DNA of 50,599 nucleotides from a virus: the IMG/VR virus record IMGVR_UViG_3300010885_055821, positions 1 through 50,599 of that record. One strand, written 5' to 3'. Below, piece after piece: positions 1 to 50,599 of this stretch. Numbering within the stretch: position 1 is the stretch's first letter; every line of letters starts with the position of its first letter. The notes below the pieces were generated by a model, which saw only the letters and a program-made list of their open reading frames with translations, was not told where the DNA came from and searched no databases. Position numbers and translations under genes: made by a program.

Positions 1-207
1 CCTGATGAAAATGAAGAAGATTTTACTCAAGATAGAAAAGATATGGTTTCAACCAATCTTATTACAATTAACTCAAGTTTGAAATCTATTGCTGAAGATT
101 TTAGGAAAATGAAAGATATACCTCCTTGGGTGCAAGAAAAAATAGCCCATGCTACTCAATATATTGAAGATGTGGCTAATTATTACGATGGTAGAACTGG
201 AGATTAA
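1..207 (+). CDS. C-terminal end of an unknown phage protein (5' partial)
   Basis: An open frame enters from the left edge and stops at TAA, leaving 68 codons. The visible part is acidic at the start and ends in a helical stretch (PPWVQEKIAHATQYIEDVAN) followed by YYDGRTGD. Short proteins ending in 'W-x-x-x-K-I-x-x-A-x-x-Y-I' helices are common among uncharacterised genes of marine T4-like phages, but I cannot name this one. Its stop overlaps the stop of the convergent sulfotransferase gene by 4 nt. Confidence 0.6.
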   Translation, partial: PDENEEDFTQDRKDMVSTNLITINSSLKSIAEDFRKMKDIPPWVQEKIAHATQYIEDVANYYDGRTGD

Positions 208-899
208 CGTTTATCTTCAAATTTAAAATTAAAGTAATCTATTTCCTCTTTAAATCTTTTATTTACTAATTCTAAGAGTTCGTCAGTAAACCATAAAGAA
301 TAATGTTGATTGGCTTTTATAGCTGTATCTTTTACCGCATAATCTCTACCTTCACTCGAATTGTATTTATCAAGCTTTTTCTTAGGTAAGCCAATTGTAT
401 CTACAATTTTATCAAAATCTTCCTGTAAATTTTCAAATCTACCAATTTTATCTACAATTACTTTATCGTTAAATTTTGCATAATCTAATTGTGTAAAATC
501 AGGTATAACCCAATTTCTTACATAAAAATTAAATGTAAATTTAGATATTTGTTCATCTCTAACTGGACCTTCTGGAAAATTCTTAAAATAAGATGCATCG
601 CAACAGTGTTTAAAACCTGCAACTATCCAGTCATATGTGTGTCTTATAAAGCAAAATTTATAGTATTTATTAAAATCAATATAAGGCCATATTACATTAA
701 ATTGATCAAAAGTAATGTGTTCATTACCAAATTCATACGGTAAAGCATTGTTATAAGCTCTATATAATTTATTTTCATTCCATTGTGATAATATCTTTTG
801 ATCAGGTATTCTATATGAATACAGCGTATGTTTAATAGTAGTACCACCAGTCTTAAAAATATGCTGAAATATATAGTTTCTATGGAAATCTAAAACCAT
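204..899 (-). CDS. Sulfotransferase-family protein
   Basis: 231 aa. Residues 11-21 read F-x-H-I-F-K-T-G-G-T-T, the 5'-phosphosulfate binding loop of the Sulfotransfer_2 type (usual form HIPKTGGTS). FIRHTYDW at residues 84-91 matches the 3'-phosphate binding element (usual form RHPYDR). Family knowledge: such enzymes move sulfate from PAPS to carbohydrate or protein hydroxyls. The acceptor is unknown here; the several sugar-handling genes in the window make a glycan plausible. Length fits a minimal sulfotransferase domain. The start codon lies in the loop of an 8-bp inverted repeat (ATCTAAAA / TTTTAGAT). It is last in a leftward block, convergent with the partial gene on its left. Confidence 0.7.
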   Translation of the reverse strand: MVLDFHRNYIFQHIFKTGGTTIKHTLYSYRIPDQKILSQWNENKLYRAYNNALPYEFGNEHITFDQFNVIWPYIDFNKYYKFCFIRHTYDWIVAGFKHCCDASYFKNFPEGPVRDEQISKFTFNFYVRNWVIPDFTQLDYAKFNDKVIVDKIGRFENLQEDFDKIVDTIGLPKKKLDKYNSSEGRDYAVKDTAIKANQHYSLWFTDELLELVNKRFKEEIDYFNFKFEDKR

Positions 900-935
900 A
901 AAATATATTAATTTTTAGATAAAAACAATCAACTA

Positions 936-1346
936 TTAATCACCGGTGAATGTAGACATGAAAGTCTTAATTTTTTCGTATATTTCACGTGCATTTTCCT
1001 GATTTATTTCAGTATCTACAATCTCTAATGGCATTGTATTGGCTGGTATATCTAATGTTAATGCTTTTCTTAAAAGTCTAATCAATTCTACTTCTCCTTC
1101 AGGGGTTAAAGTTTCAGTTTCAGGTTGTTCTGGGGCAGGTGCAGGTGGTTGTGCCTGAGCAGCCTGAGTTTGAGCCATACTAGGATCCAAGGCTGCATCC
1201 TGTAAAGCAGCTGCATTTGGATCATCTGCAGTTTGTTCTAATAAACCATAACTACCTATTAATTGCTTAAATTTGGTTAATTTAAGAGGTTGTTGAACAG
1301 CTGTTTCAGATTTTTCACGAATTCCTATTAATGATTTAAATCTCAT
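936..1346 (-). CDS. Hypothetical protein, Ala/Pro/Gln-rich centre
   Basis: 136 aa, not recognised. A basic N-terminus (MRFKSLIGIREK) is followed by a low-complexity linker rich in Ala, Gln and Pro (about residues 45-75), then a compact helical C-terminus (LTPEGEVELIRLLRKAL; INQENAREIYEKIKTF). This layout, two short ordered ends on a flexible linker, is usual for small virion or assembly proteins of marine T4-like phages, but that is inference. A TAAATA late-type element lies 14 nt upstream of the ATG. Thirteen nt separate it from the next leftward gene. Confidence 0.7.
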   Translation of the reverse strand: MRFKSLIGIREKSETAVQQPLKLTKFKQLIGSYGLLEQTADDPNAAALQDAALDPSMAQTQAAQAQPPAPAPEQPETETLTPEGEVELIRLLRKALTLDIPANTMPLEIVDTEINQENAREIYEKIKTFMSTFTGD

Positions 1347-1359
1347 AATTTTACATTGT

Positions 1360-1818
1360 TTATTTACCGATACCTTGTGCAGCTTTGTCTAATTCAGAAG
1401 CTACCTTACCAAGTAATGTACCGTATGCTTTCTGAATTTTCTTTACTGGGTCACCAATTAACCCACCTGATAAAGTGCTTGCTAAACCACCTCTTGCTTT
1501 ACCTTGCGATAAACTGTAGGCAAGGTTCACAGCGTCACGCTGACCCGGGGTTAATGTAAATTCATCTTCTTCATATTTGGTTTCTTCATCTTCAAATTTA
1601 TTACCTGCACATTTCATACATTTACTGGTTTCAGTCATTACTGTATCAAACAAAAATTGTAATGCTTCAACCTTGTGTGATGTGTTACCCATTATTTGTT
1701 TAATTACATTAGCCACTCCTACAAGTTTATCCATTTGCTCCTTACCGAGTTGTTCACTAAGTATTGGTATCTGTAAATGTTTATGATATTGTTTTTGAAG
1801 TGTTTTGTTAAACTTCAT
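1360..1818 (-). CDS. Hypothetical protein, probably late-expressed
   Basis: 152 aa, not recognised. The N-terminus is helical and basic. A C-x-x-C pair (KCMKCAGNKF, about residues 70-73) is followed by an acidic patch (DEETKYEEDE), then a Gly-rich region (GGLASTLSGGLIGDP) and a helical tail. A single C-x-x-C is too little to call a zinc site. A perfect TATAAATA late promoter sits 5 nt before the ATG, so late expression and a structural role are likely. First-hand similarity to a known protein was not seen. Confidence 0.75.
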   Translation of the reverse strand: MKFNKTLQKQYHKHLQIPILSEQLGKEQMDKLVGVANVIKQIMGNTSHKVEALQFLFDTVMTETSKCMKCAGNKFEDEETKYEEDEFTLTPGQRDAVNLAYSLSQGKARGGLASTLSGGLIGDPVKKIQKAYGTLLGKVASELDKAAQGIGK

Positions 1819-1822
1819 AATA

Positions 1823-2374
1823 TTATTTATACATAAGCTGTTTGCTTTTTATTGTTGTAAAATACTTATTTGATAAAAATGTAAGTTTATATTTATCAAG
1901 AAAATTTCTAGCTCTAGCAAATGTAATAGGTCTTAAACTCTGTTTTTGCGTATATAAAGATATTTCATTAAGTAACATTACAATTTCAGGATTAGTTAGT
2001 TCAGATTGTATGTATTCTACACTTACTTTACCGGTAAATATACGCAAAGGTATGTTTTTTGCTATAGTTTTACACAGTTTTAAGAAAAATGCGCTCAATT
2101 CTTCTGCATCAAAAAATTCATTATACCAATTAAAATCTTTATCTTCTTTATTATAGTAAAACACAATTTTATTTGTTGTCTTGAGTTTACTCAAGGTTTC
2201 GCACATTTCATAAATTATATCAGATATAATAAATTTCTTACATAACCCGTTTTTAGTATCACACCCAATACCATAACTATTGAGATTATTAACAGTTGTA
2301 ATTGATGTATATCTAATTATTAAATTGAGATTTACTAAACATATATTTTGATGATTAATATCTAATAAAACCAT
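1823..2374 (-). CDS. Hypothetical protein
   Basis: 183 aa, not recognised. It begins with a short beta-like segment (MVLLDINHQNICLVNLNL) that loosely resembles the start of T4-type RNase H/FEN proteins of marine phages, but the later acidic active-site motifs are missing and a full RNase H gene exists elsewhere in the window. The remainder is mixed, with several Lys/Phe-rich helices. A sigma70-like promoter (TTGAAA-N16-CATAAT) ends 5 nt before the ATG. The promoter and start lie in a 20-bp palindrome with 9-nt arms. Confidence 0.7.
   Translation of the reverse strand: MVLLDINHQNICLVNLNLIIRYTSITTVNNLNSYGIGCDTKNGLCKKFIISDIIYEMCETLSKLKTTNKIVFYYNKEDKDFNWYNEFFDAEELSAFFLKLCKTIAKNIPLRIFTGKVSVEYIQSELTNPEIVMLLNEISLYTQKQSLRPITFARARNFLDKYKLTFLSNKYFTTIKSKQLMYK
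1824..1831 (-). promoter_or_regulatory. Late promoter TATAAATA, 5 nt before ATG
   Basis: Perfect T4 late -10 octamer, followed by the 5-nt spacer ATATT and the ATG of the gene starting at 1818. With T4 geometry the first transcribed base is the A of ATG, predicting a leaderless mRNA. Confidence 0.75.
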
Positions 2375-2379
2375 AATTT

Positions 2380-2407
2380 ATTATGGTTGATCTGTATATT
2401 TTTTCAA
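2380..2407 (-). promoter_or_regulatory. Sigma70-like promoter for the gene starting at 2374
   Basis: On the minus strand TTGAAA (2407-2402) and CATAAT (2385-2380) are separated by 16 nt; the ATG follows 5 nt after the -10 box. The -10 box and the ATG are the two arms of the palindrome at 2369-2388 on the plus-strand numbering. Confidence 0.5.
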
Positions 2408-2806
2408 CTTTGGAATGCGGAGATTAATAATTCCATTATAACAATCTTCTCTTAACAATACTTTATATTCAAACTGCAGTTTTGCTTCATAGTATGCAAG
2501 TTCCCACTTACTATTACAAAATTGTAATATTTGGAATTTGAATTTATCTTCACCGTACTTTTTTATATCTTCATTTATATCATTACTAGAACTTGTGTAA
2601 GTTCTCCAATCCGTTTCGATCTCTTCACATCTTTTATTCTTTTTACCTTTAAGGGGAGGACGCTTTTTAATTGTTTTCATCTGCTTTTTACCGATGTAAA
2701 ATTTATTGTTTACTGTGTTGGTAATCATATAAATAAAACCATACTGCTCACTTACATAATTTTCAGTAAGTACAGCACAACAAATCTCCCAATGTCCTAA
2801 ATCCAT
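2381..2806 (-). CDS. GIY-YIG domain nuclease
   Basis: 141 aa. GFIYMI at residues 23-28 and FYIGKK at 36-41 form the two halves of the GIY-YIG motif. A basic stretch (KKRPPLKGKKNKR) follows, then DW-x-x-Y-x-x-SS-x-D-I near residues 66-79 and E107 in YYEAKLQFE, the likely metal-binding glutamate; N124 (CYNG) matches the conserved asparagine. Family knowledge: GIY-YIG enzymes cut DNA in repair, recombination or homing. Single-domain versions of this length are widespread in T4-like phages and lack the DNA-recognition tails of homing enzymes, so a structure-dependent or host-DNA nuclease is more likely than a mobile one. A variant late element (GATAAATG) lies 5 nt before the ATG. Confidence 0.75.
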   Translation of the reverse strand: MDLGHWEICCAVLTENYVSEQYGFIYMITNTVNNKFYIGKKQMKTIKKRPPLKGKKNKRCEEIETDWRTYTSSSNDINEDIKKYGEDKFKFQILQFCNSKWELAYYEAKLQFEYKVLLREDCYNGIINLRIPKLKKYTDQP

Positions 2807-2817
2807 ATTTACATTTA

Positions 2818-3060
2818 TCAGAAATATGTAAAGGTTCTACGCTGTATTGGTATTTGTAATTTCTTTTTACCTTTTTTCTTAACTATTTTAGCTCCTAACA
2901 CTTTTGGAACTCTCATATCACCAGGTGCATAGGAATCTCCTGTATTTAACTCATTACCACCAGCACCTATATTCACTGTTCCATTAGAAAATACTGATCC
3001 TGTACCACCTGCAACATTGTTTTCAATAATTTTGTTTACTAGTTGATCAAATTTATTCAT
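2818..3060 (-). CDS. Small hypothetical protein
   Basis: 80 aa, not recognised. A short N-terminal helix (MNKFDQLVNKIIEN) leads into a Gly/Asn-rich loop region and a strongly basic C-terminus (KKKGKKK, then RRTF). The start overlaps the stop of the upstream gene as ATGA, so the two are probably translationally coupled. Small proteins with this helix-loop-basic tail plan recur in T4-like phage structural regions; the function is unknown. Confidence 0.65.
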   Translation of the reverse strand: MNKFDQLVNKIIENNVAGGTGSVFSNGTVNIGAGGNELNTGDSYAPGDMRVPKVLGAKIVKKKGKKKLQIPIQRRTFTYF

Positions 3061-3323
3061 AATGAAGATCCATTTCCTTGATATGGTAACATTGTGGTAG
3101 CCATATTTACTCTACCAACATTATATTTAGGAACAACTTTTCTATTACCTGGTTTTATGTAAAGTTTCTTATGTTTTTTAATTTTATTAGCTGTATTAGA
3201 ACCTGGTATAGGTAAAGTTTCTGAAGTGGATTGAAAAGTAGTCATAGGAAAATTACCGAAAATGTTACCTTGTATTGCAGCACTTTGACCCGATTCGTGA
3301 TAATAAAATTTATTAAAAGTCAT
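3057..3323 (-). CDS. Small hypothetical protein
   Basis: 88 aa, not recognised. The middle is basic (NKIKKHKKLYIKPGNRKVVPKY), the ends are Gly/Ser/Thr-rich, and no membrane segment or signal is visible. A TATAAATA element overlaps the ATG itself (its last A is the A of ATG), unlike the 5-nt spacing seen elsewhere, so the start or the promoter use is uncertain here. It is the first gene of the leftward block, divergent from uvsY. Confidence 0.6.
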   Translation of the reverse strand: MTFNKFYYHESGQSAAIQGNIFGNFPMTTFQSTSETLPIPGSNTANKIKKHKKLYIKPGNRKVVPKYNVGRVNMATTMLPYQGNGSSL

Positions 3324-3330
3324 ATTTATA
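3323..3330 (-). promoter_or_regulatory. TATAAATA late element overlapping a start codon
   Basis: A perfect T4-type late -10 element on the minus strand whose final A is also the A of the ATG at 3323. Transcription from it would begin inside the gene, so it may not serve this reading frame, or the frame may be read from another promoter. Confidence 0.4.
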
Positions 3331-3333
3331 CAG

Positions 3334-3363
3334 TTGATTTCCTAATTGAAAGTCGTTTATAAT
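3334..3363 (+). promoter_or_regulatory. Sigma70-like promoter upstream of uvsY
   Basis: TTGATT (3334-3339), an 18-nt spacer and a perfect TATAAT (3358-3363). A second possible -10 box, TATACT at 3385-3390, ends exactly 6 nt before the uvsY ATG but lacks a good -35 box. Early or middle transcription of the recombination operon could start from either. Confidence 0.5.
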
Positions 3364-3396
3364 ATTTATAGAAGATAAAGGTATTATACTACATAT

Positions 3397-3804
3397 ATGA
3401 GTTCCGCAAAAGAATTGTTACATAAATATATCGAGGAACTAGATAAAGATGTAAAATTAGATCAATTTAATCTTAAAGAAGCACAATTATCTTTACCTGG
3501 TATAAAACATAAATGGACTGGTAGATTAATTAGACATAAAATAGATGTTAATGAATTGACTGTTAAGAGAGCTCTTAAACTTAAAGATATATGTAATTTA
3601 GTTCAAATGCAATCTCCTACCACTTTACCCAATACAGTGGTAGAGAGGAATGCTGTTAGACATGTAGATATTATTTCTATTGATAGTGAAATAAGTTACA
3701 CTAAACTGATCATAGAATTTCTTGAAAAGACTGAAAAAACTCTTTCAAGTATGACGTTTGATATCTCAAACATAGTTAAAATTATAACAATTGAAACAAC
3801 ATGA
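3397..3804 (+). CDS. uvsY: UvsY-like recombination mediator
   Basis: 135 aa, against 137 in T4. UvsY helps load the UvsX recombinase on single-stranded DNA coated with gp32. The call rests on size, on the basic helical character with a long middle helix (about residues 70-120), and above all on context: the stop overlaps the UvsW start as ATGA, and the recombinase UvsX, gp32 and gp41 partners are all encoded nearby. In T4 uvsY and uvsW are also neighbours. Sequence similarity alone is moderate to my eye, including the KHKW and ALKLKDICNLV segments. Confidence 0.75.
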   Translation: MSSAKELLHKYIEELDKDVKLDQFNLKEAQLSLPGIKHKWTGRLIRHKIDVNELTVKRALKLKDICNLVQMQSPTTLPNTVVERNAVRHVDIISIDSEISYTKLIIEFLEKTEKTLSSMTFDISNIVKIITIETT

Positions 3805-5255
3805 TTCGGTTCGATTACGATGCAAAAGACAGGAGAGCTAAGATTTTAGGTGATGAAAGCATAATTGCTGAAGTTGCCGAACATTTTTCTTACGAAAATC
3901 CTGGAGCTAAATTTGCTCGTAAAATCGGACGATATATACCTGAAAGAAGTTATTTTATTACACCAACACGTAGATTTGATGAAGGATTAACTAATTTAAT
4001 TAAATCTTACATAGAAAAGAATTTTCCAGGTACTGAAATAGAAATATCTGAAGAATTATATAATATATTAAACCCAAAATTTCATACCACTGGTTTAGCT
4101 CAATTACAGTTAGAATTACGTGATTATCAAAAAGATATTGTAAATTTATGTATTGATAAGGGTAGAGGTGTTGTATTGTTAGCAACTGCTGGTGGTAAGA
4201 CACTTACATTTGCCAACTTGCTCCAAAGTATCTACAATGGTTACCTTAATAAACATACATGGAAGGTGTTAATAATAGTACCGGATTTAGGACTTGTTAA
4301 TCAGACGTTTAAAGATTTTCTAACATATAATGTTAATTTTACCTATTCAAAATGGACAGGTAATAATGAACTTAATTTAGGTAGTAATGTGGTGATAGCT
4401 AATGTAGGTATTTTACAAAGTAAAAATACTGATACTGATTGGGTCAAATTTATTGATTTACTTATTATTGATGAAGTACATAAACTTAGAAAAGATAATA
4501 AGATTAATAAATTAATAAAATCTGTAAAAACACCAAGAAAATTTGGTTTTACTGGTACTCTTCCTGAAGAAATACAAGATCAATGGAATATTATTGGTAA
4601 AATTGGTGATATATTGTTTGAAAAACGTAGTTTTGAATTACGTGAAGAAAATTATGTAGCTAATGCTGAAGCAAGTGTATTTAATATTACATATAATAAA
4701 AAGCTTATCTATAATAGAGAGTTATTAACTGATCCTGGAGCCTGGTATAGAATGGAACAGGAATTTATCCAAGAAAATATTTTTAGAAATAACTTTATAG
4801 GTAAAATTTGTAATGGTTTAAAGAACAACACACTTGTTCTAATTGATTTAATTGCTCATGGTGAGAATTTATATAATACAATTAAGTCTATATGTCCTGA
4901 AAAACAGGTTTTCTTTATTAGAGGTGAGGTAGAAGTGGAAGATAGAGATAAAGTAAAACAAATAATGGAAACTGATAATAATGTTATTTGTATTGCTATA
5001 AGTAAGATATTTTCAACCGGTATTAGTATAAATAATATTCACTATATTGTATTTGCTGGGGGTGGAAAGGCTAAGGTTAAGATACTTCAAAGTATTGGTA
5101 GAGGTTTACGGTTACATGATAACAAAGAAAAACTAATGTTAATTGATATTGCAGATCAATTAAAATATGCTGGTGAACATTCAGACCGTAGACTTGAACT
5201 ATATAAAAATGAGCGTATAATAACTAAGACCTACACTTTTAAAGAAACGGTGTAG
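3801..5255 (+). CDS. uvsW: UvsW-like DNA/RNA helicase
   Basis: 484 aa, superfamily 2 helicase close to T4 UvsW (503 aa). Visible motifs: LRDYQKDIV before the P-loop ATAGGKT (about residues 128-134), LLIIDEVHKL (Walker B, DEVH box), FGFTGTLP (motif III) and QSIGRGLRLH (motif VI). UvsW unwinds branched recombination intermediates and R-loops, and so helps switch replication from origin-driven to recombination-driven initiation. It begins inside the uvsY stop (ATGA), and gene 55 follows after 10 nt, so the three are likely one operon. Confidence 0.92.
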   Translation: MIRFDYDAKDRRAKILGDESIIAEVAEHFSYENPGAKFARKIGRYIPERSYFITPTRRFDEGLTNLIKSYIEKNFPGTEIEISEELYNILNPKFHTTGLAQLQLELRDYQKDIVNLCIDKGRGVVLLATAGGKTLTFANLLQSIYNGYLNKHTWKVLIIVPDLGLVNQTFKDFLTYNVNFTYSKWTGNNELNLGSNVVIANVGILQSKNTDTDWVKFIDLLIIDEVHKLRKDNKINKLIKSVKTPRKFGFTGTLPEEIQDQWNIIGKIGDILFEKRSFELREENYVANAEASVFNITYNKKLIYNRELLTDPGAWYRMEQEFIQENIFRNNFIGKICNGLKNNTLVLIDLIAHGENLYNTIKSICPEKQVFFIRGEVEVEDRDKVKQIMETDNNVICIAISKIFSTGISINNIHYIVFAGGGKAKVKILQSIGRGLRLHDNKEKLMLIDIADQLKYAGEHSDRRLELYKNERIITKTYTFKETV

Positions 5256-5265
5256 TAGTATTATT

Positions 5266-5760
5266 ATGCTTAGTAAAAAACATAAGAACGGTGTAAAAAT
5301 TAAACCTAAGGACCGTCCACACTATGTTAATAGTAAGGAGTTCGAAGATGAGATTCGTAAATATTATGAATCAAATGAGTATACTGAGAAACTTTGTGAG
5401 TCCCTCACAAAGATTGCTCAAGGGTTAAGCTACGCACCTAACTTTATTAATTATTCCTATAAAGAGGAAATGATTGGTGATGCAATGGTTAAAATGTTTC
5501 AGGCGGTTAAAAATAAGAAATTTGGATTAGAAGCTAAAGATAGTGAAGGTAATTCTTATAATCCTTTCTCTTATTTTACAACAATTGCTTTTCATGCTTT
5601 TATTAATAGAATTAAGAAAGAAAAGAAGCATCAAGAAATTGTAACTCAATATAAGCAAAAGGTATATGAAGATATTATGGGTGATTCTGATATTACCGGT
5701 GGTTATATATATATTGGTACTGTAGACGACGAACAAGAAAATTACAATACCCAACCATAA
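5266..5760 (+). CDS. 55: Late-transcription sigma factor gp55
   Basis: 164 aa (T4: 185). gp55 directs host RNA polymerase to the TATAAATA late promoters. The middle carries a sigma region 2-like helix set: SYKEEMIGDAMVKMFQAVKN, then NPFSYFTTIAFHAFINRIKKE, the pattern seen in gp55 of T4-like phages. The many TATAAATA-type elements in this window fit its presence. The C-terminus (DDEQENYNTQP) does not look like the hydrophobic-acidic clamp-binding tail of T4 gp55, so clamp contact may differ. It follows uvsW closely and is followed by an AT palindrome and a long inverted repeat. Confidence 0.88.
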   Translation: MLSKKHKNGVKIKPKDRPHYVNSKEFEDEIRKYYESNEYTEKLCESLTKIAQGLSYAPNFINYSYKEEMIGDAMVKMFQAVKNKKFGLEAKDSEGNSYNPFSYFTTIAFHAFINRIKKEKKHQEIVTQYKQKVYEDIMGDSDITGGYIYIGTVDDEQENYNTQP

Positions 5761-5776
5761 CTTATTTATAAATAAG
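5761..5776. promoter_or_regulatory. 16-bp palindrome holding back-to-back TATAAATA elements
   Basis: CTTATTTATAAATAAG is a perfect palindrome. It contains TATAAATA on the plus strand (5767-5774) and, overlapping it, TATAAATA on the minus strand (5770-5763). The plus-strand element would start transcription near 5780, just before the long inverted repeat. Confidence 0.55.
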
Positions 5777-5782
5777 TTATAT

Positions 5783-5819
5783 CCGTTTCATGTATATACT
5801 AAATATATACATGAAACGG
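5783..5819 (+). terminator. 16-bp perfect inverted repeat; terminator and/or start-codon hairpin
   Basis: CCGTTTCATGTATATA (5783-5798) and its exact complement (5804-5819) flank a 5-nt loop, with GGGTTTTT just after. It can act as a terminator for gene 55. The right arm also contains the ATG of the lipoprotein gene (5811), so an RNA that starts upstream would hide that start codon. Confidence 0.65.
5798..5805 (+). promoter_or_regulatory. Late-type element ACTAAATA, 5 nt before the lipoprotein ATG
   Basis: Shares the TAAATA core of late promoters and has the 5-nt spacing to ATG found at about ten other genes. It overlaps the loop of the inverted repeat, so a transcript from it would lack the left arm and leave the start codon free. 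Confidence 0.5.
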
Positions 5820-6758
5820 GTTTTTATTGTATTTATTTCTTTAATTTTACTCGGTTGTAAAATACCAGTAACATCACAAGTAAATACTGCACAAAATGTT
5901 TTAAATAAACAAGAAAGAAAAATAGATTTAACTCTTTCTGATATTGAAAAAGTAGATGCTGCTAAAAAACAACAAACAGCCACTCTTACTGCTGGTATTC
6001 AACATTCTTTACAGCAAATTACTAACCCAACTATTCAAGTTGATACCGCAAAAGCTTTAAATGAGCGTGTTGTGTCTATAATTGGTTCACCCCATTTAGA
6101 TGAAATTAAAAGAATTAAAGCAACAGTAGACTTATTAAATTCACAAGTTGCAGAAGAACGTAAACGTGGTGAAGAATTATTATCCCTAAGAGATAAAATT
6201 ATTGTTGAATTACAAAAACAAAATATTCAACTCAAAGAAAAATATGATGATCAATTGGGGGATTTAAATGATAAAGCTAAAGTTTTAGCAAAAGAATCAG
6301 ATTCAAAACAAGCAACTATTGATTCCATGGGTGGTATGTTTGGTTTGAATGCTGTTATTTGGGGTTTAAAAAGATTTGTCTTTAGCACATTAACAGGTAT
6401 TCTTATTTTTATGGTTGTATTTGTAGTTTTAAGAGTATTATCAATGACTAACCCGGTTGCTGCATCTATATTTTTTATATTTAATATGATAGGTTCTACG
6501 GTTATAGCAACTGTTAAGGCTCTTACACCAAATGCTGTTTCAATGAGTAAATTTGTAGAAGCACATGAGTATAACAGATATAAAGAAACTCTTGATATTA
6601 TAGTTGATACAATTCAAGAGTATATAGTAAAAGAGAAAGAATTTCCTGAAAAACAATATAAATTATCTGAGGTTTTAATTAATTTAAGAGGTGTAATGGA
6701 TCAAAAACATAAAGACGTTATTGAGGAGTTACTTGTAAATCAGAAGTGGAAACGTTAG
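5811..6758 (+). CDS. Membrane-anchored lipoprotein, coiled coil, two membrane segments
   Basis: 315 aa, not recognised by family. It starts with a lipoprotein signal peptide (MKRVFIVFISLILLGC; LLGC lipobox, Cys16), which fixes the start at the ATG at 5811 and not the upstream in-frame ATG. Residues 95-170 are charged and coiled-coil-like (EERKRGEELLSLRDK). Two hydrophobic segments follow (about 189-210 and 216-236), then about 80 residues of charged helix. A lipid anchor joined by a coil to a C-terminal membrane segment recalls unimolecular spanins, which fuse inner and outer membranes at lysis, but the protein is larger and has a second membrane segment and a long tail, so this is only a suggestion. 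It overlaps the convergent gene on its right by 41 nt. Confidence 0.75.
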   Translation: MKRVFIVFISLILLGCKIPVTSQVNTAQNVLNKQERKIDLTLSDIEKVDAAKKQQTATLTAGIQHSLQQITNPTIQVDTAKALNERVVSIIGSPHLDEIKRIKATVDLLNSQVAEERKRGEELLSLRDKIIVELQKQNIQLKEKYDDQLGDLNDKAKVLAKESDSKQATIDSMGGMFGLNAVIWGLKRFVFSTLTGILIFMVVFVVLRVLSMTNPVAASIFFIFNMIGSTVIATVKALTPNAVSMSKFVEAHEYNRYKETLDIIVDTIQEYIVKEKEFPEKQYKLSEVLINLRGVMDQKHKDVIEELLVNQKWKR

Positions 6759-7872
6759 CAATTTCAAACCATACATTATAGAAACTCTTTCCAAATGCAC
6801 CTTCAGTTGTACATGGGTTAGGTGGATTACATGGTACATTATGATTCCAGTCTGAAAAATCTATTAAATGTGGTTCAAATATACAGTAATATAATGATAA
6901 AATAGGTTCTTCTGTAAATAAACTCTTATGATCATGATTAAAGATGTAATCTAAATAATGATTATAAAAAGAAAATACATGTTCCATTTTTTCTCTTGTA
7001 ATACCAATAATACCACCAACTATTTGTTTACCAAACACATTTACCGGTGTTCCAGATGTATTTGGATCATCATTACCAGTAGAATGTACAACATATTTAG
7101 CGTTAGGTGTAGTAGAATCATATTGTCTTAAAACTCTATTGTAACTATTCTTTACCCATTGAGCATATGGGTCGATTTTTTCTTTATAATTTAAATTATC
7201 AAATACATAGTCAGCATTTACTCTTTGAAAATCTGATGAATACCAATTATTGTGATGACCTATAAAAAACATCTTATGTTTGTTTAATAAACTTGTAAAA
7301 CCTTTTCCTACATCAGGTTTAAACATGTTATTACTATTAAATGGATAAAAATCTGAATAATTATGTGTCAGACCATTAATCTCCATACCACCAAAACATC
7401 GTGGGTTTAATCCCCAATGAGTAATACCTGCGTCTACCCAAACTAAATTTTCTATTTCTGGATATAACTCAAACGTGTTTTTAAGAAAAATAACTTTACT
7501 ATGGCAAATTACTTCATTTCTTACCCAATTAAACCCGTTAGGATTGTTAATTTTATCATTATTTAGTTCATCGAGAATATCTTTACGATTTTTAACAATT
7601 TTATCATATTGGTGATGAGTTTTAAGATCATGTTGTATTAAATCAACATTGATTTCTTGGTTTATATTTTCTTTATAATCGTTAATAATTTTTATTAATT
7701 TTTCCCTATTACCTTCTGTGCCATCAAAAAATAAAGTTATTGGTAATCCAAAATTAAAAATATTGTAAAGAGTCCATTTATAGTATTCTACTGGCCAACT
7801 ACGACCTCCAGTTTCGCTATCACGGTAAGAATGATAAACGCAAGTGACAATTCTTGTGTTTGATTTATACAT
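6718..7872 (-). CDS. HtrL/YibB-like putative glycosyltransferase
   Basis: 384 aa. The N-terminus reads like a glycosyltransferase-A fold opening (TRIVTCVYHSYRD, then PITLFFDGTEGNREKL). LVWVDAGITHW near residue 143 resembles the W-x-D-A-G element of the HtrL/YibB family, and a late aromatic region includes EPILSLYYC. That family is linked to surface polysaccharide synthesis in bacteria, but its reaction is not well established. A TTTAAATA late-type element lies 5 nt before the ATG, so it is probably a late gene. It converges on and overlaps the lipoprotein gene. Alternative: another GT-A family enzyme. Confidence 0.55.
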   Translation of the reverse strand: MYKSNTRIVTCVYHSYRDSETGGRSWPVEYYKWTLYNIFNFGLPITLFFDGTEGNREKLIKIINDYKENINQEINVDLIQHDLKTHHQYDKIVKNRKDILDELNNDKINNPNGFNWVRNEVICHSKVIFLKNTFELYPEIENLVWVDAGITHWGLNPRCFGGMEINGLTHNYSDFYPFNSNNMFKPDVGKGFTSLLNKHKMFFIGHHNNWYSSDFQRVNADYVFDNLNYKEKIDPYAQWVKNSYNRVLRQYDSTTPNAKYVVHSTGNDDPNTSGTPVNVFGKQIVGGIIGITREKMEHVFSFYNHYLDYIFNHDHKSLFTEEPILSLYYCIFEPHLIDFSDWNHNVPCNPPNPCTTEGAFGKSFYNVWFEIANVSTSDLQVTPQ

Positions 7873-7877
7873 AAAAG

Positions 7878-7885
7878 TATTTAAA
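7878..7885 (-). promoter_or_regulatory. Late-type element TTTAAATA, 5 nt before ATG
   Basis: Minus-strand octamer with one change from TATAAATA, followed by the spacer CTTTT and the ATG at 7872. Confidence 0.5.
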
Positions 7886-7906
7886 ATAATATATTAGATT
7901 TACAAC

Positions 7907-8944
7907 ATGATATTTAAAAATAGACAAATTGCTGTTATAGCTGATTTGCATTTAGGAGTTCACCAAAACAACTCCATGTGGCATGATATAGCAATTAACT
8001 ATGCAAAATGGTTAAAAGTAATTTTAGAAAAGCACGATATTGAAGATATAATGTTTTGTGGAGATTGGTTTCATCATAGAGATGAAATTAATGTTGCTAC
8101 TATTAATGTTGCATCTAAAATTTTAGATATTTTATCATGTTTTAATATAGTCATGATACCTGGTAACCATGATTGTTATCTTAAAAATGAAGCTACTATT
8201 AATTCCTTATCAATTATTAAAGGTAGAAATAATGTAAAAGTATTTGATACTCTCGAAACTCATGATGTTTTTAATAAATCAGTAACTTTCGTACCTTGGG
8301 GGGTTCCTGTAAAAGATGTTCCTAGAAGCGATGTTGTATTTGGTCATTTTGAATTAGCTAACTTTCAAATTAATAACTTCAAAATTTGTGATCATGGTGA
8401 GGATTATAAAGATCTTCTTAATAGTTCCACTATGACTTTTACCGGTCATTTTCATCTTAATCAAGAAAGAATATTTGATAACGGTAAAATTATATATGTA
8501 GGTAACACCTTTCAAATGGATTTCGGTGATGCTGAAAGATCAAAGTATGTTTATTTATATGATTTTATTGATAGTACTTATACACGTATAGAAAATGATG
8601 TATCTCCAAAACATTTGATTGTTAAAGTAAGTGAGATTGATAATTTAGATAATAAAAATGATATTTTTAATAGTAATATTGTTAGGTTACATGTTGATAA
8701 GAAAGTCACCCATGAAGAAGTGGATAAAATATCAGCTAAAATTTCACAATTTAAACCTATCGGTTATAGTGTAGACTATAAGATTGATGTTGATAAGATA
8801 GAAATTAACACAGATTTTGATATTAATTTAAAGGGTATTGATATTTCTACAATGATTGATGAATTCATCGATCTTATGGAGATAGAAAATAAACCAGTTG
8901 TGCGTAAATATATCAACGAACTATATAAGGAGTGCCTAAAATGA
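7907..8944 (+). CDS. 47: Recombination nuclease subunit gp47 (SbcD/Mre11-like)
   Basis: 345 aa (T4: 339). A metallophosphoesterase with the motifs in order: DLHLG (Asp13, His15), GDWFHHRD (Asp52), GNHD (Asn86, His87), FGHFE (His146) and TGHFH (His180, His182). With gp46 it forms the SbcCD/Rad50-Mre11-type nuclease that resects DNA ends for recombination-dependent replication and degrades host DNA. The stop overlaps the start of an inserted glycosyltransferase gene (ATGA), which separates it from gene 46. TAGATT stands 6 nt before the ATG but without a clear -35 box. Confidence 0.93.
   Translation: MIFKNRQIAVIADLHLGVHQNNSMWHDIAINYAKWLKVILEKHDIEDIMFCGDWFHHRDEINVATINVASKILDILSCFNIVMIPGNHDCYLKNEATINSLSIIKGRNNVKVFDTLETHDVFNKSVTFVPWGVPVKDVPRSDVVFGHFELANFQINNFKICDHGEDYKDLLNSSTMTFTGHFHLNQERIFDNGKIIYVGNTFQMDFGDAERSKYVYLYDFIDSTYTRIENDVSPKHLIVKVSEIDNLDNKNDIFNSNIVRLHVDKKVTHEEVDKISAKISQFKPIGYSVDYKIDVDKIEINTDFDINLKGIDISTMIDEFIDLMEIENKPVVRKYINELYKECLK
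8927..8932 (+). promoter_or_regulatory. Shine-Dalgarno sequence AAGGAG
   Basis: One of very few clear Shine-Dalgarno sites in the window. It lies 8 nt before the ATG at 8941 and argues for that start over the in-frame GTG at 8932. It sits inside the end of gene 47. Confidence 0.65.
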
Positions 8945-9645
8945 ATATTGGAATTATTATCTATCTTGAAAAGAATGTTGCAAATTGTGCAGCTTTAATC
9001 AACAAACTTAACAAATATAACATCGTAGTAACTAATGATTGTAATGGTAAATTGTTTGAAAGTAATACTATTACATATCACGATAAGAAGTTTTATGCTG
9101 CATGTATAAATGATGGTTTAAGATATGTAACACAGCATGGATGTGATCATATTTTTATTATTCGAGATACTACTATTGTAGATGATGATTCTATATTTCA
9201 AAAGTATGTAGATGCATTTAATGCTACTGGTGTTCATATGCTGTTTAATGGTGGTAATAGTTTTGCTTCCTATGATTATGAAAATATTTCAATTCAATTA
9301 GCTGATAGATTCTTTAAAAATTTTATTTATATCAATAAAAACTGTGTAAAGCAAATAGGTTATTTGGATGAAAAATATAAAGATTCATTTGAAATTTTTG
9401 ATTATTACTATAGATTGTTTAACAAAGGGTTGGTTGGACCTGTAGGGTATTTTACTTCACCGGTTTTACAAACTTTAAATGAATTGGATTCAGAAATTAA
9501 GATTGATGAAGATATAATGCTTAGAGGATTAAAATTATTTCGCACAAAGTATAATTATCTTCCAAACATGTTACCGATATTAAACAAAGATGAAGCAGCC
9601 ACATGCTTTAATAAAATATACAATAGATTTGTTCTAAATAAATGA
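8941..9645 (+). CDS. GT-A type glycosyltransferase-like protein between gp47 and gp46
   Basis: 234 aa. The N-terminal half looks like a nucleotide-sugar binding Rossmann region (MNIGIIIYLEKNV; DHIFIIRDTTIVDDD near residues 75-90 in the place of the DxD element). The C-terminal half has the acceptor-side pattern KQIGYLDEKYKDSFEIFDYYYRL (about 138-160), common in family 2 enzymes as IG-x-(F/L)-DE-x-Y ... D-x-D-(Y/L)-x-x-R. The acceptor is unknown. ATGA overlaps at both ends couple it tightly to the gp47 and gp46 genes, which normally cooperate. Confidence 0.6.
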   Translation: MNIGIIIYLEKNVANCAALINKLNKYNIVVTNDCNGKLFESNTITYHDKKFYAACINDGLRYVTQHGCDHIFIIRDTTIVDDDSIFQKYVDAFNATGVHMLFNGGNSFASYDYENISIQLADRFFKNFIYINKNCVKQIGYLDEKYKDSFEIFDYYYRLFNKGLVGPVGYFTSPVLQTLNELDSEIKIDEDIMLRGLKLFRTKYNYLPNMLPILNKDEAATCFNKIYNRFVLNK

Positions 9646-11447
9646 AATACATTAATTTTAACAGTGTCTCGATTCAAAACTTTTTATCAGTTGGTAATAC
9701 TCCTGTTGTTGTTTGCTTTAGCAAAGGGCTTCATATTATTACCGGTGTTAATAAAGATAAAGAAGATAGACGTAATGCTGTTGGAAAGACTACAATCTTA
9801 GATGCAATTAATTTTGCTATCTATGGTAATACTGTTAGAGATCTTAAAAAAGATCTAATTGTTAATAATATCACCAATGGTATTTGTGAAGTAAAATTAG
9901 ATTTCACCATTATTAATAATGGTGTAGGTAAGAATTATGTAGTTATTAGAAAAATTAACCCTTCAGAGTTGGCGTTGTATTGTGATGATGAAAATATCAC
10001 TATGCATACAATGGCTGGTACTAATAATTTGATTACTGATCTTATATCTTGTAATCAAGAGGTGTTTCAAAATTGTATTATTATGAGTGCAAATGCTTCT
10101 ACACCTTTTATGGCCAAAAAGATGGTGGAGAAAAGAAAGTTTATTGAAGGTATTTTTAATCTTGAAATTTTCAGTGATATGTTATCTAAAGTTAGATCTT
10201 CATATAATGAAAATAAGAAAATTTGTGACATAGATTCAGCTAAACACGAATCCACGGTCACTGCTTTAAATAACTACATTAGTCAAAGACAAGGTGTTCT
10301 TGATCACCGTAAGAGTTCTAAGATTTCTAAAGAAAAACAATTAGAAGAAAACAATGTTAAAATACAGAAACTTAAAAATGCTGATACTTCTGACAGTGGT
10401 GATATAGATATAGAGGGTAGACAGAAAAAGATTGAGGATTTTAATACAAATATAGATAAACTCGATAAAGAGTTACATAATCTCACCGTTTCTACCACAA
10501 CTCATCAGACTGAAATCAATGTTTTAACTACTAAATCTACTAAAATTGGTACTAAAAATGATCTTTGTGAGGTTTGTCTTAAACCTATTGATGTAAATGA
10601 TAGAGCTCATATTAATACAGCTAAAGAAAATATTAAAAATGAGATAAACACCTTAAATGATAAGCTTACTGAACAGAAAAAGCTTATTAACACTTATAAA
10701 GGTGCAAAAGATAAAATAAAAGAAAAAATTACAGTACTTAATAATGAAATTTCACAAATTTCTAAGAAGTTAGAATCTAAAAAATCACTTTCATCTGCAA
10801 TTAAGAGTCTAGAAGACTGGAATATAACTATTGTTAAAGAATTAGAAGAACTCAATAGTGATATTACCAATTTTGATACTTTAATTGATCAAACAACTGT
10901 TAAAGTTAAAGATTCTGAGACTAAACTCACTGATTTAAAGAATACTATTAATATGTTGGATGCAGTGAAATACATTGTATCTGAAGAAGGTGTTAAGTCG
11001 TTCATTATTAAACGTATATTGGAATTGTTTAATAATAGAATTGCTTATTATTTGAAGAAGATGGATAGTAATTGCACTTGTATTTTTGATGAATTTTTTG
11101 ATGAAAAATTTACCAATGAAAAAGGTAAAACATGTTCATATTTCAATTTTTCAGGTGCTGAAAGAAAAGCTATCGATTTATCGTGTTTGTTTACTTTCAT
11201 GGATGTTAGAAGATTACAAGGTGGTGTTGCAATTAACATTAGCATATATGATGAATTATTAGACAGTAGTGTTGATGAACGTGGTATTGAGCTAGTACTC
11301 AACATTCTTAAAGAGAGAGTTGATGAGTATAATGAATGTGTTATGGTTATATCACATAGAAAAGAGAGTGGTAAGTTTGCAACCGGTGAAGTTGTATGTT
11401 TAGAAAAGAAAAACGGTATAACTACTAGAGTGGAATACACTGAATAA
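9642..11447 (+). CDS. 46: Recombination ATPase subunit gp46 (SbcC/Rad50-like)
   Basis: 601 aa (T4: 560). ABC-type ATPase split by long coiled coils (about 180-300 and 320-440). The zinc-hook pair is C309-x-x-C312 in DLCEVCLKPI. The signature motif is FSGAERKAIDLS and Walker B is ISIYDELLD. Walker A is unusual: GVN at residues 35-37 is separated from NAVGKTT (45-51) by an extra charged segment, as in some other marine T4-like gp46 proteins as I recall them. It partners gp47 in DNA end resection. It starts within the stop of the glycosyltransferase gene (ATGA). Confidence 0.93.
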   Translation: MKYINFNSVSIQNFLSVGNTPVVVCFSKGLHIITGVNKDKEDRRNAVGKTTILDAINFAIYGNTVRDLKKDLIVNNITNGICEVKLDFTIINNGVGKNYVVIRKINPSELALYCDDENITMHTMAGTNNLITDLISCNQEVFQNCIIMSANASTPFMAKKMVEKRKFIEGIFNLEIFSDMLSKVRSSYNENKKICDIDSAKHESTVTALNNYISQRQGVLDHRKSSKISKEKQLEENNVKIQKLKNADTSDSGDIDIEGRQKKIEDFNTNIDKLDKELHNLTVSTTTHQTEINVLTTKSTKIGTKNDLCEVCLKPIDVNDRAHINTAKENIKNEINTLNDKLTEQKKLINTYKGAKDKIKEKITVLNNEISQISKKLESKKSLSSAIKSLEDWNITIVKELEELNSDITNFDTLIDQTTVKVKDSETKLTDLKNTINMLDAVKYIVSEEGVKSFIIKRILELFNNRIAYYLKKMDSNCTCIFDEFFDEKFTNEKGKTCSYFNFSGAERKAIDLSCLFTFMDVRRLQGGVAINISIYDELLDSSVDERGIELVLNILKERVDEYNECVMVISHRKESGKFATGEVVCLEKKNGITTRVEYTE

Positions 11448-11464
11448 GTTGTATAAAATATGGT

Positions 11465-12667
11465 ATGCTAAATACCATGGCAAATTCACCATTTGCTGCA
11501 CCTTTCAAACCAGTTTTTAATGCTCCAGTACAAAAAGCCTCTGAACCTCAACGTAAGCAAAATGTAAATGATGTTCCAAAAGTATATAATTTTTTAGCTG
11601 ATCATGGTGGTTGTGGTTGTTGGAGATTAATTTGGCCTGAGATGATAATGAATCTTAGAGGAGATTTGTTATCATTTAGTAGTATTTTAATGGCTAAAGA
11701 TGAAAATTTGTATAGATTAATGAAAACTATACGAATTCAACGTCAAGCTTCACCACATCAATTAGAGTTTATTAAATTTCTTAAATTAATACAAACAAAA
11801 TGTGATTTTAAAATTGTTTATGAAATTGATGATGTAGTGTTTAGAGAAGAAATTCCTGATTATAACAAATTTAAAACAGCATTTACATCTGATGAAGTAA
11901 GAAATTCTGCACAACAAATAATGGAGTTGAGTGATGAAATCACTGTCACATGTGATTACATGAAAGATTATTATAAATCAAAACTTACAAATCAAAATGT
12001 AACTGTATTACCTAACTATGTACCGCGATTCTGGATGGGTAATTTTTATGATAAAGATAAATTGTTAAAGAATTTAAACGATAATAAGAAAAGACCTCGT
12101 ATTCTTTATAATGGTTCTGCTGCTCATTTTGATGTTGATAATAGAATTAAACAGCGTGATGACTTCTTTCACGTAAATGAAGCTATAATTAAAACGGTTA
12201 AGAAATATAGGTGGGTATTTATGGGTGCTGTACCACATACTCTTATTCCCTATGTTAAATCTGGTGATATTGAATTTGTACCATGGTCTAAAATTATGGA
12301 TTACCCATATACAATCAATAATTTGAATGTTCAAATGATGATTGAACCGTTAGCTGATAATACATTTAATAAATGCAAAAGCGATTTAAAATATCTAGAA
12401 GGGGCATGCTACGGTATTCCTGTAGTGTGTCAAGATATTGAAACATATAAGAATGCTCCTATTAGATTTAAAACAGGTGATGAAATGATTGATCAAATAG
12501 ATAATACATTAAAAGAAGGTGCGTATAAGAGATCATCTACATCAGCCAGATCATTTGCAGAAAGTAGATTCTTAGAAAATCCTGAAAATATTGGTAAATA
12601 TGTAGAGATGTATTTACATTCCTATAGATCCCCAGAGAGGAAACTTCTTAATAAGATTAATCCTTGA
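11465..12667 (+). CDS. GT-B type glycosyltransferase
   Basis: 400 aa. A family 4/group 1-like fold is suggested by FKIVYEIDDVVF in the first domain (about 117-128), VLPNYVPRFW at the domain junction, PRILYNGSAAH at the start of the second domain, and NKCKSDLKYLEGACYGIPVV near residues 302-321, which corresponds to the nucleotide-sugar binding E-x-x-x-x-G-x-P-V-V region. Genes like this are frequent in marine T4-like phages. ATG at 11465 is used; a second ATG at 11477 (MANSPFAAP) is possible. TATAAA lies 7 nt upstream, and a 7-bp inverted repeat (ATGGTAT / ATACCAT) covers both ATGs. Confidence 0.72.
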   Translation: MLNTMANSPFAAPFKPVFNAPVQKASEPQRKQNVNDVPKVYNFLADHGGCGCWRLIWPEMIMNLRGDLLSFSSILMAKDENLYRLMKTIRIQRQASPHQLEFIKFLKLIQTKCDFKIVYEIDDVVFREEIPDYNKFKTAFTSDEVRNSAQQIMELSDEITVTCDYMKDYYKSKLTNQNVTVLPNYVPRFWMGNFYDKDKLLKNLNDNKKRPRILYNGSAAHFDVDNRIKQRDDFFHVNEAIIKTVKKYRWVFMGAVPHTLIPYVKSGDIEFVPWSKIMDYPYTINNLNVQMMIEPLADNTFNKCKSDLKYLEGACYGIPVVCQDIETYKNAPIRFKTGDEMIDQIDNTLKEGAYKRSSTSARSFAESRFLENPENIGKYVEMYLHSYRSPERKLLNKINP

Positions 12668-12692
12668 TGTTCCAATAAAATATAAATATACT
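12664..12692 (+). promoter_or_regulatory. Sigma70-like promoter before the DNA polymerase gene, with overlapping TATAAATA
   Basis: TTGATG (12664-12669), 17-nt spacer, TATACT (12687-12692). The predicted start is about 5 nt before the ATG. A TATAAATA octamer (12681-12688) overlaps the -10 box, so late transcription could also begin here. An inverted repeat ACTCATA/TATGAGT (12690-12709) brackets the start. Confidence 0.55.
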
Positions 12693-12703
12693 CATAGTAT
12701 ATT

Positions 12704-15289
12704 ATGAGTTATAGAAACGTTACCTACCATCCTAGAGAACAACTAATGAGGTTGTATACATGGGATGAAAATGGTAAAAGAATTACAGTTGATCATACTT
12801 ATCAACCATATCTATATACTGAGGTTGCTACAAGTGCACAGGGAAGTGCTACGTCTCTATTTAAGACTCCATTAAAGAAACTCACTTTTCAGACTCAATA
12901 CGATAGAAGTAGATTTATTAAAGATAATAATATTACTAGAGTTTTTGAAAACTTACCACAAATACAACAATTTTTAATTGATAGTTACTGGCAAGAAAAC
13001 GAAAAGCTTGAGTTTACTAAGAATCCTATCAAGATGTTACTTCTTGACATTGAGACTTATTCACCTGACGGATTTCCTGATATTATTACTGCAAATCATA
13101 CTATAAACGTTATTACCGTTTATGATAGTATTTCTAAAGAGTATCATACTTGGGGTTTGAAACCTTATACATCTAAAAATAAAGATCATGTTTATTATTA
13201 TTGTAAGACAGAACGTGATTTACTTTTAGGGTTTATTGGTTATCTTGAGAAAGACTACCCCGATATTCTTAGTGGTTGGAATTCTGAATTTTTTGATATT
13301 CCATACATTATTAATAGATGTACACGTATATTAGGTGAGGATGAAACTAAACGTCTATCACCGGTAAATAAAATATATTCAAGAACATTCAGAGGTGACT
13401 TTGGTAGGGAGCAAATTCGCTGGCATATTGATGGTGTATCTCTATTAGACTATCTTGATATATATAAACGATTTGCACCATTACGGGAGTCTTATAAGCT
13501 TGATTATATTGCTGAATTGGAAGTAGGTGATAAAAAGGTTAAGTTTGAAAATCAAGACTTGTTTAGTTTGGCTGATAATAACTGGGAAACATTTATTGAT
13601 TACAACCTTCAAGACGTGCGTCTGTTGACGAAACTTGAAGAAAAATTACAATATTTGAGTTTAGTAAGAATGCTTGCTTACGTTGGTTTAACAACGTTTG
13701 AAAGCGCAATGGGTAGCTTGTCTATCATTAACGGTGCAATTGCTATTAGAGGTAGATTTAGGGGTCAAATTGTACCCACCTTTATTCGTAATGACCCTGA
13801 TCATAAGAATCCTGGTGCATATGTAGCGGATCCTAAGGGTGGTTTTCAAAAATACATATTTTCATTTGATGCTACCAGTCTATATCCGACTGTAATGATT
13901 AGTCTTAATTTATCACCTGAGACTAAAATCGGTAAAATTACTAGTTTTGATAACGGTGAATATACTATACTACTTACTAATGGTAAGCAAAAAGTAGTAT
14001 CGCAACCTATCTTTAATAAGTTTGTTAAAGATCATGAGATAACAGTTACTAAAGCTAATTGTTTATTTACTCAAAAAGAAAAAGGTATTATACCTGAAGT
14101 GGTAGATTATTACTTTGGTAAACGTAATGAACTTAAAAAGAAGTACGTTGAACTTAAGAAAAACTTATCTAAAGTTAGTAAAAATGATCCTAACTATACT
14201 GAACTTGAAGCAGACATGCAACGTTTTGGTACTCGTCAGTTAACCGTAAAAATCTTAATTAACTCAATTTACGGTTATTTTGGTAACAAACAAGCACCTA
14301 TTGGTGATGACGATATTGCTGCTTCTATTACTCTCACCGGCCAAGCTGTAATTAAACAGAGTAATGAGATTATTAAGAAGTATATCTGTGAAAAAACTGG
14401 TATGACTTCTGAGCAAATTGAACAAGATAGTCCTATTATATATAACGATACTGATAGCTCTTATGTTTCAATTAGACATCTAATTGAAAAACTTAATATA
14501 CCTTTTATAGATGATAAAGGTATTGTGTCGCAAGATGTTTATAAACTTGAAGGTGAGATTGTTAATGCTCTCAACACTTCAATTAAAGAATGGGGTATAA
14601 AAGAGTTAAATAGTAAAGATTGTAGGTTTAGTTTTAAACGTGAGTATATAGGTGATGTAGGTATATTCTTACAGAAGAAACGTTATATTTTGCATGTCCT
14701 TGATGAAGAAGGTGTGCAAATGAATAAGACTAAGTATACTGGTGTTGAAGTGGTTAGAACATCTACGCCGAATTCATTAAAACCACTACTTAAAGAAATT
14801 ATAGAAGTAATGTTAATGACGCAAAACTATGCTAAAACTAATGAAGTATTAAAGAAGGTATATGATGAATTTATGAAATTACCTGTAGAGAGTGTTTGTA
14901 AGGTAATGGGGTTAAAAAACTATGAGGAATATGCTTCCAAGTGTAAGGACTTTATACCTGCTAAAGGTATGCCTATACATTGTAAAGCTTCATATTTTTA
15001 TAATAAAATAATTGAGAAAGATAAACTTGATAAGTATTATGAACATATTAGTTCTGGTGATAAGGTGAGATTTGTTTACGTTCAAAAACCTAATACTTTC
15101 AATGTAGATGTAATAGGATTTAAATACCAATGGCCTAAAGAGTTTAGTAAATATTTTAAACCTGATTATGAAAAGTCGTTTGAAAAGATGGTATTTGCAC
15201 CTATTGAAGGTATTTATGAAGCAGTAAAATGGAATGCACATATACCTAGTCGTGCTGTGCAGATTGATTTATTTGACTTACTAAGTTGA
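12704..15289 (+). CDS. 43: Family B DNA polymerase gp43
   Basis: 861 aa (T4: 898), complete. Exonuclease motifs: LLLDIETYS (Exo I), GWNSEFFDIP (Exo II), YNLQDVRLL (Exo III). Polymerase motifs: DATSLYPTVM (motif A, about residue 390), ILINSIYGYFGN (motif B), IIYNDTDSS (motif C, about 581) and QKKRY. The C-terminus, QIDLFDLLS, resembles the Q-x-(D/S)-L-F clamp-binding peptide and should contact gp45. No split or intein is visible. This is the replicative polymerase with proofreading. Confidence 0.96.
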   Translation: MSYRNVTYHPREQLMRLYTWDENGKRITVDHTYQPYLYTEVATSAQGSATSLFKTPLKKLTFQTQYDRSRFIKDNNITRVFENLPQIQQFLIDSYWQENEKLEFTKNPIKMLLLDIETYSPDGFPDIITANHTINVITVYDSISKEYHTWGLKPYTSKNKDHVYYYCKTERDLLLGFIGYLEKDYPDILSGWNSEFFDIPYIINRCTRILGEDETKRLSPVNKIYSRTFRGDFGREQIRWHIDGVSLLDYLDIYKRFAPLRESYKLDYIAELEVGDKKVKFENQDLFSLADNNWETFIDYNLQDVRLLTKLEEKLQYLSLVRMLAYVGLTTFESAMGSLSIINGAIAIRGRFRGQIVPTFIRNDPDHKNPGAYVADPKGGFQKYIFSFDATSLYPTVMISLNLSPETKIGKITSFDNGEYTILLTNGKQKVVSQPIFNKFVKDHEITVTKANCLFTQKEKGIIPEVVDYYFGKRNELKKKYVELKKNLSKVSKNDPNYTELEADMQRFGTRQLTVKILINSIYGYFGNKQAPIGDDDIAASITLTGQAVIKQSNEIIKKYICEKTGMTSEQIEQDSPIIYNDTDSSYVSIRHLIEKLNIPFIDDKGIVSQDVYKLEGEIVNALNTSIKEWGIKELNSKDCRFSFKREYIGDVGIFLQKKRYILHVLDEEGVQMNKTKYTGVEVVRTSTPNSLKPLLKEIIEVMLMTQNYAKTNEVLKKVYDEFMKLPVESVCKVMGLKNYEEYASKCKDFIPAKGMPIHCKASYFYNKIIEKDKLDKYYEHISSGDKVRFVYVQKPNTFNVDVIGFKYQWPKEFSKYFKPDYEKSFEKMVFAPIEGIYEAVKWNAHIPSRAVQIDLFDLLS

Positions 15290-15313
15290 AATTTTATTTT
15301 TTACCATTATAAT
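15286..15313 (+). promoter_or_regulatory. Sigma70-like promoter TTGAAA-N16-TATAAT, start codon at +1
   Basis: TTGAAA (15286-15291) and a perfect TATAAT (15308-15313) with 16 nt between. The ATG at 15320 begins 6 nt after the -10 box, where transcription should start. This is the clearest example of the sigma70-type leaderless arrangement. Confidence 0.75.
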
Positions 15314-15319
15314 AATATT

Positions 15320-15673
15320 ATGGAAAATGAAATTAAATTATTCGTTGATAGTGCCGGACGTTATATTCTTGGTGTAATTGAAAATACTACACCAGATGGT
15401 AAGGTCATGTTTGTAAAAAATCCTGCTATTATAGTAGTTAATCAGGGTGCAAATGGTCAAATTCAGATTCAGACTATTCCATACTTCTTTAAAGAGCTTC
15501 TTGCTCCTGAAGTAGTAAACACCACATGGAAATTTAACACTAAGACTTGCACATTCTGTACTGAAGGTGCAATTAGTGAAGCTCTTAAAGCTCAATACCT
15601 AAAGGCTATAGTTCCTGTTGCACCACAGCAACAGGATGCTCAACCTAAGGTGGTTAAGCTGTTTGATGAATAG
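15320..15673 (+). CDS. Small hypothetical protein before UvsX
   Basis: 117 aa, not assigned. The first 60 residues look all-beta (IKLFVDSAGRYILGVIE; VMFVKNPAIIVV), a layout seen in small barrel-like proteins that marine T4-like phages often carry near replication genes, sometimes described as Sm-like. The C-terminus has two cysteines (TCTFCTEG) and a Gln/Pro-rich linker. UvsX starts 1 nt after its stop, so it is co-transcribed with the recombinase. It could be a nucleic-acid binding regulator, but this is inference. Confidence 0.7.
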   Translation: MENEIKLFVDSAGRYILGVIENTTPDGKVMFVKNPAIIVVNQGANGQIQIQTIPYFFKELLAPEVVNTTWKFNTKTCTFCTEGAISEALKAQYLKAIVPVAPQQQDAQPKVVKLFDE

Positions 15674-15674
15674 T

Positions 15675-16769
15675 ATGAATAAAAATGAACTACATGACGT
15701 TTTTGAACGTCTTGATAAATTAAATCCTGAGGCCACTTTCTTGAGTGAGAGTGCCTTGTCTAATGTTGATACCTGGTACGACACTGGGTGCTATGCGCTA
15801 AATGCAATTATTAGCGGTAAATTGAGAGATGGTGGTGTACCTAAGGGTCGCATTGTTGGTTTCTCTGGTGAATCCGGGGTCGGTAAGACTTATATTATCA
15901 ATAAAATTCTTGGTATTGCACAGAAAAAACTTGGTTTGATGCCAGTTATTTTTGATACTGAGTTTGCAGTTGATAAGGAGAGTGCTATCAATGTTGGTCT
16001 TGACCCTGCACATACGAAGTATGTACCTGTATATACAGTTGAACAGTGCCGTAATCAGCTATCCACCTTCCTTGATAGTGTAGTTGAGAAAGGTCTGCAA
16101 GGTAAGTTTATAGTGAGTGTTGACTCACTTGGTAACTTAGCTTCACAGAAAGAACTCGATGACGTTGTAAAGGATAAATCTGCATCTGATATGGGTCTCC
16201 GTGCTAAGACTTTAAAGGCTATGATGCGTCTTATTACATACAAGGCTGCTGCAGCGGGTACAACCATATTGTTTAGTAATCATGTTTATGGTGATCCTAC
16301 TGCAATGTATCCTTCTTTGGTAAAGAACCAGGCTGGTGGTAGTGGGCCAACATATCTTGCAAGTGTTTTGTGTCAAATTGCAGCATCTAACGAGAAGCAA
16401 GATGAAAATAACGATCAAGATGAGATGCTTACTGAAGCGCGTAATTATTCAGGTAAGACTCTTAAATTCTTAACTGTAAAAAACCGTTTCATACCACAGT
16501 ATCTACAAGCTGGTATTTATCTTAACTTTAAGACAGGTTTGGATAAATACAGCGGTTTACGTGATATGGCTGTAAATCATGGTGTGCTTATATCTAATGG
16601 ACCTACATTCCAGATTGGAATTGATTCTGAAGATGGTAAGTATAAGAAAGGTGATAAGATTGGTTACTATAAGAATTGGTCTAAAGATATAGATTTTTGG
16701 GAAAATCACATTATTCCAGAGTTGGATAAAAAATTGAGTGTGGCTTATAGGTACAATGTAAGTAAATAA
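15675..16769 (+). CDS. uvsX: UvsX recombinase (RecA-like)
   Basis: 364 aa (T4: 391). Walker A is GESGVGKT (about residues 65-72) and Walker B is KFIVSVDSLGN. The Q/A-rich L2 region follows (YLASVLCQIAAS). UvsX forms filaments on single-stranded DNA and drives strand invasion with UvsY and gp32. ATG at 15675 is chosen because it directly follows the upstream stop and gives the usual N-terminus; ATG at 15666 would overlap. A carbamoyltransferase gene follows after 4 nt. Confidence 0.92.
   Translation: MNKNELHDVFERLDKLNPEATFLSESALSNVDTWYDTGCYALNAIISGKLRDGGVPKGRIVGFSGESGVGKTYIINKILGIAQKKLGLMPVIFDTEFAVDKESAINVGLDPAHTKYVPVYTVEQCRNQLSTFLDSVVEKGLQGKFIVSVDSLGNLASQKELDDVVKDKSASDMGLRAKTLKAMMRLITYKAAAAGTTILFSNHVYGDPTAMYPSLVKNQAGGSGPTYLASVLCQIAASNEKQDENNDQDEMLTEARNYSGKTLKFLTVKNRFIPQYLQAGIYLNFKTGLDKYSGLRDMAVNHGVLISNGPTFQIGIDSEDGKYKKGDKIGYYKNWSKDIDFWENHIIPELDKKLSVAYRYNVSK
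16761..16768 (+). promoter_or_regulatory. Possible late-type element AGTAAATA, 5 nt before ATG
   Basis: TAAATA core with a 5-nt spacer (AGTTC) to the carbamoyltransferase ATG. It overlaps the end of uvsX, so conservation of coding sequence could explain it. Confidence 0.3.
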
Positions 16770-16773
16770 GTTC

Positions 16774-18348
16774 ATGGTGAATATCGGTTTTTACGGCTCT
16801 CATAACGGTGGCTTAGCAATTGAACAGGATGGCAAGTATACCGTTTTAGAGTTTGAAAGGTTCTTTAATAGTAAGAATTTAGGTTTAGCTCAATACAAAA
16901 CCGCTAAAAATAGAGAATTCGGGCTTCATTCAGCTCTTATTTATCTACAAAACGAACTTGGTATTGAGTTTCCAGTCGATACATTAATACACAATAATAC
17001 CGATGTTACCCATAATAATGTTACAACTGCATTTAAAGACTTTATTCCTGCTAAAAAAGTAGTAAAAACTACACATCACAGAGCTCATGCAGCGTCGTCG
17101 TATTATCAAACAGATTACGACGACGCTCTTATTTTCTCTTTTGATGGTGGTGGTGATGATGGTTTCTTCAATGTATACACTGCAAATAGAAAAGACGGTA
17201 TAGTGCAAATAGGTAATCATTTACTTGATGCTGGATTTGCATACATGATTTTTGCCCATTATATTGAACCAATTAAACAAGAATGGATTGGAGATGGTAA
17301 TCTTGTTTATAGTGGTAAAATAATGGGTCTTTGTAATTTTGGTGTATCAGTTCCTGAGTGGGAACCAGCTATGATAGAATTTTATCTATCAAAACCTTGC
17401 GGTGAAACCTATCAAGCTAAGATTAAAAAGCTGTGTGAACGTATAAAAATACATTTTAATGATGGTCTTAGACTTAATGGTGAAACAGGTTACAATTTAG
17501 CTGCAACATCACAAAAGGTTTTTGAATATATATTTTTAAAAATTGCACAACCTTACTTTGATAAATACAGTAATTATCCAATTATCTTAACTGGTGGATG
17601 TGGTTTGAATATACTTCTTAATCAAAAATTAAAAGAAATGTTTACCGACCGTAAGATATTTATTGCACCAAATAGTAGTGATTGTGGTATTGCATTAGGT
17701 CAATTATTAGATTTTACCAGACCTTCCACACCAGTGGATATTACATATGGTGGTGTGGATGTGTTTGATAGGTGTACTTTACCAGAAATTGTTGAAAATA
17801 GAATTACTCAATATGCAACACCTCAAAATGTGGCTAAGCTTTTTAAAGATGGAATGATAGTTGGTGTGGTGCAAGGTAAATGTGAACATGGTCCACGAGC
17901 ATTAGGTCATAGAAGTATAATGTGTAACCCTGCATTTCCTGAAATGAAAGATATTCTTAATAAGAAAGTTAAGAATAGAGAATGGTATAGACCGTTTGCA
18001 CCTGTTGTAAGATTAGAAGATGTTTCCAAATATTTTGAATGGGAAGGTGAGTGTAAACACATGCTTTTCTGTCCTAAAGTAAAACAAGAATGGAGAGAAA
18101 AGCTTTCATCAATTACACATATTGATGGTACTGCAAGAGTACAAACTATTACAAGAGAACAAAATCAGTGGTTATATGATGTATTAACTGAAGTCAGTAA
18201 AATATGTGAACATGGTGTTTTATTAAATACATCATTTAATTTAGCTGGTAAACCAATATTAAATACATACAGAGATGCTTTATCAGTTTTAGATAAAACA
18301 CAAATGGATTATGTTGTGTTAGAAAATATTCTTGTAAAAAAATCTTGA
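16774..18348 (+). CDS. NodU/TobZ-family carbamoyltransferase
   Basis: 524 aa. The N-terminal half has THHRAHAAS (about residues 100-108), the HHxxHA motif of this family, and FSFDGGGDDG. The C-terminal domain has HGPRALGHRSI (about 372-382), followed by YRPFAPVV and VLLNTSFN. Family knowledge: these enzymes make carbamoyl-AMP from carbamoyl phosphate and ATP, then carbamoylate hydroxyl groups, as on Nod factors and antibiotics; phage relatives have been reported to carbamoylate 5-hydroxymethylcytosine in DNA. No thymidylate-synthase-like hydroxymethylase is present in the window, so the substrate, DNA base or sugar, is open. It is followed by the QueC-like gene. Confidence 0.88.
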   Translation: MVNIGFYGSHNGGLAIEQDGKYTVLEFERFFNSKNLGLAQYKTAKNREFGLHSALIYLQNELGIEFPVDTLIHNNTDVTHNNVTTAFKDFIPAKKVVKTTHHRAHAASSYYQTDYDDALIFSFDGGGDDGFFNVYTANRKDGIVQIGNHLLDAGFAYMIFAHYIEPIKQEWIGDGNLVYSGKIMGLCNFGVSVPEWEPAMIEFYLSKPCGETYQAKIKKLCERIKIHFNDGLRLNGETGYNLAATSQKVFEYIFLKIAQPYFDKYSNYPIILTGGCGLNILLNQKLKEMFTDRKIFIAPNSSDCGIALGQLLDFTRPSTPVDITYGGVDVFDRCTLPEIVENRITQYATPQNVAKLFKDGMIVGVVQGKCEHGPRALGHRSIMCNPAFPEMKDILNKKVKNREWYRPFAPVVRLEDVSKYFEWEGECKHMLFCPKVKQEWREKLSSITHIDGTARVQTITREQNQWLYDVLTEVSKICEHGVLLNTSFNLAGKPILNTYRDALSVLDKTQMDYVVLENILVKKS

Positions 18349-18372
18349 CCTATTTATAAAACCTATCAATAT
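18345..18372 (+). promoter_or_regulatory. Probable promoter, TTGACC-N16-CAATAT
   Basis: A strong -35 box (TTGACC) with a weak -10 box at 16-nt spacing. The ATG of the QueC-like gene follows after 6 nt, the same geometry as the better sites. A TATACT at 18370-18375 is an alternative -10 box. Confidence 0.4.
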
Positions 18373-18378
18373 ACTTAT

Positions 18379-19116
18379 ATGCGTAAAAAAGTGGTTTTAG
18401 GTGTAAGTGGTGGTATGGATTCCAGTGTTCTTTTACATAAAGCAATTAACCACTATGATGATATTATTGCTGTATTTTTTAATTATAATCAAAGACATAT
18501 AATTGAGAAAAATTGTGCAAATAAACAATTAGAGCACGTTAAGTTAAAAATTGCACATACACAGACTATAGAATATAAGACTATTGATGTGAGCTTTATT
18601 AGAGAAATTGCTCCAACTAGCTCACTTACTAATGATAATATTACAACACCCAATGTAAAAAAAGTAATGGGGGAAGCTCAGCCATTGAGTTATGTACCTA
18701 ATCGTAATTTAATGTTTATTAGTATATTAGCATCACTTGCAGAGGCTAATAATGCTTGTACTATTTGGCATGGTTCAGCTCAAGCAGATAGTTTAGCTGG
18801 TTATTGGGATTCTAGTAATGAATTCAGAGATTACTTAAATAAGTTACTTTGTTTGAATAGGCATATACAGATATCTGTAGAAACTCCTTTAATTAATATG
18901 TCAAAAAAAGATATTATTTTGAATGGTATTAAATTAGGTGTAAATTTTGGAAATACATACACCTGTTATAGTGGTAATGTTGTAGCTGATGCTGAAAGTG
19001 TGAGTAGTAGTTTACGTATTAAAGGATTTATAGACGCAGGCTATATAGATCCTATACAATATAAGCAAGATTTAACCAATATTTGGGTTAAATATAACTG
19101 CAAACCTGTTAATTAA
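18379..19116 (+). CDS. QueC-like ATP-dependent enzyme lacking most zinc ligands
   Basis: 245 aa. The N-terminus has the PP-loop SGGMDSS (residues 10-16). YVPNRNLMFISILASLAEAN (from about 108) and TPLINMSKKDII match QueC, which makes 7-cyano-7-deazaguanine (preQ0) from carboxy-deazaguanine, ammonia and ATP. The zinc site differs: QueC normally has C-Y-N-G ... C-G-x-C-x-x-C, but here only Cys196 (TCYSG) remains and the other three positions are Ala, Val and Ser. No QueD, QueE, FolE or transglycosylase is visible. It may therefore be a divergent preQ0 synthase or an amidating enzyme of another pathway. A class II amidotransferase, a possible ammonia source, lies 0.8 kb downstream. Its stop overlaps the convergent acidic gene by 4 nt. 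Confidence 0.7.
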   Translation: MRKKVVLGVSGGMDSSVLLHKAINHYDDIIAVFFNYNQRHIIEKNCANKQLEHVKLKIAHTQTIEYKTIDVSFIREIAPTSSLTNDNITTPNVKKVMGEAQPLSYVPNRNLMFISILASLAEANNACTIWHGSAQADSLAGYWDSSNEFRDYLNKLLCLNRHIQISVETPLINMSKKDIILNGIKLGVNFGNTYTCYSGNVVADAESVSSSLRIKGFIDAGYIDPIQYKQDLTNIWVKYNCKPVN

Positions 19117-19904
19117 AGTTCATCTTCAGGTAATTCTTCTTCAGAATATTCAGTCATGTGTAAATCTTCACTCTCATCTTCTACTTCAGGTAAATCACCT
19201 AAAGCATCTTCGTAATCTTCAAGATCTTCATCATCTGTTTCATCTTCATCATCGATATCCGGTAAATCAATTATACTTGGTTTTACCGGTTTTTCTTCAC
19301 CACTGAAGTAGAATTTTAAAATGTCAAGCATTGCTAAACTTGCAACTTTATTTTTTGCATCTGCTTCATTCACACCTTTACCAACAAGATAATTAACAAT
19401 TTCTTGACCTGTAGCTGGTGTATCTTCAACATATCTAATAATATCTTGAGACATACCATCTGATGGTGCTTTCTCTGCTAAATCACCAGCTGTAAGGGTA
19501 GCATTGAAATTAAAACTACCTACATCTTCAATAGGACCTGTTGATACATCAATATCAACATCTTCATCTGGCTCAACACTCGGTTCTTCTGCTTTAACTT
19601 CTATTTCTTTTGGTGTTTCTACTTCAGATTCAACTTCTGCTTCAGTTTCAGGTGTGGCCCCACCTATTTCTGCAGCTTTTTCTGCTTCATACTCTGCATC
19701 AGCTTGTTTCATTAACTGTTGACGCCTAATTCTTTGTATCATTTCATAGTATGATTCTAAACGTTTTTCACCTGTTTTAGGGTCTTCTATGATTTGTTTA
19801 ACACGTTCGGAAAATTGTTTCTTCCTACCTCTAGCTTCTTCCACTATATCGGTAATTGAATGAAAATACTGTTCAAAAATGAGTTGACTGTCTGATTTGG
19901 CCAT
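19113..19904 (-). CDS. Acidic hypothetical protein, late promoter
   Basis: 263 aa, not recognised. The first 80 residues are helical and basic (ARGRKKQFSERVKQIIEDP), followed by a long Glu/Val-rich low-complexity region (about 80-125). A compact helical segment (MSQDIIRYVEDTPATGQEIVNYLVGKG) resembles a winged-helix or small helical bundle, and the C-terminus is very acidic (DDEDETDDEDLEDYEDA). An AATAAATA late element lies 5 nt before the ATG, so a virion or scaffold-type role is likely. It sits as a single leftward gene among rightward early genes. Confidence 0.75.
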   Translation of the reverse strand: MAKSDSQLIFEQYFHSITDIVEEARGRKKQFSERVKQIIEDPKTGEKRLESYYEMIQRIRRQQLMKQADAEYEAEKAAEIGGATPETEAEVESEVETPKEIEVKAEEPSVEPDEDVDIDVSTGPIEDVGSFNFNATLTAGDLAEKAPSDGMSQDIIRYVEDTPATGQEIVNYLVGKGVNEADAKNKVASLAMLDILKFYFSGEEKPVKPSIIDLPDIDDEDETDDEDLEDYEDALGDLPEVEDESEDLHMTEYSEEELPEDEL

Positions 19905-19909
19905 GAAAA

Positions 19910-19917
19910 TATTTATT
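19910..19917 (-). promoter_or_regulatory. Late-type element AATAAATA, 5 nt before ATG
   Basis: Minus-strand octamer one base from TATAAATA, with the spacer TTTTC and the ATG at 19904. Confidence 0.65.
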
Positions 19918-19923
19918 GTTTAC

Positions 19924-19952
19924 TTGTGGTTTTAAATATAAGTCACTATTAT
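19924..19952 (+). promoter_or_regulatory. Sigma70-like promoter TTGTGG-N17-TATTAT, start codon at +1
   Basis: The -10 box ends 6 nt before the ATG at 19959, the start required by the catalytic Cys2 of the amidotransferase. This supports both the promoter and the leaderless arrangement. Confidence 0.6.
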
Positions 19953-19958
19953 AAAAAT

Positions 19959-20645
19959 ATGTGCGCAATCTTTGGTGCAAGTAATTTAGATCGATTTTTT
20001 CAGCTTTATGAAGCTAATAAACAAAGAGGTACATTCTCTTTTGGTTGTGTAGTAGCACATGGTCTACATAGTGGTACTTGTGTATTTCATAACTTATCTA
20101 TCATAAAAGATAATGATATTAATAGAGGTCTTAAATCTCTTGAACAATACCGAAATATGTTACCAACATATTTTACAGGTCACATACAAGCACCAACTGG
20201 TATAGATAGGGAAGGTACATCATCTATGCACCCATTTGAATATGGTAATTTTGTTGTAGCTCATAATGGGGTATTAACAAATTTTACAGAATTAAAAGAG
20301 AAACATAATTATACGGATAATACTTCAAACGTAGATAGTTCTATTATACCGAGATTAATTGATGGTTGTTTAAATAATAAACACTCACATTTATCAGATA
20401 AGGCTATTAAAGAAGCATTAAGTCAACTTAATGGTACGTTTAGTAATTGGATATGGGATACCAAATTTATAGAATTATTCATTGCAAGGTTAAGTAGTAC
20501 ATTGTTTTATAAGGGTGATGAATTTTCATCAGTACAAGTTGATGATATGATTGAGGTACCGGAAAAGAAAATACTTTGGTATTTAGATAATAGATTTATT
20601 GTTTCTGAAATTTTTGACGCTGAATCACACTTTTTTACATTGTAA
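19959..20645 (+). CDS. Stand-alone class II glutamine amidotransferase
   Basis: 228 aa. The start is set at the ATG giving MCAIFGAS, because Cys2 is the nucleophile freed by removal of Met1; an in-frame GTG 33 nt upstream is rejected. Further family features: FTGHIQAPTG (glutamine-binding loop), AHNGVLTNF (oxyanion-hole Asn-Gly) and VDSSIIPRLID. Only the glutaminase half of enzymes such as GlmS, PurF or AsnB is present, with no synthase domain. Such a protein hydrolyses glutamine and passes ammonia to a partner. The QueC-like PP-loop enzyme nearby is an obvious candidate, giving a split asparagine-synthetase-like pair, but this is inference. The stop overlaps the gp41 start (TAATG). Confidence 0.85.
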   Translation: MCAIFGASNLDRFFQLYEANKQRGTFSFGCVVAHGLHSGTCVFHNLSIIKDNDINRGLKSLEQYRNMLPTYFTGHIQAPTGIDREGTSSMHPFEYGNFVVAHNGVLTNFTELKEKHNYTDNTSNVDSSIIPRLIDGCLNNKHSHLSDKAIKEALSQLNGTFSNWIWDTKFIELFIARLSSTLFYKGDEFSSVQVDDMIEVPEKKILWYLDNRFIVSEIFDAESHFFTL

Positions 20646-21973
20646 TGAAAAATTTAACATTAGATTTAGATTGTTTTGAAACAACTATATTCTATAAATC
20701 GATGACTGATCAAAAGTATCTAGCTTCGATTGTAGATTACATAAAACCTCATTATTTTAAAGATAAGGACTATAAGAATATCTTTACAATTATTAGTATA
20801 TTTTTCAGTAAACGTAATAATGTACCTAATAAAAATGAGATTTTAAGTTATTGTAACACTACTGAATATAAAGAGAGTTTTAAGAATGCTCTTAATAAAA
20901 TTCAAAAGGTAGATAAAACATTTAATGATGATGAATTATATGTAAATACCGAACAATTTCTTAAAGAGAAAGCGGTATTTTACACTATGACTGAAGTTGT
21001 TGATAAGATTACTTCAGGTACAGTTAACACATCAGAAATCTTAGAAAAGTTTGAAAAGAGCTGTAGTATTAATCTTACACAAACATTGGGTATTGATCTA
21101 TTGCGTGATGTAGATAGTTTGATTAATGATCTTGAAACTATAAGACCGGTTATTTCTACAGGGTGGAAATGGTTAGATGAAAAATTAGATGGTGGTTGGT
21201 TAGCAAATGGTAGAGCTATGTATATATTTGCAGGTGAGACAAACATCGGTAAGTCAATATTTTTAGGTAATGTAGCAACAAATATAGCTAAACAAGGTAA
21301 AAATGCAATAATTATTACTCTTGAAATGAGTGAATTAATGTATGCTAAACGATTAACTTCTAGTATATCAAATATACCTATGAACAGTCTTAAACATGAG
21401 ACTGGTAATATTAAAGGTGCTGTTAAACAATTTTTTAATAGACATCAAGGTAAAGTGCTTATCAAAGAGTTTCCACCCAGCACATTAACTCCTATACAAT
21501 TAGGCGCATTTTTAAAGAAGGTACAAACTCAAGGTGTGAAATTTGATGCTATTGTATTAGATTATGTAAACCTCTTACATTCAACGGTAGGTAATAATAG
21601 TTATGAAAGAATTAAACATGTAACTGAACAGGTCAGAGCATTAAGTTATATGTTTAATGTACCGGTAATTACAGCTACACAGTTAAATAGAACTGGTTAT
21701 AATGTTTCAAATCCAGGTGTTGAAACTATTGGTGAGAGTATTGGTATGGCTGCAACTGCTGATGCAATGATGAGTATCTGGCAAGAAGATGAAGATAAAG
21801 AATTAAACATTATTAGAATGGGTATGATGAAAAATCGTTTTGGTCCTAATACAGGGTTTACTCAACTAATGATTAATTACCCTACACTTACTATTACTGA
21901 AGAAGAAATTGAAAGTATTGAATCGGTTGCTGCTACTGCAATAAATGCTTTAGATTTACTTTCTGATAGTTGA
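20645..21973 (+). CDS. 41: Replicative helicase gp41 (DnaB-like)
   Basis: 442 aa (T4: 475). A RecA-type core has Walker A AGETNIGKSI (about residues 197-206), Walker B FDAIVLDYVNLLH (about 300-312), and TATQLNR with R-x-G-x-N-x-G-F-T-Q near the C-terminus. It unwinds the lagging-strand template and pairs with primase gp61, which is also in the window. The N-terminal third is the smaller helical domain. It is translated from TAATG, coupled to the amidotransferase gene. Confidence 0.92.
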   Translation: MKNLTLDLDCFETTIFYKSMTDQKYLASIVDYIKPHYFKDKDYKNIFTIISIFFSKRNNVPNKNEILSYCNTTEYKESFKNALNKIQKVDKTFNDDELYVNTEQFLKEKAVFYTMTEVVDKITSGTVNTSEILEKFEKSCSINLTQTLGIDLLRDVDSLINDLETIRPVISTGWKWLDEKLDGGWLANGRAMYIFAGETNIGKSIFLGNVATNIAKQGKNAIIITLEMSELMYAKRLTSSISNIPMNSLKHETGNIKGAVKQFFNRHQGKVLIKEFPPSTLTPIQLGAFLKKVQTQGVKFDAIVLDYVNLLHSTVGNNSYERIKHVTEQVRALSYMFNVPVITATQLNRTGYNVSNPGVETIGESIGMAATADAMMSIWQEDEDKELNIIRMGMMKNRFGPNTGFTQLMINYPTLTITEEEIESIESVAATAINALDLLSDS

Positions 21974-21997
21974 TAACTGTGAATTAATATTTAAGTA
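21970..21997 (+). promoter_or_regulatory. Promoter candidate TTGATA-N16-TAAGTA, start codon at +1
   Basis: The -35 box is good and the -10 box TAAGTA is weak for sigma70, but the ATG follows after 6 nt. The same TTGATW-N16-TAAGTA-N6-ATG array occurs at 43813-43849. Confidence 0.45.
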
Positions 21998-22003
21998 ACT
22001 ACA

Positions 22004-22879
22004 ATGGATAAGTACTTCGTATTTACCGATTTTGATTTAGATGGCTCAGGAAGCTATACATGTTTAACATGGCTTCTAGGTGGCCCTATTCCATATAGAG
22101 GATCTACAGTTAAGAACTTTGATACTGATTTTAAAAGTTGGTTATTAACTAATAAAATTTCTGATTATAAAAAGATTTTTATTTTAGATATTGATGTATG
22201 TAAATTTAAAGATTTAATAGATTATGAAAATGTAATAATTGTTGATCATCACCCAAGTCATAAAAATGTTTACACTAAAGCAGTTAGTATTTTAAAACCA
22301 GTTACAAGTAATGTTGAACTTCTTAGACAGACATTACTCAAAAATGTAAATTTAACTGTTAATCAAAAGCTTTTAATTAACATTATTGATGGTTATGATT
22401 GTTATAGATTGGATGATTCAAGATCTTTAATGCTAAATACATTATTTTGGCAATATAGAGGTGATAGAATTAAACAATTTTATAATGATTTTAACACCGG
22501 TTTTACGGAATTTAATGTTCAACAAAAGAACATAATTATTTTTGAACTTAAAAAACTACAAGAATACTTTGCAACAACACCAATATATTACAATAAAAAT
22601 ACCGACTATACGGTAGCAGCCATGTTTGGTAATTTTAGTGTGAATGAATTAGCTGATCATGTATTGAAGAAAACTCAATGTGATCTTGCTTGTATAGTTA
22701 ATACAAAAGCTAAACGTATTTACTTCAGACGGAAGAAAACATCTTCTGTACCAATAACAAAGATGGTTGAAGATATTACCGATTTGAAAGGAGAAGGGCA
22801 TGATAATGCTTGTAGTACACCATTAACAGAAAAGTTTTTAGAGTACACCAAGCAATTATCGGTGTATGAGAAAACTTAG
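22004..22879 (+). CDS. DHH-family phosphoesterase
   Basis: 291 aa. Motif I is FTDFDLDGSGS (residues 7-17, the D-x-D-x-D-G metal site), motif II is FILDID, motif III is IVDHHPSH (the DHH signature, about 82-89), and the C-terminal DHHA1 domain ends with GEGHDNACS (usual form GGGH). Family knowledge: members include RecJ 5'-3' single-strand exonuclease and nanoRNases/pAp phosphatases. At 291 residues without a RecJ OB domain, this is nearer the NrnA-type oligonucleotide or small phosphodiester hydrolases. Its place between the helicase and gp32 suggests DNA or nucleotide metabolism. Confidence 0.82.
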   Translation: MDKYFVFTDFDLDGSGSYTCLTWLLGGPIPYRGSTVKNFDTDFKSWLLTNKISDYKKIFILDIDVCKFKDLIDYENVIIVDHHPSHKNVYTKAVSILKPVTSNVELLRQTLLKNVNLTVNQKLLINIIDGYDCYRLDDSRSLMLNTLFWQYRGDRIKQFYNDFNTGFTEFNVQQKNIIIFELKKLQEYFATTPIYYNKNTDYTVAAMFGNFSVNELADHVLKKTQCDLACIVNTKAKRIYFRRKKTSSVPITKMVEDITDLKGEGHDNACSTPLTEKFLEYTKQLSVYEKT

Positions 22880-23165
22880 CACAAATCCATCTAATAATTT
22901 ATCAAACGATGAAATGGAGCATATATTTCTTGCATGCTGCTCCTATACTTATATCTATTTTAATAAAAAAATTAACCTCCCTAATATTTTTCTTAAGGTT
23001 ATTAGTAATAAACATATTTGTGATGTGTTTATGAAATGTATGGATTATGAAACCCCTTTCCAAGTTGTGCAGTATTTTATTAATTATGAACCTACACTTC
23101 ATAAGAGTAAATATATTAATATGTTCTTGAATAACAATAAGAATAAACTTATAATCAATAAGTAA
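22866..23165 (+). CDS. Small hypothetical protein
   Basis: 99 aa, not recognised. It overlaps the end of the DHH gene by 14 nt. Helical, with two central Cys (LACCSYTYIYF) and a basic C-terminus (NNNKNKLIINK). In T4 the order gene 33 - gene 59 - gene 32 holds upstream of the single-strand binding protein, and this gene sits where gene 33 would be, but it shows no recognisable gp33 sequence or clamp-binding tail. The coactivator assignment is only positional. Confidence 0.7.
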   Translation: MRKLSTNPSNNLSNDEMEHIFLACCSYTYIYFNKKINLPNIFLKVISNKHICDVFMKCMDYETPFQVVQYFINYEPTLHKSKYINMFLNNNKNKLIINK

Positions 23166-23166
23166 T

Positions 23167-23802
23167 ATGACAGATTTTGAGAAAGATATTTATAATAAAT
23201 ATCTTAGAATTTCTCGTACCCGGCAAAATAAACCATATAAATTGAGATTAAATTTTGAAGGGTTTGAAAGTAAAGATGAATTTATATATGTTAAAAAACT
23301 TTGCATCTTTTTTGAAAGATATAAACACATTAAAATTGAAGATTTTTTTAATGCGCCTTACATTGTTTACCCAACAAATACTAACCCGTTTGACTTAAAG
23401 TTTTATAGTGGTTATAATGCTACTAAAGTATACACCTTATATAAGAAGAAATTGCTGGGATTAGATCCAGATAATGAACTAATTTATGAGAAAACCAGAG
23501 AAGGTATTAAGTTTATTCTTAATTTTTGCAAAGAAAACAATATAAAGTGTAATCAGTATTTTCATCATACTAATGAAAAACTCAATACATTTTGGATACA
23601 TTTAAAAGAAGATTATATAAATGTGTATTGTTTGTTTTTAACTGAAAATTTATATAAAATATATAGTAGTTCTGATAAAGAAGTAATTAACATGATGTTA
23701 GATAATCTAATGCAAAACATCAACATGTATAGAACTATTTACTATAATTCAAATAAAACGAAAAAGTTAATTACGGAAATAAAACATCATTTTTCTACTT
23801 GA
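23167..23802 (+). CDS. Hypothetical protein upstream of gp32
   Basis: 211 aa, similar in length to T4 gp59 (217), the helicase loader encoded just before gene 32 in T4. The N-terminal part (EFIYVKKLCIFFERYKHIKIEDFFNAPY, then FDLKFYSGYNATKVYTLYKKK) looks like a conserved protein family of marine T4-like phages with no known function, and I could not align it convincingly with gp59. The rest is helical and rich in Lys, Tyr and Asn. It begins 1 nt after the upstream stop. Confidence 0.72.
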   Translation: MTDFEKDIYNKYLRISRTRQNKPYKLRLNFEGFESKDEFIYVKKLCIFFERYKHIKIEDFFNAPYIVYPTNTNPFDLKFYSGYNATKVYTLYKKKLLGLDPDNELIYEKTREGIKFILNFCKENNIKCNQYFHHTNEKLNTFWIHLKEDYINVYCLFLTENLYKIYSSSDKEVINMMLDNLMQNINMYRTIYYNSNKTKKLITEIKHHFST

Positions 23803-23827
23803 AAAACTAACACAGGTAGCATAAATT
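23799..23827 (+). promoter_or_regulatory. Sigma70-like promoter upstream of gp32
   Basis: TTGAAA (23799-23804), 17-nt spacer, TAAATT (23822-23827). It implies a 5' leader of about 60 nt, unusually long for this window. T4 gene 32 is autoregulated through its leader, so a similar role is possible; no pseudoknot was established here. Confidence 0.5.
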
Positions 23828-23895
23828 ATATTAGTAATACGACAGATAATGTTGTATTGCGAATAACAAAACATACTAAAAATAACTAAAAATAT

Positions 23896-24786
23896 ATGAG
23901 TACATCAATAACATCCTCAATGTTTGACTCTATTAAGCAAGCATTGGCTAAAAACGAAACAAGCAACTCAGGCAAGTTCCTGAAGACAGAAGTTGGTAAT
24001 ACATATACAGTTCGGTTATTACCGAATATTAAGGACCCTTCAAAGACATTCTTCCATTATTTCACGTTTGGTTGGACGTCGTTTTCTACCGGTCAATACA
24101 TTCAAGTTGTAAGTCCTCAGACTTGGGGTGACCGTGATCCTATTAACGAATATCGTTATAAAGCTACTAAGACAGGTTCTCAAGAAGAGAAAGATAAGGC
24201 ATCTAAGATTCTTCGTAAGGAAAACTGGATGATCAATGTTTACGTTATTAATGACCCTAAAAATCCTGATAACAATGGCACTGTTAAGTTTCTCAAGTTT
24301 GGTCGTCAACTCCATAAGATTATTATGGAAGCTATTGAAGGTGACGACTCTGACGGTCTTGGATCTCGTATTTTTGATCTTACCGCTAAGGGTTGTGACT
24401 TCAAGATTAAGGTTGATAAGCAAGGTGAATACCCTTCCTATTCTACTTCTAAATTCACCATGACTAAGGCTATTGATGGTTTAACTACTGAAAAGATTGA
24501 ATCTATTTATAATGGTACAAGTGATCTTGAAAAGGTCTATAGTGTTAAGAGTTACGATGAATTGAAAAAGACTCTTGATGAGCATTTTCATTGTGTTGGT
24601 GTAACCGAATCAAAACCCTCTAAATCAGCTCAGCCTGTAAATATTCCTCAACCTGCTGAAGAGGAAAATGCTGCACCTTGGAAGGGTGCAGAAAGTAATA
24701 ATGTGGCTGAAGCAGCCAAGTCACTTGATGGTGATACTGATGAAGAAGATGATATTCAGAAGATTCTTGCGCAGTTGAATGGTTAA
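23896..24786 (+). CDS. 32: Single-stranded DNA binding protein gp32
   Basis: 296 aa (T4: 301). Basic N-terminus for cooperative binding, then an OB-type core including NTYTVRLLPNIKDPSKTFFHYFTF, SPQTWGDRDPI and ILRKENWMINVYVINDP, and a very acidic C-terminus (DTDEEDDIQKILAQ) for partner contacts. In T4 the core holds zinc through His and three Cys. Here the corresponding region has no cysteine (TWGDRDPI in place of a Cys-containing loop); the only Cys are at KGCDF and HFHCVG, far from it. The structural zinc has probably been lost. A strong terminator follows. Confidence 0.9.
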   Translation: MSTSITSSMFDSIKQALAKNETSNSGKFLKTEVGNTYTVRLLPNIKDPSKTFFHYFTFGWTSFSTGQYIQVVSPQTWGDRDPINEYRYKATKTGSQEEKDKASKILRKENWMINVYVINDPKNPDNNGTVKFLKFGRQLHKIIMEAIEGDDSDGLGSRIFDLTAKGCDFKIKVDKQGEYPSYSTSKFTMTKAIDGLTTEKIESIYNGTSDLEKVYSVKSYDELKKTLDEHFHCVGVTESKPSKSAQPVNIPQPAEEENAAPWKGAESNNVAEAAKSLDGDTDEEDDIQKILAQLNG

Positions 24787-24801
24787 TAAAGTTGTATAAG
24801 T

Positions 24802-24831
24802 AAAGGGGAAGTGGAAACACTTCCCCTTTTT
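24802..24831 (+). terminator. Intrinsic terminator after gp32
   Basis: A 12-bp stem (AAAGGGGAAGTG with its complement) capped by a GAAA tetraloop, ending in TTTTT. The next gene's ATG (24832) starts immediately after the T tract. Confidence 0.88.
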
Positions 24832-25317
24832 ATGTCTCAACCAAACCTTAAGGAAGATTTAGAAATAATAGCTGCATTAACCGCGGGTACAGCAGGTTTT
24901 ATTACTAATAATATTAACAAAATGATGGTGGGTGATAGTAATTTTGTTAAGACAGAAATGCAACCACGTGATATACTTGAAAAAGCTAAACAGGAACTTG
25001 TAAAAGCATACGGACCCACACTTCAAAAGACATTATTAGAACAAGCACCACCTGTAATTATTAAACCAGAAGTAAATCAACCAGAATTAGGTTTACAGCA
25101 ACACATATGGCAAAGACCGCATATTGAACAACCGGTAAAAGTGGAAACAGATGATAAGCAATTAATGTTTAATTTTGATAATTCACCCACTGCGCAAAAT
25201 ATATTTTACAAGTTAAATGTAATAATGGAAAAATTGGACTCACTTAATGTAAAGGTGCATGCACTTTCAGAACAAGTAAATAAAAAAAAAGTTAGTAACC
25301 CCGAAAAAAAAAGATAA
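24832..25317 (+). CDS. Hypothetical protein with a possible clamp-binding motif
   Basis: 161 aa, not recognised. The start is taken at the ATG right after the terminator; the in-frame GTG inside the hairpin stem is unlikely. The N-terminus is Ala/Gly-rich (IIAALTAGTAGFITNN). A Pro/Gln-rich linker (about 70-105) leads to KQLMFNFD (residues 109-116), which resembles sliding-clamp binding peptides (Q-L-x-x-F), and then to a short coiled coil and a basic end. The gp45 clamp gene follows 9 nt later, which fits a clamp-interacting protein such as a transcription or repair accessory. This is inference only. Confidence 0.65.
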   Translation: MSQPNLKEDLEIIAALTAGTAGFITNNINKMMVGDSNFVKTEMQPRDILEKAKQELVKAYGPTLQKTLLEQAPPVIIKPEVNQPELGLQQHIWQRPHIEQPVKVETDDKQLMFNFDNSPTAQNIFYKLNVIMEKLDSLNVKVHALSEQVNKKKVSNPEKKR

Positions 25318-25326
25318 AATTACAAT

Positions 25327-26067
25327 ATGGACCTTATTATCAAGAATAAAGGGGAGTTCATCACAAAATTCATAAAACCTATTTGTAATATAGCAGATAG
25401 TGGTATAGTTAAAATACAAGAAAATAAAGCTAGTTGTATATTAGCAACACAAGATGCTTCGGTTATTCTTTATGCGCAATTTAATCTAGAAATTGATAGT
25501 AAAGTACCGGTATTATTAAATTGTCCTGATTTAAGGAGATTTGAAAGAATTTTATCTATATTAGATAGTGACAGTGTTACACTTAAGTATTTAAATAATT
25601 GTTTAAATTATAATGATGGTAAGACTAGATTTAAATACCATTTACTTGAAGGTGGTATAATTAATGGACCAACTCTTAGTATTGATAAAATAGCTAAGCT
25701 AGAATTCCCTATTGTATTCAATATTACACATCAAAAAATAAATGAATTAATTAAAGGTTCAACATTTGCTAATAATGCAAGTAAATTATACATTTCTTTT
25801 ACAGATAATAAGGTATATGGTGAAATAGCTGATAGAACAAACACATTAATTGACACATTTACTACAGTAATTAATGAAGAATGTGCTATTGCTGCATCTC
25901 AATCTGCCCCTGATATGCCTATTTTATTTGAAACTATTAAAATTATTGCAGGTGTTAAGTTTGACACTGTTAAAGTTAACATAAACCCTAAGCTTGGTGT
26001 GGTGTTGTTTGAAATTGCTGAAGCTGACTATAAATTGAAATATATAGTTTCAGCACTTGTTACATGA
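25327..26067 (+). CDS. 45: Sliding clamp gp45
   Basis: 246 aa (T4: 228). The layout fits a trimeric processivity clamp: two similar halves, each rich in beta strands (SGIVKIQENKASCILATQDASVILYAQF near residue 25; ASKLYISFTDNKVYGEIADRTN near 155). The opening MDLIIKNKGEF and the inner-surface lysines also fit. gp45 tethers gp43 and is the mobile activator of late transcription with gp55. The clamp loader genes (gp44/gp62) are not in this window. TAAAAT lies 6 nt before the ATG, matching the leaderless pattern, though without a clear -35 box. Confidence 0.85.
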   Translation: MDLIIKNKGEFITKFIKPICNIADSGIVKIQENKASCILATQDASVILYAQFNLEIDSKVPVLLNCPDLRRFERILSILDSDSVTLKYLNNCLNYNDGKTRFKYHLLEGGIINGPTLSIDKIAKLEFPIVFNITHQKINELIKGSTFANNASKLYISFTDNKVYGEIADRTNTLIDTFTTVINEECAIAASQSAPDMPILFETIKIIAGVKFDTVKVNINPKLGVVLFEIAEADYKLKYIVSALVT

Positions 26068-26393
26068 ACAACATTACTACACAAGGATATTTTATAAAAC
26101 GTTTAAGAGATTGTGGCTTTATTGTACTCAAAATGTTTCATGATTACAGTTTTGCTGATCCAAGAAAATGGACTATCCTATTAAACCCTAAAAGGGAATC
26201 TGTATTGATTACATGTTATTGTAACAAGACTGACTATAAAGAAATAATATTTGAAATAAATGATGGTGGTAATAAAATACCTAAAAACTATCACTTATCA
26301 ACTGATTCTATGGAAGTAATAATTTCATTCTTGATTAAGAATGGTATTTCTAATAGAGTTGAATTAAATGACCCGTATAATAAAAAAATATAA
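26064..26393 (+). CDS. Conserved small protein after the clamp
   Basis: 109 aa, function unknown. Starts in the gp45 stop (ATGA). The pattern TTQGYFIKRLRDCGF, DPRKWTILLNPK and FEINDGGNKIP resembles a small protein conserved in marine T4-like phages next to clamp or replication genes, as I recall it. A mixed alpha/beta single domain is likely, with two Cys in TCYCNK. No catalytic motif is seen. Confidence 0.75.
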   Translation: MNNITTQGYFIKRLRDCGFIVLKMFHDYSFADPRKWTILLNPKRESVLITCYCNKTDYKEIIFEINDGGNKIPKNYHLSTDSMEVIISFLIKNGISNRVELNDPYNKKI

Positions 26394-26396
26394 CTT

Positions 26397-27380
26397 ATGA
26401 AAATACTTGTAATTGGTAAAGGCTTTATTGGCGAACGTCTTAGTTATTTCCTTTCTAAAGTCGAAGATTTTGAGGTTCATACCATAAATCAAACTCTTGT
26501 GGATTATACTAAGCCAGAAATGCTTCGTATGTTTCTCGGGTATCATGCTAATACTATAAACTCACCATTTGATCGTATTATTATTTGTACCGGTTACACC
26601 GGTAAGCCAAATGTAGATGCGTGTGAATTAACTGAAAATAAATCTGTTACGTATTTTTATAATGTAACTGTACCACTTACCATTGTTAGAGTTGCTAATG
26701 AATTCGAGGTAAGATGTATCCACGTAGGTAGTGGGTGTATTTATGATGGTTATGACACTTATTACAGTGAAACAGATGTACCTAATTTTGGTATCTATAA
26801 CCCTGATAGTAGTTTCTACAGTAAAACTAAACATATTAGTGAAACGGTATTAAAAGATATATGTCATGTGTTTAGAATTAGAATGCCATATACTTTTATA
26901 CCAGGTGATAAAAATTATCTCACAAAAATCTTAAAGTATCCTGTAACTTTATCTAAATTTAATAGTATTACTTGTGTGGATGATTTTTATAATTTTATCT
27001 ATAACTTTATGTTGTTAGATATTGATTATGTTACCGATTTTGGTGTGTTTAATGTAACCAACCCCGCACCGGTTAATGCTAATACTATAGTTGATATAAT
27101 GGTTGAAGCAGGGTTAGAAGAAGCTAGAAATAAAAAATGGGTGTTTACCGATAATTTGGCTGATTTGAACATCACTGCTAAACGTAGTAACTGTGCTCTT
27201 AATACAACCAAGATTGCTCAAATGGGTCTTATCTTACCACCTACTGAGGAATCATTACTTCGTACATTGAGATTGTATAAAGAGTATAGTGAAAAAACCG
27301 GAATAACGTGTGATAGTGAAATAGTCAACACCAACGGTGAAATTATTAGCGTTGATGCTGATGCTGATATAACTATATGA
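26397..27380 (+). CDS. NAD-dependent sugar epimerase/reductase (RmlD-like)
   Basis: 327 aa, extended short-chain dehydrogenase. The N-terminus KILVIGKGFIGERL (residues 2-15) is the Rossmann dinucleotide motif. ICTGYTGKPNVDACE resembles the RmlD segment around V-D-x-A-E. VGSGCIYDG holds the catalytic Ser/Thr region, and FYSKTK supplies the Tyr-x-x-x-Lys pair. RmlD reduces dTDP-4-keto-rhamnose, and RmlA and RmlB follow at once with overlapping frames, so a role in making a dTDP-deoxysugar is likely. RmlC (epimerase) is not present. Another nucleotide-sugar epimerase activity is possible. Confidence 0.72.
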   Translation: MKILVIGKGFIGERLSYFLSKVEDFEVHTINQTLVDYTKPEMLRMFLGYHANTINSPFDRIIICTGYTGKPNVDACELTENKSVTYFYNVTVPLTIVRVANEFEVRCIHVGSGCIYDGYDTYYSETDVPNFGIYNPDSSFYSKTKHISETVLKDICHVFRIRMPYTFIPGDKNYLTKILKYPVTLSKFNSITCVDDFYNFIYNFMLLDIDYVTDFGVFNVTNPAPVNANTIVDIMVEAGLEEARNKKWVFTDNLADLNITAKRSNCALNTTKIAQMGLILPPTEESLLRTLRLYKEYSEKTGITCDSEIVNTNGEIISVDADADITI

Positions 27381-28150
27381 AATATAAAGGTATAATCTTA
27401 GCAGGGGGTAACGGTACAAGACTTTATCCACTAACTACTAGCGTATCTAAACAGCTCCTACCTGTTTATGATAAACCGATGATTCATTATTCGGTAGCAC
27501 AAATGCTCGAATTTGGAATTGATGAAATATTAATTATTACTTCATCGTATGAAAATGTAACACTGTATTCTAAACTATTAAGTGATGTAAATGCATATTT
27601 TACATATGTGGTACAGAATAACCCGTGTGGTATTGCTAATGCTTTTCATTTAGGTGAACATTTTATAGGTGAGGATAATGTTTGCCTAATGTTAGGTGAT
27701 AATATTTTTTATGGAAATTTCTCTTTAGTTGCTGACACAATTAAAAATACAACCCATAATTTAATTTTAGGTATTGAAGTATCTAACCCTAAATCATATG
27801 GTGTGATGTCTTTTAATGAAAAATGTGCACTAGAAAAAATTGTTGAAAAACCTGAAATTCCTCCTTCAAATTACGCTGTACCTGGTGTGTATTTCTTCGA
27901 TAACACCGTAATTGATAAAGCTAAAAAACTAATACTATCAAAAAGAGGGGAATATGAAATAACTGATGTTATAAACCAGTATATTGATGAAGAAAAAATG
28001 TGTCATATATTGATGCATAGTGAATCGGTAACGTGGTTTGATTGTGGTCAGATAGATGATTTGTTAGAGGCAAGTAATTTTATTGCAGCGGTTCAAAAAC
28101 GCACAGGTAAAATAGTTGGAGATGTGTATGCTAAACGAATTAAACAATAA
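27377..28150 (+). CDS. rmlA: Glucose-1-phosphate thymidylyltransferase
   Basis: 257 aa, slightly shorter than cellular RmlA (about 290). LAGGNGTRLYPLT (residues 8-20) is the nucleotide-binding signature, and SKQLLPVYDKPMI follows as in RmlA. LMLGDNIFYG, PGVYFFDNTV and EITDVINQYI complete the family pattern. It makes dTDP-glucose from dTTP and glucose-1-phosphate. The start overlaps the epimerase stop (ATGA), and rmlB starts inside its end. The missing C-terminal helices may affect allosteric control by dTDP-rhamnose. Confidence 0.92.
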   Translation: MKYKGIILAGGNGTRLYPLTTSVSKQLLPVYDKPMIHYSVAQMLEFGIDEILIITSSYENVTLYSKLLSDVNAYFTYVVQNNPCGIANAFHLGEHFIGEDNVCLMLGDNIFYGNFSLVADTIKNTTHNLILGIEVSNPKSYGVMSFNEKCALEKIVEKPEIPPSNYAVPGVYFFDNTVIDKAKKLILSKRGEYEITDVINQYIDEEKMCHILMHSESVTWFDCGQIDDLLEASNFIAAVQKRTGKIVGDVYAKRIKQ

Positions 28151-29120
28151 AAATATAGTTGTAACAGGTGGTTATGGGTTTATAGGTAATCACCTCATTA
28201 GATTGTTGGTAGAAAAAACATCTGCAAATGTGATAGTTGTAGATAAACTAACCTATGCATCAACATATTCAAATGAATTAGTTTCTAATACACATAATTT
28301 TGTGTATTTAGATATTTCATCTAAGTATTTCGGTGAAAATCTTATAAATACAGTAGTTAAACGTCAACTTATACCAAAGAACAGTAAAATAGATTATGTT
28401 TTACATCTTGCAGCTGAGTCACATGTAGATAGTAGCATCAAAAATCCGGGTATATTCGTTGAAACAAATGTAAATGGCACTTTAAATGTACTTGAATTTG
28501 TTAAAACTCAAGATTGTAAACTTATTCACGTTTCTACCGATGAAGTTTATGGTCATCTTACAAACTATAAAGACTGTTTTACGGAAGAAACACCTTTAAA
28601 TCCAAGATCACCGTATAGTGCATCGAAGGCAGCTTCTGATTTATTAGTACAATCATACGTAAACACCTACGGAATCTCTGCAATCATTACTAGATGCTGT
28701 AATAATTTTGGTATTTATCAGCATCGTGAAAAATTTATACCAACTTGTATTAAATCTATTGTTAATAATAAACCAATTCCTTTATACGGTAATGGAAGTA
28801 ATGTGAGAGAATGGATAAGTGCTAAAGACCATGCTTTGGCAATATTACAAATTGCAGTTAAAGGTACATTTGGTCAGATTTATAATATTGGATCTGGTAT
28901 TGAATTTACAAATCTTGAGTTAGCTACTAAAATAATTGATTTTGCTTACAATATTCACGGTATCAAAGGTGAAATAGTTAATGTTGAAGATAGATTAGGT
29001 CATGATTTTAGATATGCAATTGATAATTCTAAGTATAGAAACGAAATTAGCAATGATTCTTACACTACATTAGACTTTTCATTACATGAAATTTTTCAAT
29101 TTTACAAAAATAAATATTAA
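28128..29120 (+). CDS. rmlB: dTDP-glucose 4,6-dehydratase
   Basis: 330 aa. VVTGGYGFIGNHL near residue 10 is the NAD-binding motif. LAAESHVDSSI, VSTDEVYG (catalytic Thr-Asp-Glu) and SPYSASKAASD (Tyr-x-x-x-Lys) are RmlB signatures. RmlB converts dTDP-glucose to dTDP-4-keto-6-deoxyglucose, the branch point to many deoxysugars. ATG at 28128 is preferred because GGAG lies 6 nt upstream; ATG at 28122 is also possible. It overlaps rmlA by 23 nt and the next gene by 35 nt. Confidence 0.92.
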   Translation: MLNELNNKNIVVTGGYGFIGNHLIRLLVEKTSANVIVVDKLTYASTYSNELVSNTHNFVYLDISSKYFGENLINTVVKRQLIPKNSKIDYVLHLAAESHVDSSIKNPGIFVETNVNGTLNVLEFVKTQDCKLIHVSTDEVYGHLTNYKDCFTEETPLNPRSPYSASKAASDLLVQSYVNTYGISAIITRCCNNFGIYQHREKFIPTCIKSIVNNKPIPLYGNGSNVREWISAKDHALAILQIAVKGTFGQIYNIGSGIEFTNLELATKIIDFAYNIHGIKGEIVNVEDRLGHDFRYAIDNSKYRNEISNDSYTTLDFSLHEIFQFYKNKY

Positions 29121-29421
29121 ACCTGGGGAAATATATGCGGTACATAAAGGTGTATATCTAGGTCATCTATTATTTTATATTGAACATAATAAACATGATG
29201 ATTTATACTGTTTTCTATCTATAAAAGGGTTAAAAAACATATGCATTCCTTCAAAAGATGTAAAAGAAGGTATAAAAGGTAATTTATTACGTAAAACTAC
29301 TATTAAATTACCTACGGACTTTCGAACACTTTGTTTAAAACAATATAAGTTTAATATTGACAACCCTAAAAATGATTCTATTATAAAAGAAGATGAAAAT
29401 TTTGATATTGGACTGCAATAA
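29086..29421 (+). CDS. Conserved hypothetical protein before RNase H
   Basis: 111 aa, unknown. It begins inside rmlB (35-nt overlap) and ends inside the RNase H gene (29-nt overlap). A beta-rich first half (INIKPGEIYAVHKGVYLGHLLFYIE) is followed by FLSIKGLKNICIPSKDVKEG and LPTDFRTLCLKQYKF. This reads as a small conserved phage protein with an SH3- or Sm-like barrel, which I cannot name. No active-site motif is seen. Confidence 0.68.
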   Translation: MKFFNFTKINIKPGEIYAVHKGVYLGHLLFYIEHNKHDDLYCFLSIKGLKNICIPSKDVKEGIKGNLLRKTTIKLPTDFRTLCLKQYKFNIDNPKNDSIIKEDENFDIGLQ

Positions 29422-30298
29422 TCTTCTTTATCGCACGTTTTGGGTTGCTAAAACGATGTCTTCTGAAGAGGAAGCACCCAATTTTACGGTGCATTTGTTC
29501 ATGAATGCAGTATTTTCATATGTTAATCAGTTTAATCCTAAGAAAATATATGCAGTTTGGGATAAAAAATTGTTAGATCCTTGTGAAAATTTTAGAAAAC
29601 AGTTACTTCCAGCTGTGTATAAAGCTAACCGTGATAAGAGTTTAACTGTAGATGCACATATTCATGAAGAAAAGCTACGAGAATTACTTAAAGCTGTAGG
29701 TATACACAATTTGTTTCCGTATAAGTTAGAGGCTGACGATGTTATTGGTTATCTTACTAAAGTAAACAATTGTTTTAATAATGTAATTGTAACTGTTGAT
29801 AAAGATATGTTACAATTAATTAATAATAATGTATCTGTCTATTCACCTATAAAGAAAGAGTTAATTACTGAAAGCAACTTTGCAATTACTAATAAAGGTG
29901 TTGAACATAAGTACTTTCTCACTTTAAAAGCTCTTACAGGTGATCAAAGTGATAATATCGATGGTTTGTATAAGGTTGGACCTAAAAAAGGTATAAAACT
30001 TGCTGTTGAAATTGTAGATAATAACAATATCAACTGTCTTACTGATGAGCAGAAGATTATATATGAGAGAAACATGCGATTAATGGATCTCAAACGAGGT
30101 TTTCTTGAGGAGGATGAATACATCCACTATGATAAACAGTTGGTCGAGTTAAAGGATGAAAGAAACTACAACATGTTTATTAGTCTTTGTGAAGAACTTA
30201 AGTTAAACAAGATACTTGAGAGTAAAAACAAATGGTATGAGAAGTTTTTTCAAAGTAATAAATTGAATAAACTTGTAGAACAGTTGGGATTATACTAA
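29393..30298 (+). CDS. rnh: RNase H / 5'-3' exonuclease (FEN family)
   Basis: 301 aa (T4 Rnh: 305). Acidic metal sites appear in order: ILDCNNLLYR (Asp6), LEADDVIGYL, TVDKDMLQLI and GDQSDNIDG, followed by the helix-hairpin-helix YKVGPKKG. It removes RNA primers and flaps from lagging-strand fragments. A helix-rich C-terminus follows. The start overlaps the previous gene, and ATG at 29393 gives the conserved N-terminal beta strand. Confidence 0.9.
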   Translation: MKILILDCNNLLYRTFWVAKTMSSEEEAPNFTVHLFMNAVFSYVNQFNPKKIYAVWDKKLLDPCENFRKQLLPAVYKANRDKSLTVDAHIHEEKLRELLKAVGIHNLFPYKLEADDVIGYLTKVNNCFNNVIVTVDKDMLQLINNNVSVYSPIKKELITESNFAITNKGVEHKYFLTLKALTGDQSDNIDGLYKVGPKKGIKLAVEIVDNNNINCLTDEQKIIYERNMRLMDLKRGFLEEDEYIHYDKQLVELKDERNYNMFISLCEELKLNKILESKNKWYEKFFQSNKLNKLVEQLGLY

Positions 30299-30306
30299 AT
30301 AATTGT

Positions 30307-30504
30307 ATGATTAATAATTTAAGTAATCAACAATTTGTGAGACCAGTTGTAATTTCTAGTCCTATTAGCGGTAATCCTGTAACACCACAGATAAAAACGT
30401 TTATGAGAGGTGATCAAAAAATAACCGAAGCACATTGGATTGATCCTAATAGCGGTACTTTTATTAGAAAAGGTATTGTGAGTGTAGAAAAAGTTAAAAA
30501 ATAA
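30307..30504 (+). CDS. Small hypothetical protein before the primase
   Basis: 65 aa, not recognised. It is placed between RNase H and primase, and its stop overlaps the primase start (TAATG). A Pro/Ser/Ile-rich N-terminal half (VVISSPISGNPVTPQ) is followed by FMRGDQKITEAHWIDP and a basic tail. A good reading frame with tight coupling supports that it is real. Confidence 0.6.
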   Translation: MINNLSNQQFVRPVVISSPISGNPVTPQIKTFMRGDQKITEAHWIDPNSGTFIRKGIVSVEKVKK

Positions 30505-31523
30505 TGCTCATACCTGAAGAATTTGTTGTACAAAAGTTTTATCAGTACACAAATAAACCAAAATATAACCGTCTTACTCGCACTTACCAAGGAGGTTGCC
30601 CGATTTGTAAAGAAGGTAAGAGCTGGGGTTTGAAAAGACGGTTATTCTATGTAACGAAAAAGAATTTAATATTTTGTCACAATTGCGGTTGGAGTGGTAA
30701 CCCTATAAAATGGATAATGCAGGTATCAGGTGAATCATATAACACTGTAATCACCGAGATTCAACAAGTTGATAATATAAAAATAACTGTTGATCGTGAA
30801 GAAAAAAAGCCTATAACTGAAAATCTGCCAGATGATTGTATTGATTTATATGATGTTACGCAAATAAGTTTTTATAAAGACGTTAACATTGTTAATGAGG
30901 TGGTAAAATATATAAAGGATCGACGATTAGATACAGCGATAAATAGACCTAAAAAGGTTTACACATCGTTAAAAGACTACACTCATAAGAATAGACTTAT
31001 AATTCCTTTCTTTGATAACAATAAACCTATTTATTATCAGAGTAGAACAGTGTTAGATATTGATAAAAAGAATAAACCTAAGTACCTCTCTAAAAGAAAT
31101 GGAGAAAAGTCTATATTCAATATAGATAATGTTACATCTGATATAGATTACATTTTTATATTTGAAGGACCTATTGATAGTTTTTTTGTTCGTAATGGTG
31201 TAGCAGTGGCAGGTATACAAGAAGATAGTTACTCCACTTTTACTCAATTACAAGCTACACAAATTAAACGCTACCCGTTGCATAAAATCATTTGGGTATT
31301 AGATTCACAATGGCAAGATGAAGCAGGTTTGAAGAAGTCTTATAAATTAGCTGAAAACGACGAATTAATTTTTATATGGCCTGAGATAATTGGTAAAAAG
31401 TTTAAAGATTTTAATGAAATGTGTTGCACTTTAGGAACAAATGAAATTAAACCGGAATTTGTTATTAAAAACAGCAATTCCGGTTTAAAAGCTAAGTTAT
31501 TGTTGAGTCAAATTAAAGTTTAA
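30504..31523 (+). CDS. 61: DNA primase gp61
   Basis: 339 aa (T4: 342). A zinc ribbon at the N-terminus has C32-x-x-C35 (GGCPICKEG) and C58-x-x-C61 (FCHNCGW). The TOPRIM core has FIFEGPIDSFF (about residues 218-228) and IIWVLDSQW as the second acidic motif. gp61 makes RNA primers on the lagging strand with helicase gp41. Near its 3' end the coding sequence contains a perfect 13-bp inverted repeat. The stop overlaps the convergent gene by 4 nt. Confidence 0.9.
   Translation: MLIPEEFVVQKFYQYTNKPKYNRLTRTYQGGCPICKEGKSWGLKRRLFYVTKKNLIFCHNCGWSGNPIKWIMQVSGESYNTVITEIQQVDNIKITVDREEKKPITENLPDDCIDLYDVTQISFYKDVNIVNEVVKYIKDRRLDTAINRPKKVYTSLKDYTHKNRLIIPFFDNNKPIYYQSRTVLDIDKKNKPKYLSKRNGEKSIFNIDNVTSDIDYIFIFEGPIDSFFVRNGVAVAGIQEDSYSTFTQLQATQIKRYPLHKIIWVLDSQWQDEAGLKKSYKLAENDELIFIWPEIIGKKFKDFNEMCCTLGTNEIKPEFVIKNSNSGLKAKLLLSQIKV
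31447..31488. repeat. 13-bp perfect inverted repeat in the primase 3' end
   Basis: TTAAACCGGAATT (31447-31459) and its exact complement (31476-31488) flank a 16-nt loop. It lies in coding sequence just before two convergent genes meet. No T tract follows, so it is not a standard terminator. Confidence 0.7.
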
Positions 31524-31927
31524 CCGTTCTTACCGCTAATTAAATAACCTTTAAATGATTGCACTAAAGCGCTAAGTTCGCTTGCTACTCTTGCAATCTT
31601 CTTTGATTCGGAAGAAGCAATCTTTTCAAACATTGTATCACAACTTGCATTGTGTAATTTAGATTGGATTGAAACATCGGTATCACCATTAATATATTGT
31701 ACAAACTTATCAATTTCACTGATCCATTGTTGCAATTCACCAGCTTGCATCTCATATGATTGCTTTAATACATCCTTGGTAGATAAAGATGGTGCATTTA
31801 CTTCATAATCTGTTGGAGAGGCGCCTTGATCAAGTGTTGCAGCCATGGCTTCTTTATCATCTGCCATATCATCAAGTACATTTGCTGCTTCAACTACTTT
31901 AATAAATCTCTTTTGAAATACACTCAT
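31520..31927 (-). CDS. Hypothetical protein, late promoter
   Basis: 135 aa, not recognised. An in-frame extension of 42 codons upstream is rejected; ATG at 31927 (MSVFQKRFIKVVEAAN) has the AATAAATA late element exactly 5 nt before it. Mostly helical, with a heptad-like run (ELQQWISEIDKFVQYI) and SKKIARVASELSALVQSF. Probably a minor virion or assembly protein judged by its late promoter. It is convergent with primase. Confidence 0.75.
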   Translation of the reverse strand: MSVFQKRFIKVVEAANVLDDMADDKEAMAATLDQGASPTDYEVNAPSLSTKDVLKQSYEMQAGELQQWISEIDKFVQYINGDTDVSIQSKLHNASCDTMFEKIASSESKKIARVASELSALVQSFKGYLISGKNG

Positions 31928-31932
31928 ATTAT

Positions 31933-31940
31933 TATTTATT
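31933..31940 (-). promoter_or_regulatory. Late-type element AATAAATA, 5 nt before ATG
   Basis: Minus-strand octamer, spacer ATAAT, then the ATG at 31927. It helps to fix that start. Confidence 0.65.
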
Positions 31941-31945
31941 AGCAG

Positions 31946-31953
31946 ACTAAATA
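31946..31953 (+). promoter_or_regulatory. Late-type element ACTAAATA, 8 nt before ATG
   Basis: Plus-strand element back to back with the minus-strand late element; it would give a leader of about 3 nt for the gene at 31962. Confidence 0.4.
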
Positions 31954-31961
31954 TTTTATAT

Positions 31962-32357
31962 ATGTCCCAATATATTTCAGAAGACAATACAATGATGTAT
32001 AATCGTTGGGTCCAGGGTATTGCTACCCGGGATTTAAAAGGTAATAATATCATGATGTCTGATCTTAAAAAAGTATCAGATACGCAGAACTATACAAATA
32101 GTGATATTGGGTACCCGTTTATTCAATGCCCTAAAATATTACCTTACCCGTTAAGTACTATTTATGATGATATCGCAGGTTTTATTATTGATTACTCTAA
32201 TATAATGGAGAAGTTAACAAGAAGTTTACAAAATCCAGTTACAACAGGTGAAGATAGAATTAAAATACAGCAAACAATTACAAAATTTAAACAAATAGAA
32301 AAAATTATCAAAGATACTACGAAGTCGATGGAAGGTACTGACGAAGAAGTTGAATAA
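31962..32357 (+). CDS. Hypothetical protein
   Basis: 131 aa, not recognised. The first half is polar (DNTMMYNRWVQGIATRDL), then comes a Pro-rich turn (QCPKILPYPLSTIYDD). A helical C-terminal half (GEDRIKIQQTITKFKQIEKIIKDT) could form a coiled coil. It is divergent from the gene on its left and 26 nt from the next, and begins a run of five small rightward genes. Confidence 0.7.
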   Translation: MSQYISEDNTMMYNRWVQGIATRDLKGNNIMMSDLKKVSDTQNYTNSDIGYPFIQCPKILPYPLSTIYDDIAGFIIDYSNIMEKLTRSLQNPVTTGEDRIKIQQTITKFKQIEKIIKDTTKSMEGTDEEVE

Positions 32358-32377
32358 TTGTAAAATATTAATACAAT
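32350..32377 (+). promoter_or_regulatory. Sigma70-like promoter TTGAAT-N16-TACAAT, start codon at +1
   Basis: Both boxes match consensus at five of six positions, and the ATG at 32384 follows 6 nt after the -10 box. It overlaps the end of the upstream gene. Confidence 0.65.
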
Positions 32378-32383
32378 ATTGGT

Positions 32384-32815
32384 ATGGATTTTAAACGAAT
32401 TTCATTCGGTTTATTTATTTGGGTAGCTACTAGTGCTTTATGTGCAGGTGCATGTTTATTTTTTAACTTACCATTTATACCTACATTTTTTGTAGCGCTA
32501 CTTGTGCAATATTTTATAGGTGATTCTATTTATAGAATATATACCGCTAAAGAACTTACAAAAGCAAGAGAAGCAGAAGTTAAAATTGCTGAAAATTATA
32601 GTAAACAATTTGTAATGGTAGATTGCCCGTGTGATAATAAATCAAGCCAATTTGTAATGTTAAATCTTAATGAGGAAAATTTATACAACTGCACTAAATG
32701 TGATAAAGAACTAAAATGTATGGTAGGGTGGAAGTCATTTCAAACTACTACCCCATTAACCGAGGACCCTTTTAATAAATTCGATTTTACAAAAAATAAA
32801 GACCATGACATTTGA
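32384..32815 (+). CDS. Two-helix membrane protein with Cys-rich cytoplasmic domain
   Basis: 143 aa, not recognised. Two hydrophobic segments (about residues 6-27 and 30-47) form a membrane hairpin; then comes a charged helix (TAKELTKAREAEVKIAENY) and a domain with C-P-C (about residue 81) and C-x-x-C (NCTKCDKELKC), which could bind zinc. A small membrane protein with a zinc-ribbon-like tail could remodel the host envelope or anchor a complex, but nothing more specific can be said. It overlaps the next gene by 11 nt. Confidence 0.72.
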   Translation: MDFKRISFGLFIWVATSALCAGACLFFNLPFIPTFFVALLVQYFIGDSIYRIYTAKELTKAREAEVKIAENYSKQFVMVDCPCDNKSSQFVMLNLNEENLYNCTKCDKELKCMVGWKSFQTTTPLTEDPFNKFDFTKNKDHDI

Positions 32816-33188
32816 ACAAGTACCAGCCAGTTTTGTACCATTAGAAGGTACAAAAATTAGTAATATCGATTACAGTAATTTAGATAGTAAGTATATTCAC
32901 GATTTTGTATTACATAGTAAATATAAAATTGGTCAACATTACATGATAAGTGATGAGAAACCTCTTGCAATTGTAAGTCTATTAATTGAGAGTGTATTTG
33001 ATGAATTGAAAAATAATACAAAGGATGCAACTAAAAAAATAATTATTGAAAATCATAGATGTATTATAAATGATTTGTTAAAAAATTTGTATGATAGCGA
33101 AATTACTGTTGATTCAAAAATTATTGCAGGTATAATTGATGGTGTAATATATGCAAATACAAAACAATTCTATAAAAAAGACAGTTGA
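32805..33188 (+). CDS. Hypothetical protein
   Basis: 127 aa, not recognised. Mostly helical in its second half (LAIVSLLIESVFDELKNN; IIIENHRCIINDLLKNLY). No signal or membrane segment. It overlaps both neighbours (11 nt and 38 nt), typical of co-translated phage genes. Confidence 0.68.
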   Translation: MTFEQVPASFVPLEGTKISNIDYSNLDSKYIHDFVLHSKYKIGQHYMISDEKPLAIVSLLIESVFDELKNNTKDATKKIIIENHRCIINDLLKNLYDSEITVDSKIIAGIIDGVIYANTKQFYKKDS

Positions 33189-33492
33189 AAAAATGGGTAG
33201 TGCTGAACTTGCAAGATGGTTATGCTTATTTGAGGCTATAGATATAGTAACTGTAAAAGCAAATAAGGTGGGGTTTGATCTTGCAAAAAATACTAATTGG
33301 ATTAAACCTCTTATGTTCAAGACATATATAAAAGAGACTTATTTTTCTATGCTTGATAAAGTGTGTTATTATAGAGATGAAGAGCCTTGTTTTAGTACCC
33401 CAGCCTATATAATCTTTGAAGCTAATATTGAAGAGTCAATTACAGTTGAAGAAGAGCCAGCTGATGATTTAATGGAGGAGGTTGTGGTATGA
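33151..33492 (+). CDS. Hypothetical protein
   Basis: 113 aa, not recognised. It starts 38 nt inside the previous gene; an internal ATG (MGSAELARWLCLF, 33193) just after that gene's stop is a possible alternative start. The middle is helical and aromatic (NWIKPLMFKTYIKETYFSML), and the C-terminus is acidic (EEEPADDLMEEVVV). The stop overlaps the next start (ATGA). Confidence 0.65.
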   Translation: MQIQNNSIKKTVEKMGSAELARWLCLFEAIDIVTVKANKVGFDLAKNTNWIKPLMFKTYIKETYFSMLDKVCYYRDEEPCFSTPAYIIFEANIEESITVEEEPADDLMEEVVV

Positions 33493-33779
33493 CGTACATC
33501 ATCGGTACTTCCTTTATAGTCGGTAAAAAAGTAATCAAACCAGGTATGACCAATACCTCCTCAAGAGTTACCGGTAACACACCAATATTACCCCCTGGTC
33601 AATATACTATAAATTACATTAAAAAGAATGTAAACAATGTTGTTTATACGTTTATAAATGATAATTTTGAACACGTAGATATTGAATTTGATAGTATAGG
33701 TCAAGCAGAAAAATATATTTCTGCTATGAGAAATGAGCAATTACCTGATTATCAATCAATTTATAAACGTATTAATTAA
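33489..33779 (+). CDS. Hypothetical protein
   Basis: 96 aa, not recognised. All-beta look (TYIIGTSFIVGKKVIKPG; PPGQYTINYIKKNVNNVVYTFIND), ending in a helix (IGQAEKYISAMRN). Coupled to the previous gene by ATGA. It overlaps the neck protein gene on the other strand by 8 nt. Confidence 0.68.
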   Translation: MTYIIGTSFIVGKKVIKPGMTNTSSRVTGNTPILPPGQYTINYIKKNVNNVVYTFINDNFEHVDIEFDSIGQAEKYISAMRNEQLPDYQSIYKRIN

Positions 33780-34515
33780 TACCGTAACCACCGTAGACAT
33801 CGGTGTTACTTTCAGGGTTTGTATCATAATCAAATACCTCTTTTGATGTATCATCAAAATTTTCGGAGTATGGTTTTTCATCCATTGGATCACCTGAAAG
33901 ACCAGCTTCACGGCTATCGTACACTTGATTGTTAACACCTTCAGCAGATAAACCTGGTTCATAACTCCATTCAAATCTCTTAGCTTTTATTAACCAAACA
34001 TAATGACCCATTAACTGGCTTGTACGTGCTGCATCTTCATCAACACGTTGTGTAATCTCATATTGTTTACCTGTTCTACCATTAGGTCTACCTTCACCAT
34101 ATTCACTTAAATCAAACACATCACCTGACTTAGGTTCCGTACTTTGACCGAAAATATCATACCATTGAGTAATAGATATATAAGCTGTTACTTCATCATC
34201 AGATTGAATACCAAATTTGGTAAGCATTATTGCATTTTCATTTAATTCTACACCGATGACTAATTGTTTAGGTAGGGCATATTGTCTAGTAGGATCTTCA
34301 CCGTAAAAATTATCAGCACTTACTAAATTATAGTTACTTTGATAGTAAGTAACTTTTTGTCCGTAAAGGTTAATTATTTCTTGCCAGTAATTATTAAACA
34401 CATCCTGTTCACATTCGAGTGTTGATTTATTTAAAAATCTAAAACAAGGGTTAACTGGTTGTGAATACGGATATACTTTAGCTGAATTACTACCTTTATA
34501 TCTTGCTATTGACAT
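33772..34515 (-). CDS. 14: Neck protein gp14-like
   Basis: 247 aa (T4 gp14: 256). The sequence follows the gp14 family: an early helix ending in FNNYWQEIINLYGQKVTYY, then DNFYGEDPTRQYALPKQLVIGVELNENAIMLTKFG-like strands, then SGDVFDLSEYGEGRP and YEITQRVDED. gp14 helps to seal the head after packaging and to join it to the tail. The acidic, Asn/Asp-rich C-terminal third is less conserved. It is second in a leftward pair and starts 1 nt after the upstream stop, so it should be translated by coupling. It is far from any gp13 gene in this window. Confidence 0.7.
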   Translation of the reverse strand: MSIARYKGSNSAKVYPYSQPVNPCFRFLNKSTLECEQDVFNNYWQEIINLYGQKVTYYQSNYNLVSADNFYGEDPTRQYALPKQLVIGVELNENAIMLTKFGIQSDDEVTAYISITQWYDIFGQSTEPKSGDVFDLSEYGEGRPNGRTGKQYEITQRVDEDAARTSQLMGHYVWLIKAKRFEWSYEPGLSAEGVNNQVYDSREAGLSGDPMDEKPYSENFDDTSKEVFDYDTNPESNTDVYGGYGIN

Positions 34516-34516
34516 A

Positions 34517-34843
34517 TTATTTTGTTTTTACAAGTTGTATGCTACCGTTAGGTCTTTTCACCATGCCCACACCAGTACGTTTAAGACCTTTAACCTTACC
34601 TACTGGCATATTTCTCACGTTAAATTTATTTTTAAGTTCTTTAGTGGTTTCAGTACCAATATTGGTTGTACCTTTATTTACTTGATTCTTAAAATCTTTG
34701 TATGTCTTAAGTTTAGATGATGTAGGTCTAATATATTCTGGCACTGTGTAAGTGTTTTTTCTAGTACTTGGATCACGTATAACGGGATGACGATGTCTAT
34801 GTTGAACCTGTTTGTGATAATAGTCTTTAAAAGAATCCAACAT
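34517..34843 (-). CDS. Basic hypothetical protein, late promoter
   Basis: 108 aa, not recognised. Strongly basic and His-rich at the start (HKQVQHRHRHPVIRDPSTRK), with a Lys/Thr/Gly-rich remainder. TATAAATA lies 7 nt before the ATG, and the neck gene follows in the same direction. Probably a head- or neck-associated protein by its partner and promoter. Confidence 0.68.
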   Translation of the reverse strand: MLDSFKDYYHKQVQHRHRHPVIRDPSTRKNTYTVPEYIRPTSSKLKTYKDFKNQVNKGTTNIGTETTKELKNKFNVRNMPVGKVKGLKRTGVGMVKRPNGSIQLVKTK

Positions 34844-34850
34844 ATATGTA

Positions 34851-34858
34851 TATTTATA
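34851..34858 (-). promoter_or_regulatory. Late promoter TATAAATA, 7 nt before ATG
   Basis: Perfect octamer on the minus strand. Together with its spacer (TACATAT) it is identical to the site before the gene starting at 36459. Confidence 0.75.
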
Positions 34859-34862
34859 AAAA

Positions 34863-34888
34863 AACCCTGATAGTTGCCTATCAGGGTT
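34863..34888. terminator. Bidirectional intrinsic terminator
   Basis: An 11-bp stem (AACCCTGATAG and its complement) with a 4-nt loop (TTGC). On the minus strand it is followed by a run of T, ending the acidic virion-type gene; on the plus strand a T tract also follows after a short gap. Confidence 0.85.
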
Positions 34889-34908
34889 AACTTTTTTTAT
34901 ATTACTTA

Positions 34909-36459
34909 TTAAGCTGGTTGAAAGAATGTGTCACCCACTTTTGATGTCGTTACTGATTTAACAGTGTTCTTATGCTTAGGACCAATAAGTTCTGTACCCT
35001 TCTTTTGGTTTACTAATGGATGACCTTCTGTACCATCATCACCCACCTTGTCAGTCACCTTACTGTCACCACCTTTACCAGGTCTAGCTAATTTTGATAC
35101 TGTGCTATCAACTACGTTATTCTTACCTTTAGGACCTATCCAACCAGAACCCTTCATGTTCTGCTTAACAAGTGGCTCACCGAGCACTTCTGCTTCGATT
35201 TCTTCACCCATTGGTGCATCATCACCCATTGCTTGTTCATCTTCTTCACTACCACCAAACTCATCTTCCATTTCATTACCCATATCTTCTTCACCCATAT
35301 CTTCTTCACCACCGAGGACGGCTGATAATAATGAATGTAATTGTTCAGCAACATCTCTTGGCATAGAGATGGTAATTTCTTCACCACCCATATCTTCTGC
35401 TTCATTACCACCTAAGTCACCCTCAAGGGCTGCATCGGTTGCACCAAGAGCAATAGCGTCATCGTCTGCCATTACATCTTCATATAATTTATCAAAAATT
35501 GACTTATCATTCTTCATACCATTATTTATGTTCCTTTCATTAATTTTCTGTGAGGCTTTAATATTTTTTTGTTGTCCTTGTGAGTATTTATTTACTTGAT
35601 AAAAATTACCAACTTGCTTTGGACCTGGCTCAATTGGCTCTTCTAAAGTATTGGTACCTTCATTAGCCTTAGGACCTGAATTCTTAATAAATGCTGGTTC
35701 CTTTGGTGTTTCATCAGCAGATAAAAAAGTGTTCTTAACTGTTTTGGTATGTGTTGATTTCACAGCTGTGTTCTTACCTGAACCAGCTGGTTTATAGTTT
35801 TTTGAATCTTTTAACTTAAAGTTAAGTGCATTCATTAAGTGTTTAGTTTTACCAAATTGATCAAATTTTTCATTACGCAACTTGGCCAACACTGCACCAG
35901 CTATCTTTCTACCAGCTTTTTTTGAACCATGTTTTTTAGCTGCACCTTTAGCAATTTTTGCGAAATTTTTACCTTTCATACCTATATCTTTACCCTTTCT
36001 GGCCTGTTTGGCAGAGTAGGATTTCATACCTTCATAAACACTTTCATCATCCTCTTCATCACCTTGAATGTTAGCTCTCACCGGTGGCATATCATCGCTA
36101 TCACTTTTACCCTCTGTTTGTTCTTCATATTCAACTTCGTCTTCTTCACCTTCCTTATTACCGAAAGCTTTGTTAGCTCTAGCTATTTCCCAGTCTTCTA
36201 AATTTTTATTCTTGTTAATATCAGCTTTCTTGGTATTTACACCAGGTTGGACAGTTGCTTCATTAAGCACGTTTTGTTTATTAGATGTTGACTTATTTAA
36301 AATGTTAAGATACATTTCATTCAACATGTTGGAATTCTTATCACTTGTTGATGAATAGAGATTGTTTGTAGTAGGAGCAGGGGTATAGGTTTTCTCTACA
36401 ATAGGTGTAATCTGATTGTATAGATCTGCAATACTTTGCATTTGACGAGTCAAATTCAT
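34909..36459 (-). CDS. Large acidic low-complexity protein with C-terminal repeats
   Basis: 516 aa, not recognised. ATG at 36459 (MNLTRQMQSIADLYNQ) is chosen over an upstream in-frame codon because TATAAATA lies 7 nt before it. Regions: a helical start, a polar linker, a basic Lys/Gly-rich block (KGKNFAKIAKGAAKKHGSKK, about 180-200), a long acidic Met/Glu/Asp-rich stretch (GGEEDMGEEDMGNEMEDE, about 400-420), then repeated units. The last two units, GWIGPKGKNNVVDSTVSKL and ELIGPKHKNTVKSVTTSKV, align closely. Size, charge and late promoter suggest a scaffold/core or decoration protein, but no known prohead core protein was recognised. A terminator follows. Confidence 0.72.
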   Translation of the reverse strand: MNLTRQMQSIADLYNQITPIVEKTYTPAPTTNNLYSSTSDKNSNMLNEMYLNILNKSTSNKQNVLNEATVQPGVNTKKADINKNKNLEDWEIARANKAFGNKEGEEDEVEYEEQTEGKSDSDDMPPVRANIQGDEEDDESVYEGMKSYSAKQARKGKDIGMKGKNFAKIAKGAAKKHGSKKAGRKIAGAVLAKLRNEKFDQFGKTKHLMNALNFKLKDSKNYKPAGSGKNTAVKSTHTKTVKNTFLSADETPKEPAFIKNSGPKANEGTNTLEEPIEPGPKQVGNFYQVNKYSQGQQKNIKASQKINERNINNGMKNDKSIFDKLYEDVMADDDAIALGATDAALEGDLGGNEAEDMGGEEITISMPRDVAEQLHSLLSAVLGGEEDMGEEDMGNEMEDEFGGSEEDEQAMGDDAPMGEEIEAEVLGEPLVKQNMKGSGWIGPKGKNNVVDSTVSKLARPGKGGDSKVTDKVGDDGTEGHPLVNQKKGTELIGPKHKNTVKSVTTSKVGDTFFQPA

Positions 36460-36466
36460 ATATGTA

Positions 36467-36474
36467 TATTTATA
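36467..36474 (-). promoter_or_regulatory. Late promoter TATAAATA, 7 nt before ATG
   Basis: Perfect octamer on the minus strand, with the same spacer TACATAT as the site at 34851-34858. Confidence 0.75.
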
Positions 36475-36482
36475 GTCTCCAA

Positions 36483-36490
36483 TGTAAATA
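36483..36490 (+). promoter_or_regulatory. Late-type element TGTAAATA, 5 nt before terminase ATG
   Basis: One base from TATAAATA, followed by TACGT and the ATG at 36496. It selects that ATG over an upstream in-frame one that would run through the divergent promoter. Confidence 0.6.
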
Positions 36491-36495
36491 TACGT

Positions 36496-38202
36496 ATGGC
36501 CATTGTAAAACAAAGAGAACATTACCTAGGTAATCCAAATTTACCTACTGTTCATAGTACTTTTGAATACACTCCTGAAATGGTGAAGGAAATTAAGAAA
36601 TCTTCAAAAGATATTATACATTTTGCAACCACATATTTTTATATAATTAGTATTGATGATGGTAGAAATTGCATAGATTTACATAAGTGTCAAAAGAGGG
36701 TACTAAAAAAGATGATGGCCAGTAGATTCTTTATCTTATTAGCATCTCGTCAGATTGGCAAAACAACATTAATGACCATATATGCACTTTGGTATGTATG
36801 TTTTAATGAAGATCAAAAAGTGTTAATTGTTGCAAATAAAGAGGGTACAGCAAAGGAAATCTTCGGTAGAATACGTCTTGCATATGAAGAATTACCTAAC
36901 TGGCTTAAACCAGGTGTTAAAGAATATGGTAAAGAATCAATGGTTCTCACTAATGGTAGTTCAATAGGTATTAGCACTACCACTGGCACTGCTGCTCGTG
37001 GTATGTCTGTTAGTTTACTTATATTAGATGAGTTGGCATTTATTGAACATCATATAGTTCATGAATTCTGGAAATCGGTGTTTCCAATCGTTTCTTCATC
37101 TAAAAAGTCAAAAATCTTTATTGCCTCTACTGCAAATGGCACTGATAATTTATTTTATGATATTTATAGTAAAGCTGAGGCTAAGTTAAATAACTGGGAA
37201 TATGATAAAGTTCTATGGAGTGAAATACCTGGTAGAGATTTACTTTGGAAACGTGAAATGGTATTAGGTGTAGGTAGTGAAGAAGCATTTGATCAAGAAT
37301 TTGGTTGTAAATTTATCCAAACAGGTGAGTCTGCTGTGGATGAAGTATTGTTTAATCATTTAAAGAAAACAATTAGAGAACCTATATACACATTTGATGA
37401 TGGTAATTACATTATATATAAAGATATAGATCCTAATGGTATATATGTTGCTGGGGTTGATGTTGGTGAGGGTATGAATGAAAACTATACAGTAGTTCAA
37501 ATCTTAGATATTCAAGATCTTACCAACATAGAACAAGTAGCCAAGTATAAGAGTAACTCTGTAGCTCCAGTGCATTTCACTAAGAAACTATATGAAATCT
37601 TAGTACAATGGGGATCACCACTGGTGGCAATTGAAAGAAATAATTGCGGAGCACAAGTGGTTGATCAACTATTCTTTTCATTTAATTATACAAATTTGAT
37701 TAATTTTAGCCCCGCCAATACGTCTGGTAATAAGAAAGGTGTCGTTAGCCACACTAATGTCAAATTTAAAGGTGTGATGAACAAACGTTATTGGATGAAA
37801 GAAAAGAAAGCTGTAGCAATTAGAGATGAAAGCACTTTAAAAGAACTCAAAAACTTTGTAAGATATCCAAACGGTACATGGAAAGCTAGACCTGGTGCAG
37901 ATATATTTGATGATGAAGTTATGGCTTTAGTGTGGGGGTTGATAGTATTGGAAAATGATTTAGTGGAGAAATATTTTATGGTTGAAAAGTATGATGATAA
38001 TAAACGACCATTAGTGGTGAAATCATTTAATAATGCAAGATCTACACAAATTAAATCGTTTGATTCAATTTATTACGGTATGAATGATTTAAATCAAGGG
38101 TTACCATCACCATTTGTTTTTACCTCAGGAGAATCCTCTAATGGTGATATAGAAGAGTTACAAACTATGGGTTGGAAATTTTTCGAACGACCAACCCCAT
38201 AA
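36496..38202 (+). CDS. 17: Terminase large subunit gp17
   Basis: 568 aa (T4: 610). The ATPase domain has Walker A SRQIGKTT (about residues 84-91) and Walker B LLILDELAF (about 175-183, with catalytic Glu). A coupling TAN-type motif (IFIASTANG) follows. The nuclease domain has AGVDVGEG (about 319-326) and FDDEVMAL near residue 472. It pumps DNA into the prohead and cuts concatemers. The small terminase subunit is not recognisable in this window. The tail tube gene begins 11 nt later. Confidence 0.95.
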   Translation: MAIVKQREHYLGNPNLPTVHSTFEYTPEMVKEIKKSSKDIIHFATTYFYIISIDDGRNCIDLHKCQKRVLKKMMASRFFILLASRQIGKTTLMTIYALWYVCFNEDQKVLIVANKEGTAKEIFGRIRLAYEELPNWLKPGVKEYGKESMVLTNGSSIGISTTTGTAARGMSVSLLILDELAFIEHHIVHEFWKSVFPIVSSSKKSKIFIASTANGTDNLFYDIYSKAEAKLNNWEYDKVLWSEIPGRDLLWKREMVLGVGSEEAFDQEFGCKFIQTGESAVDEVLFNHLKKTIREPIYTFDDGNYIIYKDIDPNGIYVAGVDVGEGMNENYTVVQILDIQDLTNIEQVAKYKSNSVAPVHFTKKLYEILVQWGSPLVAIERNNCGAQVVDQLFFSFNYTNLINFSPANTSGNKKGVVSHTNVKFKGVMNKRYWMKEKKAVAIRDESTLKELKNFVRYPNGTWKARPGADIFDDEVMALVWGLIVLENDLVEKYFMVEKYDDNKRPLVVKSFNNARSTQIKSFDSIYYGMNDLNQGLPSPFVFTSGESSNGDIEELQTMGWKFFERPTP

Positions 38203-38208
38203 TAAATA
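38201..38208 (+). promoter_or_regulatory. Late-type element AATAAATA, 5 nt before a GTG start
   Basis: Overlaps the terminase stop codon. The 5-nt spacer ATAGT leads to GTG at 38214, which is how the tube start was chosen. Confidence 0.65.
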
Positions 38209-38213
38209 ATAGT

Positions 38214-38831
38214 GTGCCTGACATTCCTTTAAATGCTACACCATTTGAACAAGCTCCTTTAAATAAACAAAGAGCGGATAAATTTTTACTGATTATTACA
38301 CCACCTGCTATATTTAGAAACTATGATTTAGATAGAATATATCCTGAAGCAATACAGTATAGCGTATATGGCACCGTAATACCTGCTGTAACTGTACCTT
38401 CAGTTACAGTTGGATATGCTAATCAAACGTTAAAGGTGTCTAGTTATTCTAGAACACCTTATGAAGATATTTCGGTAAATTTTACAGTGGATAATAGATT
38501 TAAAAACTATTACTTCATTTATAAGTGGTTGGATATATTAAATGATGATGTAGGTGGTTTATTTGCTAAAACTGATGAAAGAACAATAGACACCTTTGTC
38601 ACCCCGGTGAGATCATTATATAAAGGTAAGCAATCTGAAGAAGCATTATATATGAGTGATTTTATTGTATATAGTTTAGATGAATATAACAATAAAGTTG
38701 CACAATTTACATATACTAAAGCTTTTCCTATAACTTTAGGGTCTTTAACAGCAAATTATAGAGACTCATCACTTTACGATACTACCTTCACCTTTTCTTT
38801 TTCACAATTGTATATGAAGTTGTTAATTTAA
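38214..38831 (+). CDS. Tail tube protein, first paralogue (gp19-like)
   Basis: 205 aa. GTG at 38214 is proposed as start because it sits 5 nt after a late element; the longer in-frame version from TTG at 38172 would overlap terminase. RADKFLLIITPP, AIQYSVYGTVIPAVTVPSV and SSYSRTPYEDISVNFTVDNRF match the gp19-type tube fold, as does the ending (LYDTTFTFSFSQLYMKL). Tube proteins stack as hexamers inside the sheath. A second gp19-like gene follows the sheath. This one is longer than T4 gp19 (163 aa) and has an extra N-terminal region. Confidence 0.78.
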   Translation: MPDIPLNATPFEQAPLNKQRADKFLLIITPPAIFRNYDLDRIYPEAIQYSVYGTVIPAVTVPSVTVGYANQTLKVSSYSRTPYEDISVNFTVDNRFKNYYFIYKWLDILNDDVGGLFAKTDERTIDTFVTPVRSLYKGKQSEEALYMSDFIVYSLDEYNNKVAQFTYTKAFPITLGSLTANYRDSSLYDTTFTFSFSQLYMKLLI

Positions 38832-38848
38832 AAAAGTGGATGAAAATA

Positions 38849-38856
38849 CATAAATA
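38849..38856 (+). promoter_or_regulatory. Late-type element CATAAATA, 5 nt before sheath ATG
   Basis: One base from TATAAATA; spacer TATGT, then the ATG at 38862. The sheath is among the most abundant late products, so this is a good test site. Confidence 0.7.
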
Positions 38857-38861
38857 TATGT

Positions 38862-41309
38862 ATGCCTATCACTAATAATAATAGATTGACAAGCCCGGGC
38901 GTACAGATCAGTGAGGTAGATCTTACGTTGCGTGCTGCACCTAAGATTGGTACCAATGTTTTCGTTTGCGGTTTTGCTCCTCAAGGACCGTCTGATGAAA
39001 TTATTCAAGTAAATACAAGATCAGAATTTATTGATATTTACGGTACCCCAACAAATGCTGCGGAAAGATACTTTTTCTATACAGTTTCACAATTGTTTAA
39101 CAGCCCGGTAAATGTTATTGTTAACAGATTACCATACGGTCAAAACAGCGGTGAAGGGTTTAGTTTAAGTTTTTACAGTGCTTTAGTATACCCAGTATCT
39201 GCTTACACAGCATTTGATGGTACACTTACCCCTGCACTCACCAGTAACCTAGCTTATTCATCAACAAATCAAATTTCAAGCTATTTGATTGGTTCACCGT
39301 ACTTAATAAATTTACCGTTATCCTCATACCAAGCACTTCAAGATGGTAATGGCTTTAGTTGGAGTGATACTTCATCAAATTTAAGTTCAATACTTAACTA
39401 TAACAATTCAGCATTAAATCTTAATGATATTTCCGGCGCTGGTATTATTATTCTTAATAGTGCGCAAGTAGCTAATAACGGTAGATTTGAAGGTTATTAC
39501 ACTGCCCTCGTTGATAATACAAACTTTAACCCTGCTACACCATTTGATGATGTTGAGGGTGTGAGAGCTGTTTCCAATGAATATAATGCTTATAACTTAA
39601 GGAATGATGTATACGCAACTACATTACCTCCATCACGTTTAACATTTGAAACTGCTTTACCAGCTGGTTCAATACCCACAGGTAACAGCGTTTCTGAAGT
39701 AATAGAAGCAATTCCAACATTTAACATTAATACAAGAGGGTTTGATGATACATTGGTGTTGGCTGTATTTAAATTACGTCAATCAACCTTCTCACCTGAC
39801 ACAATTAAACTTGACTATGTATATCAAGAAGGGTATATAGGTTCACTTGATTACAATCGTCAAATTAATAGTCAAAACGGTGGTCAACCAATAAGTTTCT
39901 TCTTACCAAATGTTGCTAAGACTAGTCCAAATGTTAAAGTATTAGTAAACCCATATATTTCTGGTGAAGTATATGATTCAGGTTCTGTTAATTATAGAAC
40001 TACAACTTGGTTAAATGCAGCTGGGGTACCAAGTACTAAAGTGAGAGTTGCAACACAAACACTTCAAAATTTAGGTAACCCTCTTGATTTAACTGATAGT
40101 GAGTACACATCATTTGTAGGTGCACCATCGGGTACAATCGGTCAAGCAGCTTCTGGTATTGGTACTGATGTTGGTTATATTTGGGCTCAAGGTGTTTTTA
40201 CACCAACTCAAATTAGCAATAAAGAAATTGGTAGTATTTCACTTAAACTTGATCGTGTGTTTGATAGACTCTCAAATACAGATGTGTATGATGTTGATAT
40301 AATTTGTGACGGTGGTATTTCAACAATCTTTACAACAACCCAGTTGTTAGGTGTTGGTGGTAACCCAGCAGATTATTTCGATGACACTGTAAACATGAAC
40401 CAATATGTTCAAGGTTTAAGAGCAGCTAAACCAACAACGGACATATTAGCAGCAGGTGGTGATGCTGCATCAACAATAACTAATTGGAATACAATTTATG
40501 CAAAATTTAACAATTTCTGCCAATTTGTAAGACAAGATTGCTTGTTTATTGCTGATGCGTATAGAAATATTTTAGTTGATGGTCCTAACACTAAGACAAT
40601 TTCTACAACAGGTTATAACTTTGGTCAGTATATATACTCACCGTTTAAACACTTGTTATATGCAGCAAATTCAAGTTACTCTTGTATTTACAGTACTTGG
40701 GGTAAAGTATTTGATGGTTATAGTGGTACGGATACTTGGATACCTTTCAGCGGTGTTGCTGCACAATTAATGGGTAATACAGATGCTAACTTTAAACCAT
40801 GGTTTGCACCTGCAGGCTTCACAAGAGGTTTAGTACTTACATTGAATGATATTGCATTTTATCCTAATCAAGCACAACGTGATCAATTGTATCCAATACA
40901 AGTAAATCCAGTTGCATTCTTCCCAGGTGAAGGTTTTGTTGTAATGGGTCAAAAGACATTACAACAAAGACCAAGCGCATTTGATAGAATCAATGTTAGA
41001 AGATTATTCTTAGTACTTGAAAAACAAACAAAGTTCACTGTTAAGTACTTTGTATTTGAACCTAATACGTTGTTTACAAGATCAAATCTTGTTAATGTCA
41101 TTAATCCAATATTTGATGATGCTAAGAATACCGAAGGTCTTTATGATTACTTGATTGTTTGTGACGAACGTAACAACACACCTGAAATAATTGACCAAAA
41201 TCAATTGATTGTTGATATATACCTTAAACCGGTAAGAACAGCAGAGTCCATCTTAGTGAACTTCGTTGCAACAAGAACATCACAAAACTTCCAAGAAATT
41301 GTAGGTTAA
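38862..41309 (+). CDS. 18: Tail sheath protein gp18
   Basis: 815 aa, longer than T4 gp18 (659). The N-terminus has the conserved sheath opening, RLTSPGVQISEVDLT, followed by the GTNVFVCGFAPQGPSDE strand. The C-terminal core (about residues 560-815) has the usual end: IYSPFKHLLYAANSSYSCIY, GFTRGLVLTLNDIAFYPN, and the inter-subunit strand around FVATRTSQNFQEIVG. The middle is expanded and variable and probably forms surface domains. Sheath contraction drives the tube through the host envelope. A terminator follows. Confidence 0.93.
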   Translation: MPITNNNRLTSPGVQISEVDLTLRAAPKIGTNVFVCGFAPQGPSDEIIQVNTRSEFIDIYGTPTNAAERYFFYTVSQLFNSPVNVIVNRLPYGQNSGEGFSLSFYSALVYPVSAYTAFDGTLTPALTSNLAYSSTNQISSYLIGSPYLINLPLSSYQALQDGNGFSWSDTSSNLSSILNYNNSALNLNDISGAGIIILNSAQVANNGRFEGYYTALVDNTNFNPATPFDDVEGVRAVSNEYNAYNLRNDVYATTLPPSRLTFETALPAGSIPTGNSVSEVIEAIPTFNINTRGFDDTLVLAVFKLRQSTFSPDTIKLDYVYQEGYIGSLDYNRQINSQNGGQPISFFLPNVAKTSPNVKVLVNPYISGEVYDSGSVNYRTTTWLNAAGVPSTKVRVATQTLQNLGNPLDLTDSEYTSFVGAPSGTIGQAASGIGTDVGYIWAQGVFTPTQISNKEIGSISLKLDRVFDRLSNTDVYDVDIICDGGISTIFTTTQLLGVGGNPADYFDDTVNMNQYVQGLRAAKPTTDILAAGGDAASTITNWNTIYAKFNNFCQFVRQDCLFIADAYRNILVDGPNTKTISTTGYNFGQYIYSPFKHLLYAANSSYSCIYSTWGKVFDGYSGTDTWIPFSGVAAQLMGNTDANFKPWFAPAGFTRGLVLTLNDIAFYPNQAQRDQLYPIQVNPVAFFPGEGFVVMGQKTLQQRPSAFDRINVRRLFLVLEKQTKFTVKYFVFEPNTLFTRSNLVNVINPIFDDAKNTEGLYDYLIVCDERNNTPEIIDQNQLIVDIYLKPVRTAESILVNFVATRTSQNFQEIVG

Positions 41310-41325
41310 TAGGTGATATAATAAC

Positions 41326-41354
41326 AAAAAACCAGCCTTTATGGCTGGTTTTTT
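41326..41354 (+). terminator. Intrinsic terminator after the sheath gene
   Basis: A 12-bp stem (AAAAAACCAGCC and its complement) with a TTTAT loop; the T run is the 3' arm and extends past it. Confidence 0.85.
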
Positions 41355-41386
41355 TATCTCAACTTTATCAAATACCGCTTGTAGAT

Positions 41387-41394
41387 AATAAATA
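41387..41394 (+). promoter_or_regulatory. Late-type element AATAAATA, 5 nt before tube ATG
   Basis: Spacer ATTAT, then the ATG at 41400. It comes right after the sheath terminator and gives the tube its own transcript. Confidence 0.68.
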
Positions 41395-41399
41395 ATTAT

Positions 41400-41963
41400 A
41401 TGCCAGACGTAAAGCAAACTATAAGCGACTTTTACAGGGTAGCGTTACAACGCGACTTTTCACGTGATTTCCAATTCAGGTTGTTATCTATCAACACTGG
41501 TGGTGCATCATCTGTTACATTTGATGAAAATGACCTTGTGTATCTTACAGCTGGTTCATTGCCTGCAAGATCAATACAAAACGTAGCAGTACCATATATG
41601 GGGTTAAATTTTAACTTACCCGGTGTTGCCACATATGATGGTTCTGAAAATTATGGGCTAACATTCTATTGCGATGCACAATCATTAATTAGACGCAAAT
41701 TTGAAGATTGGTCACGCGACACTTTTGATGACGCAACAAGTACCGGTAATTATTTTACACCAAGACAAACAGCAACAATTGATCTATTACAGTTAGATAC
41801 CCAACTTAATAGAGTAGCTCAATATCAATTAGTTGGTGTTTCTGTAAGAAGTGTCGGTGCTATTGAATATCCTATTTCATCTGGTACAGGTGCAATTGTT
41901 AATTTTCCGGCTACTATTTCATATCACTACTTTAGAAGATTAGCACCACCAAGAACGCAATAA
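41400..41963 (+). CDS. 19: Tail tube protein gp19, second paralogue
   Basis: 187 aa (T4: 163). ALQRDFSRDFQFRLLSINTGG, LTAGSLPARSIQNVAVPYMGLNFNLPG-type strands, SLIRRKFEDWSRDTFDD and the C-terminal barrel strand YHYFRR fit gp19. It has its own late element and follows the sheath terminator, as in T4, where 18 and 19 are adjacent. This is the more canonical of the two tube genes and probably the major tube subunit. Confidence 0.85.
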   Translation: MPDVKQTISDFYRVALQRDFSRDFQFRLLSINTGGASSVTFDENDLVYLTAGSLPARSIQNVAVPYMGLNFNLPGVATYDGSENYGLTFYCDAQSLIRRKFEDWSRDTFDDATSTGNYFTPRQTATIDLLQLDTQLNRVAQYQLVGVSVRSVGAIEYPISSGTGAIVNFPATISYHYFRRLAPPRTQ

Positions 41964-41969
41964 TTCAAG

Positions 41970-41977
41970 CTTAAATA
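41970..41977 (+). promoter_or_regulatory. Late-type element CTTAAATA, 7 nt before ATG
   Basis: TAAATA core with a 7-nt spacer, the same spacing as at 34843 and 36459. Confidence 0.45.
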
Positions 41978-41984
41978 ATCTTGG

Positions 41985-42902
41985 ATGAATAACCCATTAA
42001 CAGATGCAATCCAAGGTTTAAAAGATGCTGCAAAAGGTGTAGCTGCGGGGACTAATCCATTAATAGCCCCGCAGCTTTCTAATTTATTTGGATTCACAAT
42101 TCCTGGTATACCATTAATAAGTGCAAGAGATTTTTTTCTCTTTCAAATGGAATCATGGTTAACTACTATACCACTTAAAACTCAATGGTTAATTGTAATA
42201 CAAGGATACCCTGCTGCACTCAACACACAAACATTACAAGCTTTAGAACTTACCGGTGGTAATACACATAATTTCGATATTAATGCAGCGGTAAGAATTC
42301 TTAAATCGTACCCACTTAATAAAATTACTGGTTGTATATTTGCACAAGGTGTTGGTATACCTGAAAATGAAACAACCAATACAGCTTTTACTGAAAATCA
42401 GCTTAATAGAGGTTTCTTAAATGGTTTAATTAGTAATGGTAGAGGTAGTTATGATGGTGGGTTACAAATTAATTTTATGGAAACTAATACATCATTCGTT
42501 GACTTTGTAATTAGACCATGGGTAATTTTAGCGGATCATTACGGGTATGTTGCAAGACCTCCTCAAGAATCCAATAAAGATGTTAGTACTACAATAACTG
42601 TTTTACAGTATACTAGATCATACCAAAAATTATCAATGATACCGAGAAAAATTTGGACATTTTATAATTGTTACCCCACTTCAGTGGGATCTAGAGAATT
42701 AGCTTATGAAGGTGAAGCAATGGATACGTTTCCGGTAAGCTGGAAATATAGTAATTATGCTATCCAAAATACACTATATTTACCTCTTCCAGATATTATC
42801 ACAAAAATATCACAAATTGCAAAAAATCCAAGAGGTGTTATTCCTCGTATATCTCCGTTACAAGAACCTGGTAATCAAATATTACCTAGAATACCATTGT
42901 AA
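41985..42902 (+). CDS. Tail tube/baseplate junction protein (gp54- or gp48-like)
   Basis: 305 aa. An N-terminal helix and linker (about 1-40) precede a tube-like fold: WLTTIPLKTQWLIVIQGYP, INFMETNTSFVDFVIRPWVI, PRKIWTFYNCYPTSVGSREL and DTFPVSWKYSNYAIQN are typical of tube-fold proteins that cap the baseplate hub. In T4 gp48 and gp54 start tube growth on the baseplate. The position, after gp19 and before a baseplate-family protein, supports this. Which of the two it matches cannot be settled by eye. Confidence 0.5.
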   Translation: MNNPLTDAIQGLKDAAKGVAAGTNPLIAPQLSNLFGFTIPGIPLISARDFFLFQMESWLTTIPLKTQWLIVIQGYPAALNTQTLQALELTGGNTHNFDINAAVRILKSYPLNKITGCIFAQGVGIPENETTNTAFTENQLNRGFLNGLISNGRGSYDGGLQINFMETNTSFVDFVIRPWVILADHYGYVARPPQESNKDVSTTITVLQYTRSYQKLSMIPRKIWTFYNCYPTSVGSRELAYEGEAMDTFPVSWKYSNYAIQNTLYLPLPDIITKISQIAKNPRGVIPRISPLQEPGNQILPRIPL

Positions 42903-42923
42903 TATTGTATACATATAATGTAA

Positions 42924-43820
42924 ATGGCAACCCCTTTTAAAATTAAAATATACTTACCCTCATTACAGAGGTATATTTTTGTAAAACAGTTTACAAATAG
43001 CACGTATAAGGTGTTACTAAAACATATTGCAAATAAAAATGCTGAAACTTTTAATTCATATATTAATAATTTTATTGAAGAGCATAGTGACGTAGATATA
43101 AAAGCACTAAATATTATCGATAAATTTGTATTTCTATTGAATTTAAGATGTATATCAGTAGGAGATTCTCTTGTACATACTATCCAAAAAGATACCAGTA
43201 AGTATAATTTAAGATACAATATTTATGATGTAATTAAAAACGTTACTGATAATGGTGATATTAAAACAAACAAAACACTAAAACATAATCAATATTATAT
43301 TGAAATGTGTGTACCAAAAAATTTATTTATTGATATACAAGAACCAAATAATTTTATCAGCACTGTTGGTGTAAAGAATAAAATATTTAATTTATCAAAA
43401 CTAAGTGAATCAGAACAAGTTGAAGCAATTAATTTATTACCTGGAGATTTTTTATTTGAATTATATGATGAAATACAAAACATAACATCAACAATAAACA
43501 AAATTGAACTTATTAAATTTAAAGTAGATGTAGATAAAAATGAATTTAACACATTATACATGTATTTAGATAAAGATAACATGTTTAATATTTTAGGTGT
43601 TTTCTTTAATGAGTTATTAACAAATTTGTTTATTAAACAATTTATTTTATCTAAAGAATATAACATATCTTGTGAATATTTTGATTCATTACCACCTATT
43701 GAATCAGAAATTTTGTATAATTTTCATAAAGAAGTTGAACAAAGAACCACAGATGAAATGAAACAAAAATCTAATGGTCCAAATATACCAGGTGTGCCAG
43801 GCGGTGGTATGGTTGATTAA
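42924..43820 (+). CDS. T4-type baseplate protein (gp26-like)
   Basis: 298 aa. The N-terminal 70 residues (FKIKIYLPSLQRYIFVKQFTNSTYKVLLKHI, then DKFVFLLNLRCISVGDSL) look like the T4_baseplate family to which gp26, a hub assembly factor, belongs. T4 gp26 is shorter (208 aa). The middle contains acidic and hydrophobic helices, and the C-terminus is Gly/Pro-rich (GPNIPGVPGGGMVD). Helps build the hub by family inference. It follows the tube-junction gene directly. Confidence 0.62.
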   Translation: MATPFKIKIYLPSLQRYIFVKQFTNSTYKVLLKHIANKNAETFNSYINNFIEEHSDVDIKALNIIDKFVFLLNLRCISVGDSLVHTIQKDTSKYNLRYNIYDVIKNVTDNGDIKTNKTLKHNQYYIEMCVPKNLFIDIQEPNNFISTVGVKNKIFNLSKLSESEQVEAINLLPGDFLFELYDEIQNITSTINKIELIKFKVDVDKNEFNTLYMYLDKDNMFNILGVFFNELLTNLFIKQFILSKEYNISCEYFDSLPPIESEILYNFHKEVEQRTTDEMKQKSNGPNIPGVPGGGMVD

Positions 43821-43840
43821 AGTTAATAATGTTTTAAGTA
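43813..43840 (+). promoter_or_regulatory. Promoter candidate TTGATT-N16-TAAGTA, start codon at +1
   Basis: The -35 box overlaps the end of the upstream gene. The ATG at 43847 follows the -10 box by 6 nt. The -10 sequence and geometry match those at 21970-21997. Confidence 0.48.
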
Positions 43841-43846
43841 AATAGT

Positions 43847-44032
43847 ATGACGCCAAGCGAAATTCAAAAAATTAATCAACTTTACAAGGATCTTGATGAA
43901 AAGTCTGCTAGACTTGATATCTTGCAAAAGAATTGTCAGATTCTTGAAAATCATTTAAATACTCTTAATTTATCACTTGTGGCTAAGATAGACGATCTTG
44001 CTCAAAAGATTGATAAATTAAATAAGAAGTGA
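43847..44032 (+). CDS. Small coiled-coil protein
   Basis: 61 aa. Almost entirely one amphipathic helix with a heptad pattern of Leu and Ile (INQLYKDLDEKSARLDIL; LNTLNLSLVAKIDDLAQKI). Likely an oligomeric coiled coil. Not recognised. The stop overlaps the next start (TGATG). Confidence 0.65.
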   Translation: MTPSEIQKINQLYKDLDEKSARLDILQKNCQILENHLNTLNLSLVAKIDDLAQKIDKLNKK

Positions 44033-44253
44033 TGAAACCAAAATACATTATATCTTACAATAATAATACTGTTAAAGTGTTTAATGCGATGACCGGAACG
44101 GTTATTAGAACATTAAAAATTAATGGAGATATAGTGAATGGACCGGTACAATCTGATGATCAATTTACTATTATAGTACGCACTGGTGGTAAATTGCAAG
44201 GTAAAATTTATAAATTACCAAACTGCTTGTTAATTAGAAATTTTAATGCATAG
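44032..44253 (+). CDS. Small all-beta protein resembling a single propeller blade
   Basis: 73 aa. Repeated strands YIISYNNNTVKVFNAMTGTVIRTLKI and FTIIVRTGGKLQGKIYKL look like one to one-and-a-half blades of a WD40- or PQQ-like propeller. Small proteins of this kind occur in other marine T4-like phages as I recall; their role is unknown. A single blade would need to self-assemble. ATG at 44032 overlaps the upstream stop; GTG at 44029 is also possible. Confidence 0.65.
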   Translation: MKPKYIISYNNNTVKVFNAMTGTVIRTLKINGDIVNGPVQSDDQFTIIVRTGGKLQGKIYKLPNCLLIRNFNA

Positions 44254-44257
44254 TTGG

Positions 44258-44285
44258 TTGATTTTTATTAACCAACCATCACAAT
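44258..44285 (+). promoter_or_regulatory. Sigma70-like promoter TTGATT-N16-CACAAT, start codon at +1
   Basis: The ATG at 44292 follows the -10 box by 6 nt. The -10 box lies in the left arm of an 11-bp inverted repeat. Confidence 0.5.
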
Positions 44286-44316
44286 TGTAGTATGATAACA
44301 ATTAACAATTGTGATG
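44277..44316. repeat. 11-bp perfect inverted repeat around a start codon
   Basis: CATCACAATTG (44277-44287) and its complement (44306-44316), 18 nt apart. The predicted transcription start and ATG (44292) lie between the arms, a layout expected of a DNA operator as much as of an RNA hairpin. Confidence 0.65.
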
Positions 44317-44681
44317 TAAATATACCTATAGATGAGTCTCTTTATACTGATAAAGTAGAAGAAAAGTTATTTATAGGTTATCCTATAAAAAATCATTATG
44401 ATCATTCTAGATTCATAATACCTGAAAGATGTAAACCTCAAAGAATTAAGTATGATGGTTTATATTTGTATGGAATTTGGATTGAACACAATGATATTAG
44501 TAGTGAAGAAGTGATAACTCTAAAGTATTTAAGCAGCAAAATAATTGGTATACCTTTTAAAGATGGTGAAAAATATATAGATCCAATATATAAAAATTTT
44601 GACACTACAGTATATAAGGAATCACCGGTACCATTTTACCATAAATTAGCTCAGATGTATATTTGTATATTTTTACCTTGA
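44292..44681 (+). CDS. Hypothetical protein upstream of nrdA
   Basis: 129 aa, not recognised. Mixed alpha/beta with several aromatic strands (YDGLYLYGIWIEH) and a hydrophobic end (MYICIFLP). It follows its own sigma70-like promoter and sits between the beta-protein gene and nrdA. No motif suggests a function. Confidence 0.68.
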   Translation: MITINNCDVNIPIDESLYTDKVEEKLFIGYPIKNHYDHSRFIIPERCKPQRIKYDGLYLYGIWIEHNDISSEEVITLKYLSSKIIGIPFKDGEKYIDPIYKNFDTTVYKESPVPFYHKLAQMYICIFLP

Positions 44682-44699
44682 ATTAATTTAAAGATACCT

Positions 44700-44707
44700 T
44701 ATAAATA
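44700..44707 (+). promoter_or_regulatory. TATAAATA element, 11 nt before nrdA ATG
   Basis: A perfect late octamer; the predicted leader is 6 nt. Late transcription of a nucleotide-synthesis gene is unusual, so an early promoter upstream may serve nrdA as well. Confidence 0.55.
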
Positions 44708-44718
44708 ATACACGCTTT

Positions 44719-47196
44719 ATGAATGTAATCAAACGCGACGGTTCAAAAGAAACTTTTAATGAAGATAAAATATTAGCTGGTATAACCAGATGCTGTGAAA
44801 ATATTAAGCATGCTGATGTTATGCAGGTAATGTACAACGCAAAGATCAAATTATATGATGGTGTACCAACTACCGAGATTGACAAAGCTTTAATTAAATC
44901 AGCTAGAGCTCTTATCGAAGAAGAACCTAACTATACTTATGTAGCTGCTAGACTTCTTCTTACTACAATTTATAAAGAAGTTTTCGGTGAAAATACTGAT
45001 AGCGACCTTTTTGAGTTCCAGTATCGTAAATCTTTTATATCTAATCTCAAAAGTCTTATTGATGTTGGTATTGTAAGTAAAGATATTAAGAAGTTTAACC
45101 TTAAGAAGCTTTCTGAGTATATTCAAATTGATAGAGATAATAAATTTGAGTACCTCGGTTTGCAGACAGTTTACGATCGTTACCTTTATCATATTAATGG
45201 TCGTAAAGTTGAAACCCCTCAGGCATTTTGGATGCGTGTTGCTATGGGATTAGCAATTCGTGAAAATGCAGAAGATCGAGATGAGTGGGCTATGAAGTTT
45301 TACGATGTGTTAAGCACATTTAGTATTATGTCTTCTACACCTACTTTATTTAATAGTGGTGGTATTCATAATCAGTTGTCTTCTTGCTTCTTATCTACTT
45401 TTGAAGATAGTATAGATGGTATCTTTGATGGTTTACACCAAGAGTCTCTTAAGAGTAAATATGCTGGTGGTTTAGGTATGGACCTTACTACTTTCAGACC
45501 TCAGAATTGTTATATTAAAGGTACTAACGGTTATACCCAAGGTGCAGTTTATTTCTGGAAGCTGTATAATGATATGTTAGTTGCAGTTAACCAAGGTGGT
45601 AAACGTAAGGGTGCTGGTTGTGCTTATGTTGAATCCTGGCATGGTGATATTAATGACTTCCTTGAGCTTCGTAAGAATACTGGGGATGACCGTAAGCGTA
45701 CTCATGATATGAATACTGCTAACTGGATACCTGACTTGTTTATGAAGCAAGTTGAAGCCAATGGTCCTTGGTATCTGTTTTCTCCGGCTGAATGCCCTGA
45801 ATTACATGAGACGTTTGGTGAAGAGTTTGAAAAGGTATATTGGGCTTATGTAGAAAAGGGTAAGGCTGGTAAGTTAAACTTCTTTAAAGAGCTTGAAGCT
45901 AAAGAGCTTTGGAAAAAGATGCTTAGGATGATTTATGAGACTGGTCATCCGTGGATTACCTTTAAAGATCCTTCTAATATTCGTTATAGTAATCAACATG
46001 TAGGGGTTGTGCATTCAAGTAATCTTTGTACCGAAATTCTTCTTCATACTAAGCCTACCACATTTAAAGAAGATGGTACACGTAGGGTTAAGGAGTATGG
46101 TGAGACTGCAGTGTGTAATCTTGCAAGTATTAATCTAGCTGAGTTTGTTGATCCTGTAAATGGTATCAATTGGGAAAAGATGGAAAATGCTATACGTATT
46201 GGTATGAGAATGCTTGATAATGTTATAGATATTAACTTCTACCCTACTGAAGAAGCTAGGAAGAGCAATTTAGCGCATAGACCGGTTGGTTTAGGTTCTA
46301 TGGGATGGCACGATGTGTACCACTCATTAAATATGACAATTGATAGTCACGATGCAAGTAAACTTGCACAAGATATTTATGAGTTTATCTCTTTTAATGC
46401 TATTAAAGGTAGTTGTGAATTAGCAAAAGAACGTGGTTCATATAGTACCTATGAGGGATCCCTTTGGAGCAAAGGAATCTTACCTGTTGATACATATATC
46501 ACCCTTAATAAGATACGTAATAGTGTTACACTTAAACGCTCTGATCTTGAAGTTCTGGAAGATTGGAATGTGTTACGTGAGAATATAAAGACATATGGTA
46601 TGAGAAATAGCAATACAATGGCTATTGCTCCTACTGCTTCTATTAGTTCTATTACCGGTGCATGTCAAAGTATTGAACCGTACTTTAGTAACATTTTTGT
46701 GTATAGTACACTTTCTGGTGACTTTACGATGGTTAATAAATGGTTTGTTGAAGAAATGAGACAATATGAATTATGGAATGAACCTATGTTATCTCATTTA
46801 AAGAATAATAATGGCGATATTCAAAACTACCCGTTTAAAGTTACTGAAACCCTTACTGAAGAAATTATTAAACATATTAAGTCTAAATATAAAACTGCAT
46901 TCCAGATTGATCAATATAAGTTAATTGATAATGCAGCATGTAGACAAATATGGATTGATCAAGGTCAAAGTCTTAACTTATACAATGATAAAACATCACT
47001 TAAACATTTAAATGATATTTATATGTATGCATGGAAGAGTTGCTTAAAAACAACCTACTACTTACGTGGTAAAGGTGCCAGTGAAGTAGAAAAGAGTACT
47101 GTAACTAAATCTGAACAACCTGAAATTGATACACATGAAGAGGAACCACCAAAGATGTGTATTATTAGTGATCCTAGTTGTATGAGTTGCCAATAA
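44719..47196 (+). CDS. nrdA: Ribonucleotide reductase class I, large subunit
   Basis: 825 aa, complete. N-terminal ATP-cone (MNVIKRDGSKETFNEDKILAGI) for allosteric control, then the catalytic barrel with active-site elements LSSCFLSTFEDS, NLCTEILL, CNLASINLAEF and APTASIS, and the C-terminal redox pair C-x-x-C in DPSCMSC. It reduces ribonucleoside diphosphates with the radical-bearing NrdB subunit, feeding phage DNA synthesis. Length exceeds T4 NrdA (754 aa) by an intact ATP-cone and tail. No intein or split was seen. Confidence 0.95.
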   Translation: MNVIKRDGSKETFNEDKILAGITRCCENIKHADVMQVMYNAKIKLYDGVPTTEIDKALIKSARALIEEEPNYTYVAARLLLTTIYKEVFGENTDSDLFEFQYRKSFISNLKSLIDVGIVSKDIKKFNLKKLSEYIQIDRDNKFEYLGLQTVYDRYLYHINGRKVETPQAFWMRVAMGLAIRENAEDRDEWAMKFYDVLSTFSIMSSTPTLFNSGGIHNQLSSCFLSTFEDSIDGIFDGLHQESLKSKYAGGLGMDLTTFRPQNCYIKGTNGYTQGAVYFWKLYNDMLVAVNQGGKRKGAGCAYVESWHGDINDFLELRKNTGDDRKRTHDMNTANWIPDLFMKQVEANGPWYLFSPAECPELHETFGEEFEKVYWAYVEKGKAGKLNFFKELEAKELWKKMLRMIYETGHPWITFKDPSNIRYSNQHVGVVHSSNLCTEILLHTKPTTFKEDGTRRVKEYGETAVCNLASINLAEFVDPVNGINWEKMENAIRIGMRMLDNVIDINFYPTEEARKSNLAHRPVGLGSMGWHDVYHSLNMTIDSHDASKLAQDIYEFISFNAIKGSCELAKERGSYSTYEGSLWSKGILPVDTYITLNKIRNSVTLKRSDLEVLEDWNVLRENIKTYGMRNSNTMAIAPTASISSITGACQSIEPYFSNIFVYSTLSGDFTMVNKWFVEEMRQYELWNEPMLSHLKNNNGDIQNYPFKVTETLTEEIIKHIKSKYKTAFQIDQYKLIDNAACRQIWIDQGQSLNLYNDKTSLKHLNDIYMYAWKSCLKTTYYLRGKGASEVEKSTVTKSEQPEIDTHEEEPPKMCIISDPSCMSCQ

Positions 47197-47203
47197 TTAA
47201 CAA

Positions 47204-47228
47204 AGCGCCTTCGGGCGCTATTTTTTTC
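47204..47228 (+). terminator. Intrinsic terminator after nrdA
   Basis: AGCGCC-TTCG-GGCGCT with a classic C(UUCG)G tetraloop, followed by a seven-T run. The next gene's ATG begins at 47230. Confidence 0.92.
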
Positions 47229-47229
47229 T

Positions 47230-47466
47230 ATGATATATAAACACGAATTGGAGAATCTTAACGATGATGAGTTAGCATTACTCTGGCTAATAGCAACTGA
47301 TAAAGGTGCAAAAGAAATGTATTGGGAGCATGTTAATTGTATACGTAAAGAATATGTATTAAGATATGTCATGCAAAATAAAGGAAAATTTACTGAAAAA
47401 GGTGTTGTCACATCCAAAGAATTACTAAAAAAAATATTAAATATGGAGAACCCTATATCCGGGTAA
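47230..47466 (+). CDS. Small hypothetical protein between nrdA and nrdB
   Basis: 78 aa, not recognised. Starts 1-2 nt after the nrdA terminator, so it is probably read only by polymerase that passes the terminator. Helical throughout (LENLNDDELALLWLIATDKGAKEMY; FTEKGVVTSKELLKKIL). Confidence 0.62.
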   Translation: MIYKHELENLNDDELALLWLIATDKGAKEMYWEHVNCIRKEYVLRYVMQNKGKFTEKGVVTSKELLKKILNMENPISG

Positions 47467-47484
47467 GAGAGTTACATAAAATAC

Positions 47485-47512
47485 TTGTAATCAATATTTA
47501 TTATATTATACT
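47485..47512 (+). promoter_or_regulatory. Sigma70-like promoter for nrdB
   Basis: TTGTAA (47485-47490), 16-nt spacer, TATACT (47507-47512). The predicted leader is about 18 nt, so nrdB is not leaderless. Confidence 0.5.
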
Positions 47513-47536
47513 ATTAAGCATAAATTCTATTTACAT

Positions 47537-48532
47537 ATGAAGACTGGTGAAATTATTAGTGCAAACCAAACAGGAGTCAATCAAATATTACCACATGTTA
47601 ATAAGTGGGCATGGGATCTATATAAAACTGGTAAACGTAATAACTGGGATCCAGAAGAAATTGCTATGACTAGGGATAGTCAGAACTGGAATAGTGGTAT
47701 TCTTACTGAAGATGAGAAAAGAGTAGCTAAACGCACTCTTGGTTTCTTTGCTGGTAGTGAGAGCTTGGTTGGCAATAATTTAGTAACTCTTTATCAATAT
47801 GTGACTGATCCTGAATGTAGACAATATATGTCAAGACAGATATGGGAGGAGTGTTTGCATAATGATACTGTTGTTCATATATGTGATTCGTTATCGCTTA
47901 ATATAGCTGAAGTTTATGAAGCATATAAGACCATTCCTTCTATTAAAGCAAAGGATGACTTCTTAATGAGTGTAACCGACGGTATATTAAATAATGTAGA
48001 TGTAACTACTACTAAAGGTCTTCAACAAGTAGTAAGAGCAGCATTCCTGTATTGGATAGTATGTGAAGGTACATTTTTCTTTTCTGGATTTGCTATGTTA
48101 TTGGCGATGAAAGAAAAGATTCCGGGTATAGGAGAACAAATTGAATACACTCTTAGGGATGAAAGTAATCATATTAAGTTCGGTACTATGTTGATTAACA
48201 AAATTAAAGAACAAAATCCTGAAATATGGACTAAAGAGTTTGAAAATGAGCTAACTGAATACCTTAAAAAAGCAGTATTACTTGAGATTGCTTATGCGAA
48301 CGATGTTCTTCAAGGTGGTATACTTGGGTTAAATTCTACTATGTTTGTTCAATATATGGAGTATATTGGTAATAGAAGACTTGAAGGTATTGGTATGAAA
48401 TACCGTTTTAAGAGTGATACCAACCCATTTAAATTTCTCAGTGAAGTGCAAGATCTTATCAAAGCAAAGAATTTTTTTGAAACTCGTGTTATTGAATATC
48501 AGAGTTCTGGTGCACTGAGTGATGATTTTTAA
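47537..48532 (+). CDS. nrdB: Ribonucleotide reductase class I, small subunit lacking the radical Tyr
   Basis: 331 aa. The metal ligands are in place: Glu75 (GSESLVGNN), Glu105 and His108 (EECLH), Glu177 (CEGTF), Glu209 and His212 (RDESNH). The residue four after His108, which carries the tyrosyl radical in class Ia/Ib, is Val112. A Glu as first ligand and a non-Tyr at this site match class Ic proteins such as that of Chlamydia, which has Phe there and a Mn/Fe cofactor. LGFFAGSESLVGNNLV and the following AKDDF segment also recall that group. It likely stores its oxidising equivalent on the metal site. It pairs with the NrdA upstream. Confidence 0.92.
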   Translation: MKTGEIISANQTGVNQILPHVNKWAWDLYKTGKRNNWDPEEIAMTRDSQNWNSGILTEDEKRVAKRTLGFFAGSESLVGNNLVTLYQYVTDPECRQYMSRQIWEECLHNDTVVHICDSLSLNIAEVYEAYKTIPSIKAKDDFLMSVTDGILNNVDVTTTKGLQQVVRAAFLYWIVCEGTFFFSGFAMLLAMKEKIPGIGEQIEYTLRDESNHIKFGTMLINKIKEQNPEIWTKEFENELTEYLKKAVLLEIAYANDVLQGGILGLNSTMFVQYMEYIGNRRLEGIGMKYRFKSDTNPFKFLSEVQDLIKAKNFFETRVIEYQSSGALSDDF

Positions 48533-48533
48533 T

Positions 48534-49070
48534 ATGTACTTTTACACTGTACCGAAGTATGCAGTTATTAATATATTCAAAGACTATCCTAAAGATAGCT
48601 TTGAATATGATTATATTTTTAATGATTGTATACCGTATTTCGATAAACATAATTACTGGCAATCATTTTTACCGATTGGTATTTATAAAGATGTGGAGGA
48701 AACAAACAATGTAGAACTTGTCGGTATTTGTTTCTTCATTATTGATGAATATAAAAAGTTAAAATATATTGATATTAAACGAATTATGACTGTGGTAAAG
48801 TGTCGCGGTCTAGGTTATGGTGAAAAACTATATAATGCTATATGTAATCATGGTATATATAGTAATGCTAATTATATAAGAATGTTTTGTTCACCTGAAG
48901 CAAACGGGTTTTATAAAACATTAGGTTGTAAATTTCATGGTGAATGTGAAAATGGGTATTCATTTGTATTTGAACCAATAAAATACTTTAATAGAGATGC
49001 AGAAACTTTATTACTTGAAAAAGAATTTATTGAATATCAAATTAAGAAATATAACGGTAAGATGTATTAA
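48534..49070 (+). CDS. GNAT-family N-acetyltransferase
   Basis: 178 aa. IMTVVKCRGLGYGEKLYNAI (about residues 86-105) is the acetyl-CoA binding R-x-x-G-x-G region, and GFYKTLGCKFHGE near 120-132 is the typical C-terminal strand-turn. The substrate is unknown. ATG at 48534 directly follows the nrdB stop; overlapping GTG and ATG codons a few bases upstream are alternatives. The C-terminal helix (ETLLLEKEFIEYQIKKY) is extra to the core fold. Confidence 0.75.
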   Translation: MYFYTVPKYAVINIFKDYPKDSFEYDYIFNDCIPYFDKHNYWQSFLPIGIYKDVEETNNVELVGICFFIIDEYKKLKYIDIKRIMTVVKCRGLGYGEKLYNAICNHGIYSNANYIRMFCSPEANGFYKTLGCKFHGECENGYSFVFEPIKYFNRDAETLLLEKEFIEYQIKKYNGKMY

Positions 49071-49678
49071 TGAAAAATCCTATACTTGTTAAAGCTAGCG
49101 ATGAACTAGTTTTAATACTTGACTATTGTTGGATGCCTTTATGTATTACTTCTGTAAAAGAAGGTATCAAAAAACTTTATCGTTTTGGTTCAAAAACTTA
49201 CAAGCAACCAAAAGTTAGAGCTATAAATCAACATGGGGAACCAGTGTGTTGGGAAGATTGGATAGATTCATCACATTCTAATTTTTATGAGAATCAACCT
49301 TTCATAAAAACATCAAATCAACTCATACCTGTACCGACCATATTACTTACCACATCACATTTCTACTATCAAACTAAAAGAATGCCTAAATTATCCTTTC
49401 TTTATAAGAAGTATAAAGGTATTTGTCAAATTTGTGGTGCTAATAAACCGCAGAATATAATGTCACTTGAACATGTTTATCCAAAATCATTTGGAGGTAC
49501 TTTAGATTGGTATAATATTACGTTAACTTGTCAACCTTGTAATAGCAAAAAAGGACAAATGTACCCTTATGCTAATTATAAAGGTGAAGAACTTAGCGGT
49601 ACCTCGTATCATCAAATAGAACGTATACATTATAAGATTACACGTAGAAAAGAATGGGTAGATTATATTTTTAAATAA
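49070..49678 (+). CDS. HNH endonuclease
   Basis: 202 aa. The core is CQICG (about residues 119-123), SLEHVYPKSFGGTLDWYN (His in the LEH position) and LTCQPCNSKKG, an HNH site with two zinc-binding C-x-x-C pairs. The N-terminal part (LVLILDYCWMPLCITSVKEGIKKLY) is the pattern found in a common phage and bacterial HNH family of this length. Start overlaps the GNAT stop (TAATG). Stand-alone placement in an operon and no disruption of a neighbour speak against recent homing. Confidence 0.88.
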   Translation: MKNPILVKASDELVLILDYCWMPLCITSVKEGIKKLYRFGSKTYKQPKVRAINQHGEPVCWEDWIDSSHSNFYENQPFIKTSNQLIPVPTILLTTSHFYYQTKRMPKLSFLYKKYKGICQICGANKPQNIMSLEHVYPKSFGGTLDWYNITLTCQPCNSKKGQMYPYANYKGEELSGTSYHQIERIHYKITRRKEWVDYIFK

Positions 49679-49681
49679 ATA
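49674..49681 (+). promoter_or_regulatory. Late-type element AATAAATA, 5 nt before ATG
   Basis: Overlaps the HNH stop codon; spacer TTTAT, then the ATG at 49687. Confidence 0.6.
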
Positions 49682-49686
49682 TTTAT

Positions 49687-49878
49687 ATGTTCGATGAATT
49701 AACAAGAGATGAATCATTAGCAGGTATAAGAACAAGAGTTGAGGAAAGCAATAAATTACCTCACGATGTAAATCTTACACATAGTGAAAAAAAACAAAAA
49801 CTGAATGATATACATAATGAAATCAGAGAACTCTGGTATCACATTTATGATTTAGAAGGAAAACCCTATAAAAGGTAA
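49687..49878 (+). CDS. Small hypothetical protein
   Basis: 63 aa, not recognised. Charged and helical (SEKKQKLNDIHNEIRELWYHIYDLEG), probably a short coiled coil. It has a late-type element exactly 5 nt before the ATG. Confidence 0.6.
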   Translation: MFDELTRDESLAGIRTRVEESNKLPHDVNLTHSEKKQKLNDIHNEIRELWYHIYDLEGKPYKR

Positions 49879-49884
49879 AAATAA

Positions 49885-49913
49885 TTCTTGAGGTCCTTTG
49901 AAGAGTGTATAAT
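49885..49913 (+). promoter_or_regulatory. Sigma70-like promoter, TTCTTG-N17-TATAAT
   Basis: A perfect -10 box with a fair -35 box. It precedes the two small genes and the tRNA genes, and may drive all of them. The ATG 6 nt after the -10 box (49920) is followed directly by TGA and is not used; the GTG at 49922 is. Confidence 0.6.
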
Positions 49914-49921
49914 ATATTCAT

Positions 49922-50101
49922 GTGAACAAAAAGTATACTAAAGAAGAAGCGCAAGCAAAGATCTACGAGCTTACTGAAGATTTAATTCGTATTCGTGAAG
50001 ATAAGAAGGATATGAATGCGGGGTTTCGTGAGAAAATTAAAGGTATTGAAGAGGAAATTGAAGGTATCATTGATGAAGCAAACGATCAACAAAACCCATA
50101 A
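49922..50101 (+). CDS. Small helical hypothetical protein
   Basis: 59 aa from a GTG start: begins V/M-NKKYTKEEAQAKIYELTED, highly charged and helical to the end (GIEEEIEGIIDEANDQQNP). Codon content and the strong promoter just upstream support it. Unknown function. Confidence 0.6.
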   Translation: MNKKYTKEEAQAKIYELTEDLIRIREDKKDMNAGFREKIKGIEEEIEGIIDEANDQQNP

Positions 50102-50104
50102 AAT

Positions 50105-50284
50105 ATGAAGTACCAAGTCGTTCTTGAAATATTCACCGATGATAAAGTTGATATAACTAAACGACAAACAAAGAAAAAAATAGAGACAGAATTGTTAGGT
50201 AGATATGCAACAGGCACCTTGTTTAAAACTATAGAAGGTATAAATAAGGTTAATGTTGAAGTGAAGGCAACAGGGGTTCTTTAA
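50105..50284 (+). CDS. Small hypothetical protein
   Basis: 59 aa: starts MKYQVVLEIFTDDK, then a basic helix (KRQTKKKIETELLGRY), and ends with the strand INKVNVEVKATGVL. A beta-alpha-beta plan is likely. It begins 3 nt after the previous stop and ends 8 nt before tRNA-Gln. Not recognised. Confidence 0.58.
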   Translation: MKYQVVLEIFTDDKVDITKRQTKKKIETELLGRYATGTLFKTIEGINKVNVEVKATGVL

Positions 50285-50292
50285 AATTACGT

Positions 50293-50366
50293 TGGGGTGT
50301 TGCATAATGGTAGTGCACGGGACTTTGACTCCTGTAGTGGAGGTTCGATTCCTCCCACCCCAACCA
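50293..50366 (+). tRNA. tRNA-Gln (anticodon TTG), CCA encoded
   Basis: Acceptor stem TGGGGTG/CACCCCA with U1-A72 as in glutamine tRNAs; D stem GCAT/GTGC; anticodon stem CGGGA/TCCTG with loop CTTTGAC (TTG at 50325-50327, reads CAA); T stem GGAGG/CCTCC with TTCGATT loop; discriminator A, then encoded CCA. CAA is the expected favoured Gln codon in this AT-rich phage. Confidence 0.95.
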
Positions 50367-50376
50367 ATAATAACAC

Positions 50377-50453
50377 CGGAGTGTAGCTCAACTTGGTAGA
50401 GCACTTGCTTTGGGAGCAAGTTGTTGCAGGTTCAAATCCTGTCACTCCGACCA
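50377..50453 (+). tRNA. tRNA-Pro (anticodon TGG), CCA encoded
   Basis: Acceptor CGGAGTG/CACTCCG; D stem GCTC/GAGC; anticodon stem CTTGC/GCAAG with loop TTTGGGA (TGG at 50411-50413, reads CCA and probably other CCN); T stem GCAGG/CCTGT with TTCAAAT loop; discriminator A and encoded CCA. Confidence 0.95.
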
Positions 50454-50481
50454 TTTTCGTTCTTTAAAAATTTGATCATTG

Positions 50482-50595
50482 GTGTATAGAATTATAGCAC
50501 GCTACAAGACAGTAGGGGAGACTGAAATTGAACGAGAAGACATTTGGAAAAAAAGTACATATATGTTCGAAAGTAAATGTATTGATTTTCCATAA
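50482..50595 (+). CDS. Possible small protein after the tRNA genes
   Basis: 37 codons from GTG to TAA: YRIIARYKTVGETEIERED then a basic-aromatic end. Charge and amino-acid content look protein-like, but the frame is short, the start is GTG or TTG, and no ribosome site is seen. Weak call. Confidence 0.35.
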   Translation: MYRIIARYKTVGETEIEREDIWKKSTYMFESKCIDFP

Positions 50596-50599
50596 TATA

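Follow-up and report, generated by a model that had tools for sequence, protein, structure and literature searches.

Zinc is regarded as a hallmark of QueC and is described as required for the enzyme, whose nitrogen source is given as ammonia. In PMC13329287, the zinc site is given as C-x8-C-x2-C-x2-C, and Y35, R99, Y131 and Y189 are named as essential residues of the E. coli enzyme. In phage 9g, Gat-QueC together with DpdA leads to dG+ in DNA (PMC6884629). Within limited coverage of the literature, these two papers were found to describe neither a zinc-less preQ0 synthase nor a stand-alone glutaminase as a partner of QueC.

The locus considered here belongs to a freshwater T4-like phage and encodes a QueC-like protein without an intact zinc site as well as a separate glutaminase. 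These two proteins are likely the halves of a glutamine-dependent preQ0 synthase, which would correspond to Gat-QueC divided over two genes and would serve 7-deazaguanine DNA modification of the known kind.

Locus structure

The window (the whole stretch of DNA analysed, 50,599 nt) carries three genes between UvsX (to 16769) and a gp41-type helicase (from 20645), and all three are real and located where the original prediction had placed them:

16774-18348, plus strand: carbamoyltransferase, NodU/TobZ-type (PF16861, 1.5e-61; PF02543, 2.4e-16)
18379-19116, plus strand: zinc-less QueC-like PP-loop enzyme, 245 aa (PF06508, 7.3e-46)
18406-18423, plus strand: PP-loop SGGMDS, residues 10-15, in which all but M are invariant in relatives
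18964-19008, plus strand: former zinc site, residues 196-210, with C196, D204, S207 and S210 instead of four Cys
19113-19904, minus strand: acidic ORF between the QueC and glutaminase genes, no convincing family match
19959-20645, plus strand: stand-alone class II glutaminase, 228 aa, Cys2 nucleophile (PF13522, 2e-9; PF13537, 3.6e-8)

Pfam found both the N- and C-terminal Carbam_trans domains in the product of the first gene. The acidic ORF was observed in the window clade only, and elsewhere the same gap holds other genes or none. Class II glutaminases require MC at their N-terminus. Because the listed GTG start at 19926 is too far upstream and would bury the nucleophilic Cys, the start was moved to the ATG at 19959, which gives MCAIFG and Cys2. 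With this correction, the predicted class II glutaminase without a synthase half near the QueC-like gene was borne out; Cys2 is invariant in 26 of 26 aligned relatives, and the AlphaFold2 model (pLDDT 90.0) has the glutaminase domains of GFAT/GlmS as its best PDB matches.

Elsewhere in the window lie a sulfotransferase, a conserved glycosyltransferase (phrog_7162) and sugar-nucleotide genes (204-899 on the minus strand, 11465-12667 and 26397-29120). In another locus of the collection, polymerase and helicase genes (L012:116-2794 and 10642-13661) are split by extra sequence relative to the near-identical L011, and this extra sequence resembles inteins or homing inserts.

A single loss of the QueC zinc site

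The QueC-like protein has the PP-loop and a single remaining zinc cysteine, just as had been noted from the sequence. The cysteine is Cys196, and the other three positions are D204, S207 and S210; reading C-D-S-S, the protein lacks the four-Cys site of canonical QueC. Its TIGR00364 score of 139.9 bits lies below the NCBIfam equivalog cut-off of 150.3, and L027, a zinc-bearing sister, reaches 172.2 bits. In an alignment of 44 rows the ligand positions read CDSS in 13 and CDTS in 6 zinc-less sequences and CCCC in all the remaining 25, and in a set of 99 rows they read CDSS (44), CDTS (28), CSTS (3) and CCCC (24). The 99-row tree was built after removal of the motif columns, from an improved alignment and without L033, a long outgroup row. 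It placed the zinc-less rows, a clade of 75 with C-[D/S]-[S/T]-S, on one side of one branch with 96/87 support; an earlier, quick tree of 100 rows, in which the outgroup was poorly placed, had shown two zinc changes. The zinc site was lost once in this clade and its ligands were replaced by a conserved set.

The zinc-less QueC is under purifying selection. Pairwise dN/dS within the clade is 0.02-0.20 for QueC and 0.06-0.44 for the glutaminase, the values being rough where a pair has dS above 1, and the range for QueC indicates a protein that is not decaying. The protein keeps the ATP site and nearly all residues of the QueC substrate site, including the contacts to ATP and to 7-deazaguanine. 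SGGxDS, YxQxHxxE, VPxRN, the conserved K and the CY tyrosine are all present in the window protein. SGGxDS, YxQxHxxE, the Y-x-D of YPDC, K and CY are kept in every zinc-less row of the 44-row set (19/19), where VPxRN occurs in 16 and VAxRN in 3. The YPDC motif retains Y and D, with P replaced by W and C by G or S (YWDG or YWDS; YWDS in the window), and it varies in the zinc-bearing phage sisters too. The AlphaFold2 model (pLDDT 92.2) has QueC structures 2pg3 and 3bl5 as its best PDB matches and relatives, followed by Cap9.

Association with a stand-alone glutaminase

In a first set of loci, QueC and the glutaminase sit between UvsX and gp41, and every QueC of the phage group whose contig extends far enough downstream is accompanied by a glutaminase, except L028, a zinc-less locus with room downstream in which no recognisable glutaminase was found. 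A second survey covered 81 phage loci, some of them repeating contigs of the first set, and a glutaminase was present no more than 5 kb downstream in 67 of the 67 where this region was visible (66 zinc-less, the window included, and one zinc-bearing); the other 14 had less than 4 kb of contig left, and no locus with room was without the gene. In many relatives the glutaminase gene lies next to QueC or overlaps with it. In bacterial relatives of QueC, zinc was kept in 80/80 and a glutaminase of this kind was downstream in 0/80. Throughout the clade the pairing has almost no exceptions and the two genes form a real pair, so that the check on co-occurrence that accompanied the original prediction came out positive for these two.

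This near-invariant pairing, the adjoining genes and the existence of a fused form in 9g support the idea of a split amidotransferase well. The part of that idea that did not stand is its model, asparagine synthetase B: the right analogue is Gat-QueC, because both sequence and fold mark the PP-loop half as QueC, and it retains the ATP and 7-deazaguanine contacts. In Pfam no Asn_synthase domain was detected at E 0.1, and the best family was QueC.

Pathway genes in related phages

FolE, QueD and QueE are not visible inside the 50,599-nt window. The earlier remark that no other preQ0 pathway gene can be seen is true of the window itself, yet it reflects an edge effect, as the window stops short of these genes. 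In G014, whose QueC is 75% identical to that of the window, FolE2, QueD and QueE lie beyond the point matching window base 1. A contig ending at the window start (G031, IMGVR_UViG_3300010885_037048) overlaps it by six bases, CCTGAT, and a shared ORF runs on in frame across the joint. The overlap, the continuous frame and synteny suggest that this contig probably derives from the same phage as the window; it surfaced through a FolE2 search, an exact-pattern search for contigs overlapping the left end of the window having returned none. It carries:

2.5-3.6 kb left of window base 1: FolE2 (273.9 bits, cut-off 215)
5.7-6.4 kb left of window base 1: QueD (best match QueD family, below the NCBIfam cut-off)
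7.3-8.1 kb left of window base 1: QueE (best match QueE family, below the NCBIfam cut-off)

Beyond the other edge, the close relative G001 encodes a QueF that has the expected Cys and Asp and lies about 7 kb beyond the position where the right end of the window aligns. This gene is next to the major capsid gene, its neighbourhood on both sides consists of capsid and tail genes, and no formyltransferase or DpdA-type gene was found beside it. Of 16 relatives, 7 were seen to have FolE, 9 QueD and 9 QueE, and two that lack FolE have FolE2; these counts are lower bounds because the relatives are fragments. FolE2 takes the place of FolE in the window clade (L075:11323-12369; L085-L164); relatives of this FolE2 occur in 194 viral stretches, and the majority of the 80 loci retained from them hold QueD and QueE as well. 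In G001, an ORF (L237:4842-5798) resembles GMP reductase/IMP dehydrogenase by eye.

In the large relatives G006, G007, G017, G025 and G028, a DpdA-type protein family (phrog_19058) is encoded beside or near QueF. The protein was first noticed in two large relatives because of its conservation and was then recognised through Flavobacterium phage immuto, to whose annotated DNA guanine transglycosylase (DpdA) it is 51% identical. It is also 48-49% identical to proteins of Campylobacter phages, and one group of such phages is highly modified with dADG according to a report cited in PMC6884629. Profile comparison of the family with DpdA1 and DpdA2 gave no significant match, and there was no PDB match by sequence. 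Searches of the relatives with Pfam TGT, KVP40 DpdA2 and PHROG 887, one of the three uninformative, found no transglycosylase, nor did a regular-expression search for TGT motifs recover it. Across 16 further QueC contigs, mostly zinc-less, the DpdA-type gene and QueF occur in the same five, which include the four largest (G025, G028, G036 and G037). In the partly sequenced window lineage (G000, G001, G010, G014 and G031) no DpdA-type gene was found.

G006, G007, G017 and G025 encode a formyltransferase relative; none was found in G028. The gene order DpdA, formyltransferase, kinase, QueF is common to immuto and G006; a 193-kb relative (L173:8156-11347) and immuto (L238:19992-22918) share the order DpdA-type transglycosylase, PF00551 formyltransferase, P-loop kinase, QueF. 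Contigs of the phage group repeatedly encode a DUF366 (PF04017) protein (L172:13658-14242 and others).

These gene sets bear on the product of the pair. The two halves could instead make up a split archaeosine synthase that converts preQ0 further into the amidine G+, in which case the phage DNA would carry dG+ rather than preQ1-type bases. This is suggested by 9g Gat-QueC, the closest fused relative, which both halves match and which yields dG+ with dpdA (PMC6884629). It is nonetheless unlikely, as preQ0 is consumed by QueF, an enzyme that both close and larger relatives have, several relatives have the formyltransferase near the DpdA-type gene, and QueF adjoins the same pair in KVP40-type phages; the same paper reports the DNA of Vibrio phage nt-1 as mainly dPreQ0 with little dG+. 

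Alternatively, the zinc-less QueC might make no preQ0 at all, and either conjugate 7-carboxy-7-deazaguanine to protein, as Cap9 does, or stop at the amide ADG. Proteins with the QueC fold have been co-opted to deazaguanylate proteins (PMC13279940, PMC13329287), Cap9 is among the best structural matches and the zinc site is gone. This is very improbable, however, given that QueF and the DpdA-type protein are encoded in genomes with zinc-less QueC as well as in those with zinc-bearing QueC and that an ammonia-supplying partner suits amide or nitrile formation and not peptide conjugation.

FolE or FolE2, QueD, QueE, QueF and the DpdA-type gene in relatives and on the abutting contig leave the proposal of a new modification route mostly unsupported, since a standard preQ0 pathway seems to lie outside the window, which the original prediction had itself named as refuting such a route. 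What is new is mostly the enzyme variant, not the route.

The neighbouring carbamoyltransferase

The carbamoyltransferase accompanies only 6 of the 100 distinct QueC rows. These fall into two small clades, and in each case the gene immediately precedes QueC; the enzyme of the second clade is 57% identical to that of the window clade, and most other QueC loci are without it. This two-clade distribution fits an optional add-on. Of the three-gene cassette first proposed, the QueC/glutaminase pair holds, but the carbamoyltransferase is not a regular member.

A phage member of this enzyme family carbamoylates 5hmC (PMC8670742), which had led to the suggestion of a link to hydroxymethylcytosine and could make the carbamoyltransferase the functional core of the locus, acting on that base, with QueC and the glutaminase incidental. 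A homologue of thymidylate synthase/hydroxymethylase was found in 0 of 12 records, the window included and several of them partial genomes, so a 5hmC role is unsupported here. The absence of the enzyme from most QueC loci also speaks against such a core function, and the sugar-nucleotide and glycosyltransferase genes of the window suit a sugar substrate better, making a core function on hydroxymethylcytosine extremely improbable. On account of those same genes, a sugar is a plausible substrate. It is quite unlikely, in turn, that the enzyme of the two clades carbamoylates a 7-deazaguanine in DNA (e.g. preQ1 at its aminomethyl group), so that a carbamoylated base would replace the formylated one.

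Discussion

The proposed split preQ0 synthase builds on gene content, pairing, residue conservation, the single zinc loss, selection and the predicted folds. The two proteins would form a complex, in which the glutaminase, through Cys2, would free ammonia from glutamine for transfer to the PP-loop subunit. The latter would adenylate 7-carboxy-7-deazaguanine (CDG), to be supplied by FolE2, QueD and QueE upstream of the QueC step, and add the ammonia to give preQ0 (7-cyano-7-deazaguanine). QueF would act after preQ0, followed by a transglycosylase; in larger relatives the DpdA-type protein would insert the base into DNA, sometimes with an adjoining formyltransferase. A network of hydrogen bonds may stand in for the zinc, or the partner may provide support instead. 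That zinc-bearing and zinc-less QueC occur in the same place in similar gene sets argues that both do the same job.

As an old and large phage clade, the zinc-less enzymes would represent a natural test of the role of zinc and of the nitrogen source in QueC. The clade also points to 7-deazaguanine DNA in widespread T4-like aquatic phages, where such bases would protect from restriction.

Among known systems, Gat-QueC of phage 9g and Crenarchaeota likewise combines a class II glutaminase with a QueC-type PP-loop enzyme, and HMMs of the two halves match the 9g protein with 124.5 bits (2.4e-40) for QueC and 30.6 bits (1.3e-11) for the glutaminase. In 9g, however, they form one polypeptide, whereas here they are separate genes (18379-19116 and 19959-20645); 9g keeps all four zinc Cys, of which the window QueC has lost three, and the relatives of the window have QueF. 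KVP40-type Vibrio phages (KVP40.0124/0125; 2.275.O_472/473) share the same split pair, with adjoining genes in a folE/queF neighbourhood, and KVP40 has a DpdA2-type gene. Their QueC differs in retaining all four zinc Cys and is about 35% identical to the window protein, and the loci examined have no carbamoyltransferase. Canonical bacterial QueC (PF06508 cluster 1) has the same fold, ATP loop and 7-deazaguanine-site residues, but the window protein departs from it in the lost zinc site, the change of YPDC to YWDS and the glutaminase partner. Cap9 of type IV CBASS and QatC combine the zinc motif with a nucleotidyltransferase or QatB partner, whereas the window QueC has lost the zinc site and has UvsX, the glutaminase and gp41 as neighbours. 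Flavobacterium phage immuto belongs to another phage genus and has no glutaminase annotated within the 40 kb examined, but resembles the phages described here in having QueC, QueD, QueE, FolE, DpdA, formyltransferase and QueF annotated in one phage.
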